A DNA stretch of 64,000 nt from Psychromonas sp. SA13A (lineage in GTDB: Bacteria; Pseudomonadota; Gammaproteobacteria; Enterobacterales; Psychromonadaceae). Positions 1 through 64,000 of this stretch are shown here, piece after piece; the stretch's first letter is position 1, and each line of letters begins with the position of its first letter. The DNA lies in contig NZ_WTKU01000012.1 of NCBI RefSeq assembly GCF_011378715.1, positions 1 to 64,000 on the forward strand, written 5' to 3'. Made by a program: the position numbers and the translations under genes. Under the pieces are notes generated by a model. It saw only the letters and a list, made by a program, of their open reading frames with translations, made no database searches and had not been told where the DNA came from.

Positions 1-1987
1 GCCTTCTCGTCAAGAGTTAGCTAACGCAATACGCGCCCTTAGTATGGATGCTGTCCAAAAAGCCAATTCAGGTCACCCAGGCGCACCAATGGGTATGGCT
101 GATATTGCGCAGGTCTTATGGACTGACTTTTTAAAGCATAACCCGACTAACCCAAACTGGGCTGATCGCGACCGCTTTATTTTGTCTAACGGCCATGGTT
201 CAATGCTTATCTATTCTCTATTGCATTTAACAGGTTACGACCTTTCAATTGAAGATCTTAAGAGCTTCCGCCAATTACATTCAAAAACACCGGGTCATCC
301 GGAATATGGTTACGCACCAGGTGTCGAAACAACAACAGGCCCATTAGGCCAAGGTATTACTAATGCCGTTGGTATGGCGATTGCTGAACGCTCTTTAGCG
401 GCTTCTTTTAACAAAGAAGGCCACGATATTGTTGACCACCATACTTACACTTTCCTAGGTGATGGTTGTTTAATGGAAGGTATTTCTCATGAAGCTTGTT
501 CTTTAGCGGGAACCTTAGGCCTAGGTAAACTGATTGCATTCTGGGATGACAACGGTATTTCAATCGATGGTGACGTAGAAGGTTGGTTCACTGATGATAC
601 ACCTAAGCGTTTTGAAGCTTACGGATGGCAAGTTATTTCTGTTGATGGGCATAACCCTGAAGAAATTAAAGCGGCTATCATCTCTGCAAAAGCAGAAACG
701 ACTAAACCAACGATGATTTGTTGTAAAACAATTATTGGTTTTGGCTCACCTGCTAAGCAAGGTACACACGATTGTCACGGTGCACCATTAGGTCACGATG
801 AAATCGCTGCAACGCGTAAAGCATTAGGTTGGAACCACGGTCCATTTGAAATCCCTGCCGATATTTATGCAGGTTGGGATAACAAAACACAAGGCCAAGC
901 CGCAGAGCAATCTTGGGATGAAAAATTCGCAGCCTACGCTGCGGCTTACCCTGAATTAGCAGCTGAATATAAACGTCGTGTTAATAACGAATTGCCTGCT
1001 GAATGGGAAGCTAAATCTTCTGCTTACATTGTTGATTTACAAGCTAACCAAGGCAATATTGCAACACGTAAAGCCTCACAAAACTGTATCGAAGCATTTG
1101 GTGCAATGTTACCAGAGCTATTAGGTGGTTCTGCTGATTTAGCGCCATCTAACTTAACCATGTGGTCTGGTACTAAAGCCATTACTGCTGATGACGCTAC
1201 GGGTAACTACTTACATTACGGCGTACGTGAGTTTGCAATGGCTGCCATTATCAATGGTATTGCATTACATAAAGGTTTTGTTCCTTACGGCGCAACATTC
1301 TTAATGTTTATGGAATACGCACGTAACGCACTACGTATGTCTGCAATAATGAAGCAACGTTCTATTCAAGTGTTTACGCATGACTCAATTGGTCTAGGTG
1401 AAGATGGTCCAACACACCAACCTGTCGAGCAAATTGCAAGTTTACGTTTAACACCGAACATGAACACATGGCGTCCATGTGACAGCGTTGAATCTGCTGT
1501 TGCTTGGAAATTTGCGATTGAATCTGTTGATGCACCGTCATCACTTATCTTTAGCCGTCAAAACCTGAAACCACAAGCGCGTGATACACAGCAATTAGCG
1601 GATGTGGCAAAAGGTGGTTATGTATTGCTTGACTCTGAAACACCTGCTGAAATCATCTTAATTGCGACAGGCTCTGAGGTTGAGTTAGCAATGCAAGGTG
1701 CTGCAGAATTAACAGCTCAAGGTAAAGCGGTACGTGTTGTATCAATTCCTTGTACAGAGCAGTTTGAGCTTCAATCAGCTGAATATAAAGAGTCAGTACT
1801 ACCAGCAGCGGTAACTAAACGTGTAGCAATTGAAGCAGGTATTGCTGATTACTGGTACAAATACGTTGGCTTAAACGGTGCAGTGATTGGTATGACCACA
1901 TTTGGTGAGTCAGCGCCAGCGGATCAATTATTTGAAATATTTGGTTTCACTGTAGATAATGTCGTCAATACAGCAATTAACTTATAA
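1..1987 (+). CDS. tkt: Transketolase (5' end cut in the start codon)
   Basis: Thiamine-diphosphate enzyme of the non-oxidative pentose phosphate pathway; it moves two-carbon units between ketose and aldose phosphates in the cytoplasm. The first codons read [16 protein letters not shown], which matches the E. coli TktA N-terminus without its Met. Base 1 (G) is therefore the last base of the ATG and only two bases are missing. The inferred length is 662 aa, against 663 in E. coli TktA. Visible signatures are [10 protein letters not shown] near the N-terminus, the ThDP/Mg motif GDGCLMEG around residue 155, the catalytic Glu in HYGVREFAM and the [15 protein letters not shown] loop. An internal ATG at 44 is residue 16, not the start. 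A hairpin follows before udp. With tal at 5.6 kb it links ribose phosphate from nucleosides to glycolysis. Confidence 0.97.
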
Positions 1988-2093
1988 ATACAGTGTTTAG
2001 CTTATAAATTAAGTGGTTACATTGAAGTTTTATATCAAACACGACTAGCAAGTTCTTATATTAAGTTTTTATAATAAAAATATTATAACAAAT

Positions 2094-2114
2094 AAAGGCA
2101 GTGTGACTGCCTTT
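2094..2114 (+). terminator. Hairpin after tkt
   Basis: A perfect 9-bp stem, AAAGGCAGT / ACTGCCTTT, with a 3-nt GTG loop. Only a short T run follows. It probably ends the tkt transcript, but it lies just 18 nt before the udp start, so it could also sit in the udp leader. Confidence 0.65.
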
Positions 2115-2132
2115 TAAAAAAGGAAAAAAATT

Positions 2133-2891
2133 ATGTCTGAAGTATTTCATTTAGGTTTAACAAAAGCGATGTTAGATGGTGCAACCTTAGCGATTGTCCC
2201 TGGTGACCCTGAGCGCGTTGCTCGTATTGCGGAATTAATGGAAAATGCAACATTTTTAGCAAGCCACCGTGAATACACTAGTTACTTAGCATACATCGAC
2301 GGTAAAGCTGTTGTGGTTTGTTCAACTGGTATTGGTGGTCCTTCGACTTCAATTGCTGTGGAAGAGCTGGCACAGTTAGGTGTTCGTACTTTCTTACGTA
2401 TCGGTACCACTGGAGCGATTCAACCACATGTAAATGTAGGCGATGTGATTGTGACTCAAGCTTCTGTACGTCTGGATGGTGCAAGTTTACATTTTGCTCC
2501 TATGGAATTCCCTGCGGTTGCAGATTTTCATGCTACAACGGCAATGGTCGCTGCATGTCGTGATCTTGATATTGAACCACATGTGGGTATCACTGCTTCA
2601 AGTGATACTTTTTACCCAGGTCAAGAGCGTTACGATACAGTGTCTGGTCGTGTTACTCGCCAGTTTAAAGGTTCAATGCAAGAGTGGCAGGACCTTGGTG
2701 TATTAAATTACGAGATGGAGTCATCTACCTTATTTACTATGTGTGCTTCTCAAGGTTGGGCTGCTGCTTGTGTTGCAGGCGTGATAGTTAACCGTACACA
2801 ACAAGAGATCCCAGACGAAGCAACCATGAAAAAAACGGAATCACATGCGATTACTATTGTCGTTGCTGCTGCGAAAAAATTATTAAAATAA
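2133..2891 (+). CDS. udp: Uridine phosphorylase
   Basis: A 252-aa cytoplasmic enzyme that splits uridine with phosphate into uracil and ribose 1-phosphate; family members act weakly on deoxyuridine and thymidine. Family signatures are the phosphate-binding GDPERVARI near residue 24, [18 protein letters not shown] in the middle, and the ribose-binding segment [12 protein letters not shown]. The length is that of E. coli Udp (253 aa). The start has an AAGGAA-type ribosome site in an A-rich leader. No deoA (thymidine phosphorylase) is seen in the cluster, so Udp may carry the pyrimidine phosphorolysis of this locus; that is inference. A strong hairpin follows. Confidence 0.96.
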
Positions 2892-2932
2892 CGATGCTGT
2901 AGGCTGTGATCTTTGTACTCAGCTATCGTTTA

Positions 2933-2965
2933 AAGTGACTCTTTAAGTACAACAAAGAGTCGCTT
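2933..2965 (+). terminator. Terminator-like hairpin after udp
   Basis: A 12-bp stem (AAGTGACTCTTT / AAAGAGTCGCTT, one G-U wobble) with a 9-nt loop, about 40 nt after the udp stop. No long T run follows. Confidence 0.65.
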
Positions 2966-3271
2966 ATATCTTCTGCCTGTTCATGTAGGCTGTGTAATTT
3001 TTTACCACCAGTAGCTTTGCTTTAGGTGGTTCATTTGCTTGATGTGCTTAAGCTGAATGAAATCAGACCCAATCACCTAAGAAAGTTTTATACGTCATTG
3101 ATTGCACTTATTATCTGACTCTAGAGTTTGAAAGGTCGATAGTCCTTAGCGTTATGTTTATGCCATGGGTGCTGTTGTACGATTAATGACTGCTAATATC
3201 GAGTTAACTTATTGTCTGCTGTAAAATTGTATTAAATACATCACCAATGTAGAAAAAGAGAGAAATTTCAT
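2966..3271. other. Non-coding gap before cdd
   Basis: I see no gene here. There is a weak hairpin, ACCACC (3004-3009) with GGTGGT (3025-3030). The stretch just before 3271 is A-rich and should hold the cdd promoter and ribosome site, but I cannot pick a convincing -35/-10 pair. Confidence 0.4.
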
Positions 3272-3679
3272 ATGAAAAAAAACTATTTTAATGAATTAAA
3301 AACGCTATTAGATAATAGCTCTGCGCCATACTCAGGATTCAATGTTGCTTCTATTGTGGTGTGCAAAGATGGACGCGAATTCAAGGGGGTTAATGTTGAA
3401 TCTGCTGCTTATCCAACGACTATCTGTGCTGAACGTAATGCCATTTTTACAGCCGTTGCTGAAGGTATTAATAAAGGCGACATTCAAGAAGTGCATATTG
3501 CTGCTCGTAATGCGGAAAAACTGTTGGTTACGGCGCATCCATGTGGCGCATGTCGACAGGTGATTGCTGAGCAGTCAATGAACGATTGTTTAGTCTATAG
3601 CTATGAATCAGAAGGTGAATACACACAAAATACGATTGCAGCATTATTACCTTTTGCTTTCTTAGGTGAAGAGCTTTAA
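3272..3679 (+). CDS. cdd: Cytidine deaminase, short tetrameric type
   Basis: Zinc hydrolase that converts cytidine and deoxycytidine to uridine and deoxyuridine, feeding Udp. It has 135 aa, the length of the Bacillus-type homotetramer rather than the 294-aa two-domain dimer of E. coli. The zinc site and catalytic base are visible: C52-A-E54 in CAERNAIF, and P90-C91-G-A-C94 in PCGACRQVI. The start ATG follows an A/G-rich region with a weak ribosome site. It stands alone between its own leader and a very strong hairpin. Confidence 0.95.
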   Translation: MKKNYFNELKTLLDNSSAPYSGFNVASIVVCKDGREFKGVNVESAAYPTTICAERNAIFTAVAEGINKGDIQEVHIAARNAEKLLVTAHPCGACRQVIAEQSMNDCLVYSYESEGEYTQNTIAALLPFAFLGEEL

Positions 3680-3782
3680 TCATTATTAGACTTTAACCTG
3701 CACGGTATTAAGTTTTAATAGCACGCTATTAAACTCTTTAATCTGTACAGTAATAAACAATAATTGTTACGTTCACTTTAGG

Positions 3783-3812
3783 AAATAAAGGCCAATGTCT
3801 TGGCCTTTATTT
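3783..3812. terminator. Bidirectional terminator between cdd and the minus-strand gene
   Basis: A perfect 13-bp stem (left arm 3783-3795, right arm 3800-3812, core AAAGGCCAA / TTGGCCTTT) with a 4-nt loop. It lies between the convergent cdd and the zinc-ribbon gene and can serve both. Confidence 0.8.
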
Positions 3813-3833
3813 CTTTTGTTATCTCTTCACCTT

Positions 3834-5204
3834 TTAGTCTTTTTGCGGTAAATTTTCGTTAAGCACAATCGCTTCTTCTAGTAGTTCCTGTGCCGTATAG
3901 GGTTTATCCGCTAAAGCAAACTGCATCGCAGGACTTTTTCCTTTATTAGTTTCACAAAAATTAAATAATACGCGATGAATCTCTGAAAAGTTTGCCAGGG
4001 TATTAATACTATTTAACCCTTTATTCAAACTTCCTTTTAAATAAGCAAAATAACGATTCAAATATTCCGTATCCTTTAAGTCAAAAGGGGGGCTACTTTG
4101 CAAATTTTTAGTGATCGCGCTATATGCACCTGATTCAAAACTTGACCAACGATCTCCCCACCATCCCGCTTTTTTATTAATTAATGTTTCTTTGCTGTTA
4201 GCAAAAGGTAAATAATAATAGATTTCCGCTTTTTCAGTTTTAATCTCTGGATAGGCTGACATTAATGCCGCGGCACGAATACTACTTTCTAACTCGATAT
4301 AATGTCTGTAATGCTCTGTTTTGTATATAAAGGCGCGTAGCATCGAAAAATGCACGTATGAGAGCCTTGCTGGGTTGATTAAACTACAGCGGTTGATCGG
4401 CTTTAATTCTCCAACCAATAATTTTTCGAAATGTTTACGCTGCATCGTTTGCTGGTAACGTTGATTAATTTCATTTTCAACATTACTAGAATACCCATCT
4501 TTAATGACAGTATTTTCAGTGCTGTGGTAAGTATCTTGTTTGGTTAGCTTTTGTTGTGTGATATTACTGGTTTGTAACAAAATATAGCCACTATCTGCCT
4601 CCGCAGTGAACAATGCATAAAAACCTCGCTTGTGGTCTAAATGTACAACCTTGCCTTCAGTCTGCAGTGCTATGTAGTCGCGCTGTACTACTCCTTGCTC
4701 TTTTAAACGGCTATAGTTGGTCAACAATAATGATAATTTTTCGAGGTAAAAGTAATAAAGGCGTGCCGATAAACCGGTTTGTTTGATCGCAGCACTTGTA
4801 TCTAGCTTATCTATTACTGTTTGCAATACCTGTGTGATTGCATCAATATTCTTATGTTTACCTACGCTATACACCCGTTGGCAATTTTTACATTTCAAAC
4901 GTTGCGTACCCGCTGCAGTGAAACCGTGTAACTGAGCTTCATTTTTTTCGTTAAAAAAGAAATATTGATAACAATGGGTACAGTGGCTAATTTTCCTAGC
5001 AAAATGGAATGCAAGCTTTTCTTTTAAAATATTTTCGATTATTTGGTTATTTACCCAGGGTGGGAGACTACCACAGGCCTTACATTCTACTGCAAGATAC
5101 CCTAAGCGTTTACTTTTATAAATATAGTCATCGCTTTTATTTATGCCGAAATTTCTGCAACTAACTGTTTTACAACAATTAAAATCTTCTCTTATATTAA
5201 ACAT
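3834..5204 (-). CDS. Uncharacterised zinc-ribbon, transposase-like DNA-binding protein
   Basis: 456 aa, function not known to me. The N-terminal third is rich in paired cysteines: CCKTVSC near residue 10, CKAC near 42, CTHC near 75 and CKNC near 104. This looks like consecutive zinc ribbons of the kind seen at the front of IS1 InsA-like and related transposase proteins. A helix-turn-helix-like stretch follows (SAAIKQTGLSARLYYFYLEKL, about residues 137-157). I see no DDE catalytic core, no terminal inverted repeats and no target duplication, so a mobile element is not supported. It is a single gene on the opposite strand inside the nucleoside island. A resident DNA-binding protein and a domesticated transposase relative are both possible. 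Confidence 0.75.
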   Translation of the reverse strand: MFNIREDFNCCKTVSCRNFGINKSDDYIYKSKRLGYLAVECKACGSLPPWVNNQIIENILKEKLAFHFARKISHCTHCYQYFFFNEKNEAQLHGFTAAGTQRLKCKNCQRVYSVGKHKNIDAITQVLQTVIDKLDTSAAIKQTGLSARLYYFYLEKLSLLLTNYSRLKEQGVVQRDYIALQTEGKVVHLDHKRGFYALFTAEADSGYILLQTSNITQQKLTKQDTYHSTENTVIKDGYSSNVENEINQRYQQTMQRKHFEKLLVGELKPINRCSLINPARLSYVHFSMLRAFIYKTEHYRHYIELESSIRAAALMSAYPEIKTEKAEIYYYLPFANSKETLINKKAGWWGDRWSSFESGAYSAITKNLQSSPPFDLKDTEYLNRYFAYLKGSLNKGLNSINTLANFSEIHRVLFNFCETNKGKSPAMQFALADKPYTAQELLEEAIVLNENLPQKD

Positions 5205-5361
5205 AATATTGGTCCCTTAAATCTACCATTAGCATAAACCACATATTTTGTTAACGCTAGTTAATGCTTTTCAGTCAATATCAAATCTATAGATCAAGAT
5301 CTCATTTTAAAGTGCTTTGAATGCCTACTATTTACTCATTGAAGAATGACGAGGAACAGAG

Positions 5362-5532
5362 ATGCAAGAAATACTATTAGCTTTATTTGCGGGGGTTGTT
5401 GTAGGGTTGATATTTGCCTTTTTGAAACTGCCGCTACCAGCTCCACCAGTACTTTCAGGCATTATCGGAATTTTTGGTGTTTATCTTGGTGGCATAGTTT
5501 ATCAACAATTTATCATCCCATTATTGTCGTAA
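5362..5532 (+). CDS. XapX-domain small membrane protein
   Basis: A 56-aa protein with two hydrophobic helices. The core LKLPLPAPPVLSGIIGIFGV is typical of the XapX/DUF1427 family, whose namesake is associated with a xanthosine phosphorylase operon. The reading frame starts at an ATG after GAGGAACAGAG, a good ribosome site; a longer frame starting at 5346 is a shadow. Function is unknown. Its place just before tal, inside nucleoside genes, fits a link to nucleoside or pentose use. Confidence 0.85.
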   Translation: MQEILLALFAGVVVGLIFAFLKLPLPAPPVLSGIIGIFGVYLGGIVYQQFIIPLLS

Positions 5533-5615
5533 ATAAATACTTAATATAAATAAAAAGTGAGACGCTTTCAACTAGGTTTCAGTTGCAAATAAAGAATCAA
5601 GTGAAAGGAATAAAC

Positions 5616-6566
5616 ATGCAAAATAAATTAGAGCAATTACGCCAAGTGACAACAGTTGTTGCAGATACAGGTGATATTGAAGCAATCAAACAGTACCAAC
5701 CTGAAGATGCTACAACGAACCCATCTCTGATATTAAAAGCTGCGACTATTGAAGCCTATGCACCATTAATCGCAGATGCGATTGAATATGCTAAAAAGCA
5801 GGGTGATAACAAACAACAACAAGTAGAAGTTGCCTGTGACATGTTAGCGGTCAATATCGGTAAAGAAATTTTAAAAACAATTCCTGGTCGAATTTCTACC
5901 GAAGTGGATGCGCGTCTTTCTTACGATACTGAAGCAAGTTTAGCAAAGGCTCGTCAGTTGGTGAAAATGTATAATGATGCAGGAATAAGCAATGATCGTA
6001 TTTTAATCAAGCTAGCGGCAACTTGGAATGGTATTCAAGCAGCTAAAATACTTGAAAAAGAAGGGATAAACTGTAACCTCACGCTGCTTTTTTCATTCGC
6101 TCAAGCACAGGCTTGCGCTGAAGCCGAGGTGTTTTTAATTTCACCTTTTGTTGGCCGTATTATGGATTGGTACAAAGCAAAGCAAGGTGTTGATTTTGAA
6201 CCTAGTGAAGACCCTGGTGTGATCTCTGTAACGTCTATTTATAACTATTACAAAGAACATGGTTATAACACAGTGGTAATGGGTGCAAGTTTTAGAAATG
6301 TCGGTGAAATACTAGAGTTAGCAGGTTGTGACCGTTTAACGATTAGCCCGCAATTATTACAAGAATTACGTGATACTGATGGTGAAGTTGAAACAAAATT
6401 AATCGCGACTACGGAAGTTAAAGCAGCGCCAAGTGCATTAACAGAATCTGAGTTTTTATGGGCTCATCATCAAGATCCTATGGCGGTTGAAAAATTAGCC
6501 GAAGGTATTCGCAATTTTGCGATTGACCAGAATAAATTAGAAACCATGATTATGGATAAACTATAA
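5616..6566 (+). CDS. tal: Transaldolase
   Basis: Transfers a dihydroxyacetone unit between sedoheptulose 7-phosphate and glyceraldehyde 3-phosphate. I choose the ATG at 5616, giving 316 aa (E. coli TalB 317), because AAAGGA lies just upstream and the N-terminus [20 protein letters not shown] aligns with TalB. A TTG at 5583 is possible but unneeded. The Schiff-base lysine is K132 ([15 protein letters not shown]), and the catalytic D17 is in VADTGD. Its partner tkt is 3.6 kb upstream, and nupC-deoCBD follow. Placing both transfer enzymes with nucleoside genes fits the use of ribose from nucleosides. Confidence 0.97.
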
Positions 6567-6584
6567 TCGAGGTGTAACAAATTA

Positions 6585-6610
6585 GGTTTGTTATCAATAG
6601 GTAACAAACC
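6585..6610. terminator. Hairpin between tal and nupC
   Basis: A perfect 9-bp stem, GGTTTGTTA / TAACAAACC, with an 8-nt loop, 18 nt after the tal stop. No T run follows directly, so it may be an RNA-processing or stabilising structure and not a terminator. Confidence 0.5.
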
Positions 6611-6723
6611 GCACAAATTCGAATTTTTCGGATTATACATGCCTGGGTTGGCCAGGATATCAGAGGGAGATGACTGTAGAGTTATTCTTCAGTCTAATTG
6701 ACATAAATGAATGGAGTAAATAT

Positions 6724-7986
6724 ATGCACATAATTATGGGTCTAGTGGGAGTTATATCCCTTCTTTTAATTGCTTTTCTTTTTTCTAAGAATAAAAAATC
6801 AATTAATATTCGAACTGTGGGTGGGGCTTTTGCAATACAAGCAATCATTCCAGCTTTCGTTATTTTTACTCCGTGGGGTGCAACATTCCTACAGGGTATC
6901 TCTGGCGCAGTTCAAGGTGTTATCGATAGTGCTAATGCAGGGGTAAGTTTCCTATTTGGTGGTCTTGTATCAGGTAAGATGTTTGAGGTGTTTGGCGGTG
7001 GCGGTTTTGTCTTTGCCTTTAGAGTACTTCCTATCATTATCTTCTTTGCTTCATTCATGGCGGTTTTGTATTACCTAGGTGTAATGCAATTCATTATCAA
7101 AATCTTTGGTGGCGCGCTACAAAAATTACTAGGCACAAGTCGTACTGAGTCAATGTCAGCTGCTGCGAACGTTTTTGTTGGGCAAACTGAAGCACCATTA
7201 GTGGTTAAACCTTACATTAAACATATGACTCGTTCTGAATTGTTTGCAGTAATGTGTGGTGGTTTAGCGTCGGTTGCTGGTTCTGTATTGGTAGGTTATG
7301 CATCTTTAGGTGTTAGCCTTGAGTACTTAATCGCTGCATCATTCATGGCCGCTCCTGGTGGTCTGTTAATGGCTAAAATTTTAGAACCTGAAACAGAGAA
7401 ACCTAAGGAACTTACTGCTGAAGAACTATTACTAGTTGAAGCTGAAGATGAAGATCAACCTGTTAACGTTATTGATGCTGCGGCTTCAGGTGCATCATCT
7501 GGTCTTAAACTTGCGCTAAATGTTGGTGCAATGTTAATCGCTTTCATCGCATTAATTGCATTAATTAATACTATGTTAGGTGCGTTTGGTGATGTTGTTG
7601 GTTTTGAGGCATTAACACTTGAACAAATTCTAGGTTACTTATTTGCTCCAATCGCTTTCTTAATTGGTGTGCCATGGTCTGAAGCTGTTGTTGCAGGTAG
7701 CTTATTAGGTCAGAAATTAGTAGTGAATGAGTTTGTTGCTTACATCGACTTTATAAATGTTAAAGAAGCATTGAGCGAACATACACAGGTAATTATTACT
7801 GTTGCGTTATGTGGTTTTGCTAACTTATCGTCAATGGCTATTTTATTAGGTGGTCTGGGTGTATTAGCTCCTTCACGTCGCCCTGATATCGCACGCTTAG
7901 GCTTAAAAGCGGTAATGGCTGGTACATTATCTAACTTAATGAGTGCAACTCTAGTAGGTATTTTCTTCGCACTAAGCGTTGCATAA
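6724..7986 (+). CDS. nupC: NupC-type concentrative nucleoside transporter
   Basis: Inner-membrane cation-coupled nucleoside uptake protein of the CNT family with many hydrophobic helices. Family signatures include [44 protein letters not shown] and [20 protein letters not shown] prefer the ATG at 6724 (420 aa), because GGAG lies 7 nt upstream and [20 protein letters not shown] resembles other NupC starts; an ATG at 6670 would add 18 residues. It heads the nupC-deoC-deoB-deoD block. The outer-membrane counterpart is the Tsx-like porin at 11 kb. Confidence 0.94.
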
Positions 7987-7997
7987 CCTACATATTT

Positions 7998-8038
7998 AAA
8001 TAAGCACTGAGGTGCTCTTAATGAGCCCTCAGTTATTT
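7998..8038. terminator. Hairpin between nupC and deoC
   Basis: A composite stem: AAATAA / TTATTT, CTGAGG / CCTCAG and GCTC / GAGC, with a 3-nt bulge and a 5-nt loop. No T run follows. It may reduce read-through from nupC into deoC or protect the nupC mRNA 3' end. Confidence 0.5.
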
Positions 8039-8108
8039 AACCTTTAGGTAGTATCAATAAATACGATACAACTTAATGACCCAAAAAATGAAATCAAAGG
8101 ATTTTTTA

Positions 8109-8882
8109 ATGAGTGATTTACAACAAGCATCGCGACAAGCAATTCATTTGATGGATTTAACCACACTGAATGATGACGACACGGATCAAAAAGTGATTGC
8201 GTTATGCAAGCAAGCACAGAGTGCTGCAGGTAACACAGCTGCTGTTTGTATTTACCCTCGCTTTATTCCGATTGCACGTAAAACATTACAAGCACAAAAC
8301 ACTGGCGATATTAAAATCGCAACAGTCACAAATTTCCCACACGGTAATGACGATATTGACATTGCTGTCGCTGAAACTAAAGCTGCCGTAGCCTATGGCG
8401 CTGATGAAGTGGATTTAGTATTTCCATACCGAGCATTAATAGCGGGCAACGCTACGGTTGGAGAAAAAATGGTTAAAGCCTGCCGAGAAGTTTGCGGCGA
8501 GCAAGTCACTTTAAAAGTGATTATTGAAAGCGGTGAGTTAAAAACTGCCGAGTTAATTGAGCAAGCAAGTTCAATTTGTATTAATGCAGGCGCTGACTTT
8601 ATTAAAACATCAACGGGTAAAGTACCAGTCAACGCAACATTAGAAGCAACAAGAGTAATGATTGAAGCAATTAAAAAGTCAGGCAAGGATATTGGCTTTA
8701 AAGCCGCAGGTGGTGTGAAAGATGCACAAACTGCAAATGATTACATGCAATTAGCCCGAGATATTATGGGTGACGATTGGGTGAACACAGAGCATTTCCG
8801 TTTTGGGGCTTCAAGCCTTTTAGGAAGCTTATTAGCGGAATTAAATTTAGCGACTAAACCCGCTGAAACTGGAGGTTACTAA
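8109..8882 (+). CDS. deoC: Deoxyribose-phosphate aldolase
   Basis: Cleaves 2-deoxyribose 5-phosphate into glyceraldehyde 3-phosphate and acetaldehyde, the last step of deoxynucleoside breakdown. The start at 8109 gives 257 aa (E. coli 259) and follows [26 protein letters not shown] aligns with DeoC starts. The Schiff-base K166 (FIKTSTGKV), K198 (GFKAAGGV) and D102 are present. Most DeoC proteins I know read FKPAGGV, so the Ala after K198 is a small difference. The stop codon overlaps the deoB start by one base (TAATG), which suggests translational coupling. Confidence 0.97.
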
Positions 8883-10129
8883 TGAAACGCACCATTATTC
8901 TATTACTTGATTCTTTAGGTATAGGCGCAAGTCACGATGCAGACCAATTTGAAGGTAGCTTAGCCGATGGCACTACTTTTAATGATGTGGGTGCAAATAC
9001 ATTTGGCAGTATCGCCAAACTTTGTGCAACAGGTCAAGCAGATATAAATCGTAAGGGGCCGTTAGTGGTACCTAACCTAACTAAATTAGGCCTAGCACAT
9101 GCTTGCCGAGATAGTTCAGGTGAGTTCCCACTAGAACTCGACGAAACTGTTGTTCCTGTCTCTGCGTATGGTTACGCACAGGAAATCTCTACGGGTAAAG
9201 ATACACCAAGTGGCCACTGGGAAATTACTGGCGCACCTGTTTTGTACGAATGGGGATACTTTAAAAACAAGAAAAATAGTTTCCCGAAAGAATTATTAGA
9301 TGCAATTGTTGAACGTTCTGGCATTTCTGGTTACCTAGGAAATTGCCATTCATCAGGTACGGTGATTTTAGATGAGTTAGGCGAAGAGCACATGAAAACC
9401 GGTAAGCCGATTTTCTATACATCAAGTGATAGTGTTTTTCAGATTGCCTGTCATGAAGAAACCTACGGTGTTGAGCGTTTGTATGAGCTATGTGAAATTG
9501 CACGTGAGCTATTAGAGCCTTACAACATTGGCCGAGTTATTGCGCGTCCATTTTTAGGCACCGCACCGGGCAATTTTGCGCGTACTGGTAATCGTCATGA
9601 TTACTCGGTATTACCACCTTCTGAAACCTTGTTAGATCGCATGAAAAATGCCGGTGGAGAAGTGGTCAGTATTGGTAAGATTTCGGATATCTTTGCAACC
9701 CAAGGTATTACCCAAGCGATTAAAGCAACGGGTCTAGAAGCATTATTTGATACCACTTTACAATCGCTAAAAGACGCAGATAAAGAAACCATTATATTTA
9801 CAAATTTTGTAAATTTTGATGCGGATTTTGGTCATCGTCGTGATGTGGCAGGTTATGCCGCAGCGCTTGAGTATTTTGATACTCGTTTACCAGAAATGCT
9901 TGAGTTGATGGATGACGACGACCTATTGGTGTTATCAGCAGACCATGGTTGTGACCCAACTTGGCCTGGTTCTGACCACACTCGTGAACATATTCCGGTC
10001 ATTTTCTACGGTAAAAATGTACCTGCAGGCCCAGTCGGTTTGCGTGACACCTTTGCTGATATCGGACAAACAATCGCGGAATATCATCAATTACCAGATC
10101 TTGAATACGGTAAAAGTATTTTTAAATAA
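8882..10129 (+). CDS. deoB: Phosphopentomutase
   Basis: Interconverts ribose or deoxyribose 1- and 5-phosphates, joining the phosphorylases to DeoC and the pentose phosphate pathway. It has 415 aa (E. coli 407) and belongs to the alkaline-phosphatase-like superfamily. Visible are the metal-binding D10 ([10 protein letters not shown]), the phospho-acceptor threonine region [12 protein letters not shown] (T108) and the C-terminal metal site [19 protein letters not shown]. Its start overlaps the deoC stop by one base, and deoD follows after 16 bp, so these three are one operon. Confidence 0.97.
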
Positions 10130-10145
10130 TTATTGGAGAATTAAC

Positions 10146-10856
10146 ATGGCAACACCACATATTAACGCAGTCGACGGCGCATTTGCAGAAACAGTATTAA
10201 TGCCAGGCGACCCTTTACGAGCTAAATACATTGCAGAGACCTTTTTAGAAGACGTTGTGCAAGTGACGGATGTTCGTAATATGCTTGGTTTTACTGGTAC
10301 TTACAAAGGTAAACGCATTTCAGTTATGGGCAGCGGTATGGGTATCCCATCATGTTCAATTTATGCTACTGAATTGATCAAGGATTATGGCGTTAAAAGC
10401 ATTATCCGTGTAGGTAGTTGTGGCGCAGTAAGCAAAGACATTAAAGTCCGTGATGTGATCATTGGTATGGGTGCATCAACAGATTCAAAAGCAAACCGTA
10501 TCCGTTTTGCTAATCATGATTTTGCTGCTATTGCAGATTACAGCCTATTAGAAAAAGCTGTGAACTCAGCAAAAGCGCACGGTATTAAAGCGCAAGTGGG
10601 TAATATTTTCTCTGCTGATACTTTCTATACACCTGAGCCTGAAGTGTTCGATACGTTAGAAAAATACAATATTTTAGGCGTAGAAATGGAAGCGGCTGGT
10701 CTATACGGCGTGGCAGCTGAATACGGTGCAAAAGCACTATGTATTTTAACCGTATCGGATCATATCCGTACTGGCGAAAAACTGTCTTCAGATGATCGTC
10801 AAACAAGCTTTAATGAAATGTTGTTAATAGCGCTTGATTCTGTGGTTGCAGAATAA
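10146..10856 (+). CDS. deoD: Purine nucleoside phosphorylase, DeoD type
   Basis: Phosphorolyses purine (deoxy)nucleosides to base and (deoxy)ribose 1-phosphate; the family is hexameric. 236 aa with ATG at 10146 after TTGGAGA; the N-terminus [23 protein letters not shown] is standard. Other signatures are the phosphate site [22 protein letters not shown] (ribose binding) and SDHIRTGE with the catalytic Asp. Last gene of the deo operon, followed by a strong hairpin. E. coli has deoA between deoC and deoB; here it is missing. Confidence 0.97.
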
Positions 10857-10869
10857 AAAAGTACATCTA

Positions 10870-10920
10870 AAAATTCCTGCCATTTAATGCTTATGGTCCT
10901 CCCTAAGCGGCAGGAATTTT
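10870..10920 (+). terminator. Terminator after deoD
   Basis: A perfect 12-bp stem, AAAATTCCTGCC (10870-10881) with GGCAGGAATTTT (10909-10920), and a 27-nt loop, 14 nt after the deoD stop. A second hairpin follows, ATCATCCA (10925-10932) with TGGATGAT (10944-10951). Confidence 0.7.
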
Positions 10921-11029
10921 AGCCATCATCCAATGTGACGTTATGGATGATAGTCATAAAAAATAGCCTATTTTTGGACGTGAATTATCATGTCTAGGGT
11001 TTGTTTTACTTAATAAAAGGAACTTTACA

Positions 11030-11815
11030 ATGAAAAAAACAATACTTGCTCTTAGCTTAGCAGCAGCAATGCCAACGTTTGCAGCCGATTATACCGATGG
11101 CGATACGCATAAAAACGATTATAACTGGATGCAAGGCAATTTAATGTATGCCGTTAATGAACTTCCAGGTGAATCAGACCATGACTACCTTGAGCTTGAG
11201 TTTGGTGGTCGTTCTGGAATCTTAGATTACTATGGTTATGCTGATGTATTCAACTTAACTAATAGTGACTCTTCAGATAAAGATGGGCAGGATAAAATCT
11301 TTATTAAATTTGCACCTCGTATTTCACTTGATGGTTTAACAGGTACAGATTTATCGTTTGGTCCTGTTAAAGAATTATACTTTGCAACCTTGTTTAACTG
11401 GGGTGGTGGTAACGAAGATTCTACAGTGAACAACTCTTTTTGGGGCCTTGGTTCTGATATAATGGTGCCTTGGTTAGGTAAAGTTGGCTTCAATGTTTAC
11501 GGTCTATATGACTTAAACAAGAAAGATTGGAATGGTTACCAAGTTTCTACTAACTGGTTTAAACCTTTTTACTTCTTTGAAAATGGTTCGTTCTTTTCTT
11601 ACCAAGGTTATATTGATTACCAAGTTGATTTGAAAAGTGAATATTCTTCATCAAGCAATGGTGGTGTAATGTTTAATGGTATTTACTGGCACTCAGATAA
11701 CTTTGCATTGGGATATGGCCTTAAAGCGTTTAAAGACGTTTATGGAATCGAAGATTCTAGCGGCTTTAAATCAACTGGATTCGGTCATTACTTTGCTGCT
11801 ACTTACAAGTTCTAA
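11030..11815 (+). CDS. tsx: Tsx/OmpK-like nucleoside-specific outer-membrane channel
   Basis: 261 aa with a signal peptide (MKKTILALSLAAAMPTFA, cleavage likely before ADYTDGD) and a C-terminal Phe (HYFAATYKF), as expected for a beta-barrel inserted by the BAM complex. The body matches the nucleoside-specific channel family (DYNWMQGNLMYAVNE, YLELEFGGRSGILDYYGYAD, IFIKFAPRISLDGLTG). It would let nucleosides cross the outer membrane before uptake by NupC. AAAGGAAC precedes the start. It lies directly after deoD but behind a terminator-like hairpin, so it probably has its own promoter. OmpK-type naming is equally possible. Confidence 0.92.
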   Translation: MKKTILALSLAAAMPTFAADYTDGDTHKNDYNWMQGNLMYAVNELPGESDHDYLELEFGGRSGILDYYGYADVFNLTNSDSSDKDGQDKIFIKFAPRISLDGLTGTDLSFGPVKELYFATLFNWGGGNEDSTVNNSFWGLGSDIMVPWLGKVGFNVYGLYDLNKKDWNGYQVSTNWFKPFYFFENGSFFSYQGYIDYQVDLKSEYSSSSNGGVMFNGIYWHSDNFALGYGLKAFKDVYGIEDSSGFKSTGFGHYFAATYKF

Positions 11816-11862
11816 GCATCGCTTTTTTGACTGCATCTAAATAACATGTAGCCAATCTAAAT

Positions 11863-11892
11863 AATTGCAGGATAGTCTTTTATCCTGCAATT
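11863..11892. terminator. Terminator-like hairpin after tsx
   Basis: A perfect 12-bp stem, AATTGCAGGATA / TATCCTGCAATT, with a 6-nt loop, about 50 nt after the tsx stop. Confidence 0.7.
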
Positions 11893-12318
11893 CATTTCAC
11901 AAAACCCCGATATTAACCTCTGAATTATTTGTAAATAGACTTAAACCTATTTTCAAATCATTTAGCTATTCACACTCAAATCATTTAATTATTCACTTCT
12001 TGATGCCTGTTTCATTAACTAATTGAACGAATATCAAGCAGAGGACATAAATTTAAGGCTGAAATTGTTATTAGCCAAAATAATCAAAAGTGCGGTTATT
12101 TGTTGTTAAGCTTAGGTTCAAATAATAAGTGCATAAAAATGAAGAGCTAAGGGGTAAATAGAAATTTATACTCGCTTTTAACGACAACGGGCATAAAAAT
12201 TACAATAGTGCGTTATTATTCGAAATATGTTCTGCCTGTGCTAATTACATCCTGCCAACACATTATGTTAATAGGGTTTAAGTTTAGTTTGAAAAGTGAC
12301 ATTTAGTCGGATTTTATG
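11893..12318. other. Non-coding gap upstream of the add promoter
   Basis: No gene is visible. It contains an imperfect tandem duplication of 23 bp (11953-11975 and 11976-11998, 19 of 23 bases equal). I looked for a purine riboswitch, as one is known before add in Vibrio vulnificus, and found no matching core. Confidence 0.45.
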
Positions 12319-12412
12319 ATGACAAAAAATAACCACATTCTTTATACTACATTTACTAAACCACTTTAATTTGTAACCTCGGAAATTGCATTTTAAGGTG
12401 GTTTAATTTTTT
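12319..12412 (+). promoter_or_regulatory. Candidate add promoter followed at once by a terminator-like leader hairpin
   Basis: The candidate -35 is ATGACA (12319-12324) and the -10 is TATACT (12343-12348), 18 bp apart. Transcription would start near 12355. A 13-bp stem, TAAACCACTTTAA (12357-12369) with TTAAGGTGGTTTA (12393-12405, one wobble), begins there and is followed by six T (12407-12412). This is the form of an intrinsic terminator at the 5' end of the add message, about 30 nt before the add start. It may be an attenuator, or a hairpin that protects the 5' end. Confidence 0.55.
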
Positions 12413-12441
12413 ATCATGGTTTCAAATACAGAGGAATGAAT

Positions 12442-13443
12442 ATGATCACTAAAAACTTACCGCTTACTGATATACATCGCCATTTAGATGGCAACATTCG
12501 TATTGAAACCATTTTAGAATTAGGCCAAAAATTTAATCTTGCTTTACCTGCAACAACAATTGATACATTGCGTCCCTTTGTGCAAGTCATTGAAGCTGAG
12601 CCTAACTTAGTTGCTTTCTTATCAAAACTAGATTGGGGCGTGGCAGTGCTGGGCGATTTAGAAGCTTGTTATCAAGTGGCCTATGAAAATGTCGAAGATG
12701 CTAAAAATGCGCAGATTGATTACACTGAATTGCGTTTTTCACCTTATTACATGGCGTTAAAACACAATTTACCGGTACAAGGTGTGGTTGAAGCTGTCGT
12801 TGCTGGTGTTGCTGCAGGTAGTCGAGACTTCAATGTAAAAACTAATTTAATTGGTATTATGAGCCGTTCATATGGTACTGAAGCATGTCAAATAGAACTA
12901 GACGGCTTACTTAGCCAGAAAGATAAGTTGGTTGCAGTAGACCTTGCTGGTGATGAATTAGGTAAACCAGGTGACCTGTTTGTTAATCACTTTAAGCAGG
13001 TGAGGGATGCAGGTTTACGCGTCACTGTGCATGCTGGAGAAGCTGCTGGTGCAGAAAGCATGTGGCAGGCGATTAAAGAGTTAGGTGCGGAACGTATTGG
13101 GCATGGCGTTAAAGCTATCGAAGATATGAAGTTAATGGATTATCTTGCAGCGAATAAGATTGGTATCGAGTCTTGTATTACTTCTAACTTACAAACCAGT
13201 ACTATTGCCGATATTACTAATCATCCTATTAAAACTTTTTTAAATCACGGTGTAATGGCGTCATTAAACACTGATGATCCTGCAGTTGAAGGTATCGAAT
13301 TACCTTATGAATACGAAGTAGCGGCAATACAAGCAGGGCTGTCATTAGCACAAATTAAACAAGCGCAAATTAATGGTTTAGAAATGTCATTTTTATCAGC
13401 ACAAGAAAAACAAGCTTTACGTGATATTGCTGCAAAACGCTAA
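12442..13443 (+). CDS. add: Adenosine deaminase
   Basis: Zinc amidohydrolase that converts adenosine and deoxyadenosine to (deoxy)inosine, which DeoD can then split. I choose ATG 12442 (333 aa, as in E. coli), because GAGG sits 7 nt upstream and [20 protein letters not shown] aligns with the E. coli start; ATG 12436 would add two residues. Zinc ligands H12 and H14 (DIHRHLDG), the catalytic pair in [17 protein letters not shown] and the aspartates of LNTDDP are all present. It is monocistronic, with a terminator-like leader upstream and a perfect palindromic terminator after. Confidence 0.97.
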
Positions 13444-13505
13444 TTTATTGAGATACTTCTATTCTTTTTAGTTGAAGTTAGAATATAAAAAATATAAACA
13501 GACAT

Positions 13506-13535
13506 AAAAAAGGGCTAATTAATTAGCCCTTTTTT
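13506..13535. terminator. Bidirectional terminator between add and aapP
   Basis: A perfect 30-bp palindrome with an A6 flank on one side and a T6 flank on the other, core GGGCTAATTAATTAGCCC. It serves the convergent add and aap units. A second bulged stem (CTGTTGATTGTTTC / GAAACATCAACAG) lies near 13567-13604, just after the aapP stop on the minus strand. Confidence 0.9.
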
Positions 13536-13613
13536 GGTTCTGTAAAATACTAAGGTATATGACGACTGTTGATTGTTTCGTTTAAACCAGAAACATCAAC
13601 AGCCCTAAGTAGA

Positions 13614-14360
13614 TTAGTGTGAAAGTATTTGATCTAAGAATAGCTTAAGTCGGTCAGATTGTGGGTTATCAAAGAACTGATGCGGTTCATTCTCTTCAAT
13701 TACTTGTCCAGCATCCATAAAGATGACGCGATCTGCTACTTTCTTCGCAAAGCCCATTTCATGGGTTACACAAATCATCGTGATACCTTCGTCAGCTAAC
13801 TCCACCATTACGTCTAATACTTCCGATACCATTTCTGGATCCAGTGCTGATGTTGGTTCATCAAATAACATTATCTCAGGGTTAATACATAGACAACGTG
13901 CAATCGCTACACGTTGTTGTTGTCCACCTGATAACTGGTTAGGGTACTTATGTGCTTGATCCGCAATTTTCACACGCTCAAGGTAATACATCGCTGTTTC
14001 GATGGCTTCTTTACGAGGCTTTTTGTGTACCCAAGTAGGCGCAATCAATAAGTTCTCTAACACTGAAAGGTGTGGAAATAAATTAAAGTGTTGGAACACC
14101 ATGCCCACTTGTGCGCGAATGTGACGTACGATCTTCACATCATCAATCAGCTCTGTTCCATTAATATGAATTTGGCCTTGTTGAAATTTCTCAAGGTGAT
14201 TCAAACAACGGATAGTGGTTGATTTACCTGAGCCCGATGGGCCACAGATAACGACTTTCTCGCCTTTTTTAATATTTAGATTTACATCTTTTAGTACATG
14301 GAAATCACCATACCACTTGTTGACGTCCTTCATTGTTATCATAAATTCTTGGTCTGACAT
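13614..14360 (-). CDS. aapP: Amino-acid ABC transporter ATP-binding protein
   Basis: 248-aa ATPase of the polar amino acid uptake (PAAT) family that powers the AapQM permease. Walker A is [10 protein letters not shown] near residue 40, the signature is [15 protein letters not shown] near 143, Walker B is [13 protein letters not shown], and the switch His is in CVTHEMGF. It is the last gene of aapJQMP, 11 bp after aapM. The substrate is probably general L-amino acids by gene order and similarity; specificity cannot be read from the sequence. Confidence 0.93.
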
Positions 14361-14371
14361 GACGTTTCCTT

Positions 14372-15451
14372 TTAATGCTCGGTGTTAAATTTGCGTTCAA
14401 TCGATTTTGAATATTGTGACATAGTAAAACAGCATACCCAGTAAATAAGGGTTACAAAAACATAGCCTTCTACTTCGTAGCCTAGCCAATTAGTATCACT
14501 GTTAGTCAGTGTTACCATGGCAAGAATGTCGAACAAACCGATGATTAAAACAAGGGTAGTATCTTTAAATAACGAGATAAACGAACCCACTAGATTAGGA
14601 ATAGATATTTTTAAAGCCTGCGGAAGAATGATTAAAATCATCCCCTGCCAGTAGCTAAGACCCAGTGCTTCACTTGCTTCGTATTGACCTTTTGGTATCG
14701 CCTGTAAACCACCACGTACCACTTCTGCAATATAAGCCGCTTGGAATAGCGTGATCCCTATTAAAGCGCGCAGTAACTTATCAAACTCAATACCATCATG
14801 AAAAAATAACGGTAATACCACTGAAGCCATGAATAGAATAGTAATTAGCGGCACACCACGTACAAATTCAATAAAACCAATACATAAGGTTCTTAGAATT
14901 GGCATATCAGATTGACGACCTAGGGCTAATACAATACCAATAGGGAACGAAGCGATAATACCAACGGCTGCAACTAAAATGGTTAGCATTAAACCGCCCC
15001 ATTTTTCTGTTTCAACAGTTTCTAGACCAAACCAGCCACCACTAATTAAAATGAAACAAACAAAAGGGAATAGAAGCATTATCACAATTTTAGTTTTGTT
15101 ATTTTTTAATACTTTTAATGCCATTAGGAATGCAACACATAGCACTGCAACTAGGTTAGGGCGCCAATGTAAATGTTCAGGATAAAAACCATAAATAAAC
15201 TGATCGAACTTCTCTATGATAAATATCCATCGTGCGCCTGAATTAACCACTTCATCCTGTGTTCCGCTCCAAGTTGCATCAAATATCATCCAATTTAATA
15301 GCGACGGAATGGTGAGGTAAATAAGATACAGACCAACCAAACTTAATAAGCTATTTCTTACGTCCGAGAATAGATTTGTTTTTAACCAAAAAATAATGCC
15401 TTTACTTCCCGAAGGGGCAGGCTTGGCTTCTTTCATTGTATAAGTTGCCAT
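14372..15451 (-). CDS. aapM: Amino-acid ABC transporter permease, AapM type
   Basis: 359-aa inner-membrane permease of the HisM/AapM type. It has a long N-terminal extension with extra membrane segments, typical of AapM compared with about 220 aa for simple PAAT permeases. The EAA-loop contact with the ATPase is visible as [23 protein letters not shown]. It starts one base after the aapQ stop, so the two are translated together as a heterodimeric channel. Confidence 0.92.
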
Positions 15452-15452
15452 T

Positions 15453-16637
15453 TTAACGTCCTTTTATAGCCATTTTGGCGTTAACCCAGTTCAATAACAG
15501 TGAGATAACAATACTGATAGTGAGGTAAACAGCCATGGTCATGAGTATTATTTCAATTGCTTGACCGACTTGGTTTAATGTTGTTCCAGAGAATAATGTG
15601 ACCAGTTCAGGATAACCAATCGCGGTTGCCAAGGATGAGTTTTTAGTTAAGTTTAAAAATTGATTAATCACAGGTGGAATGATCACGCGTAATGCCTGTG
15701 GTAAAACAACCTTTGATAAAATAACATGATCTTTTAAACCCAATGCTTTAGCCGCTTCTTTTTGTCCTTTAGGCACGGCTTCAATGCCGGCACGAACTGC
15801 TTCTGCGATATAAGTTGCTGTGTAGATGCTTAGTGCAAATAAAAGCGCTAATAACTCAGGAATAATGGCTAGGCCACCTCTAAAGTTAAATCCTTTTAAT
15901 TCAGGATAAACAGCTGAAATAGGCTGTCCTACAATAAAGTAAACTAATGTTGGCGCTAGGATTAAAATAGCAAGAGAGACTTTAATAAGTGGGAATTCTT
16001 CACCTGTTTTATCGTGGCGTTTTCTTGACCATCGAGTCAGATAGAAAACCGCTGCGACAGCAATGATAAACGAGATTAAAATCGCGCTACTACCACTTTC
16101 AAAAATAGGTTCTGGTATTAATAAACCACGATTATTTAAGAACACACTGTCTAAGTAATTCATACTTTGACGTGGGCTAGGTAATGCCGCTAGTACAACG
16201 TTATACCAAAATAGAATTTGTAATAGAATAGGAATATTACGGAATGTTTCTATATAGATAAGTGATAGTTTAGAAATCAAAAAATTGTTTGATAAACGTC
16301 CAATACCAACTAATAACCCCAGAATAGAAGCGAAAATAATGCCTAAAATAGAGACTAATAAAGTATTTAATAAACCGACAATAAATACATCAAAGTAAGT
16401 CGATGTACCATCATCGTAATTGGTAAGAGTTTGGCTGATCCCGAAACCAGCGGTGTTATCTAAGAAAGAGAATCCAGTTGTTATGCCACGCTTTTCAATA
16501 TTATCGAACATATTATTAGCAAAATAAAATGCACAAAAAATGACGGCGATTAAGGCAATAATTTGGAAGAAAACTGCACGGTGTTGGGGGTTGTTTAAGA
16601 AACCTTTACCGTCTATTGGGAGTTGTTTGTTGTTCAT
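15453..16637 (-). CDS. aapQ: Amino-acid ABC transporter permease, AapQ type
   Basis: 394-aa inner-membrane permease and partner of AapM. Many hydrophobic segments run through it; the EAA loop is EAAKALGLKDHVILSKVVLP. The extended length (near 400 aa), with a large insert between the first and later helices, is characteristic of AapQ. It follows the binding-protein gene by 64 bp and abuts aapM. Confidence 0.92.
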   Translation of the reverse strand: MNNKQLPIDGKGFLNNPQHRAVFFQIIALIAVIFCAFYFANNMFDNIEKRGITTGFSFLDNTAGFGISQTLTNYDDGTSTYFDVFIVGLLNTLLVSILGIIFASILGLLVGIGRLSNNFLISKLSLIYIETFRNIPILLQILFWYNVVLAALPSPRQSMNYLDSVFLNNRGLLIPEPIFESGSSAILISFIIAVAAVFYLTRWSRKRHDKTGEEFPLIKVSLAILILAPTLVYFIVGQPISAVYPELKGFNFRGGLAIIPELLALLFALSIYTATYIAEAVRAGIEAVPKGQKEAAKALGLKDHVILSKVVLPQALRVIIPPVINQFLNLTKNSSLATAIGYPELVTLFSGTTLNQVGQAIEIILMTMAVYLTISIVISLLLNWVNAKMAIKGR

Positions 16638-16701
16638 AATGTGCCTTTTAATCAGCTAGGGAAAAGGGGGAGGTAAACTCCCCCTAAGAGACTGTTTAAA
16701 A

Positions 16702-17715
16702 TTAACGAATTGGCATTGCGTACATTAGACCGCCTTGGTTCCATAGTTTGTTTAAACCACGGTCAATATTTAGCGGAGAATCTTTACCTACATTTTTATC
16801 AAACATTTCGCTGTAGTTACCTACTTGTTTAACAATTTGGTAAGCCCAGTCAGATTTAAGACCTAGGTTTTCACCAGCGTTACCTGTAGTACCTAATAAA
16901 CGTTTGATACTTGGGTTTTCTGATTTCATCATTGCTTCTGCATTACTAGAAGTAACACCTAGTTCTTCAGCTTCAAGTGCTGCAAATAAGCTCCAACGTA
17001 CTACGTTGAACCAATTATCATCACCTTGACGAACAACAGGACCCAATGGTTCTTTAGAAATGATTTCAGGTAATACCATTACTGTGTTTGGATCATCCAT
17101 TTTTAATTTCAAACCGTATAACTGAGATGCATCTGATGTTACTGCATCACAACGACCTTTTTTGAAACCATCAATAGTTTGACCTGATGTATCATAAGTT
17201 ACGGCTTTGTATTCCATGCCATTAGACTTAAAGTAATCAGTTAGATTAAGTTCAGAAGTAGTACCTGCTTGAATACAGAACGTTGCACCATCTAGCTCTT
17301 TAGCCGATGTTACACCTAGTTTTTTACTGATTAAGAAACCTTGACCATCATAATAGTTAACACCAGCAAAGTTTAAACCTAGTGATGTATCACGAGTCGC
17401 TGTCCAAGTAGATGAACGTGCTAACAGATCAATTTCACCACTTTGTAGTGCTGTAAAACGCTCTTTTGCTGTCAGTGGGATATATTTAACTTTACTTGCA
17501 TCACCTAATACTGCACTAGCAACAGAGCGACACATGTCAACATCGATACCTTTCCATACACCTTTAGAATCTGCTGCTGAGAAACCTGGGATACCTGTCG
17601 ATACACCACAGTTTAAAACATCTTTTTCCATTACATCTTGTAATGTGTCAGCGTGAGATAGAGAAGGGATTGCTGCAGTAAGACCAACCAATAATGCTAA
17701 TTTTGTCACTTTCAT
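16702..17715 (-). CDS. aapJ: Periplasmic amino-acid-binding protein, AapJ type
   Basis: Solute-binding protein for the AapQMP transporter. I choose the ATG at 17715 (337 aa), because AAGGAA lies just upstream and a signal peptide follows at once (MKVTKLALLVGLTAAIPSLSHA, cleavage before DTLQ); an earlier ATG at 17775 would put 20 residues before the signal. Family marks are LNCGVSTGIPGFSA, WKGIDVDMCRSVASAVLGD and LLARSSTWTATRD. It is the first gene of the operon and is likely made in excess. Confidence 0.93.
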   Translation of the reverse strand: MKVTKLALLVGLTAAIPSLSHADTLQDVMEKDVLNCGVSTGIPGFSAADSKGVWKGIDVDMCRSVASAVLGDASKVKYIPLTAKERFTALQSGEIDLLARSSTWTATRDTSLGLNFAGVNYYDGQGFLISKKLGVTSAKELDGATFCIQAGTTSELNLTDYFKSNGMEYKAVTYDTSGQTIDGFKKGRCDAVTSDASQLYGLKLKMDDPNTVMVLPEIISKEPLGPVVRQGDDNWFNVVRWSLFAALEAEELGVTSSNAEAMMKSENPSIKRLLGTTGNAGENLGLKSDWAYQIVKQVGNYSEMFDKNVGKDSPLNIDRGLNKLWNQGGLMYAMPIR

Positions 17716-18043
17716 TGTATTTTCCTTGTGGCTTAAAATTATAGTCAAATCAACTATGAATATATGGGGACGCATTAAAAACGATATTCATATAAAGTAA
17801 TTACAGCAACTTACATGCCACTTTATGATGAATGCTCATTAATAATACGAAAAAGGAGTAATTAAAACGCCATCCCGTATATTGAACAGTTGCATCATAT
17901 GCGAGGGTTCTACCTCATTAGGGTTTGTCTATCTATTTATTTGATTTAGGTCATGTTTCGGTTTGTTTTTTAACGAAAAATGAGTTTTAAACGTCATTTA
18001 TGAGCAAATTAAAAAAGAACAATCTGCTCATTTTTGACTGAAG
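17716..18043. other. Gap between aapJ and batD
   Basis: Should hold the aap promoter on the minus strand, but no clean promoter stands out. A 6-bp stem, TGAGCA / TGCTCA, around 18001-18036 is followed on the plus strand by five T. It lies after the batD stop when read on the minus strand and is only a weak terminator candidate. Confidence 0.35.
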
Positions 18044-19825
18044 TTAAGGGTTGAGGGTGTTAATTGAGTGGCTGTTATGTATTTTTGCTGTTTTTTGGTG
18101 CATTTTTATTAACTTTATTAGTTGTTTTGCATCCCATTGGTGCGTTTTACCTGAACAAGCTAGCTCAAGTTGTTGCAAATTACTTTGAAGTTGTTGTTTT
18201 TGATCATCCGGCAATGGGCTAAATACCGTAATTTGTTGTAATTGCGTAATATCAGCATGTTGTGACTGAAAATAGCGTAATAAATAGGTATAAACCTGTT
18301 GCGGCGTTGATTGCTCACAAGCTTGTAATAATTGTTGGTAGGGTGTTGCTGTTTTATTGTTATTACTTGGGCTAACCACTGCTTTTAATTGTTTATTAGT
18401 TTTTACAAAGTATAAATAGATACAAAGTGAAATAACTAGAATTAAAAGTATTAGTGCACTGATTTGCCAGAAAAATAAACGTTTTGTTAATTGTTCATTT
18501 TCAGCCGCATATTCATTGAGCTTGTTTTGTGCATCGTTGTTGGCTAATTGTGAAGCAGCCGAGAGGGCACCCTGAGTGCTTGCATCATTATTTACAACGT
18601 TACTGGCAATATTACTTGCGCTGTTACTGGCATTGCCCTGATGACCATTATTGGTGTTTGGTAATGCAGCTTTGATAGTTAATGTTTGCGCGGGTAGTGT
18701 TGCAAACTCTTGTTGTTCAGTTTTACTATTCCACCAAGGAATTTTTATTTCAGGTAAAACTAGCTCACCACTTTTATCAGCAATAATCGCATGGGTAATA
18801 GTTCGTTGGCTATATAACACGCCATTTAACGTCCCTTGCTTTAAATCATCTTGATCAGGGTAGTAACGTAAGGAGCTGTCATAATTAAGTTTAATTTCAG
18901 GCATTTTGTCGACGCTAATTGATGCAACACGTAAACTAATGCTGCGTGTGATAGGGTCGCCAACGGTATAAGAAGCTGCCTGTAAGTTATTATTTTCAAC
19001 TAAATGTACATCTTCACTGATCAACCAATCGCCTTGATAATTAGCCGGCATCGGTTTTACAGTGATGGCAATGCTATTACCTCGTATATTAATAGGTTGT
19101 GAAATGATCCTATTTTGCCAATCGCTGACACTGACATTTTTACGAATTGAACCCACCAATAGTGGCGAAGTTATCTTCACATCACCGGCTTCTGTTGGCG
19201 TTATCTGATATTGATAAGTGAATACCTTATAGCGAAGTCCATTAAGTATCACTTGTGTTTGCTGGTTATCATTACTGATACGCTCTATATTTGCAGCTGC
19301 TAATGTTGGCGCTTGTACATCACCATCGACGATATTTTCAGAGACATAAATTTTGCTTTCTAAAATAATAGGTTGATCTAAATAAACTTGTGTTTTATCG
19401 ACGCTGTTTTCAATAAAGATAGTGTCGCCCGATGTAGATTGTTGCTCTTCACCAGCTTCTTTAACTTGTATTGTTATTGGGTCGGTTAATAGATCACCGA
19501 TTGCTAGAGCAGGAATGGTAAAATCACCTACTTTATTGGCCTGTAAGCGTAATACCCATGTGATTTTTCGATTAATATCACCATTAATAATTGAAGTGCT
19601 TTGACTTCGAGACGGGCCACTTACTTTAAAGTCATCAGTCAATGCACTGGTATCGAGTTGATATTCTGACCCCGTGTCATTAACTTCTATGGTTAAAATA
19701 AAAGTATCCCCCTGAAAAACCTGATTATTACTAACCGATGCCGTTGCTTGTGTCGCGGCAGAAGCAGAGGAGCTGATCGCAATTAAAAGTAGGATCACAC
19801 TTAAACATTTATGTAAAAACGGCAT
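18044..19825 (-). CDS. batD: BatD-like protein
   Basis: 593-aa exported membrane-anchored protein of the BatD/oxygen-tolerance family. A signal peptide is clear (MPFLHKCLSVILLLIAISSSASA), then beta-rich repeats typical of BatD (ASVSNNQVFQGDTFILTIEV; DKTQVYLDQPIILESKIYVS), then one membrane helix near residues 455-475 (ISALILLILVISLCIYLYFV) and a cytoplasmic tail. Its start overlaps the stop of the upstream VWA/TPR gene by one base. Bat operons were tied to aerotolerance and envelope stress in other bacteria; the exact role here is unknown. Confidence 0.85.
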   Translation of the reverse strand: MPFLHKCLSVILLLIAISSSASAATQATASVSNNQVFQGDTFILTIEVNDTGSEYQLDTSALTDDFKVSGPSRSQSTSIINGDINRKITWVLRLQANKVGDFTIPALAIGDLLTDPITIQVKEAGEEQQSTSGDTIFIENSVDKTQVYLDQPIILESKIYVSENIVDGDVQAPTLAAANIERISNDNQQTQVILNGLRYKVFTYQYQITPTEAGDVKITSPLLVGSIRKNVSVSDWQNRIISQPINIRGNSIAITVKPMPANYQGDWLISEDVHLVENNNLQAASYTVGDPITRSISLRVASISVDKMPEIKLNYDSSLRYYPDQDDLKQGTLNGVLYSQRTITHAIIADKSGELVLPEIKIPWWNSKTEQQEFATLPAQTLTIKAALPNTNNGHQGNASNSASNIASNVVNNDASTQGALSAASQLANNDAQNKLNEYAAENEQLTKRLFFWQISALILLILVISLCIYLYFVKTNKQLKAVVSPSNNNKTATPYQQLLQACEQSTPQQVYTYLLRYFQSQHADITQLQQITVFSPLPDDQKQQLQSNLQQLELACSGKTHQWDAKQLIKLIKMHQKTAKIHNSHSINTLNP

Positions 19826-21879
19826 TACCAGATTTCTCCGTTATTTTTTTGTAAAACAGGTTTATTAGCGGCTCTCTTTCTATATTCAAGCTGCATTTTA
19901 TTGCGTAATAATAAAGAAGGATCATCGGGCATATTTTTTAACCAAATCGGTAATTCTTCATACTCTTTATTAACGTCTTCTTCATTTGTTGATGATAATG
20001 CATTGGCTTCCTGCTCAGCGGCTTGATCCTGCGGTGACTGTGCCGCTGCATTCATTTCCGCTTGTTGCTGAGCCAGTTGCTCTTGTTGCTCATCTTGCTG
20101 GTCTTGTTGGTTCTGCTGCTCAGATGATTGTTGTTCATCTTGCTGGCTTTGACCTTGCTGGTCTTGTTGGTTCTGCTGCTTAGATGATTGTTGTTCATCT
20201 TGCTGGCTTTGACCTTGCTGGTCTTGTTGGTTCTGCTGCTCAGATGATTGTTGTTCATCTTGCTGGCTTTGACCTTGCTGGTCTTGTTGGTTCTGCTGCT
20301 CAGATGATTGTTGTTCATCTTGTTGGCTTTGACCTTGTTGGTCTTGTTGATTCTGTTGCTCAGATGATTGTTGTTCATCTTGTTGGCTTTGACTTTGTTG
20401 ATCCTGCTGCTCAGATGATTGTTGTTTATCTTGCTGGCTTTGACCTTGCTGATCCTGTTGCTGTTTTTTCTCTTGCTCTTGCTGCTCAAGTAATTTTTCA
20501 ACCGCTTCTTTATTAGCTTTAGCTTGTGCAAAGTCTGGCTGGAGTGCTAATCCCTGCTGATAACTTTCTAATGCTTGTTGATACTTTTTTTGCATCGCTT
20601 GTGCATTACCGAGGTTATAAAGCGTGGTTGCATTTTTGGGATTTGCTGTTGTTTGTTCTGAATAAATCGCTTCAGCTTGTTTGTATTGTTTATCTTTGAA
20701 TAGTGCGGCGGCTTTCCAATCTGGGTTGTGAAAGTTGTCACTGGCTTGTGTATAGTCGCCATCTTGCAAAGCCTGATAGGCATTCTGCTCACTATTTTTC
20801 CATATTGACGCTTCTACTTTCGGTGTTGTTAATGGCAAAGTGAGCGCTAATAATGCAACATAAAAAGTACCTTTCCTAAATAACAATAAAAACAGGGGTA
20901 AAAGTAATAAACTTAACCAATAACCATCATCAATCAATTGTTTACTGGCCATGTTTTTAGCATTTTTCTGGTTCTCTTTTACTGTATTATTAGTGTCATA
21001 ATGATTCGCTAGTAAAGGAATTTCTTGTCCCTTAGCATCGAAAGTTAAATACAAACCATCACTCATATTAGCGATCGGATAAAGCTTATTTGCTTCTAGT
21101 TTTGGTATAACGATATTACCCGCATCATCTTTTAATAAGCTGCCATTAGGTAACGTGATCGCAGCCCCCGCAGGTGTAGCCATTGCTAATACTGATACCA
21201 TCCATTTTGTACCTGTAATGAGATCCTTCATTTTATTCAAACTTTGTTGATCAAACCCGTCACTAATAAAGACAATTTGTCCCTGTTGATACCCAGCATT
21301 TTCGAGTAATGAAATCGCTTTTTGTAGCGCTAGGTCAGGTCGAGAACCTTTCACTGGCATTAACTCCGGTGAAAGGTGCGGAATATGATTAATAATGGCA
21401 TTACTGTCTATGGTGAGAGGGGTGATAGTAAAGGCATCTCCGGCATAGGCAATCAGCCCTTTTTCACCTTCCGACCATTGTTTTAATAGTTCGATTGCTT
21501 TGTATTTGGCGCGGCTTAATCGGTTAGGTTTAATATCCGTTGCATACATCGAATAAGATAAATCGAGTGCAATAACTTGTGCTTTTTGTATTTCATAAAC
21601 AGGTAATTCAACACTACGCAGGCTCGGCCCTGATAATGCAATACAGGCAATGGCAGATAATATAGTGATAACTAGGCGATTATTTTTGCTGGTTTCAGGC
21701 AAGGTAACCAAATGTTCACTTAAATGATTGGCAATAATACCGGTTTGTTTATGTTGACTACGCTGATAACGCCATAAACTATAGACGGCGATAATGATTA
21801 ACCCAATTAGCCAATAAGGACGAATAAAGCTTAATGGGCCAAAAGTGCTGGCTAAGGTGTCATTAAAGTTCATCTTCAC
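19825..21879 (-). CDS. BatB-BatC fusion: VWA, TPR and Gln-rich repeat protein
   Basis: 684 aa. In order: two membrane helices near residues 18-38 and 66-83, a von Willebrand A domain with MIDAS-type DLSYSMYATD near 103, a hydrophobic segment near 315-348, a TPR (NATTLYNLGNAQAMQKKYQQALESYQ, about 415-450), then a Gln/Ser/Asp-rich tail built from a 20-residue repeat (about 470-610), and a conserved C-terminus (PIWLKNMPDDPSLLLRNKM). It thus joins BatB and BatC in one chain. The repeat tail is probably extended and disordered. It overlaps the BatA-like gene by 17 bp. Confidence 0.88.
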   Translation of the reverse strand: MKMNFNDTLASTFGPLSFIRPYWLIGLIIIAVYSLWRYQRSQHKQTGIIANHLSEHLVTLPETSKNNRLVITILSAIACIALSGPSLRSVELPVYEIQKAQVIALDLSYSMYATDIKPNRLSRAKYKAIELLKQWSEGEKGLIAYAGDAFTITPLTIDSNAIINHIPHLSPELMPVKGSRPDLALQKAISLLENAGYQQGQIVFISDGFDQQSLNKMKDLITGTKWMVSVLAMATPAGAAITLPNGSLLKDDAGNIVIPKLEANKLYPIANMSDGLYLTFDAKGQEIPLLANHYDTNNTVKENQKNAKNMASKQLIDDGYWLSLLLLPLFLLLFRKGTFYVALLALTLPLTTPKVEASIWKNSEQNAYQALQDGDYTQASDNFHNPDWKAAALFKDKQYKQAEAIYSEQTTANPKNATTLYNLGNAQAMQKKYQQALESYQQGLALQPDFAQAKANKEAVEKLLEQQEQEKKQQQDQQGQSQQDKQQSSEQQDQQSQSQQDEQQSSEQQNQQDQQGQSQQDEQQSSEQQNQQDQQGQSQQDEQQSSEQQNQQDQQGQSQQDEQQSSKQQNQQDQQGQSQQDEQQSSEQQNQQDQQDEQQEQLAQQQAEMNAAAQSPQDQAAEQEANALSSTNEEDVNKEYEELPIWLKNMPDDPSLLLRNKMQLEYRKRAANKPVLQKNNGEIW
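20092..20460 (-). repeat. 60-bp tandem repeat (VNTR) inside the VWA/TPR gene
   Basis: Five near-identical 60-bp units fill 20101-20400, and partial or shorter units flank them. The unit is a multiple of three, so copy number can change without breaking the frame. It encodes QQSSEQQNQQDQQGQ-type repeats. Units differ by only a few bases (for example C/T at 20181). Confidence 0.95.
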
Positions 21880-22846
21880 CTCTTAGTTTTAATGAAATAA
21901 TTACCATTGATAAAATCAATATTGCCAACGATAAAGGCCAAAAAAACAAGTTTTTCTCTGGTCTAAACTCTAAAAACTCACTATCTACGGGTTGTAATTG
22001 GTTAATCGTATCGTAAATTTTTTGTAAGTCTTCCTGGTTTCTGGCTCTAAAGTATTGCCCATTAGTTAATGTTGCAATCTTAGTTAATGTTTTTTCATCT
22101 AAGTCCGCAGAAGGGTTAACACGTTGGTTGCCAAAGAAACCTCGCTTAATCATTTCATCGGCACCAATACCAATGGTATATATTTTAATATTATTTTTAG
22201 CGGCTTGTTGCGCTGCGGCAATCGGTTTAATTTTACCCGCTGTATTTGCGCCATCGGTCAGTAATATTAAAACACGTTGTTCATTTTTATTTTCTACAAA
22301 GCGTTTAATGGCCATTGCGATCGACTCTCCGATCGCGGTACGGTTCCCTACTAGGCCGATTTGTGTTTCATCTACCATGGTGGAAACAGTCTCCACATCA
22401 AAGGTTAACGGAGTCTGTAAATAAGCATGGTCGGCAAACAAAATAAGCCCTAAGCGATCACCTTGTCGTGTTTTAACAAAGTCTTTAACGATTGATTTTA
22501 CTAAGGTTAAACGATTTACCGTTTTACCATTTAATGGCATATCCACTTCATCCATACTGCCTGATAAATCCAAAGATAAAATCATATCGCGGCTTTGTTG
22601 TTGAATGCGAATAGGTTGATCGTACCAAATAGGTTTAGCGATGGTGGCAAGTAATAAAAGCCATAACAACCAAGGAATAATAAAACTGATCAGAGGATTT
22701 CTTTTAGTCGTTTTTTGTTGCTGTAAACCATCAGCAAGCGGGATCCATACCTGTGTGTAAGATTGTTTTTTAGGGCTTAGAAAATAACGGACTAATAAAG
22801 GCATTGGTAATAATAGAAAAATCCACCAGTATACAAATTCAAACAT
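21863..22846 (-). CDS. batA: BatA-like VWA membrane protein
   Basis: 327 aa. There are N-terminal membrane helices (FVYWWIFLLLPMPLLVRYF and FIIPWLLWLLLLATIA), then a von Willebrand A domain with an intact MIDAS motif (SLDLSGSMDEVDMP) near residue 90, and a C-terminal helix near 300-320. VWA domains bind metal and mediate protein contacts, in this family often with a MoxR ATPase. It overlaps both neighbours (by 8 bp with the DUF4381 gene and 17 bp with the next VWA gene). Confidence 0.9.
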   Translation of the reverse strand: MFEFVYWWIFLLLPMPLLVRYFLSPKKQSYTQVWIPLADGLQQQKTTKRNPLISFIIPWLLWLLLLATIAKPIWYDQPIRIQQQSRDMILSLDLSGSMDEVDMPLNGKTVNRLTLVKSIVKDFVKTRQGDRLGLILFADHAYLQTPLTFDVETVSTMVDETQIGLVGNRTAIGESIAMAIKRFVENKNEQRVLILLTDGANTAGKIKPIAAAQQAAKNNIKIYTIGIGADEMIKRGFFGNQRVNPSADLDEKTLTKIATLTNGQYFRARNQEDLQKIYDTINQLQPVDSEFLEFRPEKNLFFWPLSLAILILSMVIISLKLRGEDEL

Positions 22847-23354
22847 CTTTTTTACCTGCTAACTGCTTATTTTTTAAAGCTAACGTTTGACGTGCTTTAA
22901 ACTGTGTTGGAAATGCTTGTATCCATTTTTTGGCAGAGAGAAAATCCTTTTCAGTACAAGAGGAGTTATCTTGATATAAACGACGGCAAAACTCATCCTG
23001 ATTATTGAACAGAGTAACACCTTGTTGCGTATGGTGTGCTTGTAAAAAGTTAAACCATGCTTGTCCAGTAATCGATGCGACTTGTTCACGAGGGTAATAA
23101 TGTAAACATAAGCCTTTTAATAATTGGTTTAATTGTGCAAAGCTAGCATTATCTTTTTGTAATTGCTGCAATGATGCCAAGGCTTGTTTAACTATTCTTT
23201 TCTTTTTGATATAGCGTTTAACTAAAAAAAACGTTAACCAGCTAACGGCAATGACCGCAACCAAAATTAACCAATAAATAGGTGCTGGAGGCCAAGCAGA
23301 CGGCACATCGACAGGCAATATTATTTGTTCAAATGGATTATTGGGCGTAGGCAT
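22839..23354 (-). CDS. DUF4381 family membrane protein
   Basis: 171 aa with ATG at 23354, chosen because TTGGAG precedes it; a frame from 23408 would add 18 residues inside the upstream gene. One membrane helix near residues 24-45 (PAPIYWLILVAVIAVSWLTFFLVKRY) is followed by a basic cytoplasmic region. Proteins of this kind sit between the DUF58 and VWA genes in MoxR/Bat operons. Function unknown. It overlaps DUF58 by 17 bp and the BatA-like gene by 8 bp. Confidence 0.85.
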   Translation of the reverse strand: MPTPNNPFEQIILPVDVPSAWPPAPIYWLILVAVIAVSWLTFFLVKRYIKKKRIVKQALASLQQLQKDNASFAQLNQLLKGLCLHYYPREQVASITGQAWFNFLQAHHTQQGVTLFNNQDEFCRRLYQDNSSCTEKDFLSAKKWIQAFPTQFKARQTLALKNKQLAGKKDV

Positions 23355-24279
23355 TAAATTGCTCCAATAATGGCACTGCTGCACTGATATGGTAATGTGC
23401 AATACCATACTTAAGTAAATTATTTTCCATTAATTGCTGACGTTGACTAGCAGCTTCTTGGTAAGATTGTTGTTGTCGTTGATTACGTAAAAAACCACTG
23501 CCCTTGATTGAATTAATTTTTAAACCCGCTTGTAACGCTTGTTTGGGTAAGTGCGATTCAAGAGGGTCACTAATTTGCCAGACAGTGACCTGATTATGTC
23601 GCCGCATTAAATTAATAAGTTTATAACAGGCTGAATCTAATTGAGAAAAGTCACTGATTAAATGAACTTGGCTACCGGTTTGCACTAAATGAGATAGTCG
23701 TTTTAGCTGTAAAAAAAGTGATTGTTGCTGCGCTGTTTTAAACGCTATTTTTTTACATAACGTTTGGCTTTGATGTAAAAAGGCCATTAAGCCTTTATTA
23801 CGTGATGTTGGTTTTAGCTCTGCAACCTGTTGTTGATTAAATACAATCCCACCCAAACGGTCATTTCTCTGTTTGGCTTGCCAACTTAATAGGGCGGCTA
23901 AATGGCAGGCTTGTACAGATTTGAACACTAATTGGCTGCCAAAGATCATACTATCGGAAACATCAACTAATAAAAAAACAGGGCGTTCTTTTTCTTCTTG
24001 AAATAATTTAGTGTGTGCTTTGCCTGTTCTTGCGGTTACCGCCCAATCAATGGCACGTACATCATCACCAGGTTGGTAATGACGTACTTCAGCAAACTCC
24101 ATACCACGGCCTTTAATATTCGCTAAATAATTACCAGAGAGTTGGCGTGTTGCCGGTAAGCGTTTGGCATTAAGCGAAAGCTTACCGTGCTGTTTATAAC
24201 TGAGCAATTCAGTTAATTGCACATCCACCCCTGTGGTATAAGGCGTATTAGTAAAAATAGCGGGCACGTTATTATCCAT
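23338..24279 (-). CDS. DUF58 domain protein of the MoxR/Bat operon
   Basis: 313-aa cytoplasmic protein. The DUF58 signature is plain: EFAEVRHYQPGDDVRAIDW near residues 62-80, followed by a VWA-like fold start (VFLLVDVSDSMIFGS). DUF58 proteins are always found next to MoxR ATPases and are thought to be their partners. It overlaps the MoxR stop by one base, which suggests coupled translation. Confidence 0.93.
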   Translation of the reverse strand: MDNNVPAIFTNTPYTTGVDVQLTELLSYKQHGKLSLNAKRLPATRQLSGNYLANIKGRGMEFAEVRHYQPGDDVRAIDWAVTARTGKAHTKLFQEEKERPVFLLVDVSDSMIFGSQLVFKSVQACHLAALLSWQAKQRNDRLGGIVFNQQQVAELKPTSRNKGLMAFLHQSQTLCKKIAFKTAQQQSLFLQLKRLSHLVQTGSQVHLISDFSQLDSACYKLINLMRRHNQVTVWQISDPLESHLPKQALQAGLKINSIKGSGFLRNQRQQQSYQEAASQRQQLMENNLLKYGIAHYHISAAVPLLEQFNAYAQ

Positions 24280-25253
24280 TATCCTGCAATAGCCACCTGA
24301 TTAATGATTTCTTGAATAACTTGATTGGCGCTGACACCTTGTGCTTCGGCTTCATAACTTAAAATAAGACGATGGCGTAACACTGGATACAAGTTACTAA
24401 TGATATCTTCTGGCATTACATAATCACGGTCATTTAACCAAGCGCGTGCTTTGGCGGTACGCATTAAAGCCAGTGTTGCACGCGGGCTAGCGCCATAGCT
24501 TATCCATTGTGCTAACTGCTCACCAAAACGAGCTGGCTGGCGCGTTGCAATAATTAAATCAATCAGATATTGCTCTAGGTGCGGAGCAATACTCACTTTC
24601 ATGACCTCTTCACGCATGGCAAAAATTTGTTCATTTAATAGGGGAGTAACTTCCGCTACTTTCTCTTTCAAAATCTCTTTTTGGTTCAACTGTAGAATCG
24701 CGCGTTCGGTTTGTGCATCCGGATAATCCAGTTGAATATGCATAATAAAACGGTCTAATTGTGCTTCAGGTAAGGGGTAAGTGCCTTCCTGCTCAAGCGG
24801 ATTCTGTGTTGCCATCACTAAAAATAGCTCCGGTAACGGATAGGTTGTTTTACCAACGGTTACCTGCCGTTCTGCCATTGCTTCAAGTAATGCAGATTGT
24901 ACTTTAGCCGGTGCTCGATTAATTTCATCAGCTAAGATCAGGTTATGAAAAATCGGACCCTTTTCAAAAATAAATTGACCCGTTTCCTGACGAAAAATAT
25001 CAGTACCTGTGACATCAGAAGGTAATAAGTCGGGGGTAAATTGAATACGGTGGAAGTCACCTTCAATACCATCAGATAATGCATTGATAGCACGTGTTTT
25101 TGCTAAACCAGGTGGGCTTTCAACTAAAATATGTCCATCGGCTAATAAGGCAATTAATAAGCTATCAACTAACTCGCTTTGCCCTAATATCATTTGATTT
25201 AAATAGTGACGTAATTGATTTAATTGTTGTTTTGCCATTGTAAATATCTTCAT
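24279..25253 (-). CDS. MoxR-family AAA+ ATPase
   Basis: 324 aa. Walker A is ESPPGLAKT near residue 40, Walker B LILADEINRAP near 105, and sensor/arginine-finger motifs MATQNPLEQEGTYPLPEAQLDRF near 148-170. MoxR ATPases act as chaperones that help assemble or activate VWA-domain partners, which here are the two VWA proteins downstream. It is the first gene of a six-gene minus-strand operon. Start 25253 and an internal ATG five codons later (MAKQQLNQ) are both possible. Confidence 0.94.
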   Translation of the reverse strand: MKIFTMAKQQLNQLRHYLNQMILGQSELVDSLLIALLADGHILVESPPGLAKTRAINALSDGIEGDFHRIQFTPDLLPSDVTGTDIFRQETGQFIFEKGPIFHNLILADEINRAPAKVQSALLEAMAERQVTVGKTTYPLPELFLVMATQNPLEQEGTYPLPEAQLDRFIMHIQLDYPDAQTERAILQLNQKEILKEKVAEVTPLLNEQIFAMREEVMKVSIAPHLEQYLIDLIIATRQPARFGEQLAQWISYGASPRATLALMRTAKARAWLNDRDYVMPEDIISNLYPVLRHRLILSYEAEAQGVSANQVIQEIINQVAIAG

Positions 25254-25464
25254 TAATTTATTTTGAGGAAAATATACTGCTTATAAAAGGCAAGTTCAAG
25301 ACCCAAAAGTTCAATCGTTATAAACAATAAGTTACAATTATTTCTTTAAAGTACTTAAAAATATTGTAATAGATCAAAAGCTTTGCTGAAAAAAGACTTT
25401 TATTATTTTATTTAGGCTATATTGATTGTATTACTTTATCCATTCATTATTTAAGGGAACCACT

Positions 25465-25605
25465 ATGAGTCAATTAGAATCGATCATTTGGCATGTACTA
25501 GGTTATATGGCTATGCCAACTATTTTTGTGGCTGGTTTTGTCGCTGTATTTATAGGTGCTGTTGCTATTTTAAAAATCTCAGGTGATACACCTGTCGAAG
25601 ATTAA
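25465..25605 (+). CDS. Short membrane protein, TIGR02808-like
   Basis: 46 aa, start MSQLESIIWHVLGYMAMPTI, with one long hydrophobic helix and an acidic end (DTPVED). It resembles the TIGR02808 family of short proteins, which I know from marine gammaproteobacteria; no function is assigned. AAGGGAAC gives a good ribosome site, and a textbook terminator follows at 25661, so it has its own transcript. Confidence 0.8.
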   Translation: MSQLESIIWHVLGYMAMPTIFVAGFVAVFIGAVAILKISGDTPVED

Positions 25606-25660
25606 TCAAAGCATGTTAATACTACCTATAAAGATAGCTATCAATTGTTTATAATGCTCA

Positions 25661-25692
25661 AGCTCCATTTTAATGTAATGGGGCTTTTTTTT
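25661..25692 (+). terminator. Rho-independent terminator before sixA
   Basis: A 9-bp stem, AGCTCCATT / AATGGGGCT (one wobble), with a 7-nt loop, followed by eight T. It ends the short membrane-protein transcript. sixA begins only 20 bp later, so the sixA message may start inside or before it and depend on read-through. Confidence 0.85.
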
Positions 25693-25711
25693 GCTCAGGA
25701 GAAATAAGTTT

Positions 25712-26188
25712 ATGCAGATATATATAATGCGCCACGGACAGGCAGAGATGATGGCTTATTCAGATGCTGAGCGTAATTTGACCGATATCGGTCGTTTAGA
25801 GTCTGAATTAATGGCTAAATATTTAGTGGAACAGGATGTGTCACTAGATGCCGTATTAGTCAGTCCCTATGTTAGAGCGCAGCAAACTTGGGAGTCTGTA
25901 AGCCCATTTTTTGAAGGTGTTACTAACATTCAAGTATTACCTTGTTTGACCCCTAGCGGCAGCGCCCGTAAAACGGTGGATGAGTTATTAGTAATGCAAG
26001 CACAAGGGGTGAAGTCAGTGATGATTATTTCTCACCTACCTTTAGTGGGTTATATTGTGGGTGAGCTAGCACCTGCAGCTGGCGTGCCTGCTTTTTCAAC
26101 GTCAGCGGTTGGACACCTTTCTTTGAGTGATGAAGATGGTTTTGCCGAGTTATTAAGTTTGACAACGGTTCCTCAAATAAGCGATTAA
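25712..26188 (+). CDS. sixA: Phosphohistidine phosphatase SixA
   Basis: 158 aa (E. coli 161) of the histidine phosphatase superfamily, which removes phosphate from histidines of phosphotransfer proteins. The catalytic RHG is at the N-terminus (MQIYIMRHGQAEMMA), and the second histidine is in MIISHLPLVG. I choose ATG 25712, because AGGAG precedes it and it places RHG at residues 8-10. Confidence 0.93.
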   Translation: MQIYIMRHGQAEMMAYSDAERNLTDIGRLESELMAKYLVEQDVSLDAVLVSPYVRAQQTWESVSPFFEGVTNIQVLPCLTPSGSARKTVDELLVMQAQGVKSVMIISHLPLVGYIVGELAPAAGVPAFSTSAVGHLSLSDEDGFAELLSLTTVPQISD

Positions 26189-26305
26189 TATTGCTCAAAC
26201 AAGAGTAATGAATAACAACTGTCTCAGCCCTAAAAGTGTGTTGCTGAGATGGTAAGTTATTATTATCGGTTATTCCAATCAATAGATTTGCTCAGTTTAA
26301 AATGC

Positions 26306-26333
26306 CCGAAATCCGAAATCCGAAATCCGAAAT
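26306..26333. repeat. 7-bp tandem repeat, four copies
   Basis: Four perfect copies of CCGAAAT in the convergent gap between sixA and the TetR gene. A 7-bp stem, TCTCAGC (26222-26228) / GCTGAGA (26243-26249), lies just before it and may end the sixA message. Confidence 0.9.
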
Positions 26334-26342
26334 CTTAAAGCA

Positions 26343-26948
26343 TTAAATCAATTGTCTAGCCATCTCTTTTGCGAGCAAGGCTGATTGTTTCATACCCCGC
26401 GTGTGAGCCATCACAATAGCCCCTTCAATTAATAAACCTATTTGATCCGCTTTGTGACTTTCTTGTTCTGCTAACTGTGCACCGATGACATCTACAATCG
26501 CTTGTTTATGTTTTGCCGCAAAAAGATTGATTGGATGATTAGGATCGGCATATTCCGCACTGACATTAATAAAGTTACAGCCAAAGAACGTTTCACTGTT
26601 AAACCAATCATTTAAATCATCAAAAATATCCAATAGTTTTTCACTATCTGCTTTATTCGTTGCCGCATTAGTTGATGCGTTATTCATGGTTTTTTGGTCC
26701 GTTAAGTCATGCTTTAACTGTGTTTTAGTATTGTTATCAATGGTCGCTTGAAGTCTTGTAATCACTTGTTCATGACGAAGTTGCAGCGCAGCTAAAATTA
26801 ACGCCTCTTTACTGCGAAAATGTTTGTATAGGGTTGCTTTGGAAACCCCTGATTCCGCTAAAATCAAATCAATACCCGTTGCATGGTAGCCATATTGATT
26901 AAACAGAGTCAGCGCAGTTTCGATCAAATGTTGTTTTCTTGGTTGCAT
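26343..26948 (-). CDS. TetR-family transcriptional regulator
   Basis: 201 aa. The N-terminal helix-turn-helix is typical (LIETALTLFNQYGYHATGIDLILAESGVSKATLYKHFRSKEAL, residues about 8-50); the C-terminal ligand domain is variable. It is divergent from a VOC/flavin-protein pair. Two matching palindromes lie in the 138-bp gap, so it most likely represses that pair and perhaps itself. The ligand is unknown. Confidence 0.92.
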   Translation of the reverse strand: MQPRKQHLIETALTLFNQYGYHATGIDLILAESGVSKATLYKHFRSKEALILAALQLRHEQVITRLQATIDNNTKTQLKHDLTDQKTMNNASTNAATNKADSEKLLDIFDDLNDWFNSETFFGCNFINVSAEYADPNHPINLFAAKHKQAIVDVIGAQLAEQESHKADQIGLLIEGAIVMAHTRGMKQSALLAKEMARQLI

Positions 26949-27006
26949 ATTATCGATTGTCCTTTAGACCACCATTTTATTTTTAGTAAGTATAACCAAT
27001 TTAAAC

Positions 27007-27056
27007 TTGACGTAAACAGTTCTGTTCACCTATAGTGAGTGAACAGATTTGTTCAC
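27007..27056 (+). promoter_or_regulatory. Promoter with two TetR-type operators
   Basis: The -35 is TTGACG (27007-27012) and the -10 TATAGT (27031-27036), 18 bp apart. GTAAACAGTTCTGTTCAC (27012-27029) lies between them, and GTGAACAGATTTGTTCAC (27039-27056) covers the expected start site. The two 18-bp palindromes share GT(A/G)AACAG-T-TGTTCAC and are centred 27 bp apart. A repressor bound here would block RNA polymerase. Confidence 0.85.
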
Positions 27057-27086
27057 TCTAATTTATAAAACTAAAAGGGCTTCATT

Positions 27087-27542
27087 ATGTGCACTACTTC
27101 ATCATCAAATACAGCATCAAACACAACTACAAACAGCGATGTAACGGCTATTACTACTTTAGGTATTCACCATCTTGGTCTGAGCGTTACCAATATTAAA
27201 GAGGTGGCTAGTTTTTTCATTGAGCAATTAAATTTTAAACAGGTCGGTGAAAAACCTGACTACCCAGCTATTTTTATCTCTGATGGTACGGTGATGTTGA
27301 CGTTATGGCAGATTAAAGATGTTGATAATAGAGTGGAGTTTGACCGTACAAAAAATGTAGGCCTACATCATTTTGCCTTGAAAGTTAGCACTATCGATCA
27401 GTTACAAGCCGTTTATCAAAACCTGACTAAACTCGATAATGTTGAGATTGAATTTGCACCAGAAGCCTTAGGTACTTCACCTTTTCAACACATGATGTGT
27501 TTGATCCCAGGTGGCATTAGACTTGAACTTATTAGTGAATAG
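27087..27542 (+). CDS. VOC (glyoxalase/dioxygenase fold) protein
   Basis: 151 aa. After a Ser/Thr/Asn-rich N-terminus of about 22 residues come the two beta-alpha-beta modules of the vicinal oxygen chelate superfamily: GIHHLGLSVTNIKEVASFFIEQLNF and VGLHHFALKVSTIDQLQAVY. Possible metal ligands are the His of each module and a C-terminal Glu (GGIRLELI). The reaction cannot be named; glyoxalase-like, ring-cleaving and resistance proteins share this fold. It is first of a two-gene unit controlled by the divergent TetR protein. Confidence 0.88.
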   Translation: MCTTSSSNTASNTTTNSDVTAITTLGIHHLGLSVTNIKEVASFFIEQLNFKQVGEKPDYPAIFISDGTVMLTLWQIKDVDNRVEFDRTKNVGLHHFALKVSTIDQLQAVYQNLTKLDNVEIEFAPEALGTSPFQHMMCLIPGGIRLELISE

Positions 27543-27582
27543 TAAGTTAACAAAAAAATCTAATTATAAGTGAGTTAATCAA

Positions 27583-28500
27583 ATGAATAAACTAGTGGTC
27601 AATAGCTGGCATCAAGGTGAATTATCGGTACAAAAACGTGCGGGTACAGCGCAAAAAATGGCAGAAATTGGCCCTAAATTTATTCGAGAATTTATGCCAC
27701 AACAACATCGTGATTTTTTTCAATCTCTATCGATGATATATATCGGTTATAGTGATTCAAAGTCGGAAACTCGCGCCAGCCTATTATTTGGTGAACCCGG
27801 CTTTATAACTTCATCCAGTGAAACCACCTTGCAGATCAATACACAATATTCGCTTAATGATTTTAATAATAATCATCTTAATGTGGGTGATAGGATTGGG
27901 TTGTTGGGGATTGAGTTTATCAGTAAAAGGCGCAACCGACTCAACGTGATAATTACCGATATCAACCAAAAAAATATTCAAGTTAAGGTATTACAAAGCT
28001 ACGGCAATTGTCCTAAATATATTCAACCTAAAATACTGGTAACGAATCCACATTATGATGCTCAATCAACTAGTTCGACCGTATCGTTAACGCAAAACAT
28101 TCAAGAATTGATAATTAATGCAGATGCCTTTTTTATTGCCAGCCGCTTTGATGATGGACAGGCATTAAATAATCGAGGTGTTGATATTTCTCATCGAGGT
28201 GGTGTGGCTGGTTTCATTACTATTAATGAAAAAGGACAGTTATTAGTGCCTGATTACGTTGGTAATGGTTTTTTTAATACCTTAGGTAATTTGTTAGAAA
28301 ATCCTATTGCGAGTTTATTATTTTGCGATTGGCAACAAGGTCATGCCTATCAAATAACGGTATCAAGTGAAATTTTGTGGTCAGAGCAAAGACTACAAAG
28401 TATTCAAGTGAATACGCAACAAAAAACAGCACGCACACTTTGTTTTACTCCAATTAAAATAGAAAAATTAACCGATAGCTTGGCGTATCGAGTTATTTAA
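27583..28500 (+). CDS. Pyridoxamine-5'-phosphate-oxidase-like flavin protein
   Basis: 305 aa. The second half carries clear PNPOx-like split-barrel motifs: RGVDISHRGGVAGFITI and PDYVGNGFFNTLGNLLENP, known for FMN binding in this superfamily; the first half has a weaker similar stretch (RASLLFGEPGFI). True PdxH is shorter and differs, so this is not the vitamin B6 enzyme. It lies 40 bp after the VOC gene, in the same TetR-controlled unit. A detoxifying redox role is inferred from context only. Confidence 0.8.
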   Translation: MNKLVVNSWHQGELSVQKRAGTAQKMAEIGPKFIREFMPQQHRDFFQSLSMIYIGYSDSKSETRASLLFGEPGFITSSSETTLQINTQYSLNDFNNNHLNVGDRIGLLGIEFISKRRNRLNVIITDINQKNIQVKVLQSYGNCPKYIQPKILVTNPHYDAQSTSSTVSLTQNIQELIINADAFFIASRFDDGQALNNRGVDISHRGGVAGFITINEKGQLLVPDYVGNGFFNTLGNLLENPIASLLFCDWQQGHAYQITVSSEILWSEQRLQSIQVNTQQKTARTLCFTPIKIEKLTDSLAYRVI

Positions 28501-28677
28501 TCGTGATGTTTTATTACCTCCTATTTGGTTAAAATATTAATTCATTCATATTCCTGTCATAGAACCTGCATACCATTCGATCTGAAAAACAGCTTCATCT
28601 CAGCTGAAACGTATCTTTATGATATTAAAAAATATTTCACGTTTATTATTTCTGAAATTATTTTATTAATTTTTTCG

Positions 28678-28724
28678 TTGAAATATTATTCAATTAATTT
28701 AACATATGTGGATATTCGTATATG
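28678..28724 (+). promoter_or_regulatory. Candidate arsR promoter and operator
   Basis: The -35 is TTGAAA (28678-28683) and the -10 TAACAT (28700-28705), 16 bp apart. An imperfect palindrome, CATATGTGGATATTCGTATATG (28703-28724, split here as CATATGTGGAT and ATTCGTATATG), overlaps the -10. ATATGTGGAT is also repeated directly 15 bp further on. ArsR proteins often bind such sites over their own promoter. Confidence 0.5.
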
Positions 28725-28735
28725 TGGATGTAGTT

Positions 28736-29074
28736 ATGTTACCTAACCAATTTTTCAAAATGTTATCAGATGAAACACGTTTACGTTGTTTGATTTTAAT
28801 TGCGCGTGAAGATCGCGTGAGTGTCGGTGAATTATGTATCGCGCTGGAACAAAGCCAGCCCAAAATTTCAAGGCATCTTGCTATTTTACGACAGTCAGGT
28901 GTGTTACTTGATCAACGTGAAGGGCAGTGGGTGTATTACAAAGTGAATTCAGAGTTGCCAGGATGGATGCGTAAAGTCATTAGTGGATTAACCGCATCCA
29001 ATTGCTTGAAAGCAGAATATCAACAAGATATTGAAAAATTTCAACTTGCGAAACAAATAGCTAAAACAAGTTAG
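28736..29074 (+). CDS. arsR: ArsR-family regulator
   Basis: 112 aa winged-helix repressor (ATG at 28736). HTH region: VSVGELCIALEQSQPKISRHLAILRQSGVLLDQREGQWVYYKV. E. coli ArsR senses As(III) with ELCVCDL; here only the first cysteine remains (ELCIALE), and other cysteines are in TRLRCL and SNCLKAE, so metal sensing may use a different site. It stands before a gap-arsJ pair, the known context for organoarsenical efflux. 178 bp separate it from gap. Confidence 0.88.
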   Translation: MLPNQFFKMLSDETRLRCLILIAREDRVSVGELCIALEQSQPKISRHLAILRQSGVLLDQREGQWVYYKVNSELPGWMRKVISGLTASNCLKAEYQQDIEKFQLAKQIAKTS

Positions 29075-29252
29075 TCGCTAAAACAAATTAGTTACTAAAA
29101 AATAATTAAAAACTTAATCGGTAACGCCTGTGTTAACTGTCTTGAAAAACACCGAACTCAGGCTTGGTCTAAAACAATTAATGCTAACGAAAGCTTATTA
29201 CTTGAATTCGAGAATGCTAATAAAAGCTTAATTTATAAAAGTGAGAAATGTA

Positions 29253-30254
29253 ATGACAATTAAAGTAGGTATAAATGGATTCGGACGTATCGGTCGTTTA
29301 GCAATGCGTGCAGCATTTGATTGGCCTGAAGTAGAATTTGTACTAATCAATGATGTCGCAGGTGATGCCGCAACATTAGCTCATCTATTAGAGTTCGATT
29401 CAGTACAAGGGCGCTGGAAGCATGAGGTGGCTTGTACCAAAAATACCATGCAAGTTGCGGGTAAATCGATTGCGGTGACACAACAGGGTGAAATTGATGC
29501 TGTGGATTGGTCTGCTTGTGATGTTGTGATTGAGGCAACGGGTGTGAATCGAGATAAAGCATTATTAGATAAATACATTCAACAAGGTGTGAAGCGTGTG
29601 GTGGTATCTGCACCGGTTAAGCATCCTGACATCGCAAACATTGTTGTGGGTGTGAATGACCATGTTTTTGATCCGCAGTTACATAAAATTGTTACCGCTG
29701 CGTCATGTACTACTAACTGCTTGGCGCCAATCGTTAAAGTTATTCATGAAAAAATTGGTATCAGCAACGCCGCATTTACGACTATTCATGATTTAACTAA
29801 CACTCAAACTATTCTTGATGCACCGCATAAAGATCTACGTCGTGCCCGTGCCTGTGGCATGAGTTTGATCCCAACCACAACTGGGTCAGCGAAAGCGATT
29901 GTAGAAATATTTCCAGAATTAAAAGATAAAATAAATGGTCACGCAGTACGTGTTCCCTTAGCTAATGCTTCATTAACCGATATCGTTTTTGAAGTAGCGC
30001 GCGATACTACGGTGGAAGAAGTCAATCAGTTATTAGCAGAAGCGGCTGACGGTGAACTAGCAGGTATCTTAGGGTTTGAAATGCGCCCGTTAGTTTCAAT
30101 CGATTACCGAGGAGACCAACGCTCAACCATTGTTGATGGATTATCTACCATGTTGATTGGTAAGCGTATGTTAAAAATCTACGCTTGGTACGATAACGAA
30201 ATGGGTTATGCAACGCGTACCGCTGAGTTAATGAAAAAAGTCGCTTTAGCTTAA
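29253..30254 (+). CDS. ArsJ-associated glyceraldehyde-3-phosphate dehydrogenase
   Basis: 333 aa. NAD-binding GINGFGRIGRLAMRA at the N-terminus; catalytic Cys in AASCTTNCLAP near 150; HDLTNTQ and YDNEMGYATRTAELM complete the family. In arsR-gapdh-arsJ operons this enzyme makes 1-arseno-3-phosphoglycerate from arsenate and glyceraldehyde 3-phosphate, which ArsJ exports. ATG 29253 is preferred over a GTG at 29241, because it gives the usual MTIKVGINGFG start. It is unlikely to be the main glycolytic enzyme. Confidence 0.92.
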   Translation: MTIKVGINGFGRIGRLAMRAAFDWPEVEFVLINDVAGDAATLAHLLEFDSVQGRWKHEVACTKNTMQVAGKSIAVTQQGEIDAVDWSACDVVIEATGVNRDKALLDKYIQQGVKRVVVSAPVKHPDIANIVVGVNDHVFDPQLHKIVTAASCTTNCLAPIVKVIHEKIGISNAAFTTIHDLTNTQTILDAPHKDLRRARACGMSLIPTTTGSAKAIVEIFPELKDKINGHAVRVPLANASLTDIVFEVARDTTVEEVNQLLAEAADGELAGILGFEMRPLVSIDYRGDQRSTIVDGLSTMLIGKRMLKIYAWYDNEMGYATRTAELMKKVALA

Positions 30255-30277
30255 ACGACTTAAACGACTTAAACGAC
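30251..30277 (+). repeat. 9-bp tandem repeat, three copies
   Basis: TTAAACGAC repeated three times, starting within the stop codon of the gap gene and filling most of the spacer to arsJ. It probably arose by slippage. Confidence 0.85.
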
Positions 30278-30308
30278 TTAATCGCAGGTAGCATTAGGAA
30301 TAGTAGCA

Positions 30309-31532
30309 ATGAAGTGGTTTTTAAAGCTTGATAAATCCTTAAGACAGTACCTTTTAGTAACGTTTAACTATTGGAACTTTACTGTCACTGACGGCGCACT
30401 GCGTATGTTAGTGGTGCTGTACTTTTATCAACTGGGTTACAGCCCATTAAATATTGCTTTATTGTTTTTATTTTATGAAATTTTTGGTGTGGTGACTAAC
30501 CTTGTTGGCGGTTGGTTAGGTGCAAGAGTAGGTTTAAATCGCACCATGAATATCGGTTTAGGTATGCAAGTGTTTGCATTATTGCTACTGACCGTCCCCA
30601 GTGAATGGTTAACTATTCCTTGGGTGATGATGGCACAGGCTTTGTCGGGTATTGCCAAAGATCTGAATAAAATGAGTGCCAAAAGTTCCATCAAAACCCT
30701 CATTCCTAATAACCAACAAGGTAAACTTTATCATTGGGTTGCAGTATTAACTGGTTCCAAAAATGCTTTAAAAGGCGCGGGGTTTTTCATTGGTGGTTTA
30801 CTGTTAACGCTGGTGGGATTCCAAGTTGCTTTGTTGATCATGGCAGGCGTTTTAAGCGTAGTATTTATAATGAGTTTATTGTTCCTAGAAGGGGACTTAG
30901 GCAAAGCAAAAACTAAACCTAAATTTAGCCAGATGTTCTCTAAATCTGGTCCCGTGAACATATTGTCAGCGGCGCGATTATTCTTGTTTGCTTCACGTGA
31001 TGTCTGGTTTGTAGTAGCTCTGCCTATCTACTTAGCGAGTATCTTTGGTTGGTCACATTCAATAGTTGGTGGTTTCTTGGCTGCTTGGGTGATTGCCTAC
31101 GGCATCGTGCAAGGATTTGCGCCTAAGATCACTGCGTTCTTTGCTAAAGAGGGCTCAGCGCCAGGCGGTAAACATGCCATGTTATGGTGTGCATTATTAG
31201 CAGTTGTGACAGGTGTATTAGCAGCAGGCATTCAACTTGAATGGCAAGTGCAGAAACTGATAATCGTGGGTTTATTAATCTTTGGTGCAATCTTCGCCAT
31301 TAACTCATCTTTACATTCTTACTTAATCATCAGCTATGCCAAACAAGATGGCGTGTCATTAGATGTAGGTTTTTACTATATGGCAAATGCCATGGGGCGT
31401 TTAGTAGGAACCGTATTATCTGGGTGGGTTTACCAAGCCTACGGTTTTGCCGCCTGTTTATGGATAGCCTTTGCATTTCTGCTAATCACCTGTTTGATTT
31501 CATTAAAGCTGCCGGAGTCGAGTAAAGTGTAG
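30309..31532 (+). CDS. arsJ: Organoarsenical efflux MFS permease ArsJ
   Basis: 407-aa major-facilitator protein with about 12 membrane segments. The N-terminus (LRQYLLVTFNYWNFTVTDGALRMLVVLYFYQLGYSPLNIALL) and AQALSGIAKDLNKMSAKSSIK are typical of ArsJ. With the adjacent dehydrogenase it gives a two-step route for arsenate resistance by exporting arsenophosphoglycerate. AGGAAT precedes the start. No arsC, arsB or acr3 is seen nearby. Confidence 0.93.
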   Translation: MKWFLKLDKSLRQYLLVTFNYWNFTVTDGALRMLVVLYFYQLGYSPLNIALLFLFYEIFGVVTNLVGGWLGARVGLNRTMNIGLGMQVFALLLLTVPSEWLTIPWVMMAQALSGIAKDLNKMSAKSSIKTLIPNNQQGKLYHWVAVLTGSKNALKGAGFFIGGLLLTLVGFQVALLIMAGVLSVVFIMSLLFLEGDLGKAKTKPKFSQMFSKSGPVNILSAARLFLFASRDVWFVVALPIYLASIFGWSHSIVGGFLAAWVIAYGIVQGFAPKITAFFAKEGSAPGGKHAMLWCALLAVVTGVLAAGIQLEWQVQKLIIVGLLIFGAIFAINSSLHSYLIISYAKQDGVSLDVGFYYMANAMGRLVGTVLSGWVYQAYGFAACLWIAFAFLLITCLISLKLPESSKV

Positions 31533-31889
31533 TTAAGGAAATTTAAGTAAAGGATAAATTAACTCTTTGGAATAAGGGCTACGGATAACGTTTTTTCACA
31601 TTTTATTTTAATATTAAACATATTTTTAGGTTTTAAATTACGTATTTGAGATTGTTGTTCACGTAAAAAAATATGTTGAGAATAATATAGAAATATTAGC
31701 GGAAAAGTATTTAAAGATGGTGCTGTAGAGAAAGCCATTGAATATTGGTATAAAAACTTAACAATACGACAAGAATGAAAGGGCAAATGACTGGTATCGT
31801 TTTGCATAAAGGCAAAAGTGCATAAACGATATCAACTTGTACTCCGATTAACTAAGTGTTAAGTGTCATTTTAAAGTTGGGAGAATACC
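31533..31889. other. Non-coding gap after arsJ
   Basis: A+T-rich stretch with no supported gene. A bulged stem, ATCGTTTTGC / GCATAAACGAT, lies near 31796-31831. The end carries the GGGAG ribosome-site candidate (31879-31883) for the next gene. Confidence 0.4.
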
Positions 31890-32831
31890 ATTACCGTTAC
31901 TTATCAATTTAGAATTCGTTTTAATATTTCTAGTAAGGGGAATATTACAGGGGATGTGAAAAAGTATAGGTTTAAATTACCTAGCGGTGAAAATGCAGTC
32001 TTAGTCGCTATTGATGCCAAAACTATTTCAGAGTCCACTCGATTTTTTATCCTTTCTGGAGGTTTTTATAGTGAAAACGATGCTTTATTAGCCGGCACAA
32101 CAATGAAAAATTCATTATTATGTTTTGCGGTTAAATGTCGTATAGGTATTGATTTGGGAAAAAACAAAGCAAGCTGCTTTTTAGGGGATAGCATTAGAGA
32201 GGCCCAATTTAGAGAAAGTGGAATTAGACTAGAGCCAGACGTACATGGGCTTAGTGTTTACTCAGAAGAGCACCCTATCTCTTATGTTTTTTCACCCAGA
32301 ATGAATAGCATTAGAAATGCTAAAGACTGCTCTCTTTTTTCTAATGAAATTTGCTCTTTATTTAGCAGTGGTAAAAAAATTAGTAATAAAGTTCTTTTAG
32401 CAATGGAATTAGTTACAGCTTCATTTTTTGAAACGAGTTCGCGTTCTAAATTTTTAACTTTAGTACTTGCAGCTGAAGCTATTCTCGTCATTGATAGTAA
32501 GAATGAAAAAGTTAAAGCAGTAGTTAAAGAGCTTATTTCTGTGGTAAGAAGTACAGAGCTTAGTGAATCTGAACAAAATTCTATAGCAGGATCATTAAAA
32601 TGGTTAAAAAAAGATTCTATATCTTTAAGTTTAAAAAAAATGGCTATTGAATACTTATCTGAAAAGCAATACAACGGGGTAGATTCACATATTTTTATTA
32701 AAGAATGTTATGACGCCAGAAGTAAATTAGTACATGAAGGGGGAGTGGATGAAAGCAAATATAATATTAGTAGATTGGCGTCAGCCATGGAAGTTTATAT
32801 GTCTGATATGTTGTTAGCAATAATAGAGTAA
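31890..32831 (+). CDS. HEPN-like protein with probable ATT start
   Basis: Not a named family for me. The C-terminal part ends in ECYDARSKLVHEGG, an R-x4-H motif of the kind found in HEPN domains (ApeA-like), which are often RNases or partners in stress and defence. The frame stays open upstream of the first usual start (GTG 31956, 291 aa, poor ribosome site) to a stop at 31872. The added residues TVTYQFRIRFNIS read like a normal N-terminus. GGGAG lies 6 nt before an ATT at 31890, which would give 313 aa. ATT starts are rare (infC is the classic case), so a lost start codon is the alternative. It lies in an accessory-looking stretch, with no obvious partner. Confidence 0.65.
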   Translation: MTVTYQFRIRFNISSKGNITGDVKKYRFKLPSGENAVLVAIDAKTISESTRFFILSGGFYSENDALLAGTTMKNSLLCFAVKCRIGIDLGKNKASCFLGDSIREAQFRESGIRLEPDVHGLSVYSEEHPISYVFSPRMNSIRNAKDCSLFSNEICSLFSSGKKISNKVLLAMELVTASFFETSSRSKFLTLVLAAEAILVIDSKNEKVKAVVKELISVVRSTELSESEQNSIAGSLKWLKKDSISLSLKKMAIEYLSEKQYNGVDSHIFIKECYDARSKLVHEGGVDESKYNISRLASAMEVYMSDMLLAIIE

Positions 32832-33086
32832 TTACTATTTGTCAAAAGAGGTTGTATGTTGGGCTACAAGTGCACAAATATTTAGTCGTGTACAGCATCT
32901 AACTTTGCGCAATATTTTAATTAACCTATTTATCCGTTGAATAGTTGAATTGGTTCCTATTAATAGTAGTTTTGGACACCCACAAACTTTGACCAATATT
33001 CAGGCAAATTATGTGAACATCACCGTCAATGGATGGTTTAAGCATTAATCAATTCAAGTTGATTTTCAGTATTAATATTTGTGGGC

Positions 33087-33422
33087 ATGTTGCGTTATGT
33101 GCTGTTTTCTCAAGGAGGTTGGACTGACGTGGTATCTTTAATCATAATGGCTTCAATGATTACTTTGTTTTTTACGATCGTCGCGCTGTTCTTTAAATTG
33201 AAGTATGTATTAAGCCTTTATGTCATTGGTAATATATTGGTATTTTTTATATTAGATTGGGTTTTACATCCTCTACAAAGTAGCTATATGTTTATTTATA
33301 GCCAACTACCAGCATTAATTTTATCTGCAATTGGGATTTATATCAGTCATAAATTTCAACCCCATGTGATTAATAAAGTGAAGTGTATGCAGTTAAAGTT
33401 GTTCTGTGGTTCAAAGGAATAA
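33087..33422 (+). CDS. Small hypothetical membrane protein
   Basis: 111 aa from ATG 33087 (a GTG at 33081 is also possible; no strong ribosome site). Three hydrophobic segments are visible: VVSLIIMASMITLFFTIVALFF, YVLSLYVIGNILVFFILDWVL and FIYSQLPALILSAIGIYI, then a basic tail. I do not recognise it. It is alone between the HEPN-like gene and a repeat-rich region, and could be a remnant. Confidence 0.5.
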   Translation: MLRYVLFSQGGWTDVVSLIIMASMITLFFTIVALFFKLKYVLSLYVIGNILVFFILDWVLHPLQSSYMFIYSQLPALILSAIGIYISHKFQPHVINKVKCMQLKLFCGSKE

Positions 33423-33480
33423 ATAACTGGGATCAGATTAAAATTAGATAGTTAAATCTCTAAACTTAGTTTTTGATAAG

Positions 33481-34010
33481 TGTGGGTCGGCTACGCTCAT
33501 CATTTAGAATAGATATTTCCAGCTTTGTATTTCGCCCTAGCGGCGTGTTACTTTCTTTTACTTGCCCAAAATAAAGTAACCAAAGAACTTGACTGTACAG
33601 GCACCCAAGCCATCTTTTTGATCTTGTATTATTCAACGTCTTTTTAACGCACTACTCAAAACAGCACATCCATGTGCTGATTTGAGCTATACCTGACGTG
33701 CTGTTGAACATAGTACGTGAGTAGGAGATGTCCATATATGGAAACTAAGAATTCCAACTAATTAATGAGTAAAGTCGACGCTCATTGTGGCTACGTCCAT
33801 TCCCCCGTTATGTTTTTCTGGCTCAATGAGTGCCTTTAGCAAGTTTAGGCATGGATGCCGTTGCTAGTTCAGCTCGATACAGGGATGTGGAGTATGAACG
33901 GTGCGTTAAGAAGGTAATCATTGAGTCAGATTAAAAAAACTATCGGGGCCAGTCTCTTTGCTTACTTTCTCTGCTGGCAGAGAGAAAGTAAAGTCGGCGA
34001 CATGGCGAAA
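33481..34010. repeat. Degenerate MITE-like repeat element
   Basis: Both ends carry stems built on TTACTTT: TTACTTT / AAAGTAA around 33550-33580, and TTACTTTCTCT / AGAGAAAGTAA around 33963-33992. The left end (GGCGTGTTACTTTC ... TTGCCCAAAATAAAGTAACC) resembles a dispersed repeat I have seen in many proteobacteria. A perfect CAGCACAT / ATGTGCTG hairpin lies inside (near 33664-33681). No transposase is present. The exact limits are uncertain. Confidence 0.5.
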
Positions 34011-34156
34011 TCAAAGTTAATAAATACCCAAGTGATAGGATGAGCAAAGACGAACGGTAAATGTGATCCCCATAGGTCACTCTATTTCACTACATAATAA
34101 AGTAATGCAATGATGAGTTGAATCTACCGGCTTAGACATAAGTGAAGCATGTTTTT

Positions 34157-34428
34157 TAAGTCCTCCAACTTAAAAGCCTGCGTTCTAGCACACCAACAAA
34201 CCAATTTATAATCACGTCAAGAACAGATAAAATAAATACACGTCAAAAAATATTTATAAATCATTGGGTTACCGTGCTTTAGATACATGGGCGCCTATTC
34301 CATAACAGTCCAAAGCTTTGCCCCATGTGAATATAACCTCTATCCACATTATCAATAGCTGTATAGGTCGTACCAGGGTCGGAGTGAAAGAGACTAATGC
34401 GATTAAGGCATACTTTGAACCTTCATTG
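34157..34428 (-). pseudogene. Decayed partial copy of the ABC permease gene at 46620-47426
   Basis: Bases 34157-34306 match 46621-46771, and 34307-34428 match from about 46897 to 47022, the 3' half of the intact minus-strand permease gene. About 125 bp are deleted at the junction, and many scattered substitutions are present. Long identical runs remain, such as CAACAAACCAATTTATAAT and CTCTATCCACATTATCAATA. It cannot encode a working permease. The copy must come from duplication followed by decay. Confidence 0.88.
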
Positions 34429-34501
34429 TCCTAGTTGTGGACATCAATTCCTTTATTAAGTATTCCGAATCAAGCTATCTTATCGCTGAATAGTTAAATT
34501 G

Positions 34502-34885
34502 CTAATCCTGATCAATCCAATATATCACTACTTCTTGCTTTCCCCATTGGTTTGCTTTTTCGACATCCTCTCCCATGTAGATATCAATTTTATTGGTCCA
34601 ACGTTTATTCATTTTATCCAGTACTGTGTATTTTCCATCAAATCCTTCGATTCTTACTTCTTGTTGGTGAGTTAATCCCAATTTGATTAAGTCTCTTGAT
34701 ACTGCGATTGATTTCATTCCTGGTTTCAAGGTATCACCCCATGCCGCTAGGTTTGGAGTTGAATCAGTTTCACCAACACTTGACGTATAGGCACTTGCCG
34801 TTACCGTTAAAGATTGTTCTGCTTCAGCACAACTCATGAGAGAGAGTATGCCCATTGCAGTTATAAGGTAAAAGCTCGGCTTCAT
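34502..34885 (-). CDS. Exported 3D-domain protein
   Basis: 127 aa from ATG 34885 (AGGGA upstream). The signal sequence MKPSFYLITAMGILSLMSCAEA could be a lipoprotein signal (LMSC) or be cut after AEA. The rest fits the 3D domain, a double-psi beta-barrel linked to cell-wall lytic enzymes: LTVTASAYTSS, LAAWGDTLKPGMKSIAVSRDL and the aspartates of DKMNKRWTNKIDIYMGED. It may bind or cleave peptidoglycan. It begins 50 bp after the DUF2914 gene stop, on the same strand. Confidence 0.82.
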   Translation of the reverse strand: MKPSFYLITAMGILSLMSCAEAEQSLTVTASAYTSSVGETDSTPNLAAWGDTLKPGMKSIAVSRDLIKLGLTHQQEVRIEGFDGKYTVLDKMNKRWTNKIDIYMGEDVEKANQWGKQEVVIYWIDQD

Positions 34886-34935
34886 AAAATGTTGTCCCTT
34901 GTAAAAATCAAAGTAAGTAAACCTAGTAAGCAAAG

Positions 34936-35760
34936 CTAATAAGTAAATCTATTGACGGCGAGTATTTCATCCTGCCCATTTTTTAGTTCTACTTTCCATT
35001 GTCCGTGCATTGTTGGTTGAATAAATTTACTTGAATGGCTTCTCCAACGATCACCGTTAATCGCTAATTTAACCTTTGCAATCTGCTGACCATCCATACT
35101 CCAAATATAATAGAGTGTGGTATCTTTTAAATCATTAACTTCAGAAAAGGCATACACGGTTGCGATATTATCTTTGAAAATAATGTTATCGATCTTACCA
35201 TTAGGCTCATTTTCTATTACTGATGAGGTAATAACAAAACGCGCGACATTACTCGACAGTATTTCAATGTCAGATTGAGAGAATATAGCAGCATTGTCTG
35301 TATTTTCTATGGTTGAATTAGTCGAGGGGGCCGATACTGACTCAGTTTTCGTTAAACTTTCACTTTTATCTTGATAACTATTGCTGGTAGATTCCGTGAT
35401 TTTATCATTTAACAATTCATCTGTTTGTGCTGTTATTTTAGCTTTTTCGCTTTCAGCTTTGTCTGATATTGTAATGGAGGAGGGTGACACTTCATCTTTT
35501 TCTACCGCGCTAGGAGTTTTGTTTGTTGGTGTTAACGCTGCGGTACTCACTACCGGTATTGCCGTTTTTTTATCAGAGAGATTATTTTGCTCGGAATAAT
35601 ATCCACTCGCAAAAATAAATGACCAAATTGCAATGATAACAAGCAACAAAACCCCTAAAATCCTTCCCCAATGATAACCATGAGTGTCTTCGTCCTGCGA
35701 TATATTGCTCTGTCTTCGATTAAAGTTAACACGGATGGTAAATTTTTCCGATTCCTTCAT
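34936..35760 (-). CDS. DUF2914 membrane protein
   Basis: 274 aa. A basic cytoplasmic N-terminus, one membrane helix near residues 33-52 (ILGVLLLVIIAIWSFIFASG), a Ser/Thr/Lys-rich linker (about 60-160), then a DUF2914 domain (ATVYAFSEVNDLKDTTLYYIW, GDRWRSHSSKFIQPTMHGQWKVEL). The domain should be periplasmic. Function unknown. It is paired with the 3D-domain gene downstream, so a cell-envelope role is likely. Confidence 0.85.
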   Translation of the reverse strand: MKESEKFTIRVNFNRRQSNISQDEDTHGYHWGRILGVLLLVIIAIWSFIFASGYYSEQNNLSDKKTAIPVVSTAALTPTNKTPSAVEKDEVSPSSITISDKAESEKAKITAQTDELLNDKITESTSNSYQDKSESLTKTESVSAPSTNSTIENTDNAAIFSQSDIEILSSNVARFVITSSVIENEPNGKIDNIIFKDNIATVYAFSEVNDLKDTTLYYIWSMDGQQIAKVKLAINGDRWRSHSSKFIQPTMHGQWKVELKNGQDEILAVNRFTY

Positions 35761-36074
35761 ATTGTTATTCTCACTGAAGTTTGAGAAATAGATGGTTGTA
35801 TTTAAAATGCGCTTTAAATTCAGCTATTATTTCGGGTTGTTTAAGTATGATTTGCTTTTAATTTTGCTTTTATTTTTCTGATTTATGCTAATGCCTGCAT
35901 TCCCCAGTGTGCTGAACCATCTGATGTTGCCATTAAATATTGCGTTCAAGCACTGCCATCAAAAGTTGTTATCAAACGTTGCCATAGGTGGGTATTTTTT
36001 TAAATATCTATAATTGTATATTTGCCGTTTTTTAAGTGCTTCAGCTACATTTATTATTTATTACTTTTGGGGTG
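35761..36074. other. Gap between DUF2914 gene and guaC terminator
   Basis: I see no gene. Short words such as GTTGCCAT recur (near 35924 and 35984), without a regular pattern. Confidence 0.35.
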
Positions 36075-36104
36075 AAGAAGGGTATCACTACGAATACCCT
36101 TCTT
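36075..36104 (-). terminator. Terminator-like hairpin after guaC
   Basis: A perfect 11-bp stem, AAGAAGGGTAT / ATACCCTTCTT, with an 8-nt loop, about 40 nt after the guaC stop on the minus strand. No long T run. Confidence 0.7.
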
Positions 36105-36144
36105 TGAACTCCATAGCCCATAACGACTTGGCTCAGATAGGACG

Positions 36145-37188
36145 TTATTCTTTACCGTAAACGTTATTTTCTTGTTCTTGCACGCGAATAAACGTAGTGC
36201 GTTTAGTTAGTTCTTTGAGCTTAGATGCACCTACATAAGTACAGGTTGAACGAACACCACCCATGATATCTTCAATGGTTGCATTAACGCTACCTTTATA
36301 GGAAAGCAGTACTGTTTTTCCTTCGGCAGCACGGTATTTAGCGACACCACCAGAATGTTTTTTCATTGCGCTTTGTGAAGACATGCCATAAAACTTCATG
36401 AATTGCTTACCATCCTGTTCGATGATTTCACCGCCGCTTTCTTGGTGGCCTGCGAGCATTCCACCTAACATTACAAAATCAGCACCACCACCAAAGGCTT
36501 TTGATACATCACCGGGGCAACTACAGCCGCCGTCACCGATGATCATGCCACCTAAACCATGAGCAGAATCAGCACATTCAATAATGGCAGACAGTTGAGG
36601 ATATCCAACGCCTGTTTTTACACGGGTGGTGCATACTGAGCCAGGTCCAATACCTACTTTCACAATATCAGCGCCTGCTAAAATAAGTTCTTCAACCATG
36701 TCTCCGGTGACTACGTTACCTGCACTGATTACTTTGTCTGGGAACTCAGCTCTAACACGCTCAACATAATCAACGAGGTGTTCAGAATAGCCATTTGCAA
36801 TATCAACACAGATAAAAATGAGATCATCTGTTAATGCCATAATCTGTTTGGTTTTTTGAAAGTCAGCTTCAGAAGTCCCTGAAGACACCATCATATTCTT
36901 TAATACATTGGCATCAGTTTTATTAATAAAAGTAGCCCATTCTTCAACACTATAATGTTTGTGAATAGCCGTCATTACATTATGGGAAGCCAGCGTTTCA
37001 GCCATCTCAAAAGTTGCAACTGAGTCCATATTAGCGGCAATAATGGGCACGCCTGACCATTCACGTCCACTATGTTTAAAAGTATAAGAGCGAGTTAGGT
37101 CTACTTGAGAGCGACTTTTAAGCGTGGATCGTTTAGGACGAAAAAGTACATCTTTAAAGCCTAACTTTAAATCTTGTTCAATACGCAT
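36145..37188 (-). CDS. guaC: GMP reductase
   Basis: 347 aa, the exact length of E. coli GuaC. It reduces GMP to IMP with NADPH, moving guanine nucleotides back to the IMP pool. Signatures: [11 protein letters not shown], the catalytic cysteine loop [12 protein letters not shown] near 186, [28 protein letters not shown], and [14 protein letters not shown] precedes the start. An 80-nt leader separates it from a strong terminator-like hairpin. Confidence 0.97.
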
Positions 37189-37268
37189 GATTATTCCTTT
37201 TGAGATCAGCCATTAATAATAATGCCTATGTTTTGATCGGCTAAAAATCAAAACACTAAAAAATGGGC

Positions 37269-37344
37269 AAAAAAAACCGGGGCATTTGATATTTATCAAA
37301 GGCCCCGGTTTTCAGTATTGTACGGTGTAAATTAATTATGGCAA
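37269..37344 (-). promoter_or_regulatory. Candidate guaC promoter and terminator-like leader hairpin
   Basis: On the minus strand, TTGCCA (37344-37339) and TACAAT (37322-37317), 16 bp apart, make a good promoter with a start near 37310. The RNA would begin in a hairpin: AAAACCGGGGC (37273-37283) pairs with GCCCCGGTTTT (37302-37312), and inside it TTTGATA pairs with TATCAAA. Eight U follow (37276-37269). This has the full form of an intrinsic terminator placed before guaC and facing it. No purine riboswitch core is seen upstream. Confidence 0.6.
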
Positions 37345-37663
37345 CTTATAACATGCTATTAAACAACTTGTTAATTCATTAATTTGAAGGAAGTAACCTA
37401 TATTTACTGCAAAATAATAACTTTTATGAACTAGCATAGCATCATTTTGGATTAAATTTTTCCTACTTTACTACTTTGGTTTTCACCTCTTTTATATGTA
37501 ATGTCCTTCTCTAAATCGAATTTTTATTAATAGTACTGCTTAATACTCAGCGTCAGTAAGTAAAAACTTTAAGCATGATAAAGGTGATGAACTTCATATT
37601 ATTTAAAATGAAGTTAGCTCGTTATTGATCTTAAAATATAGATGTGAAAAGCTTACCATGTTG

Positions 37664-37681
37664 TGTGAAAAGGTTTTCACA
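37664..37681 (+). promoter_or_regulatory. Operator for the sucrose repressor
   Basis: TGTGAAAAGGTTTTCACA has perfect 8-bp arms (TGTGAAAA / TTTTCACA) around GG, 24 bp before the scrA start. A half-matching TGTGAAAAGC lies at 37643-37652. The form fits LacI/GalR regulators, and ScrR is encoded at the end of this cluster. Confidence 0.7.
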
Positions 37682-37705
37682 TTTTTTGTTTACGTGAGGT
37701 TACAA

Positions 37706-39055
37706 ATGAATAATGACATCGCAGGATCGTTGCTAAAATCATTGGGCGGCAAAGAAAATATAAGGGCTATGGAACACTGTTCAACTAGATTACGAATTGT
37801 GGTTGATGACAACAACTTGGTGGATCCCAAAGCAATTAAAAAAGTAGAAAAAGTAGCGGGTTACTTTTTTCAATTTGGCCAACATCAAATTGTTATCGGT
37901 ACGGGGTTGGTCAATGAAATTTATAGTATTTTGAAAAATATGGTCGGTGAGACTGACGATAATGCAAAAAGTGCAGCTTACGATGACTTAAATGTCTTTC
38001 AAAAATCACTGCGTGCTTTAGCAGATGTGTTTGTACCATTGATACCCGTTTTAGTAGCTACTGGCCTATTTATGGGCTTACGTGGATTTGCTCAGCAATT
38101 AGGTATGACATTTTCAAGTGACTTGCTTGTTATGTCACAAATGATCACTGATACCGTTTTTATATTTCTACCTGCTCTTGTTGTGTGGTCTGCGTTTAAT
38201 CGATTTGGTGGTACACCGGTTATTGGTATTGTGCTTGGTTTAATGTTGATAGCCCCGATGTTGCCAAATGCATGGGACGTAGCGAGTGGGAATGCCGAAG
38301 CGCTTACATTTGGTATATTTAAAGTGCAAGGTTTTCAAGGGACAATTATTCCTGCCCTTATCGTCGGTATTTTTGGGTCGTATGTAGAACGTTGGATTAA
38401 ATCCTGGATGCCATCTGTAGTTGCCCTTGTATTCACACCATTTTTAACCATTATTATTGCCGTGTTTGCTGGGTTGTTAGTTATTGGCCCTGTATTTAAT
38501 GTTGTAGAACATGGGGTAATGATTTCAGCTGATGCGATTATTAACTTACCATTTGGCTTAGGCGGCGCTATTTTTGGTGGTATTCAACAAGTATTGACAG
38601 TGACAGGTCTGCATCATTCATTAATGGTTGTCGAACTTGACTTCCTTTCTTCCATTAAAGGTGTGAATCCGCTCAATGCTTTCATTACCGCTTCGATGGC
38701 TGGGCAAGCTGGTGCAGCTATCGCTTACACCATGACCATTAAAGATAAAAAAGAAAAAGCGCTTAAATACTCTTCGATAATACCTTGTTTCTTTGGGATC
38801 ACTGAACCGCTACTTTTTGGTGTCACATTAACAAACTCAAAAGTATTTATCTCTGGCATTATCGGTGGCGCAATTGCAGGTACATTTGCCGCTATTACAC
38901 ATATTGCTCCAGCCGTAATGGGCGTTACTTTTTTACCCGCAATACCTGCGTATCTAGGTCATGGGCTAGGAATGTATTTAGCAATGATTGTTATCGGAAT
39001 GGGAAGTGCAATGATTTTCACTAAAATATTAGTAAGACCAAATACGAATAGATAG
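37706..39055 (+). CDS. scrA: Sucrose-type PTS EIIBC component
   Basis: 449-aa inner-membrane permease that takes up and phosphorylates sucrose. The EIIB domain is at the N-terminus, with the phospho-cysteine in MEHCSTRLRIVV near residue 26. The EIIC domain (about 90-445) has many helices and the typical HHSLMVVELDFL and GITEPLLFGVTL stretches. No EIIA domain is attached, as in enteric ScrA, which borrows EIIA-Glc. ATG 37706 follows GAGGT. An earlier start (37625) would run through the operator. Confidence 0.93.
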   Translation: MNNDIAGSLLKSLGGKENIRAMEHCSTRLRIVVDDNNLVDPKAIKKVEKVAGYFFQFGQHQIVIGTGLVNEIYSILKNMVGETDDNAKSAAYDDLNVFQKSLRALADVFVPLIPVLVATGLFMGLRGFAQQLGMTFSSDLLVMSQMITDTVFIFLPALVVWSAFNRFGGTPVIGIVLGLMLIAPMLPNAWDVASGNAEALTFGIFKVQGFQGTIIPALIVGIFGSYVERWIKSWMPSVVALVFTPFLTIIIAVFAGLLVIGPVFNVVEHGVMISADAIINLPFGLGGAIFGGIQQVLTVTGLHHSLMVVELDFLSSIKGVNPLNAFITASMAGQAGAAIAYTMTIKDKKEKALKYSSIIPCFFGITEPLLFGVTLTNSKVFISGIIGGAIAGTFAAITHIAPAVMGVTFLPAIPAYLGHGLGMYLAMIVIGMGSAMIFTKILVRPNTNR

Positions 39056-39060
39056 GGGGG

Positions 39061-39088
39061 ATGGCTCACTATTTAATGAGCCATTTTT
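39061..39088 (+). terminator. Intercistronic terminator-like hairpin scrA-scrK
   Basis: A perfect 8-bp stem, ATGGCTCA / TGAGCCAT, with an 8-nt loop and five T, just after the scrA stop. It may lower expression of scrK and scrB relative to the permease. Confidence 0.7.
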
Positions 39089-39147
39089 CTATCCATAGAT
39101 ATTTTTATCAACCAATAAATAGTTAATATATTTATAAAGGATCTAAC

Positions 39148-40086
39148 ATGAAAGTGGTTTGTATTGGTGAGTTGCTGATCGATTTTATTTGTACAGATAC
39201 AAATAAGCAGTTGCATGACAGCGTAAATTTTATCAAAAAAGCCGGTGGTGCACCTGCTAATGTTGCGGCAACCGTCAGTAAGTTAGGAGGTAAAGCAGAG
39301 TTCATCGGAAAAGTGGGAAATGATCCTTTTGGTGTTTTTCTAAAGCAGGTGTTAACTGATGCTAACGTCGGAACTAAGGGGGTTTTATTTGATGCTGAAC
39401 ATCCAACTACATTAGCTTTTGTTTCGTTAACAGATGACGGAGAGCGAGACTTTGTGTTTAATCGAGGTGCGGATGGAGAGCTTACTCGGACTGATGTCTT
39501 GATAAAAACTAATCAGTCAGAAATTTATCATTTTGGCTCAGCAACAGCTCTTTTGCCTAGTGTTACAAGAGATACTTATATTAGTGTTATGGAAGAGTGT
39601 TCTTCAAAAGATGAGTTTGTTTCATTTGATCCTAATTACCGTTCAGCACTTTGGTTGAACGAAGATGCGTTCAAAACAGCCGTTTTACCCTGTTTAAAGT
39701 GGACACATTTGTTAAAAGTCAGTGAAGAAGAGTTAGTTATTTTAGGGGGAAACAATGATAGCTCTATTGGGCTTGAATATTTACATGGTCTTGGTTGCCC
39801 TTTTATTCTGGTGACACTTGGAAAAAAGGGAACATTAGTTTCTTATAATAACCTACATAAAATAGTACCCAGTATTCCTATCAAATCTATTGACTCTACG
39901 GGGGCAGGAGACGCTTTTATTGGCGCAATATTATATCAACTAGCAAAACATAGAAAAGTGAGTTTTGATCATTCTGAGTTATGTCAAATGGTGACGTTTG
40001 CAAACAAAGTAGGTGCATTAACTTGTACTCAAATGGGGGCAATATCTGCCATCCCAACATTAGACCAACTAAAGGAAGTAAAATAG
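39148..40086 (+). CDS. scrK: Fructokinase, PfkB family
   Basis: 312 aa. It phosphorylates the fructose set free from sucrose 6-phosphate. PfkB signatures: GGAPANVAATVSKLGG near residue 32 and the C-terminal DSTGAGDAFIGA with the catalytic Asp near 250. AAAGGA precedes the start, and scrB follows 1 bp after the stop. Confidence 0.93.
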   Translation: MKVVCIGELLIDFICTDTNKQLHDSVNFIKKAGGAPANVAATVSKLGGKAEFIGKVGNDPFGVFLKQVLTDANVGTKGVLFDAEHPTTLAFVSLTDDGERDFVFNRGADGELTRTDVLIKTNQSEIYHFGSATALLPSVTRDTYISVMEECSSKDEFVSFDPNYRSALWLNEDAFKTAVLPCLKWTHLLKVSEEELVILGGNNDSSIGLEYLHGLGCPFILVTLGKKGTLVSYNNLHKIVPSIPIKSIDSTGAGDAFIGAILYQLAKHRKVSFDHSELCQMVTFANKVGALTCTQMGAISAIPTLDQLKEVK

Positions 40087-40087
40087 T

Positions 40088-41530
40088 ATGGTTGATTTGC
40101 TATTAAAGGCAGATAACGCTGCGAGTGCTGCTCTGTGTAATATTGAAGATCCATTTCGTCTTAAATACCATATAAGCCCAGCCGTTGGTTTGCTCAACGA
40201 CCCTAATGGTTTTATAGAGCATAAAGGTATATATCATTTATTTTATCAATGGAATCCATTTGAATGCGCACATGGAAGTAAGTTTTGGGCACATTGTATC
40301 AGTGATGATTTAGTTAATTGGCGTTTGTTGCCTACAGCAATGGCACCTGATCAGGATTATGATAAAAATGGTTGTTATTCTGGTAGCGCGTTTGTTGATA
40401 ATGAAAAGTTGATGCTATTTTATACTGGAAATGTAAAAAATAAAGATGGAACAAGGCTGTCAACTCAATGTATCGCAGAAGCGAATAGCTTAAATGACAA
40501 GTTTATAAAAAAGGGGCCTGTGATCGATAGTCCTCCTGCAGGTTATACTGCACATTTTCGTGACCCTAAAATTTGGCATGATAATGGGGTTTGGTATTGT
40601 GTGATTGGCGCACAAACGATCGATAAAAAAGGGCAGATATTATTATATCGTGCCACCAAGTTAAATGATTGGGAGTTAATGGGGCCATTAGCTGGTAGTG
40701 GGCTTAATGAATTGGGTTATTTTGGTTATATGTGGGAATGCCCAGATTTCTTTGAACTCGATAATAACCACATTTTGATATGCTCACCTCAAGGGATAGA
40801 AAAGGAGGGGGATAAGTACCACAATAAATATCAATCAGGATATTTTATAGGCTCATATAATATACAAGCTCATGAGTTTAAGCATAATGAATTTATAGAA
40901 CTTGATCGCGGTTTTGAGTTTTATGCTCCGCAAACGACTACTGACTCAAAGGGACGGCGCTTAATGAGTGCGTGGATGGGAATACCCGAAGAAGATGAGC
41001 AACCCACATTAGCGTATAACTGGCTACATGCCCTAACACTGGTTCGTGAGCTTAAAATTAAAAATGGTCGTTTATATCAGTACCCAGTTGAAGAATTAAA
41101 ACAGTTACGTAAAAACCAATTGAGTTATCAAGACATTCTAGTTAGCAATTCACAATCATTTACTCAAATACACACACCTTGCTGTGAAATTGAAATCGAA
41201 TTAAATGACATTCAGGGGAAATGTGGTGTTCATTTTAATGCTTATGACCATTATCATATTGATCTTACATTCAACCCTAACAATAGCAAATTAAGTTTAG
41301 ACCGAAATTCAACACCAAATCAATCAGGTGTACGCAGTTGTACATTGCTATCAAAGCAAAGTTTAAAGCTGCATATGTTTCTAGATAAATCATCTATTGA
41401 AATATTTGTTAATAATGGAGAAGAAGTTTTTACTAGCCGTGTGTTTCCATTAAGTGAAGCTCGTAATATTAGTATTTACTCCCATGGATCTTGTACAATA
41501 GCAAGATTTGATAAATATGACTTATCATGA
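40088..41530 (+). CDS. scrB: Sucrose-6-phosphate hydrolase, GH32
   Basis: 480 aa. Splits sucrose 6-phosphate into glucose 6-phosphate and fructose. The GH32 nucleophile motif is LLNDPNGFIEH near residue 36, FRDP is near 158, and the acid/base is in MWECPDFFEL near 216. No signal peptide, as expected for a cytoplasmic enzyme behind a PTS. It shares an operon with scrK and scrR. Confidence 0.95.
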   Translation: MVDLLLKADNAASAALCNIEDPFRLKYHISPAVGLLNDPNGFIEHKGIYHLFYQWNPFECAHGSKFWAHCISDDLVNWRLLPTAMAPDQDYDKNGCYSGSAFVDNEKLMLFYTGNVKNKDGTRLSTQCIAEANSLNDKFIKKGPVIDSPPAGYTAHFRDPKIWHDNGVWYCVIGAQTIDKKGQILLYRATKLNDWELMGPLAGSGLNELGYFGYMWECPDFFELDNNHILICSPQGIEKEGDKYHNKYQSGYFIGSYNIQAHEFKHNEFIELDRGFEFYAPQTTTDSKGRRLMSAWMGIPEEDEQPTLAYNWLHALTLVRELKIKNGRLYQYPVEELKQLRKNQLSYQDILVSNSQSFTQIHTPCCEIEIELNDIQGKCGVHFNAYDHYHIDLTFNPNNSKLSLDRNSTPNQSGVRSCTLLSKQSLKLHMFLDKSSIEIFVNNGEEVFTSRVFPLSEARNISIYSHGSCTIARFDKYDLS

Positions 41531-41539
41531 GGTAACAGG

Positions 41540-42568
41540 TTGACGAAAAGTATTTTGAATCTAAAAGATATTGCTAATCTAGCGCAAACATCATCTTCCA
41601 GCGTATCAAGAGTGATCAACTCTTCTGGTTATGTAAAAAAAGAAGTACGTGATCGTATCCAAGTCATACTCGATGAAACAGGGTATCGGCCAAACGCATT
41701 TGCTAAAGCACTTCATAGCAAAAAAAGTCTTACAATTGGTGTTATTTTGCCAAAAATTAATGCCACTTCATCGGGTGAAAATGTTGCAGGTATTGATGAT
41801 TATTTTTCAAAGCAAGGTTATAGCGTTATTCTCGGCAACACAAACCACTCTGTAGATAAAGAATTTGAATATCTTGACCTGTTTAAAGAGAAGCAAGTTG
41901 ATGGGATTATTTTAATTGCAACAACACTCACCCCTGAACACCAGTCTCGTATTAAACGACTTCATATTCCTATTGTTATTATGGGACAAAAATCGTTAGA
42001 TGGAACGCCATGTGTTGTATTTAATGAAATAGCAGCGGCTCAAGAGTTAACCAATTATTTACTCGATAATCATCATCATAATATTGGTTATATAGGGGTT
42101 AGCGAGGAAGATGTCTCAGTAGGAGTTGAGCGTAAACAAGGGTATTTGAATGCACTTGAAAAACATGGCATAAAGAAAGATGAACGGCTACTCAGCATCG
42201 GGGCATTTTCTGTTATAAGTGGCTATGATGCTTGTCAGCGTATATTCGAACAATTTGGTTCTGCTCCTGATGCAATATTTGCTGCAAACGATAAGATGGC
42301 AATTGGCGCAATAAACTATATTTTGGATCAAGGCCTTTCTATACCTGGAGATGTTAGCGTATGTGGGGTAGGTGGTGGAGTGTTTGCCCAACACTACAAC
42401 CCAAAGATAACCTCTCTTTTTTATGACTCTAATTCAGCCGGAAGAGCAGCTGCAAACTTGTTATATCGATTGATACAGAGTGACGAAAAAGATTTCTTAA
42501 AAAATCATATTGAATTCGTTCAATATAAGTTAGAGATCAGAAATAGTGTCAAATTAAACAGTAATTGA
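41540..42568 (+). CDS. scrR: LacI-family sucrose regulator
   Basis: 342 aa with a TTG start after GAGG. N-terminal LacI helix-turn-helix (NLKDIANLAQTSSSSVSRVIN) and hinge (RPNAFAKALHSKKSLTIGVIL), then a periplasmic-binding-like sensor domain. As the last gene of scrAKBR it probably represses the cluster through the palindrome at 37664 until a sugar (fructose or its phosphate in known ScrR) releases it. It would also regulate its own synthesis. Confidence 0.9.
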   Translation: MTKSILNLKDIANLAQTSSSSVSRVINSSGYVKKEVRDRIQVILDETGYRPNAFAKALHSKKSLTIGVILPKINATSSGENVAGIDDYFSKQGYSVILGNTNHSVDKEFEYLDLFKEKQVDGIILIATTLTPEHQSRIKRLHIPIVIMGQKSLDGTPCVVFNEIAAAQELTNYLLDNHHHNIGYIGVSEEDVSVGVERKQGYLNALEKHGIKKDERLLSIGAFSVISGYDACQRIFEQFGSAPDAIFAANDKMAIGAINYILDQGLSIPGDVSVCGVGGGVFAQHYNPKITSLFYDSNSAGRAAANLLYRLIQSDEKDFLKNHIEFVQYKLEIRNSVKLNSN

Positions 42569-42841
42569 TTATTCGAAGTGATTACAATTTGTTGTCCGCC
42601 TAGATCAGCAATTAGTTTTGTCGTGTTATATACCCGTTAGCTATCAAAATGTATTATTCATTCGCTCACTAAGATGACAAAACAAGGCGTAACATGATGA
42701 TAATGGCTAGTCTTTATCGAATGTTACAATTTAGTATTGGTTTTCTAGCGAGTGGCCGATACACTGCGCTGAATTCGTCAATATACGTAAAACATACACA
42801 TAAAAACGACACATTAAAAAGTGTTTAAAATAGGCATACTC

Positions 42842-43390
42842 ATGAGCTCAGCGTTACAAGAACAGCAAGAAATTATCTTACAATATTTAAATACAACACA
42901 TTATATTGATTTTGATTCACCCACGGCAGAACAGAAACAAGAAGCTAAATATAAAATTGGTAAAGCTTGTAACAAAGCGAGAGAAATACTGTGTAGTGAT
43001 GAAGCTTTTCTAGATTGGGTTTGGTCAAATGTTATCGATGAGTGTTCAACAGATATTGAAGAAGTAACACCTAATACGTTGATTTCTTGGCGTATGCTGC
43101 CTAAATTTGGCACATTAGCGCAATGTGAAGTCGTAGGTTTTACTCACGTGGCTAAGTTACTGTTGGATAAAAATGCTGCAATGAAAGCGGAAGTGTTGGA
43201 AATTATTGCTAATAATGATCCTGAAACAGCTAAAAAATTAATTAAAAAAGTACTTAAGCCAACCATTGATTTCATGCCAATTGTCGCTGACAAAAAAAGC
43301 CTAGCGGATACCGTTCACAAGGCTGATAAGTTATCAAAAGATGCTCTAGTTGCTTTGGTTAAAGCAATGCATCAACAAATGATTAAGTGA
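42842..43390 (+). CDS. Hypothetical protein, 182 aa
   Basis: I do not recognise it. ATG 42842 follows AGGCATACTC, a modest ribosome site. The protein is soluble, charged and probably all-helical, with three cysteines (GKACNK, EILCSD, DECSTD), a middle part VTPNTLISWRMLPKFGTLAQ, and a Lys-rich C-terminus (PETAKKLIKKVLKP). No signal peptide or membrane helix. It stands alone, with 273 bp before and 280 bp after. Confidence 0.7.
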   Translation: MSSALQEQQEIILQYLNTTHYIDFDSPTAEQKQEAKYKIGKACNKAREILCSDEAFLDWVWSNVIDECSTDIEEVTPNTLISWRMLPKFGTLAQCEVVGFTHVAKLLLDKNAAMKAEVLEIIANNDPETAKKLIKKVLKPTIDFMPIVADKKSLADTVHKADKLSKDALVALVKAMHQQMIK

Positions 43391-43411
43391 CCTCCTTGGG
43401 ATAAGCAAAAC

Positions 43412-43451
43412 AAGTCAACACCGTTCTTTTTAATAGTTTCTGTGTTGATTT
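43412..43451 (+). terminator. Weak hairpin after the 182-aa gene
   Basis: A 10-bp stem, AAGTCAACAC / GTGTTGATTT (one wobble), with a 20-nt loop, 22 nt after the stop. No T run beyond TTT. Confidence 0.4.
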
Positions 43452-43670
43452 ATCTTGGGATAACCGGTTATTACTTCATTAAACCGCTTTAAACTTCACA
43501 AAACTAGTGATGCCGTCTAATGTGCAATATAGCTTTATGAATTTAAATATGAATACGCTTTCATTATCCAGAATTGAGGTTAAGTAACCTCATTTCGAAT
43601 ACGTAAAGTGAGTAGTAGTGTTCTTTTCACATTAAGTTAAAAAGCAAAACTAGATATAAAGCATTTTCTA

Positions 43671-44129
43671 TTATTGAGCTGGTGGAATAGCGCCATGTGC
43701 TTTGGAGTGACGCATCACAACTAAAGTTTTAAAGTTTTTGACGCTATTATCCTTATGTAGCACTTGTTGTGTGAATTGATCGAAGGCTTCCATATCTGCT
43801 GCGATCACTTGTAAAACTAAGTCATAATCGCCTGTTACAAACCATGAGTCGATGATTTCTGGTTGTTTATTTATTCTGCTTAAAAATGCATTGACGATAG
43901 TGCTATGGTCTCTTTCCAATTCAACCAATAACATCATACTTAACGGCCAGCCCATATTTTTAGGTTTGATGATCGCCATCTCTTTTTCAATAACACCACT
44001 TTTGCGTAACTCTCTTACTCGACGATAACAAGCAGGTTCAGAGAGGCCAATTTGTGCTGCAATCTCAGCCATCGATGTCTTGGCATCTATTTGTAGTTGT
44101 TGAAGAATCTTAAGATCTATGTTGTCCAT
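43671..44129 (-). CDS. Lrp/AsnC-family regulator
   Basis: 152 aa. N-terminal HTH: MDNIDLKILQQLQIDAKTSMAEIAAQIGLSEPACYRRVRELRKSGVI. The C-terminal RAM ligand domain shows VTGDYDLVLQVIAADMEAFDQF. It is divergent from an RhtA-like exporter. Two identical-type palindromes lie between them, so it likely controls the exporter in response to an amino acid. Confidence 0.92.
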   Translation of the reverse strand: MDNIDLKILQQLQIDAKTSMAEIAAQIGLSEPACYRRVRELRKSGVIEKEMAIIKPKNMGWPLSMMLLVELERDHSTIVNAFLSRINKQPEIIDSWFVTGDYDLVLQVIAADMEAFDQFTQQVLHKDNSVKNFKTLVVMRHSKAHGAIPPAQ

Positions 44130-44157
44130 AATTACAAGGCCTTTTTTAAATGAATAA

Positions 44158-44225
44158 TGATAATTTTTATCATATTGCCCGCTAAATAAACAATATTAAT
44201 CACTCATTATTGATAAATTTTATCA
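44158..44225. promoter_or_regulatory. Paired operators between the Lrp regulator and the exporter
   Basis: TGATAATTTTTATCA (44158-44172) and TGATAAATTTTATCA (44211-44225) are the same palindrome with one base changed. Their centres are 53 bp apart, about five helical turns, so a multimeric Lrp-type protein could bind both on one face. Confidence 0.75.
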
Positions 44226-44255
44226 CAGATATTTCTTCATCAAAGTGAGAAGCCT

Positions 44256-45191
44256 ATGCGTTCCTTAATCAATAAAAATCAAACTCTATTCGCTGTTGTA
44301 GCGATAATAGTCGCGATGTTATCAATCACAGTTGGGGCCTCACTGGCGAAGTCTATATTTTCTTCTGTCAAACCTGAAAGCGTTACTTTTATGCGCTTAA
44401 CTATGGCGGCGATCATGTTGTTTTTTGTTTGTCGTGTGTGGGAGGTCAAAATAACGCGTCAAAATAGAGGTTCAGTGTTTCTTTATGGTATTTCCATTGC
44501 TGGCATGAACTTATTTTTTTATTTGGCCATTAAAACTATCCCCATTGGCGTTGGATTAGCTGTTCAATTAATTGGTCCGTTATTGGTTGCAATTCTTTTT
44601 TCTCAAAAGAAAAGTGATTTTATGTGGGCGGTACTCGCAGCGATAGGTATTTATCTACTGATCCCTAGTGCTTCAAGTGATGTAGTCTTAGATAGTCGGG
44701 GCTTAGTGTATGCAGCAATTGCTGGTTTTTTTTGGGGGAGTTATATTATTATTGGTAAAAAAGCAGGTGCCGCTCACGGTTTTAGAGCCCCTGCGTTAGG
44801 GTTAATCGTTGCATCGATGGCGCTATTACCGGTAGCAGCAAACTCATTTTCTTTAAGTGATATGAGCATCGAAATAGTGGGGTTGTTGATCTGCGTTGCA
44901 TTATTATCGAGTTTGATCCCTTTAGTTTTGGAGATGCAAGCATTACGACATTTACCGACTAAAACCTATGGTGTACTCACAAGTGGAGAACCTGTTTTAG
45001 GTGCATTGGCTGGGTTCTTTATTTTAAATGAGCAACTTGTTATTACACAAAGTATTGGTATTAGCATTATTGTGTTTGCCTCCATCGCTTCTGTGTTATC
45101 ACCTTCGGTTAATACAACCAATAATGTAGCAGTAAAAATAAACGGCAATGGTGCAGTAAAAGTCAAACCAGTGGCTGAAAGCTTGAAGTGA
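44256..45191 (+). CDS. RhtA-like EamA-family exporter
   Basis: 311-aa inner-membrane protein with about ten helices in two EamA repeats. The N-terminal GASLAKSIFSSVKPESVTFMRL, YGISIAGMNLFFYLAIKTIPIGVGLAVQLIGPL and the second half LEMQALRHLPTKTYGVLTSGEPVLGALAG are close in pattern to RhtA, the threonine/homoserine exporter. The substrate is probably an amino acid; the divergent Lrp-type regulator supports this. Confidence 0.85.
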   Translation: MRSLINKNQTLFAVVAIIVAMLSITVGASLAKSIFSSVKPESVTFMRLTMAAIMLFFVCRVWEVKITRQNRGSVFLYGISIAGMNLFFYLAIKTIPIGVGLAVQLIGPLLVAILFSQKKSDFMWAVLAAIGIYLLIPSASSDVVLDSRGLVYAAIAGFFWGSYIIIGKKAGAAHGFRAPALGLIVASMALLPVAANSFSLSDMSIEIVGLLICVALLSSLIPLVLEMQALRHLPTKTYGVLTSGEPVLGALAGFFILNEQLVITQSIGISIIVFASIASVLSPSVNTTNNVAVKINGNGAVKVKPVAESLK

Positions 45192-45382
45192 GATTATTGA
45201 TAAATGAGGGTAGGTTAATAATGTTCATTTTAATCTGCTCCTTGCCCTTGCTATTTTTTAGCTGAGAGTCTTTGTCATTGAAAAGTGGGAAAATTTGCTA
45301 TAACTTGAAATACTGCTTACAGCTTGATTATGATTGTTATATTTTTGCCGTGATAAGTTTATTTTCATTACGAGGTGAAACA

Positions 45383-46372
45383 TTGTTAGCTAATATCCCT
45401 TTTTCATTATTAGAACTTGCGCCCATGCGGGAAGATGCAAGTGTCTCTGAAACACTACAAAAAAGTACTCAGTATGCGCAACACGCCGATCAACTTGGCT
45501 TCCATCGTTTTTGGCTTGCTGAACATCATAATATGCCTGGTATTGTTTGTGCTGCAACGTCGATTTTAATTGGTCATATTGCGGGTAATACCCAAAAAAT
45601 CCGTGTAGGTTCAGGTGGTATTATGTTACCTAATCATTCCACTTTAGTAGTCGCAGAGCAATTTGGTACTCTAGAAAGTTTATATCCAGGGCGAATTGAT
45701 TTGGGTTTAGGCAGAGCTCCGGGCAGTGATCCAGTAACTAGCCAAGCATTAAACAGTGATTTACGCCGTGCAGATAACTTTCCTTCTGAAGTGAGTGAGT
45801 TACAACAACTATTAGGTCCCTATGATGGAAAGCATTCTATTCGTGCCATCCCCGGTGAAAATACAAATGTGCCGCTGTGGTTGTTAGGCTCTAGTTTATT
45901 TAGTGCGCAATTAGCTGCACAAAAAGGCTTACCTTATGTGTTTGCCGGCCATTTTGCTCCTCGATTCTTGCATGATGCTGTGGCGTTATATCGACGTGAA
46001 TTTAAACCCTCTGAAACACTTAAAGTACCTTACTTTATGCTTGCACTACCACTCGTTGCCGCCGCAACCGACGAAGAAGCTGAATATTTATCCACCACTT
46101 CAAAGCAACGCGTATTGGCATTAATGCGTGGTCAAGGTTTATGGTTAAAAGCACCGGTTACTAGCATGGATAATTTATGGAACGCACAGGAAAAAGCACA
46201 AGTAGATAACTTTTTAAGTCTTAGCGTGATAGGAGGCCCTACGAGTATCAAGCACAAACTGGAAATAATCGCACAGCAATTAAATATTGATGAATTTATA
46301 TTTACAAATGATCTTTATGATAGCGAAAAACGTCATCAAGCATTGGACATATTAATGTCAATCAAACAATGA
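45383..46372 (+). CDS. Luciferase-like flavin monooxygenase, YhbW type
   Basis: 329 aa from a TTG start at 45383, chosen because GAGG lies upstream and it gives the usual LANIPFSLLELAPMRE beginning; no ATG fits. Bacterial-luciferase-like TIM-barrel family: FHRFWLAEHHNMPGI, RVGSGGIMLPNHSTLVVAEQFGTLE and DLGLGRAPGSDP are typical. It probably uses FMNH2 or F420-like chemistry; the substrate is not known. It is the only gene between the exporter and the convergent ABC operon. Confidence 0.88.
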   Translation: MLANIPFSLLELAPMREDASVSETLQKSTQYAQHADQLGFHRFWLAEHHNMPGIVCAATSILIGHIAGNTQKIRVGSGGIMLPNHSTLVVAEQFGTLESLYPGRIDLGLGRAPGSDPVTSQALNSDLRRADNFPSEVSELQQLLGPYDGKHSIRAIPGENTNVPLWLLGSSLFSAQLAAQKGLPYVFAGHFAPRFLHDAVALYRREFKPSETLKVPYFMLALPLVAAATDEEAEYLSTTSKQRVLALMRGQGLWLKAPVTSMDNLWNAQEKAQVDNFLSLSVIGGPTSIKHKLEIIAQQLNIDEFIFTNDLYDSEKRHQALDILMSIKQ

Positions 46373-46492
46373 TTATTGTTGTTAGATTTTAGGTGCTAGA
46401 TTGATAGTTGCTAGGTGTAAGTTTCGAGCTTTTAGATGCAGATACTAGGTACAAATATTTAGATAGCTACAAAACAGCAATCGTTAATTAAG

Positions 46493-46527
46493 AAGCAGTA
46501 GCTAGCTGAGAAAAATAGCTACTGCTT
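46493..46527. terminator. Terminator-like hairpin between convergent units
   Basis: A perfect 12-bp stem, AAGCAGTAGCTA / TAGCTACTGCTT, with an 11-nt loop. It lies between the monooxygenase gene and the minus-strand ABC operon and can act for both. Confidence 0.7.
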
Positions 46528-46619
46528 TGCTTTCCGACAGTCTTAAAGCGCTGTCATAAATGTTCCTTCGGGTGTGACCGGAAGATACTTTTGATAGAAA
46601 TCTTTATAAGCACTACTTT

Positions 46620-47426
46620 CTAAGTTCTCCAACTTAAAAGTCGATGCTCTAATACACCAACAAACCAATTTATAATTACGCCAAGCACAGACAATATAAA
46701 TACACCTGCAAAAAGACGCTCTAAATCATAAAGTGATCCTGCTTCAAGCACATAAGCGCCTATTCCATAACTTGCCCCTAGCATTTCTGCAGCAACTAAA
46801 AGAATAATTGATATTGCAAGGGAAATTCTAAGTCCTGACAGAATGCCTGGAAGCGCACCGGGTAATACAATTTTACGTACTATTGAAACCCATGACAGTC
46901 CAAAGCTTTGCCCCATGCGAATATAACCTCTATCCACATTATCAATAGCTGCATAGGTCGCCACTACGGTCGGTGTGAAAGATCCTAAAGCGATCAAAGC
47001 ATATTTTGAGCCTTCATCAATGCCAAACCAAATCACAAATAAAGGTAAAAGGGCGATTTTAGGCACAGGGAAAAGGGCGGCAACAACAGGTAATGCACCC
47101 GCTCTCACTAGATTAAACAGCCCAATTAATAGCCCGACAGCAATACCGGCAGTTATACCCATTATTGAACCCATTAGTAAACGTGTTAATGAAGGTAGTA
47201 GATGCTTAAATAACAGGCCTGAGTTGTAAAGGTCAACAAGGGTTTGCGCTACACCTGATGGGCGAGGCAATGTTAAGTCTGAAATCCATCCCGTACTCGT
47301 TCCCCATTCAAGTAAAGCGATCAGGCAGACAAAGACAAGTGGGCCAACAAAAATGATTGGTTTATGTGTAAAACCACCTCCTCTAAAGGGGACTTCTTTG
47401 CTCACTTGCTGTTTGTTAGTTGACAT
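46620..47426 (-). CDS. SsuC/TauC-type ABC permease
   Basis: 268-aa inner-membrane permease of the nitrate/sulfonate/taurine group, about six helices. The family core is SFGLSWVSIVRKIVLPGALPGILSGLRISLAISI, and the C-terminus is GVLEHRLLSWRT. Its start overlaps the ATPase gene by 11 bp. A decayed partial copy of this gene lies at 34157-34428. Confidence 0.92.
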   Translation of the reverse strand: MSTNKQQVSKEVPFRGGGFTHKPIIFVGPLVFVCLIALLEWGTSTGWISDLTLPRPSGVAQTLVDLYNSGLLFKHLLPSLTRLLMGSIMGITAGIAVGLLIGLFNLVRAGALPVVAALFPVPKIALLPLFVIWFGIDEGSKYALIALGSFTPTVVATYAAIDNVDRGYIRMGQSFGLSWVSIVRKIVLPGALPGILSGLRISLAISIILLVAAEMLGASYGIGAYVLEAGSLYDLERLFAGVFILSVLGVIINWFVGVLEHRLLSWRT

Positions 47427-48186
47427 TGATCAGCTCCTTATCGGCAAGTAAAGCTTCTTCGCGCATCAGGTTCCATAAATATTTTTGCTTAATATCCAGT
47501 GCTTCGCTGTGGTTTTTCCTTTCATTTAGGGGAATGTCGATAGTGACTACTTCGCTAATGGTGCCCGGTCTTCGGCTGAGTACCACAATTTTATGACCTA
47601 AGCGTACTGCCTCACTTAAATTGTGTGTTACATAGCATGCGGTAAACTTTTCTCTATCCCAAAGAGAAACTAAATCATCCATCAGTAATTCGCTGGTTTG
47701 GCTATCCAATGCCGAAAGTGGTTCATCCATCAATAAAACTGCAGGGCGAACGCTCAAAGCTCTGGCAATGGCAACCCTTTGTTTCATACCTCCACTGAGT
47801 TGTTTGGGCATAGCATTGGCGAATTCACTGAGTTTTGTTCTTTCGAGTACATCATCGATGATTGATTTAATTTCTTTTTTGGCGATGCCATGATCTTCAA
47901 GCACTAATGAAATATTGTCATAGACACTGCGCCAAGGCAGCAGCGCAAAATCTTGAAATATATAGGTAAGTGGATTAATAGAGTTTTCTGGTGGATTTCC
48001 AATTTGTGTGACTTGACCACTAGAAGGCTTTTCCAAGCCTCCAATGAGTCTAAGCAATGTTGACTTTCCACAGCCAGAAGGCCCTACTAAACAGACAATC
48101 TGGTGTTGATTAATTTCAAGGTTTATATTTTCTAGCACATTAACATCTGAGTAACGATGAGAAATATTGTTGATATGTAAGTTCAT
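47416..48186 (-). CDS. SsuB/TauB-type ABC ATPase
   Basis: 256 aa. Walker A GPSGCGKSTLLRLIGGL near residue 35, Q-loop YIFQDFALLPW, signature LSGGMKQRVAIARAL and Walker B VLLMDEPLSALDSQT. It powers the permease encoded next. Substrate not readable; sulfonates, taurine, nitrate or thiamine precursors use this class. Confidence 0.92.
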   Translation of the reverse strand: MNLHINNISHRYSDVNVLENINLEINQHQIVCLVGPSGCGKSTLLRLIGGLEKPSSGQVTQIGNPPENSINPLTYIFQDFALLPWRSVYDNISLVLEDHGIAKKEIKSIIDDVLERTKLSEFANAMPKQLSGGMKQRVAIARALSVRPAVLLMDEPLSALDSQTSELLMDDLVSLWDREKFTACYVTHNLSEAVRLGHKIVVLSRRPGTISEVVTIDIPLNERKNHSEALDIKQKYLWNLMREEALLADKELINVN

Positions 48187-48199
48187 AAAATACTCAAAT

Positions 48200-49216
48200 T
48201 TAGTAGCTATCTACATAACTAGGATCAACTAACATATCCATTGTTATATTACTTTTAACCAAACCTTCGGTTTTAAACCAATTTAATTGATCTTCAATAC
48301 TGGCGATATTTAATTTTGCACCTTGGTTAAGTCGCATTGCGCCATTGATGATAGAAGGTGCGGCTTTATCATAAGGTTTATCGCTATAAACGTATTTGTG
48401 AATTAATGTCACCATTTCAGTAGCAGCTTCTTCACCTGCAGTTTTATCTACTAATGCAGCATTAAAATCAGCTCCACCTTTTGAAAATGCAGCAAGAAAT
48501 GATTTCACCTGTTCAGGTTTATTTTTAGCGGTGTTGGACGAAGTGAAAACAGTGGTCACCTGGTAGTTGGGTATATAATCAGAGATTTTGCCAATCAACG
48601 TAATATTCTTATTTTTAATCAGCTCTTTAGCGATATGAGGTACCACTGCCCAAGCATCAATTTGTTGAGTTTTTAATGCACCAATAATTGATCCAATTTT
48701 TTGTAACGGTTTAAAGCTGATATCGGAGTCTAAAAAACCTTCTTTTTGTGCTATTTTATGCGCCATATAATGAAAAGATGAGCCAGTTTGAGTGATACCA
48801 AAGGAGTGCCCCTTTAAGTCTGCAGGTGTTTTGAGTCCTGCGTCATAGGCTTTTTTAGACGCAAGGATCATTTGACCATCAACACCGTCTTCTTCATTTA
48901 ACACACCACCGATCACTTTTATCGCACCTTTTCCAGCAAGGTTAATTAAACCACCTGAAACGGCCGTGATACCAAAATCAACATCACCGGAAGCAATAGC
49001 GATTGCCATGGGTTGTGCCGCTTTAAAAAATTTAAATTCAACATCTAATCCCGCTTCTTTAAAATATCCACGTTCATATGCCACAAAGCTTGCAGCGTGA
49101 GATGTCCAGCGTAATGCCCCAACACGAATTTTTTCTGCTGCATTGGCCGCATTTATACTTAAAATGAACGTAAGTAGGCCTAAGAGAAGTGAGCTTTTAT
49201 TTATTTTTCCTATCAT
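48200..49216 (-). CDS. NMT1/SsuA-type substrate-binding protein
   Basis: 338 aa with a signal peptide (MIGKINKSSLLLGLLTFILSINAANA, then AEKIRVG). The body is the NMT1/THI5-like periplasmic-binding fold: WTSHAASFVAYERGYFKEAGLDVEF, AIASGDVDFGITAVSGGL and GITQTGSSFHYMA. It is the first gene of the minus-strand operon and captures the ligand for the permease and ATPase. The substrate is unknown. Confidence 0.9.
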   Translation of the reverse strand: MIGKINKSSLLLGLLTFILSINAANAAEKIRVGALRWTSHAASFVAYERGYFKEAGLDVEFKFFKAAQPMAIAIASGDVDFGITAVSGGLINLAGKGAIKVIGGVLNEEDGVDGQMILASKKAYDAGLKTPADLKGHSFGITQTGSSFHYMAHKIAQKEGFLDSDISFKPLQKIGSIIGALKTQQIDAWAVVPHIAKELIKNKNITLIGKISDYIPNYQVTTVFTSSNTAKNKPEQVKSFLAAFSKGGADFNAALVDKTAGEEAATEMVTLIHKYVYSDKPYDKAAPSIINGAMRLNQGAKLNIASIEDQLNWFKTEGLVKSNITMDMLVDPSYVDSY

Positions 49217-49927
49217 GGTAACCCTTATTGATGGAGTGAATTATCTAAAAAGTAGATAACTTAAATAGATAACCTAGATTTATGTGAGAATGACTAATAT
49301 CAAAAAATAATTTATTTTATATTAACTTACAACACATTAAGCACGCTTGCTTGCGTTATTTGATAGTGGATCAAACTTATGTACTAAGTTTTCATCATTA
49401 TGAGTTTAGATAATGCATCTGACTTTGGTTTTCGCATTTAATAAAAAGCAGTTATTACTCAAAATACTTAATTTTAATTAGAGTGCCTTCTCGAAAAACA
49501 TGAGGGGTGTTGAATAAACTTTATATTATAGCCTTTGTGACCTAAGCTATGCGTCAGTTAACTTAATATCAATTATTTAACATTTATGTATGTATTTTCA
49601 TTTAATATGCGTACATAAATGTATAGGAACAAGTTTTAGATGAAACTCCATATTAGTTATTTTAGATTGATGAAATGATTGATTACTGATACTTGGACGT
49701 GCTTTTTATTAACTGCTCTATACTTTTATTGTCAATATACTTTGATGGTTTTGTTCAAACTTTATAATACAAAATGGATGGTATTTATAAAGAGCTTTGA
49801 TGTTTTTTAATCAAGGATGTTTATCTTAAATTTGCACTGAACTAGGCTTAAATAACCATCATAAAGTCTATATAAAGAAATTTGTTTTACACTGATATAT
49901 TCAGATTAATTAAAAAATGGACTTTTA
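49217..49927. other. 711-bp non-coding region
   Basis: No supported gene on either strand. It must carry the promoters of the ABC operon (minus) and of the GGDEF-EAL gene (plus). TAGATAAC occurs twice near 49253-49273. Otherwise it is plain A+T-rich DNA without clear repeats. Confidence 0.4.
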
Positions 49928-51826
49928 ATGACGATCAATAAACAACTCACCATCTTAATGTTACTTATCTCATTATTTTCTATTATTGTTGTGACTAGTG
50001 CCTTCAAAATTGCTGATGCTGCAAGATTCCACCAACTTAATAGTCAACATTTTAATCATGTTATCGAACTCAGTGAGTTGATTTCTCGTTATCCTAATGC
50101 CATTCCTGACACTGCTACGCTTAAAAAAGTGGTACAAAAAATTCAAGATCAACCTGAAGCTTGCATTGAATTACCTAGCAAGATTGACCGATTTTTTATG
50201 AGAATGATCAATGCGGAAAGTATCATTACCATTTGTAAATATGATATCAAAATCGCAGATGACTTATTGGAAAGTATTAGATTATTTGAGCAAGGATTGA
50301 TCTCTCCAGCTACCATGAAATCTGACCTTAATGAGGGTTATAAAAAATTCAGAATCAACTCTATTGAGTTTATTGTACCGGTTAATAAATTAGCTGATTT
50401 TATTGTTACAACCTCAACGATGGTGACAGTTGTATTATCAGTAGTCTTTTTTCTAATGGCGCTTACTATTGCTAAAGCAATTTTAAAAGTTGTAGAAAAA
50501 ATGGAAAAAACAAAAAGTGCATTAATGATTAGTGAGAAAAAAAATAGACTGCTTGCTCATAAAGATTCACTCACCGAATTACCTAATCGAAACGCGTTAG
50601 ACAAAAAAATAAACCACAATATTTTAATGTGTGGCGATAAAAAGTTTGCCGTGTTTTTTATTGACCTAGACCGCTTTAAAGATGTGAATGATACTCGAGG
50701 CCATGCACAAGGTGATAAATTACTGAATATTATAGCCAAACGGTTATTTAAAGCGATGAGTGATAATGATGCTGTATTTAGGTTTGGGGGAGATGAGTTT
50801 GTTGCTATCGTTAACTTTTCAACTGATACTCATGAAGTTGAACATATTGCCGCTAATATTATTAAGGTTATTGCTGAGCCTATCGCATTAGAAGATAGCG
50901 AGGTTCATGTCACTGCTAGTATTGGTATCTCGGTTTATCCAAATAATGCCGATGATGCTGAAAGTCTTGTTAAATATGCTGATACAGCCATGTATAAAGC
51001 TAAAAAAGAGGGCAAAAATCAATATCTATTTTATCAGGATCTTTTTAGTAAAGACCATGCTCGACGTTTATCCTATGAGTCTCAATTACGCTCTGCAATA
51101 GATAAAGATCAACTGCATATTGCTTATCAACCTGTAGTTAATTTAAATAATTATACAACGCAAGGTACAGAGGCTTTATTACGTTGGCAATTGGACCCAG
51201 ATACGTTTGTTTCACCTGAGGTATTTATTCCTATTGCTGAGTATTCTGGTCAGATTATAGAGATAGGTGAATGGGTATTAAGAAATGCCTGTCGACAAAA
51301 TAAACTATGGCGAGATAGTGGTGCTAGCAAATTAAATATTGCTGTGAATGTATCTCCTTATCAATTATTCAATCCGAATTTTCCTAAATTAGTACAAAGT
51401 ATACTTGCTGAGTTTGATATTCCCCCACATTGTTTAGACCTTGAAATTACAGAAAGCATGACAGTTTCTGATAATGATGTGTTCTTAAAAACATTAAATG
51501 AACTTTCAGAAATGGGTGTTAGGCTATTAATGGATGATTTTGGAACAGGGTACTCTTGTTTAAGTTATTTAAGACAGCTCCCCTTTGATGTATTAAAAAT
51601 CGATAAAAGCTTTGTCAGTGATTACGATACGATTGCATCCACTATTATTAGTATGGGTAAACAATTCGATATGAAAATTATTGCAGAGGGAGTGGAGACC
51701 CAACATAGTTTGGCTATGTTACAACAGCAGAAGTGTGACTTTGCTCAAGGGTATTTTTTCCAACGTCCTGTTTTAGCTGAACAAATCGATATATTTAAAA
51801 TATATAATGATATTAAAAACGCTTGA
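49928..51826 (+). CDS. GGDEF-EAL cyclic-di-GMP protein with periplasmic sensor
   Basis: 632 aa. One helix near residues 8-26, a periplasmic region (about 27-160) with two cysteines, C79 and C103, that could form a disulfide, a second helix near 163-182, then GGDEF (FRFGGDEF, G287) and EAL domains (EALLRW near 415, NVSPYQL, DDFGTGYSCL, KIDKSFV, EGVET). Both active sites look intact, so it could make or degrade cyclic di-GMP. The inhibitory-site arginine five residues before the GGDEF is replaced (SDND). It is monocistronic. Confidence 0.94.
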   Translation: MTINKQLTILMLLISLFSIIVVTSAFKIADAARFHQLNSQHFNHVIELSELISRYPNAIPDTATLKKVVQKIQDQPEACIELPSKIDRFFMRMINAESIITICKYDIKIADDLLESIRLFEQGLISPATMKSDLNEGYKKFRINSIEFIVPVNKLADFIVTTSTMVTVVLSVVFFLMALTIAKAILKVVEKMEKTKSALMISEKKNRLLAHKDSLTELPNRNALDKKINHNILMCGDKKFAVFFIDLDRFKDVNDTRGHAQGDKLLNIIAKRLFKAMSDNDAVFRFGGDEFVAIVNFSTDTHEVEHIAANIIKVIAEPIALEDSEVHVTASIGISVYPNNADDAESLVKYADTAMYKAKKEGKNQYLFYQDLFSKDHARRLSYESQLRSAIDKDQLHIAYQPVVNLNNYTTQGTEALLRWQLDPDTFVSPEVFIPIAEYSGQIIEIGEWVLRNACRQNKLWRDSGASKLNIAVNVSPYQLFNPNFPKLVQSILAEFDIPPHCLDLEITESMTVSDNDVFLKTLNELSEMGVRLLMDDFGTGYSCLSYLRQLPFDVLKIDKSFVSDYDTIASTIISMGKQFDMKIIAEGVETQHSLAMLQQQKCDFAQGYFFQRPVLAEQIDIFKIYNDIKNA

Positions 51827-51997
51827 TAATTCTTAATAGCAATTAATACCAGTTAACAAATAACTTGAATCTACTTAGGTTATTTATTAAAAATCATGGG
51901 GTGAAATAAAAAGGCTTAAAGAATCAAGTGATAAAAGACTCACATTAACTGACGCTCATTAACAGAAAGCAATAAAACAATTAATGACCACTAATCT

Positions 51998-52036
51998 TGC
52001 ACCATGTATTTTGTAATCTACAAAATACATGGTGCA
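51998..52036. terminator. Perfect 18-bp hairpin between convergent genes
   Basis: Left arm 51998-52015 (starts TGCACCATGT) and right arm 52019-52036 are perfect complements with a 3-nt loop, followed by TTTT. It is probably the shared terminator of the GGDEF-EAL gene and the PACE gene. Confidence 0.8.
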
Positions 52037-52061
52037 TTTTACTACTGCTAAAATTAATGAC

Positions 52062-52487
52062 TTAACTAACTGCCAAAGGCTTGCGAACAATAAATGCTCT
52101 TGCATGGTCATAGGTTAAGTTATAAATAAAGGCATAAATTGTTATGCAAATAGTGACGCTAATATCCATAATAAGTGCCTGCCATAAACCGATTTCCAAC
52201 AATAATGCGATCACAGGAATAGTTACAATTAATAAACCTATTTGAAATAAAACAGTGTGAGCAATACGTAAAATTAACGTACGTTTTGTTTTATCGCCTG
52301 TGACAATTTGGTCAAAACCCCAGTTATAGATGAAATTCCATGCCATCGCGATAGTTGCTACAGCTATCATTGTTCCTGATAGTGCTCCTGCATCATGGGT
52401 TGTAAATGTGCTCAGTACAACAATTGCTAAGGTGACTGCTAATACTTCAAATAATACAGCATGAAAGATACGTTCAATCGGTTTCAT
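52062..52487 (-). CDS. PACE-family multidrug efflux protein
   Basis: 141 aa, four membrane helices in two similar halves, the form of AceI-type proteobacterial antimicrobial compound efflux pumps (for biocides such as chlorhexidine). The start MKPIERIFHAVLFE places the conserved glutamate at residue 14. NFIYNWGFDQ and the repeat-like FIYNLTYDHAR are typical. It is divergent from a LysR gene, as aceI and aceR are in Acinetobacter. Confidence 0.92.
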   Translation of the reverse strand: MKPIERIFHAVLFEVLAVTLAIVVLSTFTTHDAGALSGTMIAVATIAMAWNFIYNWGFDQIVTGDKTKRTLILRIAHTVLFQIGLLIVTIPVIALLLEIGLWQALIMDISVTICITIYAFIYNLTYDHARAFIVRKPLAVS

Positions 52488-52580
52488 TTTGTTACTTTCT
52501 CTCTCTTTAAGTTTTTGATAAAAGGTTCCTATACAGGTAGTGAATACAGATAGGAAGTACGGATAGAAATTGCGATTATA

Positions 52581-52594
52581 GTGATCTTTATCAC
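52581..52594. promoter_or_regulatory. Possible LysR-type site
   Basis: GTGATCTTTATCAC, with GTGAT / ATCAC arms, in the 172-bp gap between the divergent PACE and LysR genes. LysR proteins bind dyads of this size, but the match is short. Confidence 0.35.
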
Positions 52595-52659
52595 AGGATA
52601 AAATTAACAGCCATCACGAATGATGATAGTCTGAATTATTATTTTCTCGAGTAAGCATC

Positions 52660-53565
52660 ATGTATAGTCTGGAACAATTAAAAATCTTTGTGACAATTTG
52701 TGAAGAAGGCTCTTTCTCGGCAGCAGCTCGCCAGTTGAAACGTGCTCAATCGGGCGTAAGCCAAGCTATTTCTAACCTTGAGATAGCGATCAACCAAGAG
52801 TTGTTTAGCCGGGAAAAAAACATACCGAGCTTAACCTCGCAGGGGAAAGCATTACTGCCAATTGCAAAGTCGATATTGCATCAGCAGCAGTTTTTTGATC
52901 AGAAGGTTGAATCATTAGCGAAGGGAGCTGAACATGAATTGGTCATTGCGATTGATGAAAGTGTGGTTAATGACGAATTGATGACTATACTCTCGCCATT
53001 GGCAAATCAGTTTCCTATTACAGATGTAGAGATCATCATTACCTCTACTTTTGATGTGGAAGAGTTAGTGAGAGTGGGACAAGCTCATATTGGTATTATC
53101 TATGTTGATGGTGAATTAAAAACCGGTATGGATTTTTTTACTTTGGGGCATGCTCGCTTTTTAACCATTGCATCGCCGCAACATCCACTTTCCGCTTTAT
53201 CCTCAGTGACTGAGTCCGATTTGCAAGCTCATCGGCAATGTGTACATCGTAGTGCGCACAAAAAGGAGTTATGGTTTAGTTATAAAATAAGCCCCACGGC
53301 TTGGTATGCAAACAGTCATATGGCCTTGATTGAGCTTGTTAAAAATAATATAGGTTGGGCTGTTGTACCTGAGTTATTAGCGCATCAACAAATCAACAAT
53401 GGGAGTGTTATTTCATTACCTGTTTCACACGAGTTTGATGGTTGGCTGACTGTTGTCGGTTGTTTAGTTTCTCGTCGTCATGCATCGGGACCAGTATTAG
53501 AAAAAGTGGTTAAAACATTAAAAGATCATAGTTTGCTTAATAAACATTGGACTCTTAAATCATAA
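52660..53565 (+). CDS. LysR-family regulator
   Basis: 301 aa. The N-terminal HTH (LEQLKIFVTICEEGSFSAAARQLKRAQSGVSQAISNLE) is standard; the effector domain follows. It is divergent from the PACE pump, so it most likely activates that gene when the drug or a natural polyamine is present; this follows the AceR example and is not shown by sequence. Confidence 0.92.
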   Translation: MYSLEQLKIFVTICEEGSFSAAARQLKRAQSGVSQAISNLEIAINQELFSREKNIPSLTSQGKALLPIAKSILHQQQFFDQKVESLAKGAEHELVIAIDESVVNDELMTILSPLANQFPITDVEIIITSTFDVEELVRVGQAHIGIIYVDGELKTGMDFFTLGHARFLTIASPQHPLSALSSVTESDLQAHRQCVHRSAHKKELWFSYKISPTAWYANSHMALIELVKNNIGWAVVPELLAHQQINNGSVISLPVSHEFDGWLTVVGCLVSRRHASGPVLEKVVKTLKDHSLLNKHWTLKS

Positions 53566-53591
53566 TCCTCTTAAGTCATAATGCTTGGATG

Positions 53592-54137
53592 TTAACGCTT
53601 TTTTTCTTCTTTCATTTGCCAATCGGCTAACTCTACTAACACCGATAAAGCACCTTGGCCACCAAATTCCAGTGGTGCTTGGTGAAACGCTAGGATATCG
53701 GGATGTTGTGCTAACCATAACGGCACTTGTTTTTTTAATATATGTTTACCCACTCCGTGAATCACACTACAGCAATATAATCCTTCTTTTTTACAACAGC
53801 TAATCAGCGCAGCCAGTTCATTCTTTGCTTGGTGTTGTGTCAAACCATGTAAATCAAGAATAATTTCTGGCGTGAAATCGCCTCGGCGTAATTGTTTCAC
53901 TAAATATTTTTGTGCATCAGTTCGGCTGTAGCGAACAGGGCCATCTTCAGGTAAATGAGGCTCAAAGGCATCCGAGAAGTGGCTCTGCTCAAAATTTTGT
54001 TCACGTTTTTCTTTAATGACCGCTTTATTCTTGATGTTTTTCGGTGGCAATTTTATGGTATCCTGTTGCAATTTTTTTATACCAGCAAATTCTGCGCTAA
54101 ACAGCGAAAAATCATTATCATTATTTTTATCGGTCAT
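53592..54137 (-). CDS. smrB: SmrB endonuclease / ribosome rescue factor
   Basis: 181 aa. The C-terminal Smr domain carries EIILDLHGLTQHQAKNEL and VIHGVGKHILKKQVPLWLAQ, the core motifs of the family. E. coli SmrB cuts mRNA between collided ribosomes. The N-terminal region is charged and probably flexible. It is divergent from prmB, with 57 bp between starts, as in other gammaproteobacteria. Confidence 0.94.
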   Translation of the reverse strand: MTDKNNDNDFSLFSAEFAGIKKLQQDTIKLPPKNIKNKAVIKEKREQNFEQSHFSDAFEPHLPEDGPVRYSRTDAQKYLVKQLRRGDFTPEIILDLHGLTQHQAKNELAALISCCKKEGLYCCSVIHGVGKHILKKQVPLWLAQHPDILAFHQAPLEFGGQGALSVLVELADWQMKEEKKR

Positions 54138-54194
54138 GTTTTTTCCAAAACTAGGTAGTTGAATGTGCGAAGTTTACCTCAAGTGGAGAATAAA

Positions 54195-55106
54195 TTGGAT
54201 ACGATTTTTAGTGATGAAGCGGTTGAAGAGTTAGTAACCATTCAAGATGTTGTACGTTGGGCTGTGACTGAGTTTAATCGTGCGGGCTTATTTTTTGGTC
54301 ATGGCACTGATAATGCCTGGGACGAAGCAGTACAATTAATTTTTCCATCGTTGAATATCGAGCTGCAAAGCAATGTTATGATTCTGCAATCGCGACTAAC
54401 CAAACGTGAGCGCCAAATGTTAGTTGATTTGGTTGTGACGCGCATTGAACAACGTATTCCAGTCCCTTATTTAACCAATAGTGCTTGGTTTGCAGGATTA
54501 GAGTTTTACGTTGATGAACGCACCTTAGTGCCTCGTTCACCTATTGCTGAATTAATTGAAGCTAAGTTTGCCCCTTGGGTAAAAGAGTCTCCAAAACGTA
54601 TTCTCGATTTATGTACTGGTAGCGGTTGTATTGCGATTGCTTGTGCTTATGCCTTTCCTGATGCGGAAGTGGATGCCGTTGATTTATCTGAAGACGCCTT
54701 AGAAGTTGCAGACATTAACATTCAAAATCATGGTGTATCGCAGCAAGTTTTCCCTATCCAGTCTGATTTGTTCAGCGGTGTTGAAAACGAGAAATATGAC
54801 TTAATTGTGTCAAACCCGCCTTATGTAGATGCTGAAGATATGGCAAACTTACCGGAAGAATATAAGCATGAGCCTGAATTAGGATTAGCTTGCGGTAATG
54901 ATGGCTTAGATTTGGTACGTGATATGCTTCGTCAAGCCTCTTCAATGTTAAATGAAGATGGCGTTATGTTTGTAGAAGTAGGTAATTCACAGGTACATTT
55001 ACAAGCTGCTTATCCTGATATCCCATTCCAATGGATTGAATTCTCTATTGGTGGACATGGCGTATTTGTTTTAACTAAAGCACAGCTTGATAATATTAAA
55101 ATATAA
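54195..55106 (+). CDS. prmB: Ribosomal protein L3 glutamine methyltransferase
   Basis: 303 aa from a TTG start at 54195 with GGAG 6 nt upstream. [13 protein letters not shown] aligns with the E. coli PrmB start MDKIFVDEAVNEL, so the earlier TTG at 54159 is less likely. It methylates a glutamine of ribosomal protein L3. Motifs: [19 protein letters not shown] (SAM binding) and [13 protein letters not shown] (NPPY catalytic). The usual neighbours smrB and aroC flank it. Confidence 0.95.
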
Positions 55107-55110
55107 TTAA

Positions 55111-55140
55111 GCTATAAAAGGCTATAAAAGGCTATAAAAG
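55111..55140 (+). repeat. 10-bp tandem repeat, three copies
   Basis: GCTATAAAAG three times without change, right after the prmB stop. Further CATAAAATAAGCATA words follow. Probably slippage in an A+T-rich spacer. Confidence 0.9.
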
Positions 55141-55347
55141 CATAAAATAAGCATAGTTAAGCATAATTATAAGCCGATATTTAAGCTGCAATGAAACACT
55201 TAAATTAGACTAAATGCTCTTAAGTACTTTTAAAATAAAACTGAAAAATAGCATTAAAAAGTGGCATTGAAATTTGTAAATAAGTTAACTGGAAAGGCGA
55301 GTAAGGTGCCTTTTCAATATCAAACATTATGAAGTGGGAAATTAAAA

Positions 55348-56436
55348 ATGGCAGGAAGCAGTATTGGTCAAGTTTTTAAGGTGACAACTTTTGGTGAAAG
55401 CCATGGTGCAGCATTAGGTTGTATTATTGACGGTATTCCACCTAATTTAGCAATCACTGAAGCAGACTTACAGCACGATTTAGACCGTCGTCGTCCGGGA
55501 CAATCTCGTTATACCACGATGCGCCAAGAAGGCGATCAAGTAAAGATCTTATCGGGTGTATTTGAAGGTAAAACGACGGGATGCAGCATTGGATTGATTA
55601 TTGAAAATACCGATCAGCGTTCTAAAGATTATTCTGCAATTAAAGATTTATTTCGCCCTGGCCATGCAGATTATACTTACCATCAGAAATATGGACACCG
55701 TGATTACCGTGGCGGTGGCCGTTCTTCTGCACGTGAAACTGCAATGCGTGTTGCTGCAGGTGCGATTGCTAAAAAGTATCTAAAAGAGCAGTTTGGTGTT
55801 GAAATCCGTGGTTATTTAAGCCAATTAGGGGATATTACACCGGATACGATTGACTGGAATGAAGTAGAAAATAATCCATTCTTCTTCCCTGATGCCAGCA
55901 AAATTACAGCGCTTGAAGATTATATGAAAGCGTTGATTAAAGAAGGTAATTCTGTTGGCGCTAAAGTCACTGTGGTCGCTTCTGGAGTGCCGGTTGGACT
56001 AGGCGAACCTGTATTTGATCGCTTAGATGCTGAATTAGCTCACTCGTTAATGAGTATTAACGCAGTTAAAGGTGTTGAGATTGGTGACGGTTTTGCTGTG
56101 GCGAACCAAAAAGGTACCGAACATCGCGATGAGATGACACCTGAAGGTTTCTTATCAAACCATGCTGGTGGTGTATTAGGTGGTATTTCAACTGGGCAAG
56201 ATATCATTGCGTCTATTGCTTTAAAACCAACATCAAGTTTAACTATTCCTGGTCGCACCATCACAACTGACGGTGAAGCAACAGAAATGATTACAAAAGG
56301 GCGTCATGACCCTTGTGTTGGTATTCGTGCAGTGCCTATCGCAGAAGCGCAAATGGCGATCACGTTACTTGACCACGTATTACGTCACCGTGCACAAAAC
56401 TTGCACGTGACCACTAATACCCCGCACTTAAGATAG
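55348..56436 (+). CDS. aroC: Chorismate synthase
   Basis: 362 aa (E. coli 361). Converts 5-enolpyruvylshikimate 3-phosphate to chorismate with reduced FMN. Signatures: [62 protein letters not shown] and [18 protein letters not shown]-like end ([11 protein letters not shown] region). The start is [20 protein letters not shown]. Confidence 0.97.
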
Positions 56437-56490
56437 TGTTAATGGTCGTTTAATTCGCTTAAGGCACTCTTAAGCAATAAGTCAGAAAAT

Positions 56491-56524
56491 AAAAATCCGA
56501 TGCCTAACAGCCTCGGATTTTTTT
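56491..56524 (+). terminator. Rho-independent terminator after aroC
   Basis: A 10-bp stem, AAAAATCCGA / TCGGATTTTT, with a 12-nt loop and a T run ending at 56524. Confidence 0.85.
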
Positions 56525-56599
56525 ATACCTATTTACTGTGTTATCCACTTGGAGAATATAAATAAAAGAAGAAAGAATTAGTTATGTTTTTCTTCTTTT

Positions 56600-57087
56600 A
56601 AGGTTTCCTTCTTTTAACTTCGTGCCTTCGTGGTTAAATGGCTTTTGATTTAAGACCTAAGCAACCACGAAGCCGCTACGCTGCACGAAGAGCACGAAGA
56701 GCACGAAGAAAAAATAAACTGAGAAATTAAGTAGCAACTTTTGTATTGTTTTAAGGTTTACTTCTTTTAACTTCGTGTCTTCGTGGTTAAATGGCTTTTG
56801 ACTTTAAGACCTAAGCAGCCACGCAGAGAGCACGAAGAAAAGAACAAGCAGAAAATATTTAAAGGTATTTATTCTTGTATTTTTTAAGGTTTACTTCTTT
56901 TCACTTCGTGCCTTCGTGGTTAAATGGCTTTTGATTTAAGACCTAAGCAACCACGAAGCCGCTACGCTGCACGAAGAGCACGAAGAGCACGAAGAAAAAA
57001 TAAACTGAGAAATTAAGTAGCAACTTTTGTATTGTTTTAAGGTTTACTTCTTTTAACTTCGTGCCTTCGTGGTTAATTCGCTTTTGC
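56600..57087. repeat. Tandem array of about 150-bp units
   Basis: Units start at 56600, 56753, 56886 and 57039. The first and third are 153 bp and nearly identical; the second is 133 bp and diverged; the fourth is cut short, and a degenerate piece follows to about 57130. Each unit has CTTCGTGCCTTCGTGG and, 30 nt on, CCACGAAGC...GCACGAAG, so each transcript could fold into a long hairpin. No coding potential is visible. It fills the gap between aroC and the alkyltransferase-like gene. Confidence 0.93.
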
Positions 57088-57143
57088 TTGAAGTTTTTCA
57101 CCTTAAATTCGTAACCTCGTAGTTAATTAGCTTTAACTGATAT

Positions 57144-57443
57144 TTAATCCAAGTACTGTTTAAATTTTACAATTTTACCTTGGTCAGTTATTTCTATACC
57201 TTCTTTTTCCAATAAAGCCTTTTGCCTGATAAATGCCTCGCCTATTAAAGATATTTTACCCTGCGAATTCACCACCCTGAACCAGGGTAAGCGGGAATCT
57301 TTAGGTAGCCTCGCTAGTACCTTGCCAACATGGCGGGAATGAAGAGGAAAGCCGGCTTGTTTCGCTAGTTGCCCATAGGTTATTAACTTACCTTCGTCTA
57401 AATAAGACAAAATGGTATAGACGTTTTGTGCAAACTCTTCCAT
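57144..57443 (-). CDS. Alkyltransferase-like (ATL) DNA-binding protein
   Basis: 99 aa, homologous to the DNA-binding domain of O6-alkylguanine methyltransferases. The catalytic PCHRV of those enzymes is PWFRV here (near residue 53), so it cannot accept an alkyl group. ATL proteins bind alkylated bases, flip them and flag them for nucleotide excision repair. Other marks: ITYGQLAKQAGFP and HVGKVLARLP. It starts 3 bp after the stop of the upstream MFS gene, so they are co-transcribed. Confidence 0.93.
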   Translation of the reverse strand: MEEFAQNVYTILSYLDEGKLITYGQLAKQAGFPLHSRHVGKVLARLPKDSRLPWFRVVNSQGKISLIGEAFIRQKALLEKEGIEITDQGKIVKFKQYLD

Positions 57444-57446
57444 CTT

Positions 57447-58628
57447 TCAGGCTTCTCTTGTTTGATATGTAAATTCGTTGCCCTTCGAAGGGTTGTTAGG
57501 AATCAGAAAAGAAAGGCTCAAAGAACAAAGTGCAAAGCCTGCTCCGCAGTAAAATACCCACGATGGGTTAGCTATCCAAACCAAACCTAATAATACAGGG
57601 ATCACCACCGCTGCAATATGATTAATTGAAAAGCTAATACCAGCCGTCGCCGCTATATCTTCTGGATTTGCTATTTTTTGAAAGTAAGTTTTAATGGCAA
57701 TTGCTAGCGCAAAAAAGAGGTGGTCAATAACGTATAACGAAGCAGCAATAGTGCTGTTTTCAACTAAACCGTAGGCAATAAATAAAATAATTAGCCCTAA
57801 ATATTCGAAAATAAGTACGGAACGCTCTCCGAAATAAGCAATGAGTTTGCCAATTTTAGCGGCAAACAACCAATTAAAAACATAATTAATTAAGAATAAT
57901 GCACTGATCTCAGCGACGCTGTAGTGAAATTTTTCTACCATTAGGAAACCAGCAAATACCACAAAAATCTGTCGACGAGCGCCACTGAAAAAAGTCAGTG
58001 CGTAATACAACCAATAGCGTTTTTTTATTATGAACTTTTTGCTTTGTTCGGTAAGTGGCGGGAATTGTTTAAAAGCTGAAGCTAAAAGGAGCGTTAATAT
58101 TAAGCCTAATCCACCAAATAATAAATAAGTGACTTCATAACTTACTTTGAAGTGGTCCATCAAAACCCAAACACTGGCATAAGCGAGTAATGAAGCAATG
58201 GCTTTAACAGAAAGTATTCGGCCCATGAAATGCGCTGCTTCTGATTTATTGATCCATTGCAGGGTGAGCGATTGATTAACTGTTTCGAAATAATGAAACC
58301 CGATCGACATTAACATAGTCGTTAAATATAAGCCCATTACCTGTGGGAAGTAGCCTGTAATAGCAACACCTACCGACGTTATGCCCAAAGAGAGGATCGC
58401 TAAGCGTTGCTCTTTAATAAATAAGAGAACATAAATGACAGTAAAAGCTAAAAAGCCGGGGATTTCACGTAAACTTTGTAAAATTCCTATTTCAACACCC
58501 GTAAAGTCTGCTTTTTCAACCACAAAGTTATTCAACAACACCATCCATACGGAAAATACTAATGGCATGATAAAAGCCATTACAAGTAATAAACTTTCAG
58601 GTTTTTGTAAAAAAGGATGCGATTTCAT
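57447..58628 (-). CDS. MFS permease
   Basis: 393 aa from ATG 58628 (an ATG at 58658 would add ten residues; neither has a strong ribosome site). About 12 hydrophobic segments; major-facilitator type, with SLREIPGFLAFTVIYVLLF and a cytoplasmic middle loop (FKQFPPLTEQSKKFIIKKRYW). Substrate unknown. It is in a two-gene unit with the ATL gene. Confidence 0.82.
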   Translation of the reverse strand: MKSHPFLQKPESLLLVMAFIMPLVFSVWMVLLNNFVVEKADFTGVEIGILQSLREIPGFLAFTVIYVLLFIKEQRLAILSLGITSVGVAITGYFPQVMGLYLTTMLMSIGFHYFETVNQSLTLQWINKSEAAHFMGRILSVKAIASLLAYASVWVLMDHFKVSYEVTYLLFGGLGLILTLLLASAFKQFPPLTEQSKKFIIKKRYWLYYALTFFSGARRQIFVVFAGFLMVEKFHYSVAEISALFLINYVFNWLFAAKIGKLIAYFGERSVLIFEYLGLIILFIAYGLVENSTIAASLYVIDHLFFALAIAIKTYFQKIANPEDIAATAGISFSINHIAAVVIPVLLGLVWIANPSWVFYCGAGFALCSLSLSFLIPNNPSKGNEFTYQTREA

Positions 58629-58658
58629 GGGTAGCCGTGATTTATGATAAAAAAACAT

Positions 58659-59314
58659 TTTACGCTTTTTACTGTCTAAAGCGAATCTTGTCTTTAGTTG
58701 CGCTGTAATTTAGTTAATGACAATAAAATCTAGCCGTTAAGCATCTTATGGTGATATCTTTACTTTATCAAACGGTGTTAAGTTGATTTTTTTGTGAATT
58801 TATATGCATTATTCGTAAATATAAATTCATAAAGTAAGTGTCTTATAGCGTTTGAGTCTACCTTTGTTAGTAGTTATCTTTATCATTATCTTTAGACGTC
58901 ATCTCCCATCTCGCTTTATTCCTAGTGGATCATAGGCTTTAACAGGGTGATCACAAGGGTTCTGATGCGGTTAACATTGCTTTAACACGAGAGTGCGGGG
59001 GAAGTGAATAAGAAAATTGGATTTTATGCCGCTTAAAAGATAGAATACAGACAAAATTACACCTTTAACAGTAGGGTGATTTCAAGAAATAATGTATAAG
59101 CCCTGTGCTTGTACTGCTCTTATGCGCGTTATTTCTTGGTCAAGGGAGTTTTTGTTAAGTGCACTTTTCATAAGAAAGTAGTTTCCTTTACAAAAAAAGT
59201 AAAAAAATTAATTGCTTGTTTTTGGTAACTCAATTACAAGTCGTGTGTAGCACTTCGAAAACATTAGATCTTACAGTTAAGTAACATTACTGTTTTATCT
59301 TGAAGGACATGTTT
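58659..59314. other. Upstream region of gltB
   Basis: 656 bp with no gene. An inverted repeat, CAAGAAATAA (59083-59092) / TTATTTCTTG (59129-59138), has a 36-nt space between its arms and may be a regulator site or an RNA stem. The gltBD promoter should lie here, but I cannot place it with confidence. Confidence 0.45.
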
Positions 59315-62300
59315 ATGACTAATATAGAGCAAAACGCTCAAGGCCTTTATGTGCCTGAACTGGAACATGATGCTTGTGGTATCGGTTTCGTCGCACATCT
59401 AAAAAACAGCAAGTCTCACAAGATTGTGACACAAGCTTTAGATATGCTAGCGCGTATGGAACACCGTGGTGGTCAAGGTTGCGATCCATGTAGTGGTGAT
59501 GGCGCGGGTATTCTTTTACAAAAACCACATGAGTTTTTAGTAACAGAAGCATTAAAAGAAGGCATTACCCTTCCTAAATTTGATCAGTACGGCGTAGGAA
59601 CCATTCTATTCCCTAAAGATGAAAATCATCGTGACCATTGTCGCGAAATTTTAGCAAGAACTGCTGAACGTCTTTCTCTTGAAGTGATTGGTTACCGTGT
59701 ACTACCTACCGATAACTCAATGATTGGTGCTGATCCATTAAGCAGCGAACCACAGTTTGAACATATGTTCGTGACTGGCGGTCCTGATATGGAACCTGCT
59801 GTATTAGAACGTAAATTATTTATTCTACGTAATTATGCAACACGCATTTGTTTAGAGTCTGTTAATGGCATTAAAGATAACTTTTACATTAACACTTTCT
59901 CTTACAAAACGATTGTATATAAAGGTCAATTAACCACTGAACAAGTGCCACAATATTTCTTAGATTTACAAAATCCAAGTATGGTGACTGCACTTGCATT
60001 GGTTCATTCTCGTTTCTCAACAAACACATTCCCACGTTGGCGTTTAGCGCAACCGTTCCGTTACATTGCTCACAATGGCGAGATTAATACGGTTCGCGGT
60101 AATATCAACTGGATGAAAGCACGTGAAGCTTTGCTTGAAGCTGAGTTCTTCACTCGTTCTGAATTAGACATGTTAATGCCAATCTGTACTGACGGTATGT
60201 CTGACTCTGCAAGCTTTGATATGGCATTAGAATTATTAGTGCTGTCTGGCCGTAGTCTTCCTCATGCATTGATGATGATGATCCCTGAAGCTTGGCAAGA
60301 AAATAAAAGTATGGATCCTAAGCGTCGTGCTTTCTACCAATACCACGCAAATCTAATGGAACCTTGGGATGGCCCAGCTTCTGTTTGTTTCACCGATGGT
60401 GTACAAGTAGGTGCAACACTTGACCGTAATGGTTTACGTCCATCTCGTTATACAGTGACAAAAGATGACTTCCTAGTGATGGCATCTGAATCAGGTGTTG
60501 TTGAAATTGACCCTGAAAACATTAAGTTACGTGGTCGTTTACAACCTGGTCGTATTTTTGTTGCTGACCTTGAACAAGGCCGTATCATTTCTGATGATGA
60601 AGTGAAAGATGGCATTGCAGCAAGAAAACCTTATGAAACTTGGTTACAAAATAACTTAGTTAAATTAGAAGATCAGCCTGCAGCATTAGAGCGTAATATC
60701 CAACCAGATGCGGGTAAATTGTTAAAACGTTTACAATCGTTTGGTGTAACTTCTGAAGAAGTTAATGACATTATTCTACCGATGTTACTTGATGGTAAAG
60801 AGCCATTAGGTGCAATGGGTGTGGATTGGCCGTTAGCGGTACTGTCACATCAATCTCAACATTTATCTCATTACTTTAAACAATTATTTGCACAAGTAAC
60901 TAACCCACCAATCGATCCGATTCGTGAGCGTATGGTTATGTCGTTAAATACTTATTTAGGTAAAGACAAAAATTTACTGGCAGAAACGCCAGAACATTGT
61001 CATAAAGTTGAGCTGGAATCGCCTGTATTAAGTAATGCTGAGTTACAAAAAATTAATGCACTGGATGACAAGCACTTACAAGCTAAGACATTAGAAACTT
61101 TCTTTGCCGCTTCTGGTGAGCCAGGTAAGTTGAAAAAAGCGCTAGCACGTATTTGTCGTTACGCAGAAGATGCGATTCACGATGGTTACTCAATCATCAT
61201 TCTTTCTGACCGTAATGCAACGTCTGACCATGCGCCAATTCCTGCTATGTTAGTAACAGGTGCGGTACATCACTACTTAATCAAACGTGGTCTACGTGCT
61301 ATGTGTGACATCGTAGTGGAAACAGGTGACGTACGTGAAACACATCATTTTGCAACAGTAATCGGTTACGGTGCTTCTGCCGTTAATGCTTACTTAATTG
61401 AAGAAATGATTGTTGATCTACAAAACAAGAAACGTTTACCAGCTGATAAATCTGTTGATGAAATCTTTAAATCTTACAAATATGCGATTGACGCAGGTCT
61501 GTTGAAGATTTTCTCAAAAATGGGTATCTCAACGATTCAGTCTTATCAAGGCGCACAAATATTTGAAGCATTGGGCATTAGTAAAGCAGTGGTTGATGAT
61601 TACTTCAAAGGCACTGTAACGCGTATTCAAGGTTTATCAATTGATGATATTGCACATGAAATTTTAGTGCGTCATCGTTTTGCTTACCCATTACGTGCAG
61701 TACCTGTGCAACGTTTAGATGTAGGCGGTGTATACCAGTGGAAACAACGTGGTGAGAAACATTTATTTAACCCAACAACGATTTCATTATTGCAAGAATC
61801 GACTCGTAACAAAAATTATGAGCAGTTCAAACAATACGCAGAAGCCGTTGATAAACAGGGTGATGATGCAGCAACGTTACGTAGCCAATTTGTATTTGTA
61901 CCTAAAGAAACAGGTCCAATCTCAATTGACGAAGTCGAGCCAGCGGAATCAATTCTAAAACGTTTTGCAACGGGTGCGATGAGCTTTGGCTCTATCTCAC
62001 ATGAAGCTCACTCAACACTTGCGATAGCAATGAACCGAATTGGCGCGAAGTCAAACTCTGGTGAAGGTGGTGAAGATCCAATCCGTTTCAAACCAAAAGA
62101 AAATGGTGATTGGGAACGTTCTGCTATCAAGCAGGTAGCATCAGGTCGTTTTGGTGTTACGTCGTACTACCTAACAAACGCTGCTGAAATCCAAATTAAA
62201 ATGGCACAGGGCGCTAAACCAGGTGAGGGTGGTCAATTACCAGGTCATAAAGTTGATGACTGGATTGGTCGTACTCGTCACTCTACTCCTGGCGTAGGTC

Positions 62301-63835
62301 TAATTTCACCGCCACCGCATCATGATATTTACTCAATCGAAGATTTAGCGCAGCTTATCTACGATTTGAAAAATGCTAACCGCGAAGGTCGTGTTAACGT
62401 TAAATTAGTATCAGAAGCCGGTGTTGGTACGATTGCATCAGGTGTTGCTAAAGCAAAAGCTGACGTAATCTTAATCGCTGGTTTTGACGGCGGTACAGGT
62501 GCATCACCATTATCATCTATTCGTCATGCTGGTTTACCATGGGAACTAGGTTTATCTGAAGCACATCAAACGCTAATGAAAAACGGTTTACGTAACCGTG
62601 TTGTGTTACAAGCTGATGGCCAGATGAAAACACCTCGTGACTTAACAATTGCTGCTTTACTAGGTTCTGAAGAATGGGGCGTTGCAACGGCTGCTTTAGT
62701 GGTTGAAGGTTGTATTATGATGCGTAAGTGTCATTTAAATACTTGTCCTGTTGGTATCGCAACACAAAACAAAACATTACGTGAACGTTTCGACGGCCGT
62801 GTAGATGATGTTGTTACTTTCTTTGGTTATATGGTTCAAGGCATGCGTGAAAACATGGCGATGTTAGGCTACAAATCAATCACTGAAATGGTTGGCCAAA
62901 CACAAAACTTGAAAGTACGCGAAGATGTGACGCACTGGAAATATAAAAACTTAGATTTAAGTACTATTCTATTCAAGCAACAGGGTAAAGAAGAAGATGG
63001 GATGTTTAACCAAACAACTCAAAATCATAACCTTGAAGCAGTATTAGATAGAAAACTAATTGAGTTAGCAGCACCAGCGTTAGAGAAAGGCGAGGCAGTA
63101 TCGGGTGAATTCCCTATCACTAATGTCGACCGTTCTTGTGGCGCCATGCTTTCTAATGAAATTTCAAAAGTCTATGACGACCAAGGTTTGCCTAAATCGA
63201 TGCAAGTTAAATTCAAAGGCTCTGCTGGACAATCATTTGGTTGTTTCCTTGCTAAGGGTGTTGAGTTTACTGTTGAAGGTGATGCAAATGATTACTGGGG
63301 TAAAGGTTTATCTGGTGGTCAAATCGTGGTTTATCCATACCGCTCATCAACATTAGTTGCTAAAGATAATATTATCGTTGGTAACGTATGTTTTTATGGC
63401 GCAACATCTGGTCAATCATACATTAATGGTATGGCTGGTGAACGTTTCTGTGTACGTAACTCGGGTGCAGAAGTAGTTGTTGAAGGTATCGGTGATCACG
63501 GTTGTGAATACATGACCGGCGGTATAATGATCAACTTAGGGTCTACGGGTCGTAACTTTGCGGCGGGTATGAGTGGCGGTGTTGCTTATATTTGGGACCA
63601 AGATGATAAGTTTACAGCTAATTGTAATATGGAACTGGTTGACCTCGATCCTCTAGATCAAGCAGATAAAGACCTGTTAATTGCAAAAGTCACGAAACAT
63701 TTAGAGCTTACGGAGTCTAATATGGCGGCGAAGTTCTTAGCGGATGTTGAAGCAAGCTTAGCAAAAGTTGTTAAAGTGATGCCTCGTGATTATAAAGCGG
63801 CATTAGCAGCTCGAGTCAAAGGAGAAGCAGCATAA
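59315..63835 (+). CDS. gltB: Glutamate synthase (NADPH) large chain
   Basis: 1506 aa from ATG 59315, with AAGGA 7 nt upstream (a TTG at 59300 would add five residues). It makes glutamate from glutamine and 2-oxoglutarate with GltD. The class II amidotransferase domain is at the N-terminus, its nucleophile being C21 ([12 protein letters not shown]) after a short propeptide; then the central and FMN domains ([36 protein letters not shown]), the 3Fe-4S cysteines ([15 protein letters not shown]), and the C-terminal beta-helix GXGXG domain. The stop overlaps gltD by one base. Confidence 0.97.
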
Positions 63836-64000
63836 TGGGTAAGCCTACTGGATTTTTAGAATTAGGTCGTGAACTTCCACCGAAATTATCGGTTGAAGAG
63901 CGTCTAAAAGATAATAAAGAGTTTGTACAAAACGACGTGTTTGGTAAAAAGATTAATGACCAAGCCTCTCGTTGTATGGACTGTGGCGTACCGTTTTGTC
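63835..64000 (+). CDS. gltD: Glutamate synthase small chain, N-terminal part
   Basis: The first 55 codons are in the window ([13 protein letters not shown]..., ending RCMDCGVPFC). The cysteines start the 4Fe-4S site that passes electrons to GltB. The start shares the TAATG overlap with gltB, and GGAG precedes it. Cut by the window edge. Confidence 0.93.
   Translation, partial: MGKPTGFLELGRELPPKLSVEERLKDNKEFVQNDVFGKKINDQASRCMDCGVPFC

Follow-up and report, generated by a model that had tools for sequence, protein, structure and literature searches.

Why should a gene carry a complete terminator, pointing in its own direction of transcription, immediately behind its own promoter? The question is raised by guaC of Psychromonas sp. 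SA13A, which encodes GMP reductase, the enzyme that converts GMP to IMP, and which lies on the minus strand of the 64,000-nucleotide stretch of DNA analyzed here (the window). The initial annotation had listed TTGCCA and TACAAT on the minus strand with 16 nt between them, a hairpin, eight U residues, and guaC 80 nt further on, and all of these can be read in the sequence (Table 1). We call the hairpin P1.

Table 1. Features of the guaC leader, and other features mentioned in the text, by position in the window
Feature	Position	Strand	Basis or score
-35 box TTGCCA	37339-37344	-	sequence; 128 of 135 relatives' leaders have TTG and a spacer of exactly 16 nt
-10 box TACAAT	37317-37322	-	sequence; all 135 leaders have a -10-like hexamer equally far from the stem
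Predicted transcription start, A	37310	-	seventh base 3' of the -10 box, where the stem begins; predicted from -10 spacing
P1, putative 5'-terminal terminator hairpin	37275-37310	-	-22.5 kcal/mol; stem covaries across families
U8 tract, then G	37269-37276	-	sequence
Second leader hairpin, UGUUUUGAU-uuuuagccg-AUCAAAACA	37229-37255	-	present in MFE and centroid folds
Probable Shine-Dalgarno sequence AAGGAA	37194-37199	-	sequence
guaC, GMP reductase, 347 aa	36145-37188	-	PF00478, E = 4.5e-78; full-length matches in relatives
TwoAYGGAY RNA (Rfam)	33795-33955	+	49.9 bits (gathering score 43)
add leader	12355-12441	+	conserved 5'-terminal hairpin shortly after TATACT

The product of guaC matches PF00478, the IMP dehydrogenase / GMP reductase family, and annotated E. 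coli guaC genes match L034, a Vibrio relative of the window gene, at 73.5%. P1 reads AACCGGGGCC-UUUGAU-AAAU-AUCAAA-UGCCCCGGUU. Its stem had been described as 11 bp long, which stands if the flanking A-U pairs are counted but not for the inner helix, which counts six to seven pairs according to the size taken for the loop. An intrinsic (Rho-independent) terminator is a G+C-rich hairpin directly 5' of a U tract, and P1 has this form; the predicted terminated RNA would run from 37310 to 37269 and be 42 nt long. The second leader hairpin is supported by its nearest relative, L003, in which one U-A pair has become C-G through changes on both sides. No ATG-started sense ORF of at least 20 aa begins between the predicted +1 and guaC in the window, and one TTG-started frame of 28 aa begins there. 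Going upstream on the minus strand, no ORF of 100 aa or more is met until 43671-44129, over 6 kb distant; minus-strand frames nearer the gene, in the stretch examined (37180-37720), are of only 21-46 aa.

Folding sets this leader apart from its shuffled counterparts. The whole guaC leader folds at -39.5 kcal/mol versus a mean of -22.4 for dinucleotide shuffles (z = -4.98; none of 200 equally stable), and P1 has the lowest energy among the 11 sites listed by a scan of the window for hairpins at or below -10 kcal/mol followed by a U-run of at least 6. A simple consensus scan of 32000-44000 found no excess of either promoter-like sites (37 versus 45.5 expected from shuffles) or terminator-like sites (7 versus 8.0), and it did not pick up P1, probably because the stem is broken by a mismatch. 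As sites of these kinds are no commoner in the neighborhood than in shuffled sequence, it is the comparison with other genomes that raises P1 above chance.

That comparison reveals a rigid relation between promoter and hairpin. We chose 135 distinct leaders with a loose pattern in which the gap was free at 2-8 nt, the U-run was at least 5, and the A at +1 was partly built in. Although the pattern left the spacing free, the distance from the end of the -10 box to CCGG is the same in all 135. With +1 set at the seventh base past the -10 box, the stem has its CCGG-like start at +3, and the first base of the stem is the predicted +1 in every leader. The U-run is 6-9 nt long, the predicted terminated RNA is 31-42 nt, and the base after the U-run is G in 130 of the 135. 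In an alignment across families, 90.5% of the cells of the P1 stem are paired versus 22-54% in slid controls, and 5 of 11 pairs show two-sided changes; the sequence differs between families, and the pairing is kept. One of five measures of covariation, the number of further pair types, was no better than in shuffles (9 versus a mean of 9.8). Some stems in the family labeled f25 are weak by prediction, reaching -9.8 kcal/mol in L130.

How far does the element extend? Our first set of 88 guaC leaders combined 8 from the same genus, of which 24 genomes were searched, with 80 from named genomes, the best of 257 relatives; one row, L002, was left out of the leader sets as a paralogue. The -10 box, hairpin, and U-run are present in 87 of the 88, and the sole miss, L023, has just 64 nt of upstream DNA. 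All eight leaders from the same genus have the hairpin. The gene itself is patchy in the genus, being found at E <= 1e-100 in 8 of 24 genomes, one of which holds only part of it because the contig ends. We built a covariance model (R1) of the -10 box and hairpin from 22 hand-picked rows of several families (alignment A4). It matches the window at 37266-37322 with 60.2 bits, the window being one of its rows. In 394 genomes of the order it gave 74 matches at E <= 8e-9, many of which resemble rows used to build the model. All 74 lie 23-125 nt upstream of guaC and on its strand, so that strong matches to P1 are tied exclusively to guaC in these genomes; the next-best match (E = 8.5e-6) is about 1000-fold weaker, and 157 of the 394 genomes have some match at E <= 0.01.

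Each genome with guaC in families f1, f21, f25, f7, and f12 has a strong match (8, 32, 32, 1, and 1 genomes, with the partial guaC of G018 counted from the same-genus search), and the search of related genomes proposed in the initial annotation recovers the same element in five families. Family f21 is Vibrionaceae, and f25 is probably Aeromonadaceae, as the P1 of an Aeromonas caviae record is identical to that of the f25 row L129. Model R1 scores P1 at 58.7 bits in this record and at 73.3 bits in one of Vibrio campbellii; the two records are not among the model rows, although their P1 sequences match such rows nearly or wholly. Allowing at most three mismatches, a P1 pattern is found in 101 of 121 Vibrionaceae genomes, with 2 matches in the control; several of the three-mismatch matches, for example in L214, sit elsewhere than in the guaC leader. 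The nearest upstream ORF of guaC is divergent in 51 and co-directional in 63 of 114 relatives, and because these ORFs differ and face both ways, the element travels with guaC.

Within the order, strong P1 is absent from 61 of 134 genomes with guaC. Inspection by eye of 60 leaders fetched from those 134 found the full element in 23 (f25, 17 of 17; f21, 4 of 4; f7, 1 of 1; f12, 1 of 1) and not in the other 37, two of which, the f10 rows L139 and L141, were read on the wrong strand. The E. coli guaC promoter looks similar (an A-tract, CAGTCTTGC, TATGAT) but has no hairpin. All three f6 leaders fetched (L158, L161, and L162) have a long ACCGGUGCG hairpin at the 5' end, where other families have the terminator; it lacks a U-run and so may have a role other than termination. 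In the wider class, R1 matched 1 of 369 genomes, the window's own. Rfam 15 has no match to the guaC leader in the window, where its only match is to TwoAYGGAY elsewhere; in the guaC leaders of 15 relatives, it gave 14 matches at E <= 5, none reaching its gathering score. Upstream of the -35 box of guaC, Vibrionaceae and E. coli (L090) have in common a block consisting of an A-tract and then a TCAG-CTTG type sequence, which suggests a conserved regulator site or UP element.

A second purine gene of the window, add, had been thought to share the design of guaC, and this idea was not supported by the comparison. The hairpin of the add leader is a different RNA. It is kept in 7 of 17 same-genus add leaders (L179-L185; the fragments L196 and L197 were left out), with a nearly invariant inner part, UGUAACCUCGGAAAUURCAUUUUAAGGUGG, and only the window and its nearest relative have a U-run after it. 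Model R1 does not match the add leader, a weak test given that the model is sequence-specific, and Rfam has no match at the add leader of the window. A leader element common to both genes, in the sense of the same hairpin and a conserved U-run, is therefore not supported; the add hairpin is possibly a separate small cis-regulatory RNA.

In the Vibrionaceae the leader has a further component. A second hairpin (P3) lies 3' of the U-run and has the same hexaloop as P1, CUGCCA. Of 33 leaders, 32 were kept in two alignments (21 and 11 rows; L020 was left out). Among the 21, all five pairs of the second hairpin have two-sided changes, 97.1% are paired, and CUGCCA is constant; the 11, mostly Vibrio, lend weaker support, with two-sided changes in two of four predicted pairs and no enclosing helix predicted around the hairpin. 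Rows L072 and L078 are misaligned in the outer helix of alignment A1. The P1 loop is CUGC(C/A)A in 91 of 96 distinct Vibrionaceae leaders. A script that scored letters, not pairing, found the same letters again downstream in 90 of these 91, and checking found them likewise in the last (L081); the five leaders with another P1 loop include one with CUGC(C/A)A downstream. On the script counts, with the relatedness of the leaders uncorrected, the association has a Fisher p of 7e-6. Both loops have changed to CUGCAA in L069 (Vibrio renipiscarius) and in L208, from another Vibrionaceae genus; L223 has CUGCCA in P1 versus CUGCAA in P3, and in L016 the P1 loop is altered, with the downstream CUGCCA kept. 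Photobacterium lutimaris and P. rosenbergii each have two copies of guaC on one contig (L050/L051 and L079/L084, about 5 and 12 kb apart), and CUGCCA occurs twice in all four leaders.

These paired loops likely point to a trans-acting reader in the Vibrionaceae. CUGCCA loops cannot pair with each other, and a shared outside reader is thus the simplest account. CUGCAA, found in two lineages, does contain the self-complementary UGCA, in contrast to CUGCCA, which is not self-complementary, and a contact between the P1 and P3 loops is conceivable where they are CUGCAA. In the window's leader the CUGCCA loop is absent and the second hairpin differs, so the argument for a trans reader is void for that lineage. 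The loop contains an alanine codon (GCC or GCA), an observation made of two data points. Anticodon mimicry of tRNA-Gly(GCC) was dropped because the closing pair covaries, making the loop a hexaloop, and because CUGCAA would alter the anticodon.

What, then, might the leader do for guaC? Observed directly are its anatomy, its conservation, the covariation of its stems, its exclusive link to guaC, and the shared loops. We consider it likely, judging from these sequences, that P1 is a promoter-proximal attenuator of guaC and that the amount of GMP reductase is probably set by the frequency with which RNA polymerase reads through P1. A sigma-70-type promoter would fire, and the first bases transcribed would fold straight into an intrinsic terminator. 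For many polymerases transcription would end there, with a 5'-blunt RNA of about 31-42 nt (42 nt in the window) as the product, and guaC mRNA would arise from read-through only. The start site, actual termination, regulation, and the signal behind it are what we infer here. The earlier suggestion that a sense-strand terminator in the guaC leader marks an attenuator or a source of short RNA is thus still the best account, and the terminator is conserved over five families.

The form of attenuation would be unusual. A terminator that starts at +1 is beyond control by upstream RNA, which breaks the usual logic of such devices: if the first base of the stem is +1, as predicted, no RNA lies ahead of it to hold a switch, whether antiterminator, aptamer, or leader peptide. 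An antiterminator-type attenuator has RNA ahead that can pair with the 5' arm, or a translated leader ORF. In all 135 leaders the predicted +1 leaves no such RNA, and in the window no ATG-started leader ORF of at least 20 aa was found; the common antiterminator envisaged in the initial annotation, if of the conventional type, has nothing to be made from. The set-point would be governed by a trans factor that meets the nascent hairpin or by the speed at which polymerase leaves the U-run. In the Vibrionaceae, a trans-acting factor would likely read the hexaloops common to the terminator and the second hairpin; in the window's lineage, read-through kinetics or another factor would set the level of guaC. 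A possible version, which we offer as a suggestion, is GTP sensing at the G added right after the U-run in most leaders, by which guaC would be raised when guanine nucleotides are plentiful.

The placement and conservation of P1 invite other explanations. A hairpin at the extreme 5' end could mainly shield guaC mRNA from decay, with the U-run terminating little or nothing. A stabilizer needs a stem at exactly the predicted +1, as found in all 135 leaders, and a terminator does not; moreover, the hairpin is kept without a U-run in the three f6 leaders fetched. A stabilizer has no need, however, of the 6-9 U residues that come right after the stem in all 135 leaders (5 or more were required by the pattern), and we regard this role as improbable. 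We think it quite unlikely that P1 is a stand-alone small-RNA gene whose product acts in trans on other mRNAs while guaC is transcribed mainly from a promoter further down. P1 is indeed very constant in the Vibrionaceae (11 of 13 stem pairs invariant in 21 rows), and small-RNA reads from V. cholerae fall, on one strand or the other, between guaC and VCA0198 at 214400-214531 (PMC3136459, Table 1). A tblastn search of plasmids showed no V. cholerae match among 30 of its 31 rows. Yet in at least five genomes only 23-24 nt separate the model match from guaC, too little for a second promoter to start there, and at the level of strong matches P1 is never away from guaC in the 394 genomes.

Two further explanations remain. 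An inverted repeat that overlaps +1 could be a DNA operator, a palindrome bound by protein across the start point. This seems very unlikely because the stem sequence varies between families while pairing is kept, because the U-run is strand-specific, and because the second hairpin of the Vibrionaceae has arms that vary freely and covary, while the loop between them is constant and not palindromic, a signature of RNA. Finally, P1 could end a transcript that comes from an upstream gene or, as the initial annotation had allowed, from an unannotated minus-strand unit, and the nearest upstream ORF is co-directional with guaC in the 63 relatives mentioned above. It is divergent in the other 51, however; the 6 kb upstream of guaC in the window hold no minus-strand ORF of 100 aa or more, and in all 135 leaders 6 nt separate the -10 box from the first base of the stem. 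We rejected the terminator of an upstream gene on ORF distance, ORF orientation, and this fixed -10 spacing, and a minus-strand transcript ending at P1 is scarcely credible in view of the same spacing and the same lack of a nearby ORF.

An attenuator of guaC at the predicted +1 has partial parallels. The attenuator of E. coli ampC is a terminator that sets basal expression; it lies no more than about 40 nt from the start and has no antiterminator RNA in front of it. The guaC terminator resembles it in both position and lack of antiterminator. The ampC terminator is common to the upstream frd operon, whereas P1 goes with a single gene throughout several families and has its first base at the predicted +1; in the Vibrionaceae it also has a hexaloop in common with the second hairpin. 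Riboswitch and leader-peptide attenuators also place a conditional terminator in the leader, but transcribe an aptamer or ORF before it, for which there is no room ahead of the guaC terminator. The ANTAR leader RNAs (EutV, NasR, AmiR) are described, in the available text, as having a terminator and two small hairpins with the same conserved hexaloop, in which the first base is A and the fourth G, the pair of hairpins lying ahead of the terminator or overlapping its 5' base (PMC3369931). The Vibrionaceae guaC leader, but not that of the window's lineage, is similar to the RNAs so described in having two hexaloop hairpins and a terminator; it differs in that the loops are CUGC(C/A)A, the first hairpin is itself the terminator, and the second comes after it. 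We rejected ANTAR membership on the letters of the loops (CUGCCA or CUGCAA, not A1/G4). Vsr217, a small RNA from the malK 5' UTR of Vibrio with effects in cis and in trans, is likewise a short RNA made where the leader of a metabolic gene begins; in the part of that paper available, its authors found no Rho-independent terminator at its 3' end (PMC8265627), whereas the terminator makes up the whole of the P1 RNA.

In addition to the V. cholerae reads, the available portion of a Spot 42 study lists a "putative IMP dehydrogenase/GMP reductase" gene, of unclear identity, at 2.13 in the deletion strain (PMC3295665). Among the matches listed by our literature search, no title or abstract opening describes the guaC leader, and none describes the control of guaC in these bacteria. 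Nor did the literature searched yield published Vibrio start-site or Term-seq tables for guaC, and a passage search in the main text of three RNA-motif papers turned up no mention of GMP reductase. The guaC leader is thus an architecture for which we found no Rfam 15 counterpart or literature description.

In general, this is a leader RNA of fixed architecture, unmatched in Rfam 15, that is present in genera with laboratory strains, Vibrio and Aliivibrio, and is directly testable. The paired CUGC(C/A)A loops predict an RNA-binding factor or a small RNA as their reader. A more speculative reading for the Vibrionaceae, to which we give low odds, is that the aborted P1 RNA, predicted there at 33 nt, serves as a decoy for the reader of the CUGC(C/A)A hexaloop. 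The reader would bind the terminator hairpin and, in the full-length mRNA, the second hairpin as well, so that each abortive event would titrate the factor off the mRNA; the window's lineage would keep a reader-free attenuator. If this is true, the leader would form a feedback circuit in which the failed transcripts of a gene control its successful ones.
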